DNA of 33,620 nucleotides from Chloroflexi bacterium HGW-Chloroflexi-8 (GTDB taxonomy: Bacteria; Chloroflexota; Anaerolineae; Anaerolineales; Anaerolineaceae), in NCBI GenBank assembly GCA_002841995.1, contig PHBS01000022.1, forward strand, positions 1 to 33,620, given 5' to 3'. A model generated the notes under the pieces. The model was not told the origin of the DNA. It did no database searches and saw only the letters and a program-made list of their open reading frames with translations. Of the stretch, positions 1-33,620 are shown piece by piece. Made by a program: the position numbers and the translations under genes. How positions within the stretch are numbered: position 1 is the stretch's first letter; each line of letters opens with the position of its first letter.

Positions 1-285
1 ATTTAAAAGTGAATCTCTCATTTGTACACTGAAAATCTCAGTCCATTCCCAATCCAGACGAAACTTATCAGCTTTGAGCCAATAGCCTCTTTTTTCCCAG
101 GCTTCAACAGAAACATCAACCGTTTTATGAATTTCCATCAGTGCAATAGAAATATATGCAGTTAAATCTTTTGTCAATTTATTGGGTTCTTTTTGGACCA
201 TTAATTCACGTATCGCTTTAACAATGGTTTTTGTTAATTTCGTTCTTTCCTTACCACTACTTTCAGGATTTATTACACGCGACAA
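1..285 (-). CDS. Partial conserved hypothetical protein (N-terminal 95 codons)
   Basis: An open frame runs leftward from a TTG at 285 to the window edge with no stop. A GGAGG Shine-Dalgarno at 291-295 sits 5 nt before the TTG, which decides the start. The protein begins (L/M)SRVINPESSGKERTKLTK and contains a Trp/Lys-rich stretch, VSVEAWEKRGYWLKADKF, around residues 68-85. It looks soluble and helical, with no signal peptide or membrane segment. It resembles, from memory only, short uncharacterised proteins seen in Chloroflexota genomes; I cannot assign a function. A TATAAT (321-326, minus strand) lies about 29 nt upstream of the SD-start region as a possible -10. The gene diverges from tRNA-Leu. 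The C-terminus is outside the window. Confidence 0.7.
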   Translation of the reverse strand, partial: MSRVINPESSGKERTKLTKTIVKAIRELMVQKEPNKLTKDLTAYISIALMEIHKTVDVSVEAWEKRGYWLKADKFRLDWEWTEIFSVQMRDSLLN

Positions 286-334
286 CTTGACCTCCAAAAA
301 ACCTTGTAAACTGTGCACCCATTATATCTGATTA

Positions 335-363
335 TTGACGCTCCTCGAGGTTACGCTTATAAT
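335..363 (+). promoter_or_regulatory. Near-consensus sigma70-type promoter for tRNA-Leu
   Basis: TTGACG at 335-340 and a perfect TATAAT at 358-363 are separated by exactly 17 nt. Transcription would start near 370, five bases before the mature tRNA-Leu 5' end. This is the cleanest promoter in the window. Because only 34 nt with no hairpin separate the tRNA from tig, it may also drive tig-clpP. Confidence 0.8.
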
Positions 364-374
364 TTGTTGGCCAT

Positions 375-456
375 GGGGAAGTGCTGGAATTGGCAGACAG
401 GCATGACTTAGGATCATGTGCCGAAAGGCGTAGGGGTTCAAGTCCCCTCTTCCCTA
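375..456 (+). tRNA. tRNA-Leu (anticodon TAG)
   Basis: A full class II cloverleaf can be drawn. The acceptor stem is GGGGAAG/CTTCCCT, with a G-T first pair and discriminator A456. The anticodon stem CATGA/TCATG holds loop CTTAGGA, so the anticodon is TAG and it reads CUA-family leucine codons. The long variable arm has GCC-GAAA-GGC. The T-arm is AGGGG-TTCAAGT-CCCCT. The 3' CCA is not encoded (the sequence continues CAAA), so it must be added after transcription. A near-consensus promoter lies immediately upstream. Confidence 0.96.
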
Positions 457-490
457 CAAAAAATTTTTTATAAAGAAAAGGATTTTTATT

Positions 491-1939
491 TTGAAAATCG
501 AAACGACACCCCACGAAGACCATCAGGTCAAGATTATTGCTGAATTTGAACCTGATTTTTTTGAAAGCTACAAGAAACGTGCAGCTCGAAAAATAGCGAA
601 TAAAACAAAAATTTCTGGATTCCGTCCAGGAAAAGCCCCATATGAGATGGTTGTCAGATATGTTGGAGAAGGTGCAGTAAGTGAAGAAGCCATTGAAATC
701 CTTATTGATGACCAATATGCAGAAATATTAAAAGAAGCCTCAATTAATCCCTCCGGACCCGGATCACTTAATGAAATTATCAGTTTGGATCCACCGAAAC
801 TTTCATTCATTGTTCCATTACCACCTGAAGTGGATTTAGGCGATTATAAAAGTATTCGTTTACCGTATACCCCAGATCCAGTCACAGAAGAAGAAATCGA
901 AGAGTTCTTAAAACGAATGCAACGAAATTATGCATCTGCTGAACCAACGAACGAGCTTAGTAAAAATGGGGACCTTGTCTATATTCAAATGACAGGTATT
1001 GACCAAGCCATATCGAACACTGAAAATGCAATATTTACCGATCGACCACTTCAAGTAATACTTGGCGACGAATTGAATAAGAAAGAATGGCCATATCAGG
1101 GCTTTTCGAAAGAATTGCTTGGGGCTGCTGAAGGATCTGAAAAAGAAATTGAATATGAGTTCCCAGATGACTATGATGATATTGAATTAAGAGGCAAGAA
1201 GGTAACTTTTAAAATAAAAATTCAATCAGTAAAGAATCTAGTATTACCTGCCCTGGATGATGAATTTGCCAAATCATTAGGCCAGTTTGACAGTTATGCT
1301 GATTTGGAAAGTTCAGTTAAGGAACAATTAACAACAAATAAGAACCAGGAAAATGAAGACCAGTATTATACAGATTTATTGGCAAAAATTGCAGAACAAG
1401 CTACTGTTAAGTATCCGACCTTTATGGTAAATGAAGAAATTGAACATATTCTATCTTCAGTAAAAAATGACTTAAGTCGTCAAAATCTTGATTTCGAGAC
1501 ATACCTTAAAGTTCTCAACACCGATAAAGAAAAGTATATTGAAGAAAACGTAAAACCTGCTGCTGAAAAAAGACTTAGAAATTCTCTAATCATTGATAAA
1601 TTTGCCCAACTTGAGAAAATTCAAATTGGAAAAGCTGATCTTGATAATATTATGAACGAAACATCACTAATGATGTCGGAAATGAAGGCCGAAGGAAAAG
1701 GTAAAAAAGGAAAATTCTCAAAACAACAAATGGATTCTGCGGCGTATAACGCAGTGACACGTTTATATAATGAACGTACATTAGAAAGATTAAAAGATTT
1801 AGCATCCGGAAAACTTGATGTTGAATCTACTGAAAATGAAATTATTGAAAAAACAGAGAAATCTGAAAAACCAAAAAGCAGAAAGAAAAAAGTAACCTCA
1901 CCAAAAATTGATGAGGAATCTGCACCAACGAAAGAATAA
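491..1939 (+). CDS. tig: Trigger factor, ribosome-associated chaperone
   Basis: This is a 482-residue trigger factor, a chaperone and prolyl isomerase that binds the ribosome exit tunnel and shelters nascent chains. The ribosome-docking signature GFRPGKAP is at residues 43-50 in the N-terminal domain. A divergent FKBP-like PPIase domain spans about 158-250, starting at [11 protein letters not shown]. The helical C-terminal chaperone domain follows. The start is TTG at 491, preceded by AAAAGGA at about 476-482. The protein is some 50 residues longer than the E. coli form. The excess is a Lys/Glu-rich, probably disordered tail (about 440-482) with KSRKKK. clpP follows 10 nt downstream, a common tig-clpP pairing, but clpX does not follow here. 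The gene may be read from the tRNA-Leu promoter. Confidence 0.95.
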
Positions 1940-1949
1940 GGAGAAAAAA

Positions 1950-2567
1950 GTGAATATGACAAACGATTCTGACTTTTCTTCAGTCATCCCAATGGTAATC
2001 GAATCGAATGGCCGTGGAGAAAGAGCATATGATATTTTTTCATTATTATTGAAGAATCGAATCATCATGCTAGGAACCCCAATAAATGACCAGGTTGCGA
2101 ATTTAATAGTTGCACAGTTGCTATTCTTAAGCCGGGAAGATCCTGAAGCAGGTATCCAAATGTATATCAACTCCCCTGGTGGACAGATTTATGCAGGATT
2201 AGCAATATATGACACCATGAAAATGATCCCAAATAAGATTTCCACGGTTGCAGTTGGAATGACAGCTTCTTTTGGCACCGTTATTCTGGCTGCTGGCGAA
2301 AAGGGACAAAGGTACACACTCCCCCATGCAACAATCCATATGCATCAACCATTGGGTGGAGCACAAGGACAGGCATCTGATATTGAAATTCAAGCCAAAG
2401 AAATATTACGCCTGAAAGCTCGCCTCAACGAGATTATGGCCGAAAGCACTGGCCAGACGATTGAAGTGATCGATCATGATACAGAACGGGATTATTATCT
2501 CGATGCAAAACAGGCAGTAGAATATGGCTTGGTTGATAAAGTTCTAGAGACACCGACTAAAAAATAA
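1950..2567 (+). CDS. clpP: ATP-dependent Clp protease proteolytic subunit ClpP
   Basis: ClpP is the serine peptidase that forms the double-heptamer chamber served by ClpX or ClpA/C. With the GTG start at 1950 the protein has 205 residues. The catalytic triad is Ser107 (in TASFG), His132 (in HMHQP) and Asp181 (in ERDYYLD). The 25- and 49-residue spacings match those of E. coli ClpP. I chose GTG 1950 because AAGGAG at 1938-1943 lies 6 nt upstream; ATG 1956 is the alternative, and a longer frame from 1908 would overlap tig. The SD overlaps the tig stop codon, so the two genes are translationally adjacent. No clpX lies next to it, so the partner ATPase is elsewhere. Confidence 0.96.
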
Positions 2568-2587
2568 TTCCGAACCAAGACAAGTAA

Positions 2588-2614
2588 AAGCCGGATAGTG
2601 AACCTATCCGGCTT
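2588..2614 (+). terminator. 11-bp hairpin after clpP, possible terminator or mRNA end
   Basis: AAGCCGGATAG (2588-2598) and CTATCCGGCTT (2604-2614) form a perfect 11-bp stem around a TGAAC loop, 20 nt after the clpP stop. It is followed by TTAAAAATTAAAA, not by a T-run, so it is not a classical intrinsic terminator on the plus strand. It could stabilise the 3' end of the tig-clpP message or partly insulate the next gene. Confidence 0.5.
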
Positions 2615-2627
2615 AAAAATTAAAAAC

Positions 2628-3434
2628 ATGAAAACACATAAGATTAGTTCAATCATATTTGATATGGATGGGGTTCTTTGGAAAGAGAATTCTCAGATTG
2701 CAGATATCTCTAAAGTATTTAGAATTTTAGAACAATATTCCATTTCTTATGTGTTTGCTACAAATAATAGCACTAAATCACCTTTAGATTATGTAACGAA
2801 AATTAACGGATTTGGGGGAAAGTCTTCGATAAATCAGATTGTTACCTCAGCCACTGTTTTAGCCAAAAAAATGTCTGAAAAATACCCAAAAGGTGGTCCG
2901 GTCTACATTGTTGGTGAACCCGGATTGCACGAAATTCTTGAAGGATATGGTTTTTATCACAAAAATAGTAATGTACTTGCTGTTGCGGGTGGCTTGAATA
3001 GAAAAGTCACATATCAGCAATTGGCTAAAGCTACATTATTATTAAATTCAGGTGCTGATTTCTTTTTTACGAATATCGACCCTTCCTATCCCTCAACTTC
3101 TGGTGATATCCCTGGTGCAGGAGCAATATTATCATTTTTAGAAACAGCAAGTGGCAAAAAAGCACTTACATTTGGAAAACCGAAACCATATATGTTTGAA
3201 GAGGCATTAAGAATTCTAAATGTTGATCATTCGCACACCATTGTTGTCGGAGATCGGCTTGAAACTGATATTCTGGGAGGATTGAATGCGAAATGCCACA
3301 CAGCATTATTATTAAGTGGTATTTCAACACTTCAAAATATCGATGAGACTCATATTCAGCCGGATCTTGTTTGCGCTGACCTGGATACGTTTATAATAAC
3401 TATGACGACTAATAATTGGGAAATGCATGAATAA
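2628..3434 (+). CDS. HAD-IIA family phosphatase (NagD/phosphoglycolate phosphatase-like)
   Basis: This is a 268-residue haloacid dehalogenase superfamily hydrolase of subclass IIA, which removes phosphate from small sugar phosphates or similar metabolites. Motif I is DMDGVLW at residues 12-18, with nucleophile Asp12 and Asp14. Motif II is in TNNSTKS, motif III is the Lys of [12 protein letters not shown], and motif IV is [11 protein letters not shown]. The C2-type cap lies between motifs II and III. I start it at ATG 2628, directly before the conserved core; an in-frame GTG at 2598 would start inside the hairpin. No clear SD is visible. The stop overlaps the rlmN start by 8 nt, so the two are coupled. 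The substrate cannot be predicted. Confidence 0.88.
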
Positions 3435-4494
3435 TCAAATTAACCAAGAATTATTTTTTAACTTGTCCTATTCAGATCTGGAAAAAACGATTGCAACATG
3501 GAATGAACCTTCATTTCGCGTCCAACAGATTTGGCAAGGCGTTTATCAGAAATTTTGGAATGAACCGGATCAATTTTCCAGTCTGCCAAAATTATTTCGT
3601 GAAAAACTGTTTACATATTTCAAGTTTTCATCGTTATCACCTATAAAAGTCATAAGTTCTCAAGATAAAGAAACCCAAAAAACACTTTTTTCTTTAGAAG
3701 ATAATTATGCAATCGAAGCAGTGTTAATGAAATACGATCAAAGACGAACTTTATGTATTTCCACTCAGGCTGGCTGTGCCATGGGGTGTGTCTTTTGTGC
3801 AACTGGTCAAATGGGTTTTAAAAGGCATTTACAGTCTGGTGAAATCATTGAACAGGTACTATACTATGCGCGTGAATTGGCGAAATCAGAGGAAAAAGTT
3901 ACGAATATTGTATTGATGGGAATGGGCGAACCTTTTCACAATTACGACGCCACTTTAAAAGCAATTGACCTTCTAAATGATCAAAGAGGATTTGGATTAG
4001 GTGCAAGGAGATTCACCATTTCTACAGTTGGTCTTGTTCCAATGATTAGAAAATTCGCAGATGAAGACCGTCAAATTAATCTGGCTATTAGCTTACACGC
4101 CACAACAAACGAAGAACGTTCTTCGCTCATTCCAATAAACAAGAAATATTCCATCGAACAAATAATGGAAGCTGTCAGATATTATGTTGAAAAGACGAAT
4201 CGAAGAGTAACATTCGAATGGGCATTAATTGCTGGTAAAAACGATAGTGAAAGTACTGCGAGACAGTTAGCCCATTTACTGAGAGGCATTTTGTGTCATG
4301 TGAATGTAATTCCGCTAAATCCAACCAGTCAATCTATTTATCAACCGAGTTCCAAGGAACAAACAAAATTATTTCAACAAATTTTGGAACAATTTGGAAT
4401 TCCATGCACAATCCGCATCAGAAGAGGCATTGATATCCAAGCAGGTTGTGGACAATTAGCCGTAAAAATGACCGATCCATCGACTATGATATAA
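3427..4494 (+). CDS. rlmN: Dual-specificity 23S rRNA/tRNA adenine-C2 methyltransferase RlmN
   Basis: This 355-residue radical-SAM methyltransferase methylates C2 of A2503 in 23S rRNA and A37 in some tRNAs. The [4Fe-4S]/SAM motif CAMGCVFC gives Cys117, Cys121 and Cys124. Cys341 in the C-terminal QAGCGQL is the methyl-carrying cysteine typical of the family. GEPFHNYD and the [17 protein letters not shown] stretch are characteristic of RlmN. Cfr, a related resistance enzyme methylating C8, is the alternative, but this housekeeping context (ftsY, prfB) favours RlmN. It overlaps the upstream phosphatase and lies 9 nt before ftsY. Confidence 0.93.
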
Positions 4495-4503
4495 TTTTTC
4501 ACT

Positions 4504-5412
4504 ATGGCAGACATATTTACAAAGTGGATAAAAGGTCTCGAAAAAACCCGGAAAGTTACTTTCGGGCGACTTGCAGCCATGTTTGGTGCAACTGAAATTG
4601 ATGCAAATACATGGGATGAATTGGAAGCAATCCTTATTCAAGCTGATTTGGGTATTAACACAACTCAACAAATCATTGTAAATTTGATGCACATAGTCGA
4701 TCAAGAAGGACTCACAAAGACATCAGATCTTCAAGAATTCATGAAAGTAGAACTCATAAATCAATTAATTGAACCGATTTTTCCTGATTTTTCCTCTCAT
4801 AAACCTGCAGTCATTCTCGTGGTAGGAGTCAATGGGTCTGGAAAGACAACAACTCTGGCAAAGCTGGGAAAGATGCAAAAAGATTCTGGAAAAAAGGTGT
4901 TGTTTGCAGCAGCAGACACATTTCGGGCTGCTGCGGTTGATCAACTTCAGGTCTGGGGAGATCGATTGGATATACCTGTTATTTCAGGTCAGGATGGTGC
5001 TGATCCAGGATCTGTTGCTTTTGATGCCATTCAAGCTGGTAAATCACGAAATGTCGATCTCATTTATATCGACACAGCCGGCAGATTACATACCCGTTTT
5101 AATTTGATGGAAGAATTAAAAAAAGTTTACCGCGTAATCGCAAAAACTTATCCAGGCGCACCACATGCCACCTGGCTCGTACTGGATGCCACAACTGGTC
5201 AGAACGCTCTATTACAAGCAAAAGCTTTTAAAGAAGCTGTAAATATCAATGGTGTAATCCTTACAAAAATGGACAGCTCCGCTCGAGGAGGAATGGCTTT
5301 TGCAATACAAAAAGAACTGAATGTTCCCATTTTATATGTTGGCCTCGGAGAAAAACCTGAAGATTTACAAAAATTTGATCGTAATGGTTTTGTTCAAGGA
5401 CTGCTAACTTAG
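4504..5412 (+). CDS. ftsY: Signal recognition particle receptor FtsY
   Basis: FtsY is the membrane-associated SRP-GTPase that docks Ffh-ribosome complexes at the translocon. The protein has 302 residues. The N domain covers about 1-95. The G domain holds GVNGSGKTT (108-116), DTFRAAA (138-144), DTAGR (190-194) and TKMD (254-257), and ends with GLGEKPEDLQKFD. It lacks the long acidic A domain of E. coli FtsY, as is usual outside proteobacteria, so membrane targeting probably uses the short N-terminal helix. The ATG at 4504 has no convincing SD. It lies 9 nt after rlmN and 15 nt before prfB, consistent with one operon. Confidence 0.95.
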   Translation: MADIFTKWIKGLEKTRKVTFGRLAAMFGATEIDANTWDELEAILIQADLGINTTQQIIVNLMHIVDQEGLTKTSDLQEFMKVELINQLIEPIFPDFSSHKPAVILVVGVNGSGKTTTLAKLGKMQKDSGKKVLFAAADTFRAAAVDQLQVWGDRLDIPVISGQDGADPGSVAFDAIQAGKSRNVDLIYIDTAGRLHTRFNLMEELKKVYRVIAKTYPGAPHATWLVLDATTGQNALLQAKAFKEAVNINGVILTKMDSSARGGMAFAIQKELNVPILYVGLGEKPEDLQKFDRNGFVQGLLT

Positions 5413-5427
5413 TTATTGGAGTTAATA

Positions 5428-6508
5428 ATGCAAGATATCGTAGATCGCTTGGCAAATTATCAGGCCAAAATTAATGATCTTCTGGTGCATCTTTGACTTA
5501 CCAGAAAAAAAAGTTCAATTAAACAAATTAGAAATCGAATCCGAAGATCCCAACTTATGGGAAGATCGACAGCGTGCTCAAAAAGTTATGAAAAAAATTG
5601 TCGATCTAAGAGATGAAATAAAAGGTTGGGAAGTTTTTTCCAATCGAATAAATCAATCCAAAGAAATTGCAGAATTTGATGATGAAAGTTTCCGAAACGA
5701 ACTTGAATCAGAATTAATCGCGATCGAAAAAGAGCTGGATGAACGTGAACTTCAGACCTTATTATCAGGTCAGTATGACCGTGGAAATACTTTATTGAGT
5801 ATTCATGCAGGTGCTGGTGGAACTGATTCTCAGGATTGGGCAGAAATGTTGGAAAGGATGTATTTGCGTTGGATTGACAAACGCAATTATTCAGCAGAAA
5901 TCCTGGACCGATCTGCCGGAGAAGAAGCAGGCGTTAAAAGTGTTACGATAGCAGTCACTGGAGCATTTGCTTACGGATATTTAAAATCTGAAAAAGGTGT
6001 CCACCGACTGGTTCGATTATCTCCATTCGATGCAGCACATCGCAGACATACTTCGTTTGCTCAGGTAGAAGTACTACCCGACATTAGTGATGATGATGAG
6101 ATTCAGATCGGGCAGGACGAGGTACGCATAGACGTATTCAAATCTTCAGGTGCGGGTGGACAAAATGTCCAAAAAAACTCAACCGCTGTCAGATTACTGC
6201 ATATCCCAACAGGAATCATTGTGACATGTCAAAACGAGCGCTCACAATTGCAGAATCGTGAAAACGCTTTCCGTGTTTTACGTGCAAAATTACTGGAAAT
6301 AAAACGCGAAGAGCAGGATAAAGAGATGGCATTAATGCGTGGCATTTACCAAAAAGCGGAATGGGGAAGCCAAATACGATCTTATGTCTTGCATCCATAC
6401 CAACTGGCAAAAGATCATCGCACCGAATTTGAGAGTGGAAATGTGAACGGTGTTTTGAATGGCGAATTGGATGGTTTTATCCAGGCTTATCTAAAAGCTT
6501 TCAATTAA
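5428..6508 (+). CDS. prfB: Peptide chain release factor 2, +1 programmed frameshift
   Basis: RF2 recognises UGA and UAA stops. Translation starts at ATG 5428 (GGAG at 5418-5421) and reads 22 codons to CTT 5491-5493. An in-frame TGA follows at 5494-5496. The rest of the protein is in the +1 frame, resuming with GAC at 5495, so T5494 is skipped. The product is 359 residues, close to E. coli RF2 (365). The joined sequence VHL-DLPEKKVQLN matches the usual L-D..KK..L junction. The downstream frame carries the tripeptide SPF (in RLSPFDAAHRRHTSF) and the peptidyl-hydrolysis GGQ (in SGAGGQNVQKNSTAVRL). An apparent in-frame ATG at 5474 is fortuitous: the residues before GAC are not RF2-like. The gene ends 10 nt from the convergent pfkA. 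Confidence 0.95.
5484..5497 (+). promoter_or_regulatory. prfB +1 recoding site (CTT TGA C)
   Basis: The slippery codon and stop are CTT TGA C at 5491-5497, identical to the classical RF2 autoregulatory site. RF2 shortage lets the Leu-tRNA slip to TTT and reading resume at GAC. The usual stimulatory Shine-Dalgarno (AGGGGG or similar) three bases upstream is weak here: only GGTG at 5484-5487 can pair with the CACC of the anti-SD. Confidence 0.9.
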
Positions 6509-6518
6509 AAATTTGAAA

Positions 6519-7487
6519 TCAATCCAAAATTCGAGCTAGATCGACCAAAGACCGATCAATTTCTTTTTTACTGTTAACAACGATCTCCAAAGGTGTAGAC
6601 TTCAATTTAGAGTGAACCCACCCTATTAATACACCGGTTTCGCCTTTAGCCATTGCTTCTACTGCACCTGAGCCTAGACGACTCGCCAGTATTCGATCAT
6701 ACGCAGACGGTGTTCCCCCCCTTTGAATATGGCCTAAAATGGCTACTCGAAGATCAAATCCCAACCTGTCATGATGCTCTTTAAAATAAGCTGAAAGCTT
6801 TTCAGCGTTATATTCAGCACCTTCAGCAACAATGACAATTGCATGCGCTTTTCCTTTCTCATATGCCTTTCCTAAGATTTCTGCAATATCTTCTGGAGAG
6901 ACTTTTACTTCCGGGATGATTACAGCTTCTGCTCCACCAGCTAACGCAGTCATCAAGGCTAAATAGCCGCAATCACGTCCCATAACCTCTAAGAGAAATG
7001 CCCTTTGATGAGAGGAAGCAGTTACCTTAAGCCGATCTACTGCTTCAAGCGCAACATTTAAAGCGGTGTCAACTCCTATTGTTGTGTCAGAACCAAATAA
7101 GTCATTATCGATTGTTGATGCAATTCCTACAACAGGAAATTTAAGTTTGGACAACATATAGGATCCAGTTTGCGATCCATTTCCACCAATCACAAATAAT
7201 CCATCTATTCCTGCTGAATTAAGTGAACGAATTGCTTTTCTTTGTCCATCAAGCGTTTTGAATTCTAGAGACCGTGCACTTCCCAGAATTGTTCCCCCTT
7301 TTTGCATAATTCCACCAACATCACGCGGACCCATTTGAACAAAATTTCCAGATATTAGGCCAGCAAATCCATTACGAACACCGAACATCTCCCATCCTTT
7401 TTCCAGACCGGATCGAACAACTGCTCGGATTGCTGCATTCATACCTGGTGCATCACCACCACTCGTTAAAACTGCGTATTTCTTCAT
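6519..7487 (-). CDS. pfkA: 6-phosphofructokinase
   Basis: This 322-residue enzyme phosphorylates fructose 6-phosphate in glycolysis. The nucleotide loop SGGDAPGMNAAIR is at 9-21. The catalytic TIDND is at 125-129, with Asp127 aligning with the E. coli base. MGRDCGYLAL and GHIQRGGTPSAYDR bind the sugar phosphate. The GGNGS segment at 101-105 has Gly104, which favours ATP over pyrophosphate as donor, but Asn103 where E. coli PfkA has the Mg-ATP-contacting Asp103. I recall this Asn in a subgroup of bacterial enzymes. The ATG has a strong AGGAGGG at 7492-7498. The gene is convergent with prfB and separated by about 210 nt from the divergent dehydrogenase genes. Confidence 0.93.
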   Translation of the reverse strand: MKKYAVLTSGGDAPGMNAAIRAVVRSGLEKGWEMFGVRNGFAGLISGNFVQMGPRDVGGIMQKGGTILGSARSLEFKTLDGQRKAIRSLNSAGIDGLFVIGGNGSQTGSYMLSKLKFPVVGIASTIDNDLFGSDTTIGVDTALNVALEAVDRLKVTASSHQRAFLLEVMGRDCGYLALMTALAGGAEAVIIPEVKVSPEDIAEILGKAYEKGKAHAIVIVAEGAEYNAEKLSAYFKEHHDRLGFDLRVAILGHIQRGGTPSAYDRILASRLGSGAVEAMAKGETGVLIGWVHSKLKSTPLEIVVNSKKEIDRSLVDLARILD

Positions 7488-7712
7488 GGATCCCTCCTGG
7501 TAATTTCAACCAAAGATACAAAAATTTTACCATAATAGGCTGATAATTTTTTATTTGGGATCGTGAACAAAAATAAATAATAAGATTCTCATTACACTAG
7601 CAAATCGAAAACATGAATTATTTCAGTAGGAACTTTATAAAATGTTCTGTAAGATTAAGATGAGTTTATTTGCGAATTTCACTTAAATAATTACTTACTT
7701 TCAAGAGGGATA

Positions 7713-9806
7713 ATGTCGGATTATCGTATTCATGAACACCCGATCTTAACAATTCCAGTAAGAAAAGAAATAACTTTTTTTTGGAATGATAACCTATTAT
7801 CTGGTTATGAAAATGAAAATATTTCATCTGCCCTAATTGCGAATGGGATAAATATTTTTGGGCATCATCACAAAGACAACTCACCGCAAGGAATTTTTTG
7901 TGCAAATGGTCAATGTGCACAATGTATGGTTATTGCCAATGGGAAACCTGTTAAGTCCTGTATGACAACCTTAAAACAAGGGATGACCATTACACCTGCA
8001 AATGGTTTACCAACACTCCCTCTGGTAAATTCAGTTCCAAAAATGAAAAAGATTGATGAGATCGAAACAGATGTTTTAATCATCGGTGGTGGACCAACCG
8101 GTATGTCATCTGCAATCGAATTAGGTGAATTTGGAATAGACACCATTCTCGTGGATGATAAAAATCTGTTAGGTGGAAAACTAGTGTTTCAAACCCATCG
8201 TTTTTTTGGTTCAACACAGGCGGTTTATGCTGGAACCAGGGGAATTGATATAGCGAAGAAACTCGAAGATGAGGTGCGGCGATACCCATCAAATCATATA
8301 TGGACGAATAGTCCTGCATTGGCTGTATTTTCAGACCAGAAAATTGGTATCAACCGCAATGGAAGCGAATATGTTTTGGTCAAACCCAGAACAATATTAA
8401 TTGCTACAGGTGCACGAGAAAAATTTTTGAATTTTAAAGGAAATACGCTTCCTGGTGTTTTCGGAGCTGGTGCATTTCAAACGCTTGTTAATCGGGATCT
8501 TGTGAAACCATCGCAGAAATTATTCATAATCGGTGGTGGAAATGTTGGTTTGATTGCAGGTTATCATGCGCTTCAGGCAGGAATTGGTGTTGTGGGATTG
8601 GTTGAGGCTTTACCAAAGTGTGGAGGATATAAAGTTCATAAAGACAAATTAGTACGCATGGGTGTGCCAATTATGACCTCACACACGATTCTGAGTGCGA
8701 ATGGTGAAGACAAAGTAGAATCTGTAACCATAGCTGAAGTAGACAAGTTTTTTAAACCGATTACAGGAACTGAAAAGTCATATTTATGCGATAGCGTTTT
8801 AATTGCAGTGGGTCTGGATTCGGTCAATGAGTTCTATTTGAAAGCAATTGGATATGGAATAAAGACGTTTATTGGGGGAGATGCAGAAGAAATCGCTGAA
8901 GCAAGTGCTGCGATTTTTTCCGGAAAAATACGTGGAAGAGAAATTGCCAAAACTTTAGGAAATCATGAGATTGAAATTCCTAAGTCCTGGTACAGAACAG
9001 CTGAGATCTTAAAATCAAAACCTGGTGTTGAAATTGAAGAATATATTCCAGAGTATCAAGAAGGGGTAATTCCTGTTTTCCATTGTACTCAGGAAATCCC
9101 ATGTAATCCATGTTCTACGCTTTGCCCACATGGACTCATCTTTATTGATTCAAAAGACATTCGTCAACTTCCAACCTTTTTAGGGAATGGATATTGTTGT
9201 GAAGTATGTGAGCAATGTGTAGTCGGGTGTCCTGGTCTTGCAATTACGCTTGTCGATTACCGTAAAGATCCACTCCAACCGATTATTTCCATTCCTTTCG
9301 AATTTAAAAGAGAACCGCTCGAATCCATTAATCGGGTCACCGCGATGGATACAGAAGGGAATTCGATTGGAAAATTTGAAGTTGTTTCAATCCATAAGAC
9401 AAAAGATAGTGATCGTACATCGGTTGTCCATATTGAAGCACCCAGAGAAATAGCTACAAGAATCGCTGGAATCCAGATTCAAGACGATTTGATAACCCAT
9501 CCATTAGACCAGTATATTTCCCACATTGGGGATGACACAATTGTTTGTCGATGTGAACGAGTGATGGCAGGTGAAATAAGATCCTTGATTCACCAAGGCT
9601 ACCGGGATTTTAATGAAATTAAGGCTGTCACCAGAGCTGGAATGGGTGCATGTGGAGGAAAAACCTGCACCACAATAATTAAGCGAATATTTCGAGAAGA
9701 AGGTATTTCAGATGAAGAAGTAACTGACCAGACGAAACGTCCGTTATTTATGGAAGTCCCTTTAGAACTTTTTGCAGGGTCAGATGCTTCTGAGGAAACC
9801 TTATGA
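7713..9806 (+). CDS. Multi-cofactor FAD/Fe-S oxidoreductase, HcnA-HcnB fusion type (amino-acid dehydrogenase alpha subunit)
   Basis: This 697-residue flavoprotein resembles fused HcnA+HcnB, sarcosine oxidase alpha, or dye-linked proline dehydrogenase subunits. The order is: N-terminal plant-type [2Fe-2S] domain with Cys63, 68, 71 and 83; FAD Rossmann motif GGGPTG (125-130); second dinucleotide motif GGGNVG (274-279); two 4Fe-4S-like clusters (Cys458/464/467/471 and Cys495 or 496/499/502/506); and a C-terminal BFD-like [2Fe-2S] domain (Cys612, 614, 647, 652). It should pass electrons from its partner flavoprotein, whose gene overlaps it by 4 nt. AGAGGG at 7704-7709 precedes the ATG. The substrate (glycine, sarcosine, proline or another amine acid) cannot be read from sequence. 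Cyanide synthesis is possible but less likely than amino-acid oxidation. Confidence 0.85.
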   Translation: MSDYRIHEHPILTIPVRKEITFFWNDNLLSGYENENISSALIANGINIFGHHHKDNSPQGIFCANGQCAQCMVIANGKPVKSCMTTLKQGMTITPANGLPTLPLVNSVPKMKKIDEIETDVLIIGGGPTGMSSAIELGEFGIDTILVDDKNLLGGKLVFQTHRFFGSTQAVYAGTRGIDIAKKLEDEVRRYPSNHIWTNSPALAVFSDQKIGINRNGSEYVLVKPRTILIATGAREKFLNFKGNTLPGVFGAGAFQTLVNRDLVKPSQKLFIIGGGNVGLIAGYHALQAGIGVVGLVEALPKCGGYKVHKDKLVRMGVPIMTSHTILSANGEDKVESVTIAEVDKFFKPITGTEKSYLCDSVLIAVGLDSVNEFYLKAIGYGIKTFIGGDAEEIAEASAAIFSGKIRGREIAKTLGNHEIEIPKSWYRTAEILKSKPGVEIEEYIPEYQEGVIPVFHCTQEIPCNPCSTLCPHGLIFIDSKDIRQLPTFLGNGYCCEVCEQCVVGCPGLAITLVDYRKDPLQPIISIPFEFKREPLESINRVTAMDTEGNSIGKFEVVSIHKTKDSDRTSVVHIEAPREIATRIAGIQIQDDLITHPLDQYISHIGDDTIVCRCERVMAGEIRSLIHQGYRDFNEIKAVTRAGMGACGGKTCTTIIKRIFREEGISDEEVTDQTKRPLFMEVPLELFAGSDASEETL

Positions 9807-10966
9807 CCAAGTCAACCAACAATTTTGATGTAATTATTATCGGAGCTGGATCGATTGGCTCACCAACTGCGTTTTATATCGCAAAATCCGGGTTGAAAGT
9901 ATTAGTCATCGATCAGTTTCCCAGCGTTGGACAAGGTTCCAGTAAAAGAGCAATTGGCGGAATCCGAGCAACCCATTCAGATTCAGCAAAAATAAGGCTC
10001 TGCCTAAATTCTATTAATATTTTTTCAACCTGGAAAGAAATATACGGGGACGATATTGAATGGTTTAAAGGTGGATATGCCTTTGTTGCATACCGTGAAG
10101 AGGAAGAGAAATCTCTAAAAAAGCTTCTTGCAGTTCAGAAGAAATTTGGTTTAAACATTGACTGGATGGACAAAGAACAATTTTTAGAAGTTGTTCCGGA
10201 TCTAAACCACGAAAACTTGGTTGGAGGAACTTTTTCACCTGAAGATGGTAGTGCGTCACCTTTACTTGCTACCCATGCTTTTTATAATCATGCACAAAAG
10301 ATGGGAGCAATCTTTCATTTTAGTGAATTTGTTGAAGAGATCATCGTTAAAGATGGTCAGGTAAAAGGCGTAAAAACTTCTAAATCAATATATTATTCAA
10401 ATATTGTCATCAATGCTGCTGGTCCTTGGGCAAAACAGATTGGGCAATTGGTTGGTATTGATATTCAAGTAAACCCTGATTCTCATGAAGCCGCAATTAC
10501 TGAATCGGTTTCTCATTTCTTAAATCCAATGATTGTGGATATCCGACCATTTCCTGGATCTTCTAATTTTTATTTTTACCAACATTCAACCGGTCAAATA
10601 ATTTTTTGCCTTACTCCCAGCCCTAATATTTGGGGGTTTTCAACCGATGAAACCAGTGATTTTCTGCCTTTAATTGCCAGAAGAATGATAGAAGTCATGC
10701 CCAGATTAAAAAACATCCGTGTTCGCAGAACCTGGCGTGGATTGTATCCAATGACACCGGATGGAAATCCAATTGTTGGCTGGTCGAATGAGGTTGATGG
10801 ATTTCTACTCAGCGTCGGTACATGCGGTCAGGGTTTTATGTTAGGGCCGGGATTAGGTGAGTTGCTCAGTCGGATGATCATGAAAAACACCAATAAAGAG
10901 GACCAAGATATATTAAATGCATTATCCCCATACCGTGATTTTTCCGGTCATGAGTTGTTAAAATAA
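9803..10966 (+). CDS. FAD-dependent amine/amino-acid dehydrogenase, HcnC/DAO-family beta subunit
   Basis: This is a 387-residue D-amino-acid-oxidase fold (DAO superfamily) protein. The FAD-binding motif GAGSIGSPTAFY lies near residue 15, followed by the acidic end of strand 2 (VLVIDQF). SSKRAIGGIRATHSD contacts the flavin in this family. The C-terminal WRGLYPMTPDGNPIVGW and GTCGQGFMLGPGLGELLS match sarcosine oxidase beta, HcnC and L-proline dehydrogenase subunits. It should be the substrate-oxidising subunit, handing electrons to the Fe-S/FAD subunit encoded just upstream (ATGA overlap at 9803-9806). No signal peptide or membrane segment, so cytoplasmic or peripheral. A long AT-rich gap follows. 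Confidence 0.88.
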   Translation: MTKSTNNFDVIIIGAGSIGSPTAFYIAKSGLKVLVIDQFPSVGQGSSKRAIGGIRATHSDSAKIRLCLNSINIFSTWKEIYGDDIEWFKGGYAFVAYREEEEKSLKKLLAVQKKFGLNIDWMDKEQFLEVVPDLNHENLVGGTFSPEDGSASPLLATHAFYNHAQKMGAIFHFSEFVEEIIVKDGQVKGVKTSKSIYYSNIVINAAGPWAKQIGQLVGIDIQVNPDSHEAAITESVSHFLNPMIVDIRPFPGSSNFYFYQHSTGQIIFCLTPSPNIWGFSTDETSDFLPLIARRMIEVMPRLKNIRVRRTWRGLYPMTPDGNPIVGWSNEVDGFLLSVGTCGQGFMLGPGLGELLSRMIMKNTNKEDQDILNALSPYRDFSGHELLK

Positions 10967-11739
10967 TTTAATAAAATTAATAAAAAGTAATTTCGATATT
11001 AATTTGATTTAACAACAATCCACCACAAAGATTCATGGTGATTTCATTGCAACAAGGGCTTTTTTAGTTTCTTTTATCTGAACATGCTTTTATATCAATT
11101 GAAACGCTTTTTCTCTAGCATGGCAAGAAATTAACAACAAAGGAATTCGAATTTCTTCCTTTAGAATTTATCGATTCTAGTTGGGCTACAAAACAAGTCA
11201 GTAATAAATTTAAATATTTTCTTTTACAAATTAAAATCACGTTATAGAGGGGTTCTAAGTCACCAAATCTAATATAACCAAAATCGAATATTAAGTTTTT
11301 CAAATAAAGCCAGGATTTTTCAAATTACTTTACTCGTATTGAAGATTTATTTAATAATTCAGCATGAACACCCACAAATTGAAATTCGAGATATATATAA
11401 TTTAAATTCTAAGATGCAATCAAATCATTTGTGAGCATGAAATATTAGACACCTTCCTTGAACTTTATCATTTCGATTTCAAATTCGTAAAAACAAATAT
11501 ACTGAAAGGGTAATTAATCAAGTATCTATTTATAAAGTCATCTTGACATTCTTCAAGCCTCTTAATAACGGATCTTACCGACTAAATATCAAAAATAAAG
11601 ATTAAAATGTTGCAAATGCACTTATCGCAGGTTCAAGTACATTTTATTCAGCAAAATTGCTAAAAAGGCTTTAAAATAGCTGTGAAGATCACTCTTCACA
11701 CCTCAGTGGATAATTTTTATAAGGTATTATTAGACCAAT
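10967..11739. other. 773-nt AT-rich gap with no recognisable gene
   Basis: This is the only long non-coding stretch in the window. I see no convincing coding frame with start, SD and family resemblance. On the plus strand a 42-codon open stretch (11119-11244, KEFEFLPLEFIDSSWATKQV followed by more helical-looking residues) has no start and ends in TAG; it may be a remnant of a lost gene. A perfect TTGACA at 11543-11548 is a candidate -35 box with a poor -10 downstream. An inverted repeat at 11681-11700 lies just before rel. No tRNA or terminator was found. Confidence 0.6.
11681..11700 (+). promoter_or_regulatory. Perfect 8-bp inverted repeat upstream of rel
   Basis: TGTGAAGA (11681-11688), loop TCAC, and TCTTCACA (11693-11700) form a perfect dyad 39 nt before the rel ATG. 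It could be an operator for a dimeric repressor or an RNA hairpin in the rel leader. No T-run follows, so it is not a terminator. Confidence 0.45.
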
Positions 11740-13950
11740 ATGAAAATAGAAGCATTAATGGAACTCTTGCCCGAAAATTACAATTTCATGGACCGCGAAT
11801 TGGTCATGAAGGCATACCGATTTGCAGAAAAAGCCCATGAACGGCAGACCAGGGTTTCAGGTGAACCATATATTACTCATTGTGTTGCAGTAGCTTCGAT
11901 TCTTGCAGAATTAAAAGTACCTCCAGCAATCGTGATTTCAGGTTTGCTGCATGACACGGTCGAAGATACTAACATATCTTTGCAAGAAATAAAAAGTGTC
12001 TTCGGTGACGAAGTCGCTCGATTAGTCGATGGTGTGACAAAATTAACCAATTTACCAAGGGTGACTCGCGGTGATCAACTTAAAAATGCCGATGGTGAAT
12101 TTATTGGTGACGAAATTGAAGATGACGATTCTCAGTCCTCAAAATTCAGAAAAAAAGACCTGTCAAATGAAACACTCAGAAAAGTGTTTCTTGCGATGGG
12201 AGATGACATTCGAGTTGTCCTGATTAAATTGGCAGATCGCCTTCACAACATGCGTACTTTGGGATATATGCCCGAGGCCAAAAGAAAAAGAATCGCTCAG
12301 GAAACCCTTGATATTTTTGCACCACTTGCAAACAGGTTAGGAATTTGGCAAATAAAATGGGAATTGGAAGACCTCGGATTTCGATATGTAAATCCGGAAA
12401 AATACAAAGAAATCGCAAATAATTTGGCTCTCAGAAGAAAAGATCGTGAATCTGAAATAATTTCGATTGAAGAAAATTTAAAGAAAATTCTGAGTGATAC
12501 TGGAATTAAAGTTGAGATTTCAGGTCGGTCAAAGCATATTTATTCAATTTATCGAAAAATGCAGGAAAAAGATAAACCTTTTGAGAGTGTCATGGATTTG
12601 AGAGGTGTGCGCTTAATGGTTCCGGATATTCCGAGCTGCTATGCTGCATTGGGTGTGATTCACACCCATTGGCGACCTATACCTCACGAATTCGATGATT
12701 ATATTGCAGCTCCTAAGGATAATTTTTATCAAAGCCTCCACACTGCCATTATTTACTCTGACGGCAAACCACTCGAAGTTCAAATAAGAACTTCAGAAAT
12801 GCACCAAAATGCCGAGTTCGGAATCGCGGCTCATTGGCGATATAAAGAACGTGGTCCTAGAGATCAAACTTACGAACAGAGAATTAATTGGCTACGTCGT
12901 TTGATGGAATGGCGTCAGGAAGTAGAAGATGCCCAAGAATTTGTAGACGGAATGAAAAGTGATGTTTTCAAAGATCGGGTTTATGTTTTTACACCACGGG
13001 GAGACATCATAGACTTGCCTTCTGGTGCAACACCAATTGATTTCGCTTACCATGTACACACCGAAATTGGTCACCGTTGCCGCGGAGCAAAAATCAATGC
13101 AAAATTAGTCTCTTTGGACTACACGCTTAAGACCGGTGACCAAGTTGAAATTTTAACCTCCAAACAGGGAGGTCCGAGTAGAGATTGGCTGAATTCGAAT
13201 CTTGGTTTAGTCCGTACGCAACGTGCGCGATCAAAGATTCGGAATTGGTTTAAAAAACAGAACCGTGAACAAAATGCAGTTCAAGGGAAAATTATGTTTG
13301 ACCGGGAACTGAAACGTCTCGGATTAAAAAATGTTGATGTAGAACAATTGGCTAAATTTTATGACTTCAAAAACCTCGAAGACTTCAATGTGGCCATTGG
13401 ATGTGGTGACTTGTCGATTGGTCGAATCATTAATAATCTGATTGGTGACGAAGAAACACAGGACGATGAACTCCTGCTCACCAAACCCGCATCAGATCAA
13501 CCACTAACCGGGGATTCAATCACTGTTCTTGGATTAAAAGGATTATTAACTGTACTGGCAAGATGTTGCAAACCTGCACCTGGAGATGACATTGTTGGGT
13601 ATATTACCAGAGGAAGAGGTGCAACCATACATCGCTCAGATTGTCCAAATGTTTTACGTATGACGGATCGTGAAAGAATTGTCAAAGTCTCCTGGGGTGA
13701 ATTACACAAAACTTACCCGGTCGCAATTCAAATAAAAGCTTATGATCGCCAGGGATTAATGGGCGATATTTCAACGGTTTTAAGTAATGAAGGTGGAAAT
13801 TTGATAGACATTGAGTTGAAAATGACTCATAATCTCGCCACAATAAAACTTGTCGTAGAAGTAAGTGATATTTCACAATTGAGCAGGTTATTAACCAGAA
13901 TCGAAAATTTGCCAAATGTTATGGAAGCTTACCGATTACGATCAACTTAA
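11740..13950 (+). CDS. rel: Bifunctional (p)ppGpp synthetase/hydrolase, RelA/SpoT family
   Basis: The protein has 736 residues and should make and degrade the alarmone (p)ppGpp. The HD hydrolase domain is intact: His47, His71-Asp72, Glu75-Asp76 and Asp166 in KLADRLHNMRTL, so it should hydrolyse as well as synthesise. The synthetase domain follows with HIYSIYRKM, DLRGVRLMV, NFYQSLHTAI (328-337) and EVQIRTSEMHQNAEFGIAAHW. The TGS domain is at about 412-473, a conserved Cys motif (ARCCKPAPGDDIVGY) comes next, and the ACT domain is at the C-terminus. An acidic insertion at about 106-140 separates parts of the HD domain. The ATG at 11740 has only a weak AAGG 15 nt upstream. moeA follows closely. 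Confidence 0.95.
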   Translation: MKIEALMELLPENYNFMDRELVMKAYRFAEKAHERQTRVSGEPYITHCVAVASILAELKVPPAIVISGLLHDTVEDTNISLQEIKSVFGDEVARLVDGVTKLTNLPRVTRGDQLKNADGEFIGDEIEDDDSQSSKFRKKDLSNETLRKVFLAMGDDIRVVLIKLADRLHNMRTLGYMPEAKRKRIAQETLDIFAPLANRLGIWQIKWELEDLGFRYVNPEKYKEIANNLALRRKDRESEIISIEENLKKILSDTGIKVEISGRSKHIYSIYRKMQEKDKPFESVMDLRGVRLMVPDIPSCYAALGVIHTHWRPIPHEFDDYIAAPKDNFYQSLHTAIIYSDGKPLEVQIRTSEMHQNAEFGIAAHWRYKERGPRDQTYEQRINWLRRLMEWRQEVEDAQEFVDGMKSDVFKDRVYVFTPRGDIIDLPSGATPIDFAYHVHTEIGHRCRGAKINAKLVSLDYTLKTGDQVEILTSKQGGPSRDWLNSNLGLVRTQRARSKIRNWFKKQNREQNAVQGKIMFDRELKRLGLKNVDVEQLAKFYDFKNLEDFNVAIGCGDLSIGRIINNLIGDEETQDDELLLTKPASDQPLTGDSITVLGLKGLLTVLARCCKPAPGDDIVGYITRGRGATIHRSDCPNVLRMTDRERIVKVSWGELHKTYPVAIQIKAYDRQGLMGDISTVLSNEGGNLIDIELKMTHNLATIKLVVEVSDISQLSRLLTRIENLPNVMEAYRLRST

Positions 13951-13965
13951 AGTTCGAGGGTGAGA

Positions 13966-15204
13966 ATGTACAACGAAAAAATATTATCAGTTGACAGTGC
14001 AAAAAATTTGTTATTAAGTGAATTTCAAAAAAAATTACCGGCCTTAAAAAATGTAAAAATGGCCAATGGATTTGTATTGGCCGAAGAAATCTGTGCACCG
14101 ATAGACCTTCCTCCTTTTGACAATTCAAGTATGGATGGCTTTGCAGTTCGATCCCAAGATACAGTAAATGCTTCCAGTACGAATCCAATAATCCTGAAAG
14201 TTGTTGAAGATATTCCGGCTGGAAAAAACCCCAAAAAAGCAATTCAAGAGAACCAGACTTCCAGGATAATGACCGGTGCGCCACTACCGAAAAATGCCGA
14301 TGCAGTCGTCCCTGTTGAGTCGACCAATTTTTCAGATCGATACCATGATCAATTACTTCCTGAAAAAATTGAAATATTCATTTCGGTCAAGAGAAACGAT
14401 TACGTACGACCAATTGGTCAAGATAACACCAAAGGGGAGAAAATCTTTGAAATCGGACATGTATTAAAACCATATGATTTGGGTTTTATTTCAGGAATGG
14501 GGATTGAATCCGTTAAAGTTTTTCCTCCACCTAAAATTGCACTTTTAAGTTCCGGAGATGAAATCATAAAAGCTGGCCAATCTTTAAAACCTGGCCAAAT
14601 TTATGATATCAATTCAATTTCAATATTAACGTTATTACAAAGTTATGGGGCCGAAGTACTGGAACTTGGAACTGCAAAAGATAATTACGAGGAAATAAAG
14701 AATTTGTTTAATAACGCCGTAAGTCTGGGCGCAGATCTGATTGTTAGCACTGCCGGAGTAAGCCTGGGTGTTTATGATTATGTCAAACAAGTTCTTGAGG
14801 AAAATGGTCAGTTAAATTTCTGGAAAGTAAACATGAGACCCGGAAAACCACTCACTTTTGGACATTATAAAGATATACCCTTTTTAGGCTTACCAGGTAA
14901 CCCGGTTTCTGCTTATGTAGGAAGTCGAATTTTCTTAAAACCAATAATACAAAAAATCCTTGGGTCGGAAACTCAAGAGGAATATCTTGAAACACGTATT
15001 TCTGAAGATATCGAATCCGACGGAAGAGAGAGCTATTTGCGGGTTTTAGTAGAAAAAACCGAAAATGGTTCATTTGCTACATTGGCAAAACATCAGGGAT
15101 CAGGAAATATGTACTCTTTGGTATGCGCAAATGCTTTACTGATTGTGCCTGCTGGTGTAAAATCGCTGCCTAAAGGAAGTCAAGCAAAATATATCAAAAT
15201 TTAG
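13966..15204 (+). CDS. moeA: Molybdopterin molybdenumtransferase MoeA
   Basis: MoeA inserts molybdenum (or tungsten) into adenylylated molybdopterin to complete the cofactor. The 412-residue protein has PFDNSSMDGFAV (50-61), IMTGAPLPKNADAVVPVE, LSSGDEIIKAGQSLKPGQIYDIN, a TAGVSLGVYDYV loop (usually TxGGxSxG) and LPGNPVSAYV. A MoeA C-terminal domain IV follows. I start at ATG 13966, placed 5 nt after GAGGG (13956-13960); an in-frame GTG at 13960 overlaps that SD. The gene is 15 nt after rel and 8 nt before the VKOR gene. It fits the molybdo-enzyme genes (fdhD and formate-dehydrogenase-like subunits) at the right end of the window. Confidence 0.94.
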   Translation: MYNEKILSVDSAKNLLLSEFQKKLPALKNVKMANGFVLAEEICAPIDLPPFDNSSMDGFAVRSQDTVNASSTNPIILKVVEDIPAGKNPKKAIQENQTSRIMTGAPLPKNADAVVPVESTNFSDRYHDQLLPEKIEIFISVKRNDYVRPIGQDNTKGEKIFEIGHVLKPYDLGFISGMGIESVKVFPPPKIALLSSGDEIIKAGQSLKPGQIYDINSISILTLLQSYGAEVLELGTAKDNYEEIKNLFNNAVSLGADLIVSTAGVSLGVYDYVKQVLEENGQLNFWKVNMRPGKPLTFGHYKDIPFLGLPGNPVSAYVGSRIFLKPIIQKILGSETQEEYLETRISEDIESDGRESYLRVLVEKTENGSFATLAKHQGSGNMYSLVCANALLIVPAGVKSLPKGSQAKYIKI

Positions 15205-15212
15205 GGAGATAA

Positions 15213-15653
15213 ATGATCCGGAAAATAATATTGATTATTTCATTATTAGGTCTGTCTGACGCTACTTATTTGTTAATCATAAAACTAACTTCGAATAAAG
15301 CATTGTGTGTTCCAGGTTTGGGAGATTGCTGGTCGGTTAATACGAGTGCATATAGCGAATGGAATGGAATACCTATTTCAGTTTTTGGGATGCTAGCGTA
15401 TTTATCGATAATAGCCATTTTGTTGCTTTATAAAAGATCAGAATTTATTAAGACCTTTAGCGCGATTTTTGTGCTGGGAATATCATTAATAGGATTTATT
15501 TTCTCGATATACTTGACATACTTACAATTTGCTGTTATTAAAGCCATCTGTCCTTTTTGTATCATTTCTGCTATAACAATGACGACAGTTTTCGTGCTAT
15601 CAATCATAAATTTTATTAAGAACCAAAACTCGATTGACGCTTTTGATAATTAA
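15213..15653 (+). CDS. Vitamin K epoxide reductase (VKOR) family membrane protein
   Basis: The 146-residue membrane protein has four predicted helices (about 4-24, 52-72, 80-104, 108-134). The VKOR signature is complete: the loop cysteines Cys32 and Cys39 with Ser45 before helix 2, and the redox-active CPFC at 113-116 in the last helix. Bacterial VKORs replace DsbB: they reoxidise a thiol oxidase (DsbA-like) using quinone, so disulfides can form outside the membrane. There is no fused thioredoxin domain, so a separate partner is needed; none is in the window. GGGAG spans the moeA stop and precedes the ATG, so it is probably cotranscribed with moeA. Confidence 0.88.
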   Translation: MIRKIILIISLLGLSDATYLLIIKLTSNKALCVPGLGDCWSVNTSAYSEWNGIPISVFGMLAYLSIIAILLLYKRSEFIKTFSAIFVLGISLIGFIFSIYLTYLQFAVIKAICPFCIISAITMTTVFVLSIINFIKNQNSIDAFDN

Positions 15654-15670
15654 TTTAGGAGGAAATATTT

Positions 15671-15910
15671 ATGCCAAAAATTCGATGTCATTATGAAGAT
15701 TGTGGTTTCCTGGATGATGGTTTCTGTTCTGCGGCTTTGGTCGAATTAGACCCAGATAAGGGTTGCATTACATATGTACCATCTGCAGATTCAATACCAG
15801 AAGAACCATGGGACAATGACGAAGATGAAGAATTGGAAGAATGGGGAGAATTAAGCAGCCTCGACGAAGAAGATGAAGATGACTGGTTAGAAGAAGACGA
15901 AGAATATTAG
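15671..15910 (+). CDS. Small acidic cysteine-containing protein of unknown function
   Basis: This 79-residue protein has a very strong SD (AGGAGGA at 15658-15664). The N-terminal half has four cysteines, Cys6, 11, 19 and 32 (C-x4-C-x7-C-x12-C), a spacing suggestive of a small metal-binding module and reminiscent of DUF1540-type proteins. From about residue 42 onward it is an extremely acidic Asp/Glu tail with several Trp. No signal peptide or membrane segment. It follows the VKOR gene by 17 nt and is the last gene before a strong terminator. The strong SD suggests an abundant product. Function unknown. Confidence 0.75.
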   Translation: MPKIRCHYEDCGFLDDGFCSAALVELDPDKGCITYVPSADSIPEEPWDNDEDEELEEWGELSSLDEEDEDDWLEEDEEY

Positions 15911-15930
15911 TTTCTGAGACAAATATATTC

Positions 15931-15960
15931 AAAAAAAAACGGCTAAATGCCGTTTTTTTT
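15931..15960. terminator. Bidirectional intrinsic terminator
   Basis: A run of A, then CGGC (15940-15943), loop TAAAT, GCCG (15949-15952) and eight T form a strong stem with a T-run on each strand. It ends the rel-moeA-VKOR-acidic-protein transcript on the plus strand and the tRNA-Gln transcript on the minus strand. Confidence 0.92.
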
Positions 15961-15965
15961 ATTTG

Positions 15966-16036
15966 CTGGGGATAGAGGATTCGAACCCCTACCAGCTGAT
16001 CCAGAGTCAGCTGTCCTACCATTAGACCAATCCCCA
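15966..16036 (-). tRNA. tRNA-Gln (anticodon CTG)
   Basis: The cloverleaf has acceptor stem TGGGGAT/ATCCCCA with discriminator G. The anticodon stem GCTGA/TCAGC holds loop CTCTGGA, giving anticodon CTG, which reads CAG. The T-arm is AGGGG-TTCGAAT-CCTCT with one G-T pair. CCA is not encoded. It lies 121 nt downstream of gltX on the same strand and just before the bidirectional terminator. A TGT-GATAAA at about 16051-16059 (minus strand) is a possible own -10. Confidence 0.95.
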
Positions 16037-16076
16037 ATAACGGTCATTAGTTTATCACAGAGACAATGACTTGTAC

Positions 16077-16100
16077 AGGAAGCTCATCAGGAAGCTCATC
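16077..16100. repeat. Perfect 12-bp tandem duplication
   Basis: AGGAAGCTCATC occurs twice back to back (16077-16088 and 16089-16100) in the spacer between gltX and tRNA-Gln. It looks like a replication-slippage duplication. No function is evident. Confidence 0.85.
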
Positions 16101-16157
16101 AGCGATTTAGTGCCTAAAACATGCAAATTGTTCATGAAGTTTATTTCTTGACTTACA

Positions 16158-17648
16158 TTATTTACTTATCATTTGTCCAAGAATTTTTATTGCATTTTTC
16201 ATCCGCTCAAGTACTTTTTCTTTTCCTATGATCTCCATACTTTCAAAAAGTGGCGGACTAACAATCGATCCTGTTACAGCTACACGCAAAATTCCAAATA
16301 CCTGACCTGGTTTTAAGTTCAGCTTTTCAACCAATTCACGCATTTGAGGCTCAAGGACTTCATGTGCAACCGTGTTTGCAGATTCAAGCACCATTAAAAT
16401 ATCGTTGGCAACAGCATAAGCTTCCCCCGCACTCATTTTATTTGGAATTAATTCCTGTACGTCTGGAGCTACATTTTCTTCAAAAAAGAAACCAGCGAGG
16501 CCTACTGATTCATCCAAAGTCACCAATCGTTCTTGAATAATTGGCGTGATCTTTTCCATAATACTTGGATCGGGTTTATATCCTTTTGCTTCAAAAAATG
16601 GAACCAATCTGTGCGATAAATCTTGAATGGTCAAATTGCGTATATGTAGCCCATTAAAGTGATCCAACTTTGTAAAATTTATTGCTGCAGGTGAAGCATT
16701 TAATTTATCCAAACTGAATTTATCAATTAGATCATCCATGGTAAAAAATTCGGAATGTGAATCATAACTCCAACCCATTAACGAAATCCAATTGATAACT
16801 GCCTCTGGTAAATATCCAAGATCTCTTAAATCTTTAATGAAAATTGACTTCCCATCCTTTATAAAATCTGCCTGCTCACGTTTACTCATTTTGCCTTTAC
16901 CAGAAGGCTTTAGAAACACACTCAAATGCACCCAAACCGGTTCTTTCCAACCAAATGCCCGATGAATCAAAGCGTGCAAAGGAAATGTGGGTAACCATTC
17001 CGACCCTCTGAATACATGCGTAATTTTCATAAGATGATCATCAACAACAGCAGCCAAATGATATAAAGCAAATCCATCGGATTTAACCAAAATAATATCG
17101 TCAAGTGTCTTATTATCAAATGTCATTTCACCGCGCATTTGGTCAACAACCCGAGTTTGACCTTCATTAGGTGTCTTGAATCGAATTACATGTGTTTCTC
17201 CATCAGCGATCCGTCGGTCTGCTTCTGCTATTGAGATGTTTCGACATGTGCCGTCATAATGTGTATTTTCTTTATTTTCGATTTGTTGATCACGAACTTT
17301 TTTTAACTTTTCCGGGGTACAAAAACAATAGAATGCAGAATCCAATTCAACTAATTTACGGGCATACTGTAGATAAATATCTTTTCGTTCAGTTTGTCGA
17401 TACGGACCAAAATCACCACCTACATCAGGACCTTCATCCCATTGCAATCCAAGCCATCTTAACCCATCCTTCAATTCTTGTTCTGCTCCTTCTAAAGTTC
17501 TTTTTTGATCTGTGTCTTCAATACGTAAAATAAACTGACCCTTCGTCTTTTGGGCTAACAAAAAATCATATAGCGCAGTTCTGGCAGATCCCAAATGCAT
17601 ACGTCCAGTTGGTGATGGTGCAAACCGAGCTCTTGCAGATATTTCCAT
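16158..17648 (-). CDS. gltX: Glutamyl-tRNA synthetase
   Basis: The 496-residue class I synthetase charges tRNA-Glu with glutamate. The HIGH-type motif is PSPTGRMHLGSARTALY (11-27), the second signature is KMSKR (253-257), and FILRIEDTDQKR (39-50) is typical of GluRS. Cys108, Cys110 and Cys135 may be remnants of, or form, a zinc site. The C-terminal anticodon-binding helical domain is present. GluRS enzymes in bacteria lacking GlnRS often also mischarge tRNA-Gln for GatCAB amidation. The adjacent tRNA-Gln is suggestive, but discrimination cannot be read here. GGAG lies 9 nt before the ATG. rodA is 16 nt upstream on the same strand. Confidence 0.95.
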   Translation of the reverse strand: MEISARARFAPSPTGRMHLGSARTALYDFLLAQKTKGQFILRIEDTDQKRTLEGAEQELKDGLRWLGLQWDEGPDVGGDFGPYRQTERKDIYLQYARKLVELDSAFYCFCTPEKLKKVRDQQIENKENTHYDGTCRNISIAEADRRIADGETHVIRFKTPNEGQTRVVDQMRGEMTFDNKTLDDIILVKSDGFALYHLAAVVDDHLMKITHVFRGSEWLPTFPLHALIHRAFGWKEPVWVHLSVFLKPSGKGKMSKREQADFIKDGKSIFIKDLRDLGYLPEAVINWISLMGWSYDSHSEFFTMDDLIDKFSLDKLNASPAAINFTKLDHFNGLHIRNLTIQDLSHRLVPFFEAKGYKPDPSIMEKITPIIQERLVTLDESVGLAGFFFEENVAPDVQELIPNKMSAGEAYAVANDILMVLESANTVAHEVLEPQMRELVEKLNLKPGQVFGILRVAVTGSIVSPPLFESMEIIGKEKVLERMKNAIKILGQMISK

Positions 17649-17664
17649 TTATTATTTCTCCAAT

Positions 17665-18762
17665 CTATACATTTTTATGTCTATGCGCAGAAACGCTCTC
17701 CACAAATCCCATTCCAAGTAATAATGAGGCCAATGAACTTCCGCCATAACTAATAAAAGGCAAAGTTAATCCAGTCACCGGGATTACATTCAGATTAACG
17801 CCAATATTAACTGCCATTTGGAAAAAGATCAATGTGCCAATTCCATATGCGATTAACGAACCAAAGGTATCTGTAGATTTTTTCCCTACCTGAAAACATC
17901 GTATAACAACAAATACAATCAACAATATCACAACTACAGTTCCAACAAAACCAAACTCGTTAGCCATTGCGGAAAAAATAAAGTCGGTATGTCTGACTTT
18001 TAAGAATCTTAGCTGAACTTGACTGCCATGCCCATACCCCATCCCTAACCAGCCACCTGATCCAATCGAAATTTTAGCCTGTTCTACATTAAAATTATCG
18101 CCATAGCTTGCATTGGGATCAGGAAAAATAAAATTCAATACTCTTGCCTGTTGATATTCTTCAAGTAATGGGAAACCAATCGCAACGACTACAATTCCTA
18201 GGACTCCTAACATTATCAAATACTTTACAGGTAACCCAGCATAAAATAGTAGGGCAAACCACATAAAAAAAATAACGATGGACATACTCAAATTCGGTTG
18301 TAATAGAATCCAAATTACAACGAATGCAGTTAACAAAAAACTTTTAATAATCCAACGAAAATCTTTTGCGTCATACTCTGTTTTAGCAAAATAGTCCGCC
18401 AAAATGATGATCATGATCGTTTTTACCAGTTCCGATGGTTGAATTAAGATTACTCCAGTATCAAACCACCGTGCAGAACCATAAACAGCAGTTCCAATAA
18501 CATAAATTGCCATCAATAACAAAACTGAAACGACATATAAAATTCTTGTTATCGATGAAAAATAACGATAATCAATGGTTGCCACGAAAAGCATAACAAC
18601 CATACCACCGATAACAAAAATCACTTGGCGGGAAACAGAACCGGCAATATCTTCATTTCCAGCTATTGCAGATTGAATCATAGCAATCCCAAAAATACAA
18701 AGGATTAGCACTGTTCCGAAAAGCGTGTAATCAAATTGTTGCCAAAATTCTCTTTTTAACAT
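17665..18762 (-). CDS. rodA: Rod-shape peptidoglycan polymerase RodA (SEDS family)
   Basis: The protein has 365 residues and about ten membrane helices. RodA is the SEDS glycosyltransferase that polymerises glycan strands from lipid II during elongation, in complex with PBP2. The C-terminal signature VIPVTGLTLPFISYGGSS is complete, and WFDTGVILIQPSELVKT is a typical SEDS loop. I place the start at ATG 18762; an in-frame TTG at 18768 would add two residues, and neither has a clear SD. It follows mrdA on the same strand, though with a 223-nt spacer. Pairing with mrdA and mreBCD favours RodA over FtsW. Confidence 0.93.
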   Translation of the reverse strand: MLKREFWQQFDYTLFGTVLILCIFGIAMIQSAIAGNEDIAGSVSRQVIFVIGGMVVMLFVATIDYRYFSSITRILYVVSVLLLMAIYVIGTAVYGSARWFDTGVILIQPSELVKTIMIIILADYFAKTEYDAKDFRWIIKSFLLTAFVVIWILLQPNLSMSIVIFFMWFALLFYAGLPVKYLIMLGVLGIVVVAIGFPLLEEYQQARVLNFIFPDPNASYGDNFNVEQAKISIGSGGWLGMGYGHGSQVQLRFLKVRHTDFIFSAMANEFGFVGTVVVILLIVFVVIRCFQVGKKSTDTFGSLIAYGIGTLIFFQMAVNIGVNLNVIPVTGLTLPFISYGGSSLASLLLGMGFVESVSAHRHKNV

Positions 18763-18890
18763 GATCAAATATCTTTTTTACAAGTAATAATTAAGACTTA
18801 ATATATTCGCATTAATTCTACAAATTTAATTTGAAATTTCCATTAAGTAACAATTTTAAGGAAGAATTGCTTTCGCCTTGCTTTGTGTGA

Positions 18891-18912
18891 TATCCATTTT
18901 ACCAAATGGATA
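18891..18912. repeat. 9-bp inverted repeat in the mrdA-rodA spacer
   Basis: TATCCATTT (18891-18899) and AAATGGATA (18904-18912) form a perfect stem around a 4-nt loop inside the 223-nt mrdA-rodA gap. No T-run follows in the minus-strand direction of transcription, so it is not a canonical terminator. It may be an RNA-processing or regulatory hairpin. Confidence 0.45.
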
Positions 18913-18985
18913 AAAAATAAATTTGAAATCATGACTCCGCAAGTTTTTTTCATTCACCAAACCACGGATGAAAAATATTTATTTT

Positions 18986-21082
18986 TCACGGATTCGATTC
19001 AACACCTGAATCAATTGCCTTGAGTTCAAAATATGCTTCCAACACATTTCGAACGATTGGTCCTGCTACAACTGAACCTTCATCTCCATTGTATACAAAC
19101 GCTACAACAACAATTTCAGGGTTGTCATAAGGCGCATAACCCGCATACCAGGCGTGTGCTGGCCAACTACCGGGTATACACAAACCTTTGTCATTCGCGA
19201 TATTATCACAATACTCTGCTGTACCGGTTTTACCAGCTGTTTCAAATTTCATTCCAGAAAAAACATCCGTAGCAGTTCCGTCTACGACGACCTGACGCAT
19301 ACCTTCTTTGGCTTTTTGAATTACCCAGGGTTCGACAGACTTCATCTCACCAGTTTGAAGGAAATTCTCATCATAAACATGAATCAATTTGTCTTGTGTG
19401 ATGTCCCATACTTGTGTTGGGGTAAAAGGTGTAACTACATTTCCTTCTGAATCGAGTACTTCTTTGACTAAAGTTGGTTTCATATAAATACCATCATTGG
19501 CCAATGTTGCAAATGAAACCAGGACCTGAATTGGAGTGGATAATACATAACCCTGGCCAATGGTTGCAATATATGTATCTCCAGTGGACCATGTTTCGCC
19601 AATATAAATTCGTTTCCAGGTGGGATCCGGGATTAATCCATCTGCCTCGCCAGGCAATTCAATACCTGTTATTGCTCCATAACCTAAGGCTTTTGCATAT
19701 TCACCAATTCTCCAAATACCCAATCCCTGAGGGACTTCATCACCATACCCACCACCGACTTTGTAAAAATAAACATCACAGGATAAAGCAACGCCTCGAA
19801 GATAATTGACATTACCATGCCCAGCACCAGTTGTTTTATAGGTATAGCAAACATAATCTCGCGGTGTGCCAGGATCGTTCGGAGTAAATTTTTCGAGAAT
19901 GGTAATTCTTCCTGGATCAAAAATCTCTTTATTGACATCAACTACATTCTCATTCAGAATACCAATCGCTGTTGCCATTTTAAATACAGATCCAGGTGGA
20001 TGTTCGGCAGATATTGCATGATTAAATAACGGTTTTCGGGTATCTAACTGAAGCTGATTGTAATAATCAGCTGGAATTACCCTCGCAAGACGATTGTTTT
20101 CAAAAGTGGGATATGAAACCAGTGAGAGAATTTCTCCTGTTTTAGGATTCATAGCAATCACAACCCCAATTTGATATTTTTCCTGACCTTTTAATAAATT
20201 CAATGTCGTCATCTGATTAACCAAAGCAGTTTTTGCTGCGGATTGTAACCTCGTATCAATTGTTAGTTTAAGACTGTTTCCTGGCACAGGATTCACAGGT
20301 ACTTGTAAATCCCGAATTGTCTGACCTGCTCCATCTACCTCAACAACTTGTTTTCCATTCACACCAATCAACAAATCATCCAGGTAAGATTCAATACCTG
20401 CATAACCTACTTTATCCCTGTCGGAAACAAAACCAAGCTCTTCATAAATGTCAACTTGAGAAGCGGGAACTGGACCCAAGAATCCGACTACTTCTGAAGT
20501 GAGTTCACCAGTCGGATAATCACGTACTGAGACGATCTCAATGCCAACGCCAGGCCAATCACTCGTTTTTTCACGTATTATCATCGCTGCCTCGGCAGAG
20601 ATATTACATTTTATTCGAACTGCATTATAAGGAGCGTTTGTATCCCCAATATAGACAATTTGCTTAATCCCAAAGTCCGTATAACATGGCGTAAAGTTTC
20701 TTACGGTCTCTTCATTGATTTCACCATTATCAACTGGAACATCAATTAATTTAGACAATTCTCTATAGATTCGCTGAACGTCACCATTGGGATTAAGAAG
20801 GTCAACATCAGGTAAATTTGCCGGGGTTATGACTACATTGTAAGATGCAACATTTCTGGCTAGAACAAATCCATTACGATCGTAAATAATTCCTCTTTGG
20901 GTGGCGATGCTGATTTCTTTTGTCCTATTTTGATTTGCCTGTTCCAAATAAGCTTGACCTTCGAGAATCTGCATGGAAAAGAGACGAATAATATAGAACA
21001 GGATTACAGAAGTCATTATTAAGGATACAAATCGAATTCGCCATCGGTCTATACTTTTTTTCTCAGTTCCAAGCTGATTCAT
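18986..21082 (-). CDS. mrdA: Penicillin-binding protein 2, class B transpeptidase of elongation
   Basis: The 698-residue protein has one N-terminal membrane anchor (about 15-38), a PBP-dimer domain starting at RGIIYDRNGFVLARN (63-77), and a transpeptidase domain. The active-site serine is Ser365 in SVFK (365-368). The second motif is SCD (434-436), and KTG is at 618-620. It cross-links new peptidoglycan on the outer face of the membrane together with RodA. GGAGGAATT lies right before the ATG. The start overlaps the mreD stop by 4 nt, so the genes are translationally coupled. It is slightly longer than E. coli PBP2 (633). Confidence 0.95.
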   Translation of the reverse strand: MNQLGTEKKSIDRWRIRFVSLIMTSVILFYIIRLFSMQILEGQAYLEQANQNRTKEISIATQRGIIYDRNGFVLARNVASYNVVITPANLPDVDLLNPNGDVQRIYRELSKLIDVPVDNGEINEETVRNFTPCYTDFGIKQIVYIGDTNAPYNAVRIKCNISAEAAMIIREKTSDWPGVGIEIVSVRDYPTGELTSEVVGFLGPVPASQVDIYEELGFVSDRDKVGYAGIESYLDDLLIGVNGKQVVEVDGAGQTIRDLQVPVNPVPGNSLKLTIDTRLQSAAKTALVNQMTTLNLLKGQEKYQIGVVIAMNPKTGEILSLVSYPTFENNRLARVIPADYYNQLQLDTRKPLFNHAISAEHPPGSVFKMATAIGILNENVVDVNKEIFDPGRITILEKFTPNDPGTPRDYVCYTYKTTGAGHGNVNYLRGVALSCDVYFYKVGGGYGDEVPQGLGIWRIGEYAKALGYGAITGIELPGEADGLIPDPTWKRIYIGETWSTGDTYIATIGQGYVLSTPIQVLVSFATLANDGIYMKPTLVKEVLDSEGNVVTPFTPTQVWDITQDKLIHVYDENFLQTGEMKSVEPWVIQKAKEGMRQVVVDGTATDVFSGMKFETAGKTGTAEYCDNIANDKGLCIPGSWPAHAWYAGYAPYDNPEIVVVAFVYNGDEGSVVAGPIVRNVLEAYFELKAIDSGVESNP

Positions 21083-21585
21083 AATTCCTCCAAACTTGGA
21101 AAAACAATTCTTCGAACTTCAGATACGACTAAAAAAATTGGTAAAGTAGCAATAATATTTATCATAAGACTAGGTAAGATTAAGTTTTGAAAACTCGTTT
21201 GAAAATCGATTCTCAAACCCAAAAACTGATAATACACCGCTTGTATGAGAATATGCAAAGTCATAAATACAATACTACAAAAAAACATGGTCAAGATTGG
21301 TATTTGAGGAAGTCTTTCTCTTAGAAAAAGTGAAAAAAATAATGCGAACATATAGACAATAACAACAATCCAAAAAGGTTCAGCTGAAATAAAACCAATC
21401 AAAACTCCTGCGAACAGAGAAAAAATAACATTATCCAACTTCGAAATTTCTGGCTGAAGCCCCAAGGCAATTACGACCAATAATATCAAATCAGCTTTTC
21501 CAGATTGGATTGTAAACTGGCTAAAAATAGCCATCTGGACCATGATTGTGACAAAAATAAATAAAAAAATAATAATTCTCTTCAA
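21079..21585 (-). CDS. mreD: Rod-shape-determining membrane protein MreD
   Basis: This 168-residue, strongly hydrophobic protein has about five predicted helices, with LRERLPQIPILTMFF in a loop, and matches MreD size and topology. MreD links MreC and MreB to the elongation complex. Sequence conservation in this family is low, so the call leans on position: 6 nt after mreC and overlapping mrdA. The start is TTG at 21585 with only a weak SD. Confidence 0.88.
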   Translation of the reverse strand: MKRIIIFLFIFVTIMVQMAIFSQFTIQSGKADLILLVVIALGLQPEISKLDNVIFSLFAGVLIGFISAEPFWIVVIVYMFALFFSLFLRERLPQIPILTMFFCSIVFMTLHILIQAVYYQFLGLRIDFQTSFQNLILPSLMINIIATLPIFLVVSEVRRIVFPSLEEL

Positions 21586-21591
21586 TAGATT

Positions 21592-22428
21592 TTACTTTGG
21601 TAACAAGGGTGTTATATCCACCGGTTTGAAATTTGTGATGATTAAGACCGCTTGTAGTTGTGAAAAATCGACCACCGGTTGAACAGTAGCGGTTTGATAT
21701 AGATCATTCTCCAGTTTTCGGATTGATATAACCTGGCCAATTAATAAATCTCCCGGAAAAGTTCCACCTAGACCAGATGTGAGGATCATTTCTCCAGATT
21801 GAAGGACAATATCTTGGGGAACCATCTCAAGTGTAATTTCGCCAGTTATCGAACCGATAACTTGCGCATCCATATCTTGGGTTTGTAAATTCACATTAAT
21901 AATTGAACCTGGATCAGTTACAAGCTGGATCCGGGATGCTCCTGCAATGACAGCATCTACTTTACCAACCAATCCAGATTGAGTCACTACTGGCATTCCT
22001 TTTCGAATACCATCATCTGATCCCTGGTCAACGATTAAGTAGTGTAAGAAGGGACTTGGATCTCTTCCTATCACTGTAGCAGCAACTGGTTGTAATTGTG
22101 GATTTGAACCTGCAAATCCCAATAATGCTTCAAGATTTTGTGTTTTGCTTAATTGCTGTTGCAAAGTAATAATTTGCGATTGTAATTGAGAAACCTCATT
22201 TTCTAATTCAATGTTTCTCGCCCTCAATTCGCTCTCTTGCTGAGGAGAATTAAGGATTTGATAGATCGCAATATACCGGTTGGATAACCATGCTTGAGCA
22301 AGAACAACAGGTCTCGAAACGGAGGCAAAAACCGGACCCAGATAACCTCCCAATGCCAACAGGATTAAACCGATGGCTACTAAGATGATTGTTATTGTTT
22401 TCCAGGAATTTGATAATGAGATTTTCAT
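21592..22428 (-). CDS. mreC: Rod-shape-determining protein MreC
   Basis: The 278-residue protein has one membrane anchor near 11-36. A coiled coil follows (about 63-105, heptads rich in Leu/Gln/Glu around ELRARNIELENEVSQLQ). Then comes the paired beta-barrel MreC domain with VIGRDPSPFLHYLIVDQGSDDG, VVTQSGLVGKV and ILTSGLGGTFPGDLLIGQV. It forms the periplasmic or extracellular scaffold that activates PBP2-RodA. It lies 34 nt after mreB on the same strand. No good SD is visible at the ATG. Confidence 0.95.
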   Translation of the reverse strand: MKISLSNSWKTITIILVAIGLILLALGGYLGPVFASVSRPVVLAQAWLSNRYIAIYQILNSPQQESELRARNIELENEVSQLQSQIITLQQQLSKTQNLEALLGFAGSNPQLQPVAATVIGRDPSPFLHYLIVDQGSDDGIRKGMPVVTQSGLVGKVDAVIAGASRIQLVTDPGSIINVNLQTQDMDAQVIGSITGEITLEMVPQDIVLQSGEMILTSGLGGTFPGDLLIGQVISIRKLENDLYQTATVQPVVDFSQLQAVLIITNFKPVDITPLLPK

Positions 22429-22462
22429 TTTTTATTGAGCCGTTATCGATTATGAAAAAAGA

Positions 22463-23509
22463 TTAATCGAGAACAACTAATAATTTTTCATATCTTTCCA
22501 AATCCTCTAAAACCATACCAGCTCCGCGTGCTACACAGGTTAGAGGATCTTCTGCAACCCAGACTCGTAAATTTAATTCGTCGGAAAGTCTTTCTTTTAA
22601 TCCAAGAATCAATGCTCCACCTCCGGCTAAACAGATGCCATTCTCTATTAAATCTGAAATAATCTCCGGAGGTACTTCATCTAAAGCATCCTTAATCGTA
22701 TCAACGATCACTTGCAGGGAAGAACTTAGTCCCTCCCGAATTTCTACAGAAGAAATTTCCAATTCTTCTGGTAATCCTGTTACCAAATTACGACCCCTAA
22801 CTCGCATTGTCTTTTCTGTTGGCAACGGGTAAGCTGATCCAATTGTCATTTTTACCTGTTCAGCCATTCTCTCGCCAATTAATAAATTATATTTATTACG
22901 TATATATGTAATAATATCCTGATCCAATTCGTCTCCTGCCACTCGAAGCGATCTGGAGACAACAACTCCATTCATGGAAATCACAGCAACTTCAGTGGTA
23001 CCACCGCCAATATCGACAACCATACTTCCAACGACATCAGTAACCGGAAGTCCAGCTCCCAACGCAGCTGCCATTGGTTCTTCGATTAAGTACGTTTCAC
23101 GGGCACCAGATTCCATAGCTGCATCAAAAACGGCTTTCTTTTCTACTTCTGTTGCTCCCGAGGGGATACCAATTACCACTCTTGGACGTGGCAATGGGAC
23201 CAAGGTTTGTTGGTGGGCTTTACTTAAAAAATATTCAATTAATGCTTTGGTGATTTCATATTCAGAAATGACTCCATCACGTAACGGACGAACAGCAAGA
23301 TGTGTTACCGGCGTTCTTCCAACCATTTCCTTTGCTTGGAGACCTATTTTTTCTGGTATTCTGGTTTTTTTATCGATAACGACCCAGGAAGGTTCGTTGA
23401 TGACGATCCCTTTTCCACGTACATTGACTAACGTATTAGCTGTTCCAAGATCAATTCCGATATCAAGTGAGAATAAACCAAACAACCAGCTTAGGGGTCT
23501 AAAAGCCAA
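22463..23509 (-). CDS. mreB: Actin-like cytoskeletal protein MreB
   Basis: The 348-residue bacterial actin has phosphate-1 DIGIDLGTANTLV (16-28), phosphate-2 DIGGGTTEVAV (166-176), and the adenosine motif CLAGGGALILGL near 292-303. It forms membrane-bound filaments that guide wall elongation. The start is TTG at 23509, chosen because AGGAG (23518-23522) is 8 nt upstream and no ATG fits. An extended -10 promoter lies in the 74-nt spacer to the upstream VTT gene, so mreBCD-mrdA can be transcribed on its own. Confidence 0.96.
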   Translation of the reverse strand: MAFRPLSWLFGLFSLDIGIDLGTANTLVNVRGKGIVINEPSWVVIDKKTRIPEKIGLQAKEMVGRTPVTHLAVRPLRDGVISEYEITKALIEYFLSKAHQQTLVPLPRPRVVIGIPSGATEVEKKAVFDAAMESGARETYLIEEPMAAALGAGLPVTDVVGSMVVDIGGGTTEVAVISMNGVVVSRSLRVAGDELDQDIITYIRNKYNLLIGERMAEQVKMTIGSAYPLPTEKTMRVRGRNLVTGLPEELEISSVEIREGLSSSLQVIVDTIKDALDEVPPEIISDLIENGICLAGGGALILGLKERLSDELNLRVWVAEDPLTCVARGAGMVLEDLERYEKLLVVLD

Positions 23510-23553
23510 ATTAGTAGCTCCTGTGATGAAAAATAATCTTAGCTTAAATTGGG

Positions 23554-23562
23554 ATTATACCA
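23554..23562 (-). promoter_or_regulatory. Extended -10 promoter of the mreB operon
   Basis: On the minus strand TGG-TATAAT matches the extended -10 consensus TGn-TATAAT. No good -35 is visible, as is common for extended -10 promoters. Transcription would start near 23547, about 25 nt before the AGGAG of mreB. Confidence 0.6.
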
Positions 23563-23583
23563 TATCAGCTTATTACATATTTC

Positions 23584-24117
23584 TTATCTGGCAATTTGAC
23601 TTCCCAATAAAAACCCACCATAAGCAAAAGCCAGCATCTTTAATGTCTTACCGATAAAACAATAAAAAAGGAATTTGTACAACGGCATTTTTAAAATCCC
23701 TGCTGTCATTCCTGCAGCATCGAATGCTGGATTAGGAATAAAAGCGAGAACCAATATTGTTACTTCGCCATACTTTTTCATCCAATTTTCAATTTTCTCG
23801 TACCATTTTTTTTTCTCTACAATAGCTTGTCCGCTGAAACCAGCCAAATACCCCGAAATTTCTCCTAATGTTGCGCCAGAGCTGGCAGCAATAGCCACCC
23901 AAAAAGGATTGAATACTGCACCCATAGCGGATGTAATTAATACGCCAGGAATTGGGAGAATCAGAGTTGCATTGGTAAGCATTGAAGCAAGAAAAATTCC
24001 CGGATATCCTAATGCTTCAAGGTTCTTAACTGAATCGCGATTCAATACCAAAGCTACTGTTAATGCAATTACAAAAACGAGAGCCATTATTCTTAACAGA
24101 TTTTTTCTGTTTTTCAT
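23584..24117 (-). CDS. VTT/DedA-family (SNARE-associated) membrane protein
   Basis: This 177-residue integral membrane protein has hydrophobic segments around 8-24, 37-58, 65-82 and 115-140, plus a C-terminal one. The family core is visible in PIPGVLITSAMGAVFNP, the GATLGEISGYLAG glycine-rich re-entrant segment, and PNPAFDAAGMTAGILKMPLYKF. Members of this family are implicated in lipid scrambling or transport and membrane homeostasis; the exact role here is unknown. It lies between udk (9 nt upstream) and mreB on the same strand. Confidence 0.87.
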   Translation of the reverse strand: MKNRKNLLRIMALVFVIALTVALVLNRDSVKNLEALGYPGIFLASMLTNATLILPIPGVLITSAMGAVFNPFWVAIAASSGATLGEISGYLAGFSGQAIVEKKKWYEKIENWMKKYGEVTILVLAFIPNPAFDAAGMTAGILKMPLYKFLFYCFIGKTLKMLAFAYGGFLLGSQIAR

Positions 24118-24126
24118 GGATTTTTC

Positions 24127-24771
24127 TTATTCTGGAAATTCAAAAGGTTTTAGAAGCGCTTCAATGCGAGAAATTACCATGTCTAACGCAACCTGATTTT
24201 GTCCACCTTCTGGAATAATGATGTCCGCATAGCGTTTTGATGGTTCGACAAAATCCATATGCATCGGTCTGACTGTTTCAAGATACTGCCTGATAACATT
24301 TCCCATTGTCCTCCCTCGTTCAGCAATATCTCTTTCTAACCTACGTATAAACCGGATATCATCACTTGTATCGACGAATATTTTCACATCAAATAATTCG
24401 CGCAATTTTGGTTCAGCAAATATCAATATGCCTTCTACAACAATTATTAATTGTGGATCAATTGATTTTGTCTCACGCTTTCGGGTATGGGTTGTAAAAT
24501 CATAAATTGGCATTTGAACTGGCAGCCATTTTTTAAGCTCATGAAGATGTGTGATGAGTAATTCGGTTTCAAGTGAATTTGGATGGTCAAAATTCACCTT
24601 TGACCTCTCACTTGGATCCATAGAACTCAAATCACGATAATATGCATCATGAGGGATATATATAATTCGATTAACTCCGACTCTCTCGAGAATTACATTC
24701 GCTACAGTTGTTTTACCGGATCCTGAACCCCCAGCAATTGCAATAACAAGTGGTTTTTTTTCTGTTTGCAT
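24127..24771 (-). CDS. udk: Uridine kinase
   Basis: The 214-residue P-loop kinase phosphorylates uridine or cytidine in pyrimidine salvage. Walker A GGSGSGKTT is at 14-22, followed by HDAYYRD, NFDHPNSLETELL, YDFTTHTRKRE, VVEGILIF and RFIRRLERDIAERGR, all standard for uridine kinase. The frame is open well upstream, but the added residues are unlike the family and overlap the divergent gene, so I start at ATG 24771. There is no SD. A TATAAT at 24778-24783 (minus strand) would put transcription start on the initiator A, suggesting a leaderless mRNA. Confidence 0.92.
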   Translation of the reverse strand: MQTEKKPLVIAIAGGSGSGKTTVANVILERVGVNRIIYIPHDAYYRDLSSMDPSERSKVNFDHPNSLETELLITHLHELKKWLPVQMPIYDFTTHTRKRETKSIDPQLIIVVEGILIFAEPKLRELFDVKIFVDTSDDIRFIRRLERDIAERGRTMGNVIRQYLETVRPMHMDFVEPSKRYADIIIPEGGQNQVALDMVISRIEALLKPFEFPE

Positions 24772-24838
24772 AAGAGAATTATAATCTACTTTATAATTAG
24801 GTAGGCTAGCGTATACGTAAAAATACTGGGGAGTGTAG

Positions 24839-26425
24839 ATGAGCGAAGTATCTCTAAGTCCATTTTTTTGGGCAGTTGTAAGCTTGTTCGGAATACTTGC
24901 TGCGACAGCAGCAGTCAATACAAAATATGGAAAAAAATATCGGTGGTTCGGAATTGTTTCGGTTGGACTTTTTACAATCGGAAGACTGATTATGGTTTTG
25001 CCTATCATTCCACAACCCAGATTCCAGGCAGAAACATGGCTCTTTGTGATGGCAATTCTTTTTGGGATAGCTGCTTTTATTTTTCTTTATCCTGGACTTA
25101 AGTATCAACCTATCGTGATTTCTCAACAGAATTTTAAGTTAAGAACTGATGGCCTTTTTAGTATTGTAAGGCACCCAGTTTATTTGGGGGAAATTTTCTT
25201 ATCAATTTCTATATCACTCTTTTTTCGATCCATAATCGGTATTTTCTTTGTACCGATCTGGTGGGCTGCTTTCACGTTGCATATCATTCATGAAGAAGAA
25301 AGGATGGAAATAGAAATTGGCCCTTTTTATCTAGAATATAAAAACCATGTACGCGGCCGAATTATTCCAATTCCTCCATTTGATCTTTCAAATTCATACT
25401 CCAAGTACCCGTTCAAAAACCTCGTCTTCAAGGGAGGTGGAGTTAAAGGAACTGCTTATCTGGGTGTAATAAAAGCACTTCATGAAAACGGAATTCTCAA
25501 CCAAATTGAAAGAGTAGCAGGTTCCTCTGCTGGTGCAATTACAGCGACATTACTCAGCTTCAACAAGGACGTGGAAACGACCTATTCAATGATGGATTCG
25601 CTGAATTATCAAATGGTTCCGGCATTAAAAAGCGATTTAGATTCAAACGAACCAACCTGGTTACCCAAATTTATAGGTAAAGAAGTAGTGAAATTATCAT
25701 CAGACGTTGAAGCTGTACAAAGACTGGTCTCAAAATATGGTTGGTATTCAAGTGAATATTTCTATAATTGGCTAAAAAATGTAATTTCTGAAAATTGTAA
25801 TGGAAATCCAATGGCAACTTTTGCGGACTTTAAAAAATGCGGGTACAAAGATCTTTATATTATCACGACGAATTTATCCGGATTAGAAGTAACAGTTTTT
25901 TCCAATGAAAAAACACCTCATATTCCTGTTGCAAATGCAGTAAGGATGTCAATGTCAATTCCTTTGTTTTTTGAATCGATTCAATTTGATGGAAATCAAA
26001 CGAATAAAGGAGATATCCATATTGATGGTGGGGTGATGCTCAATTACCCTATTCACTTGTTTGATGATAGTAAATATTCTCAAGGGAATTTGTGGTATCG
26101 AAATGAAATCAATTGGGAGACCTTAGGATTTTACCTCTATACTCATACCGATAATATTTCCACAAATCCACAAATTAATAATTTTAAGGATTATGTGTCT
26201 CATTTATACGAATGCTACAATATCAGTATGCAATTAAACGAAATCGACAACAATCATATTGATAAACAAAGATCTGTCATAATAGATACTTTGGATATAC
26301 AGGCAACAGAATTTGACTTAACACCTTCTGATGATCGATATCAAAAATTGATCGAACAAGGATATACAGCAACCAGTCAGTATTTGCACAATTACCGTCA
26401 TCCCACAACCAAAATTATTTGGTAA
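24839..26425 (+). CDS. Fusion: isoprenylcysteine methyltransferase-like membrane domain + patatin-like phospholipase
   Basis: The 528-residue protein joins two families. Residues 1-180 are a multi-helix membrane domain (helices about 8-26, 36-56, 66-86, 118-145). It has RHPVYLGE (111-118) and EEERMEIEIGPFYLEYKNHVR (152-172), the SAM-binding signature of isoprenylcysteine carboxyl methyltransferases and related phospholipid methyltransferases. Residues about 192-400 are a patatin domain: oxyanion loop GGGVKG (199-204), nucleophile Ser230 in GSSAG (228-232), and Asp396 in DGG (396-398). The last 130 residues are unassigned. The patatin catalytic dyad is complete. The fusion suggests a membrane-anchored lipid hydrolase with lipid or prenyl methylation. 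The SD GGGGAG (24828-24833) supports the ATG. Confidence 0.88.
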   Translation: MSEVSLSPFFWAVVSLFGILAATAAVNTKYGKKYRWFGIVSVGLFTIGRLIMVLPIIPQPRFQAETWLFVMAILFGIAAFIFLYPGLKYQPIVISQQNFKLRTDGLFSIVRHPVYLGEIFLSISISLFFRSIIGIFFVPIWWAAFTLHIIHEEERMEIEIGPFYLEYKNHVRGRIIPIPPFDLSNSYSKYPFKNLVFKGGGVKGTAYLGVIKALHENGILNQIERVAGSSAGAITATLLSFNKDVETTYSMMDSLNYQMVPALKSDLDSNEPTWLPKFIGKEVVKLSSDVEAVQRLVSKYGWYSSEYFYNWLKNVISENCNGNPMATFADFKKCGYKDLYIITTNLSGLEVTVFSNEKTPHIPVANAVRMSMSIPLFFESIQFDGNQTNKGDIHIDGGVMLNYPIHLFDDSKYSQGNLWYRNEINWETLGFYLYTHTDNISTNPQINNFKDYVSHLYECYNISMQLNEIDNNHIDKQRSVIIDTLDIQATEFDLTPSDDRYQKLIEQGYTATSQYLHNYRHPTTKIIW

Positions 26426-26435
26426 AAATATATTG

Positions 26436-26508
26436 AGCCACCGATGGGAGTCGGACCCATGACCTGGCGTTTACGAAACGTCTGCTCTGCCAACTGAGCT
26501 ACGGTGGC
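26436..26508 (-). tRNA. tRNA-Thr (anticodon CGT)
   Basis: The acceptor stem is GCCACCG/CGGTGGC with discriminator T. The D-arm is GCTC-AGTTGGCA-GAGC. Anticodon loop TTCGTAA gives CGT, which reads ACG. Two positions are odd: the anticodon stem GACGT/ACGCC has an A28-C42 mismatch, and the T-loop is TCCGACT, with C where nearly all tRNAs have U55. Other conserved positions look normal. CCA is not encoded. It is convergent with the fusion gene and divergent from the glycosyltransferase. Confidence 0.9.
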
Positions 26509-26517
26509 GTTCCCGGG

Positions 26518-26547
26518 ATTATACCAGTACAGCTTTTTTTTAGGCAA
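26518..26547 (-). promoter_or_regulatory. Promoter of tRNA-Thr overlapping the glycosyltransferase leader
   Basis: On the minus strand TTGCCT (26547-26542), an 18-nt spacer ending in TGG, and TATAAT (26523-26518) form a good extended -10 promoter. Its start near 26511 is 3 nt before the mature tRNA end. The -35 box overlaps the AAGGA SD region of the divergent glycosyltransferase gene. Confidence 0.65.
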
Positions 26548-26554
26548 GGAATTT

Positions 26555-27820
26555 ATGATCAATGTCGCAATGATTTCTTATCACACATGCCCATTAGCCA
26601 CTCTTGGTGGTAAAGATACTGGAGGTATGAATGTCTACGTTCACCAACTCACACGACAACTTGGGCAAATGGGTATTCATGTAGATGTTTTTACACGTTC
26701 CCAAGATGAGCATGTTCCCCATATATTACATGATTTAGGTTATGGTAATCGTGTTGTCCATGTTCCATCCGGTCCAGAAGTACCGCTTCCAAAAAGAGAA
26801 TTATCAAGATATATCCCTAAATTTGTAGATGGCATTCTTCAATTTTCACAAGAAAGAGAAATTAAGTACGATATTATTCACAGTCATTATTGGATGTCTG
26901 GCATTGCGGCAATTGAATTACGAGAAAAATGGAAAGCGCCATTTATCAATATGTTCCACACTTTGGGAATAATGAAAAACCGAATTGCCAAATTCTCTAA
27001 TGAAATTGAAGGAGATTACCGTCTGACCGGTGAAAGAAAAGTCATAGCTGAAGCCAACCGTCTGATCGCTGCAACTCTAGCAGAAAAATCTCAGTTGGAA
27101 TTTCTTTATGGTGCAAGATCTTTGAAAATTGCTGTGATTCCACCTGGTGTAGATACTTCCATGTTCTATCCAATCCCCAAAGAAGAGGCAAAAGAAATAA
27201 TTGGTATTGCTCCAAAAAGCAAAATGATTCTCTTTGTGGGAAGGATCGAACCCTTAAAAGGGATTGATACATTGATTCGGGCAATTGCAATGATTCAAGA
27301 GAGAGGCGAATTGGCATGCTGCCCTCATACACTTGCAATCATTGGTGGTGAACCAGATGCTTCTCCCGAAGAAATGAACGCTGAAATGGCGCGATTACAG
27401 GATATGGTTGAAGATTTAAAAATTGAGAATCTGGTTATTTTTTTAGGGAAACAAGATCAAAAGGTGTTACCTTATTATTATTCGTCTGCTGAAGTTGTTG
27501 TGATGCCTTCGCATTACGAATCCTTTGGAATGGTAGCATTAGAGGCGATGGCATGTGGTACTCCAGTTGTAGCGTCTCAGGTGGGTGGATTGGCATTCCT
27601 GGTAAGGGATCAGGAGACAGGATTTGTGGTTCCTGGAAATGATGTAAATATTATGGCAGAACGACTGGTGCAAATTATTAAAGATAAGCAATTACAGCTA
27701 AAGCTAGGTAGTCAAAGTGCTGCCTATGCGAAAAATTACGATTGGAAAATTATCGCAGAAAAAATAATCGAGGTATATCACCAGGAACTAATTACATTTT
27801 CAAATCCTGAAACACCGTAA
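26555..27820 (+). CDS. Family 4 glycosyltransferase (MshA/sucrose-phosphate-synthase-like)
   Basis: The 421-residue GT-B enzyme has the N-terminal glycine-rich acceptor motif HTCPLATLGGKDTGGMNVYVHQL (10-32), like MshA and sucrose-phosphate synthases, and the C-terminal nucleotide-sugar motif ESFGMVALE (E-x7-E) with CGTPVVASQVGG. It retains configuration at the anomeric carbon. The acceptor is unknown; mycothiol synthesis is not implied because mshB, C and D are absent here. I start at ATG 26555 (AAGGA 26546-26550), not at an in-frame GTG at 26504 inside tRNA-Thr. It ends 19 nt from the convergent dinB. Confidence 0.9.
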   Translation: MINVAMISYHTCPLATLGGKDTGGMNVYVHQLTRQLGQMGIHVDVFTRSQDEHVPHILHDLGYGNRVVHVPSGPEVPLPKRELSRYIPKFVDGILQFSQEREIKYDIIHSHYWMSGIAAIELREKWKAPFINMFHTLGIMKNRIAKFSNEIEGDYRLTGERKVIAEANRLIAATLAEKSQLEFLYGARSLKIAVIPPGVDTSMFYPIPKEEAKEIIGIAPKSKMILFVGRIEPLKGIDTLIRAIAMIQERGELACCPHTLAIIGGEPDASPEEMNAEMARLQDMVEDLKIENLVIFLGKQDQKVLPYYYSSAEVVVMPSHYESFGMVALEAMACGTPVVASQVGGLAFLVRDQETGFVVPGNDVNIMAERLVQIIKDKQLQLKLGSQSAAYAKNYDWKIIAEKIIEVYHQELITFSNPETP

Positions 27821-27839
27821 TCGTTATAATGAAAAAATG

Positions 27840-29030
27840 TTATCCATTCCCTTTTTTCAAAGATGAACCTTTATTAATTACATCGTTTCCATATTTACTT
27901 TTTATCGAATCAACAATTTTGAGTAGCTTGCTTTCTTTTTCTTCTTGAGTGTCCCACAAACTCAATTGTTTTTCGCCCTCAAGAAATTGGCTAACACCTA
28001 CTCCAATCAAACGAATTGAAAAATTTTGATCCCAATGATTTAAAAATAACTGCTGTGCATGATCAAAAATGATACTATCCTGGTCGATTGCTTTCTGTAA
28101 TGTCGTTTGTCGTGAAAGCGTCTTAAAATTGGAATAACGAATCTTAACTTTAATCGTATAAGCCATGAGCTTATTTTTTCTGAGACGAAATCCTAATTTT
28201 TCTGAAATTTTTCTGATTTCTCTAATAACGATATCCACATCAGAAATATCCTGATCGAATGTCATTTCCTGGCTGATGGACTTCATTTCGTCATAATTTT
28301 CAACTGGTCTCGTATCGATACCAAGAGCATTATTTTTCAAGAATTGTCCATTGTTGCCAAAATGAATTTTTAAGAATTCATCTGAAAGCCTGGCTAATTC
28401 GCCAATAGTTTTTACCCCATTTACTTTTAATCGTGATGCAGTTTTAGGTCCAACCCCCCAAAGCATTTCCACAGGAAGGGGTTTCAAAAAATCTGCTTCC
28501 TGACCTGGATTAACAACTTGGATAGCTCTTGGATAAGAATCTCCTCCTTTCAGTTTCTTACCAAAATCATTAGCAATCTTAGCCACAAGCATATTGCTTG
28601 CCACTCCAAAAGATGCGGGTAATCCTGTTTCAAGATCTATTCTTTTTTGAAGATTACGCGCTATTTCTACACTTTCTTCTGGTAAATCACTAACATCCAA
28701 GAATGCTTCATCAACAGAAATTTGCTCCATGAGAGGGGTAATATCTGCAAGTATTTGCATGACTGATTTTGATTTTTGGGAATATTCACGATGGCGAGAA
28801 GAAACAAGAATTAGATTTGGACAAAGTCTCAATGCCTGAACTGTTGGCATGGCTGAGTGTACACCACGTTTTCTGGCAGCGTAAGAACAAGAAGCTATCA
28901 CTCCACGTCCAGTTGGACTTCCACCGACCGCAAAAGGTTTATCTTTTAAATTTGGATTTTTAAGTTCTTCTACAGCGCAAAAAAATGCATCCAAATCCAT
29001 ATGTAATATTTTTCGGTATTTTTCAGTCAT
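27840..29030 (-). CDS. dinB: DNA polymerase IV (Y-family translesion polymerase)
   Basis: The 396-residue Y-family polymerase copies damaged templates without proofreading. The metal-binding site is Asp12 in HMDLDAFF (10-17) and Asp107-Glu108 in SVDEAF. Phe17 is the likely steric gate. A helix-hairpin-helix segment is at MLWGVGPKTASRLKVNGVKTIGELA, and a little-finger domain follows. QLSLW in GEKQLSLWD near the C-terminus fits a beta-clamp-binding motif. There is no SD; TATAAC at 29042-29047 (minus strand) would give a very short leader. It lies 38 nt after the isomerase-like gene on the same strand. Confidence 0.95.
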   Translation of the reverse strand: MTEKYRKILHMDLDAFFCAVEELKNPNLKDKPFAVGGSPTGRGVIASCSYAARKRGVHSAMPTVQALRLCPNLILVSSRHREYSQKSKSVMQILADITPLMEQISVDEAFLDVSDLPEESVEIARNLQKRIDLETGLPASFGVASNMLVAKIANDFGKKLKGGDSYPRAIQVVNPGQEADFLKPLPVEMLWGVGPKTASRLKVNGVKTIGELARLSDEFLKIHFGNNGQFLKNNALGIDTRPVENYDEMKSISQEMTFDQDISDVDIVIREIRKISEKLGFRLRKNKLMAYTIKVKIRYSNFKTLSRQTTLQKAIDQDSIIFDHAQQLFLNHWDQNFSIRLIGVGVSQFLEGEKQLSLWDTQEEKESKLLKIVDSIKSKYGNDVINKGSSLKKGNG

Positions 29031-29068
29031 AGCTATTAATTGTTATAAAAGGTTTAATTCGTCGGAAA

Positions 29069-30091
29069 TTAATAATCCAAAATAGGTTCAAAAGAAGGAT
29101 CAATACCATTGAGTATAGCTAAATAATAAGCAACATATTCGCCAAAAACAATCAGATTAAAAGTCTGAGAAAGGATGCTGTCTCCACGCGCTCTTATTTC
29201 ATCAGTACCAACTCCTGACGATAATAAATAATGCTTGATTTTCGAGATTTGAAAAACTTCTTCTGGCAAATGCAAGTCGGAAATCAGAAAAACAAATATG
29301 GAGATAGATAACATGCTCTCAGGAAAATGCACACTTTTAAGTGTATTAATTTTTATTTCGGGGATAAATTCATATTGAGCCCATGACTTACTAATACTAT
29401 TGATTTGATCTTTCCAGAATTTTGCGACTTGCGATAGAAATCCCGAACCAACGATTACAATCAGCCGACCAACCATCTGCCCTGCCATACGTTTAGCTGG
29501 ATTCTTTACAGTAGGATTGGAACAGTCGATTAGTTTTATAAAATTTTTGAGTTCAAGGCAAATATTGGATATTTCTCCTGAACAATCCGGAATGATTCCT
29601 AACCGATTAGATAATAAAATGACAACTGTAAATAATATTTCCAATCCATATGGTCTTGCTTTTAATTCTTTCACATATAATATATCAATTTTTTCTGTAT
29701 TTTGATCTTCACTTAAGAAAGGATCAGGGGATAATACGATTGTTTTAGATTTCGGATACTTCCTCACTAGTTCCAGAGATTTTCGAGTAACATGCTCTTC
29801 ACTCGCATCATAATAAATGACTAGAAATTCCTCAGTATAATCAATCAAATTCACCTGATTCGCTATGATGATAGGGACATTACCCATAGATTTAAAATAT
29901 GATTGGATTATGGTACAAATAGAACAAAACTTATCCGATCCTGCCAGGATAATAGCCTTAGGACTGAATTTTTCTGAGGATGAGAATTCTGGTCGCCAGA
30001 TTGCTTCAATTACATTCGGAATATTCCTTAAAATCGAATGATAATTTGAAGAATCAATATTTAAAATATTGGTCAAATCATCAAGTAACAA
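29069..30091 (-). CDS. Degenerate phosphoglucose/phosphomannose isomerase family protein (probable pseudoenzyme)
   Basis: The 340-residue protein aligns, from memory, along its whole length with bifunctional PGI/PMI enzymes: N-terminal LDDL..I, ARPYGLEILF, KNPAKRMAGQMVGRLIVIVGSG (196-216), and the C-terminal GEYVAYYLAILNGIDPSFEPILDY (317-340). The active site is eroded. The phosphate-binding GMGGSAIGG is LAGSDKFCS, the SxSGxTEET loop is YYDASEEHV, and the catalytic Glu and His in the family pattern QINExSK...PELNHN are Ser232 and Ile248. The frame is intact. I start at TTG 30091, 5 nt after GGAGG (30097-30101). It probably folds as a SIS protein without isomerase activity. It diverges from fdhD. 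Confidence 0.8.
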   Translation of the reverse strand: MLLDDLTNILNIDSSNYHSILRNIPNVIEAIWRPEFSSSEKFSPKAIILAGSDKFCSICTIIQSYFKSMGNVPIIIANQVNLIDYTEEFLVIYYDASEEHVTRKSLELVRKYPKSKTIVLSPDPFLSEDQNTEKIDILYVKELKARPYGLEILFTVVILLSNRLGIIPDCSGEISNICLELKNFIKLIDCSNPTVKNPAKRMAGQMVGRLIVIVGSGFLSQVAKFWKDQINSISKSWAQYEFIPEIKINTLKSVHFPESMLSISIFVFLISDLHLPEEVFQISKIKHYLLSSGVGTDEIRARGDSILSQTFNLIVFGEYVAYYLAILNGIDPSFEPILDY

Positions 30092-30121
30092 AACGACCTC
30101 CAAGATTTGTTATATTAATTA

Positions 30122-30150
30122 TTGAAAATTCATAATTTAATCATTATATT
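30122..30150 (+). promoter_or_regulatory. Promoter of fdhD
   Basis: TTGAAA (30122-30127) and TATATT (30145-30150) are spaced by 17 nt. Transcription should start near 30157, about 20 nt before the ATG of fdhD. The TTG of the -35 is in frame with fdhD and could be mistaken for its start. Confidence 0.65.
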
Positions 30151-30175
30151 GGATCAATTAGGATGTTATTACCAA

Positions 30176-30976
30176 ATGATAAATTTTACCTCGAACCTTC
30201 CACTGATTTATAACAATGGTATTTGGAAAGAAATTAACCAAACCTCACCTGAGGAGATACCTGTTGATCTTTTTGTAAATGGCCAATTTTGGTTAACTTT
30301 TATGTGTTCACCATTTCAAATAGAATATTTGGCCATTGGATTTCTCTTTAATGAGCATATTATTCATTCAAAATCTGATGTTGCGAGTAGTTGGATCTGC
30401 AAGAATAATCTCACTGCGGATATTTGGTTAAATTTCTCAGTAGAAAAACCTAAGAATTGGTTACGCACATCGGGTTGTCATGGGGGCCAGACATCGTTTC
30501 AAAAGACCGATGAGGATTACGCAATTGAAGCCGAGTCTATTTGTCCGGATCTTATTCTGAATCTATTTGAAAATCTATTAACTTTTCAGGAAGAATATCG
30601 AAAAACAAGAGGTATTCATTGTTCAGCATTATCGGACGGTGATGGCACTTTTTTAATTGCTGAGGATATCGGCCGACATAATACTTTGGATAAATTGGCA
30701 GGCCAATTTGTTATGTCGCCTCTAAATTGGAAACGAAAAATGATTCTTACAACCGGAAGAGTAAGTTCTGAAATGTTACAAAAATCAGCACATATAGGCG
30801 CAAATATTCTAATATCAAGAACAAGTCCGACTAACGCATCCATCCGAACTGCCCAGGAATTAAATATAACGTTAATTGGGTACGCCAGGAGGAACCAATT
30901 CACCGTATACGCCCATCCAGAAAGAATTAAAACAAGCCAGGAAGTGGATAACAAGATTAAAATTTTCTGTAATTAA
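30176..30976 (+). CDS. fdhD: Formate dehydrogenase accessory sulfurtransferase FdhD
   Basis: FdhD transfers sulfur from IscS to the Mo/W cofactor of formate dehydrogenase, which needs it for activity. The 266-residue protein has EEIPVDLFVNGQ, SPFQIEYLAIGFLFNE, GIHCSALSDGDG, EDIGRHNTLDKLAG (163-176), TTGRVSSEM and SRTSPTNASI. The loop with the essential cysteine is SGCHGG: Cys101 is present, but the second Cys of E. coli CxxC is Gly104. I recall a GCxGG form in other bacteria. I start at ATG 30176 (AGGA about 11 nt upstream); the longer frame begins in the -35 box. It precedes the formate-dehydrogenase-like subunits by 149 nt. Confidence 0.92.
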   Translation: MINFTSNLPLIYNNGIWKEINQTSPEEIPVDLFVNGQFWLTFMCSPFQIEYLAIGFLFNEHIIHSKSDVASSWICKNNLTADIWLNFSVEKPKNWLRTSGCHGGQTSFQKTDEDYAIEAESICPDLILNLFENLLTFQEEYRKTRGIHCSALSDGDGTFLIAEDIGRHNTLDKLAGQFVMSPLNWKRKMILTTGRVSSEMLQKSAHIGANILISRTSPTNASIRTAQELNITLIGYARRNQFTVYAHPERIKTSQEVDNKIKIFCN

Positions 30977-31125
30977 CCTGATTTTTTCACCTAAAATTTA
31001 AGTTGAAAAAGAATTATAAAAAAGTCAAAATTATAAGCACCACATTTCGGTCATAATTACTTACAACATTTCAATAATTTCGTTTCCACAACAATTGATA
31101 AAGAACATTTAATTTAGGAGCGTAA

Positions 31126-32871
31126 ATGATAAATCACGACCTTAGTCCGATTAATGATTATCTGGTCCAACTATCCCCTAAAACCCGAACAAATTTACTA
31201 CCGGCATTACACGCAGCACAGGAATTCTATGGTTATATTCCACAAGAAATAGCCAGTCTGATTGCAAAAGAATTGCATGTGCCGTTGTCAGAAGTATTTG
31301 GTGTGATTGATTTTTATACTCTTTTTCACACGAAACCAGTAGCAAAAACTGTAATCCATGTTTGCAATGACCCTGCTTGCTCAATGGCAGGTTCTGATAG
31401 TGTGTTTAAAATGCTAACCGAAAAAGTCTTATTTTATGATCAATTCAAGCTTCAACCAAACATATCAATAGAAGTTGCACCTTGTTTAGGTTTGTGTGAA
31501 CATGCTCCAGCTACACTAATACAAGGAAGGTCCGCGAAAGGAAAAGAATTATCCAACTGGAATGATATATTCACATTCAAGCCAAACCGCCCCGAAACCA
31601 TAGTGGGTGGTAGTCTAAGACTTTTAACAAAGAATTGTGGAAAGGGAGAAACAAATTCACTCAGTGAGTATATCAAAAATGGTGGCTATGAAGCTCTCAA
31701 AAGAGTAATTCAAAACCATCCTGGGGATACCATTGATGAAATAAAAAAATCAGGATTAGTAGGTAGAGGTGGAGCTGCTTTTCCTACTGGGATGAAATGG
31801 GAAGCTGCATCAAAAGAGGAATCGGATGTCAAGTATGTGATATGCAATGGGGATGAGGCCGAACCAGGCACATTTAAAGATCGTGTTATCATGGAAGATG
31901 ATCCCCATTTGATCATTGAAGGTCTGATAATTGCCGGTTATGCCATTGGTGCACAAAAAGGGTATTTCTATATTCGAGGAGAGTATTTAAATGCCTCCAA
32001 TCAAGTGAAAATAGCGTTGGATGAAGCCAAAGAGGCAGGATTCTTAGGTAAAGATATTTTCAATTCCGGTTTTTCATTTGATATTGAATTGCGAAGAGGT
32101 GCGGGAGCTTACGTTTGTGGGGAAGAAACTGCATTATTTGAATCAATTGAAGGGAAAAGAGGTTTCCCGCGAATTAAACCACCTTTCCCGGTCAAATCTG
32201 GTTTGTTTGGAAAACCCACTGTTATCAATAATGTTGAAACATTAGCGAATATTCCCATCATTATTAGTTTAGGTGCAGATACTTATCGGTCATTTGGCAC
32301 GCAAAACTCCCCGGGTCCCAAATTGTTTTGCCTTTCCGGAGATGTGAAAAAGCCAGGATTATTTGAAGTACCCTTTGGAGTTACTTTACGATCTGTTATT
32401 GAAAACCTTGCAGGAGGGATGCGGGATGATATTCCATACCAAGCCGCATTAATTGGAGGAGCAGCTGGTGCGTTCGCATCAGAGGATCAACTGGATACAA
32501 AATTAACTTTTGAGGATTTACGTACAGCAGGGTTACCTCTCGGATCAGGAGTTATCACAGTATTCAATCGAGACAGAGACCTTCGGTCAATTGCCTTAAA
32601 ACTTGCTAGTTTTTTTGCCGAAGAATCATGTGGCAAATGTTTCCCATGCCAAATTGGAACTCAAAGACAATTGGAAATTATTAAACGTGTCAGCATGGGA
32701 TTGCCTGATACCCAGGATCGAAATAGACTACTTGACCTTATCGCAACCATGACGGATACGTCATTGTGTGGCCTTGGGCAAACGGCAGGTTCTGCCATTA
32801 AGAGCTTGCTTCAAAAGTGGCCACAATTATTTTCCGTCCATCCTATTTCATCCATGGAATTGGGAGATTAA
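31126..32871 (+). CDS. NuoE-NuoF fusion: NADH-binding diaphorase subunit of a formate dehydrogenase or hydrogenase
   Basis: The 581-residue protein is a NuoE domain fused to NuoF. The thioredoxin-like [2Fe-2S] domain has Cys80, 85, 120 and 124. The flavoprotein part has the FMN loop GRGGAAFPTGMKW (213-225), the NAD loop GAGAYVCGEETALFES (326-340), a SLBB-like part, and the N3-type [4Fe-4S] site CGKCFPC (502-508) with Cys548. Such fusions (HoxF-like) exchange electrons between NAD(H) and Fe-S chains in formate dehydrogenases and NAD-linked hydrogenases. AGGAG precedes ATG by 5 nt, and the next gene starts 1 nt after the stop. fdhD upstream favours formate dehydrogenase. Confidence 0.9.
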   Translation: MINHDLSPINDYLVQLSPKTRTNLLPALHAAQEFYGYIPQEIASLIAKELHVPLSEVFGVIDFYTLFHTKPVAKTVIHVCNDPACSMAGSDSVFKMLTEKVLFYDQFKLQPNISIEVAPCLGLCEHAPATLIQGRSAKGKELSNWNDIFTFKPNRPETIVGGSLRLLTKNCGKGETNSLSEYIKNGGYEALKRVIQNHPGDTIDEIKKSGLVGRGGAAFPTGMKWEAASKEESDVKYVICNGDEAEPGTFKDRVIMEDDPHLIIEGLIIAGYAIGAQKGYFYIRGEYLNASNQVKIALDEAKEAGFLGKDIFNSGFSFDIELRRGAGAYVCGEETALFESIEGKRGFPRIKPPFPVKSGLFGKPTVINNVETLANIPIIISLGADTYRSFGTQNSPGPKLFCLSGDVKKPGLFEVPFGVTLRSVIENLAGGMRDDIPYQAALIGGAAGAFASEDQLDTKLTFEDLRTAGLPLGSGVITVFNRDRDLRSIALKLASFFAEESCGKCFPCQIGTQRQLEIIKRVSMGLPDTQDRNRLLDLIATMTDTSLCGLGQTAGSAIKSLLQKWPQLFSVHPISSMELGD

Positions 32872-32872
32872 C

Positions 32873-33574
32873 ATGGACAAAAAAGTCACAATCACAATTG
32901 ATCAGATCAAAATTACAACAAGTGAGGATTTAACAATCCTTAAAGCTGCAGCAGAAATTGGAATCCAAATTCCAACGATATGCTTCCATGATGCCTGCAG
33001 CTCAAATGCACTTTGTAGAATTTGTGTAGTCGAAATCAAAGGTGCAAGAACGCTGATTCCAGCATGTGTTGCCAAGGTATCAGAAGGTATGGAGGTTGAG
33101 ACAAGATCTGAAAGAGTCGATCTTGCCAGAAAAACTATCCTTGAAATGTTGGCCAGTACAAGTGATTTAAGCCAATCTCCGGAAATCTTATCAATGTTTG
33201 AAGATTATGGAGTAGATATTAATCGATTCCCGGATGCAGAACCACGTAAGCCTGAAATTATAGATGACAATTCCATGTTTATTAGAGACTATGAAAAATG
33301 TATCTTGTGTTGGCGCTGCGTTCAAGTTTGTGCTGATGACGCACAGTATGCTTATGCAATTAATTTTAAAAATCGAGGCTATCATACCCAAATAAGCACG
33401 TTCTTTGAAAAACCTCTCCCAGAAACATCATGTGTTTTTTGTGGCCAATGTGTTGGAGTCTGTCCTACAAACGCGCTAAAACCTAAGAAACAATGGCTTA
33501 TGGAGCTTGGAAACAGTCCTGTGGAAATAATGAGCATGACACGCACTGAACGGAAAAAACGATTTAATAAATAA
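32873..33574 (+). CDS. NuoG/HoxU-like ferredoxin subunit lacking the His-Cys cluster
   Basis: The 233-residue protein has an N-terminal [2Fe-2S] domain (Cys37, 48, 51, 65; Cys42 is extra) followed by a ferredoxin-type pair of [4Fe-4S] sites, CILCWRC...C (143, 146, 149, 153) and CVFCGQC...C (187, 190, 193, 197). It should carry electrons between the NuoEF-like subunit and the catalytic subunit. The usual HxxxCxxCxxxxxC cluster that follows RKTILE in NuoG and HoxU is absent: the region reads [16 protein letters not shown] start at ATG 32873, with GGGAGA at 32862-32867; longer in-frame starts lie inside the previous gene. Gene context suggests a formate dehydrogenase. Confidence 0.88.
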
Positions 33575-33597
33575 TCTGCGATCTATTAAGAGGAAAA

Positions 33598-33620
33598 ATG
33601 AACGAAATAAATTCTAAAAT
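33598..33620 (+). CDS. Start of a gene cut by the window edge, probably the catalytic subunit
   Basis: ATG at 33598 follows AAGAGGA (33588-33594) by 3 nt and reads MNEINSK to the edge. Only seven codons are visible, so the product cannot be identified. By position after fdhD, NuoEF-like and ferredoxin genes, it may encode the molybdopterin formate dehydrogenase subunit. Confidence 0.5.

Follow-up and report, generated by a model that had tools for sequence, protein, structure and literature searches.

According to the report on RhlM (PMC11069360), the functions of bacterial ICMT-family proteins were unexplored before that enzyme, which is responsible for rhamnolipid carboxyl methylation and which its authors call the first characterized bacterial representative of its class; it is a stand-alone enzyme of rhamnolipid operons, and in a docked model its E162 and H122 contact SAM. 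Solved structures of the ICMT family include Ma-ICMT (4a2n) and the eukaryotic entries 5vg9 and 5v7p. Patatin-type acyl hydrolases, such as VipD, ExoU, and PlpD, form a separate family with three motifs, GGGxR/KG, GxSxG, and DGG/DGA. A pairing of ICMT and patatin in one protein was not found in the literature searched, most subscription journals lying outside that search; where passages name both, they are distinct genes or distinct Pfam families.

When analyzing a 33,620-nucleotide stretch of Chloroflexi bacterium HGW-Chloroflexi-8 (contig PHBS01000022.1, here called the window), we found both families encoded in one frame. The features are as follows, with residues numbered in the encoded protein.

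24839..26425, plus strand: ICMT-patatin fusion gene, a single open frame of 528 codons plus stop, with fused homologues in 12 other genomes
24839..25378, plus strand: predicted five-helix ICMT-type membrane domain, residues 1-180 (PF04140; fold match to 5vg9 and 4a2n; profile match to 4a2n)
25169..25177, plus strand: RHP motif, residues 111-113, with H112 at the aligned position of the RHP His in 4a2n and 5vg9; conservation
25292..25297, plus strand: EE pair, residues 152-153, aligned with the EE of 4a2n and 5vg9; conservation
25379..25405, plus strand: variable linker, residues 181-189, with 21.1% mean pairwise identity among 12 fused members and no invariant residue
25406..26407, plus strand: patatin domain, residues 190-523 (PF01734; structural matches; stand-alone homologues covering about 185-523)
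25433..25450, plus strand: oxyanion-hole motif GGGVKG, residues 199-204, by motif and conservation
25520..25534, plus strand: nucleophile motif GSSAG, residues 228-232, with Ser230 in 13 of 13 fused rows covering it
26024..26032, plus strand: DGG, residues 396-398, with Asp396 present in all 13 fused rows covering it

The gene starts with ATG, and a GGGGAG stretch lies about 5 bases upstream of it. The initial annotation had described one uninterrupted frame with one good start, an ICMT signature in RHPVYLGE (residues 111-118) and EEERMEIEIGPFYLEYKNHVR (residues 152-172), and a complete patatin dyad at residues 199-204, 228-232, and 396-398; all of its motif positions were right, and Pfam recognizes both halves.

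The patatin half matched PF01734 over residues 195-408 with 102.1 bits (cut-off, 27.7; 5.8e-29), a match beyond chance, and all three patatin motifs are present and kept in the 13 fused rows that cover them. A single-sequence PDB search found ExoU, VipD, and PlpD as the best matches to this half. We modeled the full-length protein with AlphaFold2 from 46 aligned rows (mean pLDDT, 89.4; pTM, 0.83). In the predicted model, residues 163-528 resembled VipD (Z 26.9, rmsd 2.9, 249 aligned), residues 191-522 PlpD (Z 25.2, rmsd 3.1, 252 aligned), and residues 191-519 plant patatin (Z 23.6, rmsd 3.7, 278 aligned). With Z scores of 23.6 to 26.9 to plant patatin, PlpD, CapE, and VipD, the modeled half would have the patatin fold and, from the motifs, a Ser-Asp dyad. 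These likenesses to VipD, ExoU, and PlpD compare patatin domains alone, whereas the window patatin is joined to a membrane domain of the methyltransferase type. The C-terminal 130 residues, for which the initial annotation could name no match, belong to the end of the patatin unit, because the last aligned residue of the structural matches falls at 519 to 528 and most patatins of this clade that stand alone align with the profile from about 185 to 523. Four such patatins (L020, L021, L050, and L015) are 36 to 43% identical to the window protein and share its C-terminal part but lack the ICMT half. A new domain at the C terminus was therefore rejected. The highest NCBIfam score went to the Dot/Icm effector VpdC, and membership was rejected at 80.7 bits, far under the cut-off of 1000. 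In a viral-library fold search, the leading matches were patatins of viruses. An Adhaeribacter relative of the patatin half (L016, 5923-6978) begins with a hydrophobic segment resembling, by eye, a signal peptide, so the location of the patatin unit may differ in other phyla.

For the N-terminal half, PF04140 (ICMT) matched residues 86-155 with 30.8 bits (cut-off, 24; 4.2e-7), again beyond chance. The initial annotation had proposed searches with PF01734, PF04140, PF04191, and PF06966; beside the first two, both above their cut-offs, PF04191 (PEMT, phospholipid methyltransferase) fell marginally short at 24.8 bits against 25 and PF06966 scored 11.6 bits against 20.4. Matches to the Pfam families ERG4/ERG24, Steroid_dh, and DUF1295 were all below cut-off, as was that to the protein-S-isoprenylcysteine O-methyltransferase equivalog NF040696 (29.8 bits against 160). 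A PHROGs search returned families of unknown function only, one of which matches the ICMT half.

Residues 76-177 matched 4a2n in a single-sequence PDB search (E 6.3e-4), and a profile of 21 ICMT halves (alignment A3) found 4a2n at 3.9e-21 and 5vg9 at 2.7e-14, with the RHP and EE motifs aligned with theirs. This profile combines 12 fused rows (the window's among them), one fused row cut by a contig end, and 8 non-fused relatives, so it tests the ICMT family and not the fused proteins alone. Residues 41-178 of the full-length predicted model resembled 5vg9 (Z 11.5, rmsd 2.9, 137 aligned), and residues 34-178 resembled 4a2n (Z 11.2, rmsd 3.0, 144 aligned). Folded alone (pLDDT, 90.6; pTM, 0.85), the half matched 5vg9 (Z 11.4), 4a2n (11.2), and 5v7p (10.3), and outside the ICMTs the sterol reductase 4quv (10.0), 8xku_G (9.1), and two steroid reductases (8.7 and 8.1); a clear gap separates these seven top entries from the other chains, which begin at Z 5.1. 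In the full-length predicted model, the likeness to ICMTs spans residues 31-178 at Z 10.6 to 11.5, and a Z of about 11 is short of the value of about 13 advised by the alignment tool for helical bundles. With Foldseek alone, the ICMT half had no match at an E value of 0.001 or better, and VIA-align lists Foldseek-ranked chains only, which leaves room for an unlisted fold family. Since the seven top entries are set off from the rest and the sequence profile agrees, the half is predicted to have an ICMT-type fold with membrane helices, differing from the known family in being fused to a lipase and in the loss of the motif His from some fused members. The ICMT-like fold alone would not fix the chemistry, as its neighbors include sterol and steroid reductases.

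The initial annotation had taken SAM binding by this domain as a point on which its reading could fail. Binding is plausible for the window protein, which matches ICMTs in predicted fold and in its RHP and EE motifs and has His and Glu residues of the SAM-contact kind, as does RhlM, a bacterial member of the family compared here by its published description rather than by direct alignment. It is less secure for the fused family as a whole, because the His and Glu are not in every relative and the same fold includes reductases.

Positively charged stretches of membrane proteins lie on the cytosolic side. Among 12 members, the stretches predicted inside carry 2 to 4 (residues 28-35), 3 to 7 (90-112), and 4 to 8 (161-192) Lys plus Arg residues, and those predicted outside carry 0 to 1 (1-7), 1 (54-65), and 0 to 1 (129-131). 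From this distribution and the positive-inside rule, the N terminus would lie outside and the SAM-site half and the patatin in the cytosol. Both predicted active sites would thus face the cytosolic side, answering at the level of charge distribution the initial annotation's question of whether they share a membrane side. The loop LPIIPQPRF (residues 54-62; window 24998-25024), predicted outside, carries R61, an Arg that does not vary among the 12 fused rows of alignment A1 and is shared by at least 90% of the 21 rows of A3.

We investigated the distribution of the fusion in overlapping genome samples of increasing rank. In the family sample, fused frames were found in 12 of 147 genomes (G000-G007, G011, G019, G020, and G034), among them all 8 listed members of the genus, and 105 genomes had no match. 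Nine further genomes had the patatin alone, one of them (G155) with a contig that begins just before the patatin, so that the upstream part is invisible. The ICMT alone was seen in one genome (G036), and the fused genomes G002 and G005 also carry a solo patatin. The order sample gave 12 of 400 genomes, eleven of the family set and G311, which belongs to another family; contig ends truncate both of its frames, L079 and L080, the latter just after its patatin part begins. In the class (1 of 396) and phylum (1 of 400) samples, the only fused genome was that of the window; partial frames in three genomes of the class sample (G985, G895, and G1122) are too short to tell fused from solo. The co-occurrence count that the initial annotation had called for therefore stands at 13 genomes, the window's included, of two families and six genera, all within one order in the samples searched; the genome counts are lower bounds, since the profile searches scored three candidates per genome. 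Among 72,556 plasmids, 16 records matched and none had one place covering 80% of the query, and among 50,697 phage records there was a single one, with a partial patatin match. A scan of genome contigs, with patterns that reach close relatives only, found 2 loci, neither a fusion. Twenty viral contig loci (L096-L115) carry related stand-alone patatins, and their matches all start at residue 173 or later. The stand-alone ICMT of G036 (L019, 6857-7399) belongs to the fused subfamily, and its 14-kb locus holds no other open frame of at least 100 amino acids matching the fusion profile.

Phylogenetic analysis placed 36 patatin rows, 23 solo and 13 fused, in one supported clade. The patatin and ICMT trees each need four changes between fused and solo labels, of which well-supported branches force one in the patatin tree and two in the ICMT tree, where the contig-cut L080 was labeled solo.

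We favor, with middling confidence, a membrane-anchored lipid enzyme of two activities, in which the patatin would deacylate a membrane lipid and the ICMT half would methylate a lipid, perhaps at a carboxylate. Both activities are predictions from motifs and folds. An ICMT-type five-helix domain would sit in the membrane with its SAM-site half toward the cytosol, and the short variable linker would tether to it a VipD/PlpD-type acyl hydrolase whose Ser230/Asp396 dyad would cut acyl chains off a membrane lipid. The ICMT half would move a methyl group from SAM onto a lipid reached through the membrane. Characterized ICMT-family enzymes methylate carboxylates, and for this reason the most likely acceptor would be a lipid carboxylate, the simplest candidate being a fatty acid freed by the adjacent patatin. 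Which lipid would accept the methyl group, and whether product would pass from one site to the other, is guesswork on our part.

The PEMT matches leave other acceptors open. In alignment A2, at E values up to 0.01, PF04191 matches 22 of the 46 rows, which are all 22 with an ICMT-type part, and PF04140 matches only 17 of these, so family membership does not settle which class of acceptor is used. The two activities could then work on the same membrane uncoupled or opposed, as in PEMT- or LmtA-like N- or O-methylation of a headgroup beside acyl removal, or in a methyl ester that one half would write and the other cleave. The near miss of PF04191 on the window protein fits such a scheme, as does a sub-threshold NCBIfam match to LmtA, named lipid A Kdo2 1-phosphate O-methyltransferase (23.6 bits against 325). 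However, the ICMT model outscores the PEMT model on the window protein, and nothing points to a particular headgroup or to a methyl ester substrate for the patatin half. We regard this arrangement as rather unlikely; it overlaps the two-activity reading that we favor, so the chances given to the two do not add up to one.

The ICMT-type domain might instead be a mere membrane anchor or lipid-binding platform whose methyltransferase activity is lost or irrelevant. At position 112, the 14 fused rows have His in 10, Asn in 3 (L012 and the two rows of genome G311, L079 and L080), and Tyr in 1 (L018). Gly 117 of RHPxYxG is found in 11 of them and replaced by Ala in L018, L079, and L080. L018, the G019 member, has lost the SAM-contact-type His, one Glu, and the motif Gly, yet its patatin motifs are intact. 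Anchoring would also accommodate the existence of stand-alone patatins of the same clade, and a related domain occurs in AtTam46 (8xku_G), a chain of the solved plant Ycf2-FtsHi motor complex. Over 12 rows, moreover, mean pairwise identity is 39.9% for residues 1-89 and 49.6% for 90-180, against 59.9% for the patatin core (190-410), with 21.1% in the linker and 43.7% for 411-523, so the ICMT half is the more variable. Against mere anchoring, R111 and P113 are invariant across the 21 rows of the ICMT-half alignment, and E152 (Val in L006) and E153 (Ala in L018) are each kept in 13 of the 14 fused rows. RNP also occurs in the stand-alone ICMT relative L019, so Asn at 112 need not mean lost function.

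Purifying selection acts on both halves. By the Nei-Gojobori method, dN/dS in the three closest pairs (L008, L009, and L011) is 0.04 to 0.15 along the protein, at 0.086 to 0.125 for residues 1-85, 0.036 to 0.076 for 86-180, 0.057 to 0.070 for 190-410, and 0.074 to 0.147 for 411-520, the last probably raised by L011, whose C terminus runs into a tRNA-Thr gene. Four other pairs had high or saturated dS and, where ratios could be formed, values of 0.079 to 0.292. That residues 86-180 are about as constrained as the patatin core in the closest pairs speaks against a domain kept as an anchor. The degraded site in G019 and the Asn for His in three rows make anchoring alone a serious rival all the same, although on balance we think it unlikely.

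A narrower version of the two-activity reading would make the protein a converter of lipid to methyl ester, in which a fatty acid freed by the patatin at the cytosolic face would be methylated in the membrane by the ICMT half, giving fatty acid methyl esters directly from phospholipid. Supply of the carboxylate by the patatin would be, at a guess, the simplest reason for the joining. The degraded methyltransferase site in G019, the uninformative neighbors, and the solo forms of both halves speak against such supply, and we consider the converter improbable.

Gene neighborhoods were of little use, being largely conserved within the genus only and giving no pointer to a lipid pathway. In the window, the divergent gene upstream of the fusion gene is of the uridine kinase type (PF00485, Pfam); its listed open frame overlaps the fusion gene start, but if it began at a later Met, the one aligned with where its relatives start, a short gap would separate the two genes. 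Downstream of the fusion gene lie a tRNA-Thr (26435-26508, minus strand) and a glycosyltransferase gene. Of 8 genus genomes compared, 7 (window, L087-L089, and L093-L095) have the fusion gene between uridine kinase-type and glycosyltransferase genes, and all 8 have the tRNA-Thr next to it. In the five further genomes compared (L090-L092, L018, and L079/L080) only two neighbor types are shared, a glycosyltransferase-like one at L018 and an ABC-ATPase-like one common to L092 and L079, both named by eye. Pfam gave mixed functions for seven genes near stand-alone ICMT relatives (three at L082, two at L083, and two at L019), namely SCO1/SenC, methyltransferase, glycosyltransferase, ABC transporter, alcohol dehydrogenase, LysM, and PF04072 types. 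The PF04072 gene, of the leucine carboxyl methyltransferase type, adjoins L019, which we take as chance. At L011 (1396-2997, G001), homology to the fused proteins stops at about residue 500, and the last 34 residues overlap or follow the neighboring tRNA-Thr gene (1438-1511); loss of a short segment between the gene and the tRNA would account for the altered C terminus.

A membrane-disrupting defense effector, with a CBASS-like patatin phospholipase and the ICMT part as its tether, is very improbable. The patatin half weakly matches PADLOC phospholipase effector models (best, 9.3e-10), its predicted fold matches CapE (Z 25.6) and CapV (Z 23.9), and the adjacent glycosyltransferase matches PF20706, named GT4-conflict, although general glycosyltransferase models score higher. 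However, the scores for the CBASS phospholipase effector NF041079 (13.8 against 200) and, in NCBIfam, the antiphage phospholipase DS2_1 (24.9 against 400) are far under their cut-offs, Pfam shows no cyclase among the three window neighbors, and the gene order is kept within the genus as described above. An assembly or sequencing artifact joining two genes, which the initial annotation had named as a possible undoing of its reading, was rejected: nothing was found in its support beyond the draft state of the assembly (256 contigs), and independent fused homologues, 11 of them aligned and 34 to 58% identical to the window protein, occur in the 12 other genomes, and dN/dS shows purifying selection in the closest pairs.

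The fusion is real, conserved, and lineage-restricted, and it joins two known families. The attached lipase hints at the substrate class of the methyltransferase, a lipid on the membrane's cytosolic face, and the fusion offers a defined protein for probing what one group of orphan membrane methyltransferases uses as acceptor. If the two steps were coupled, a single enzyme would turn membrane lipid into methyl esters.
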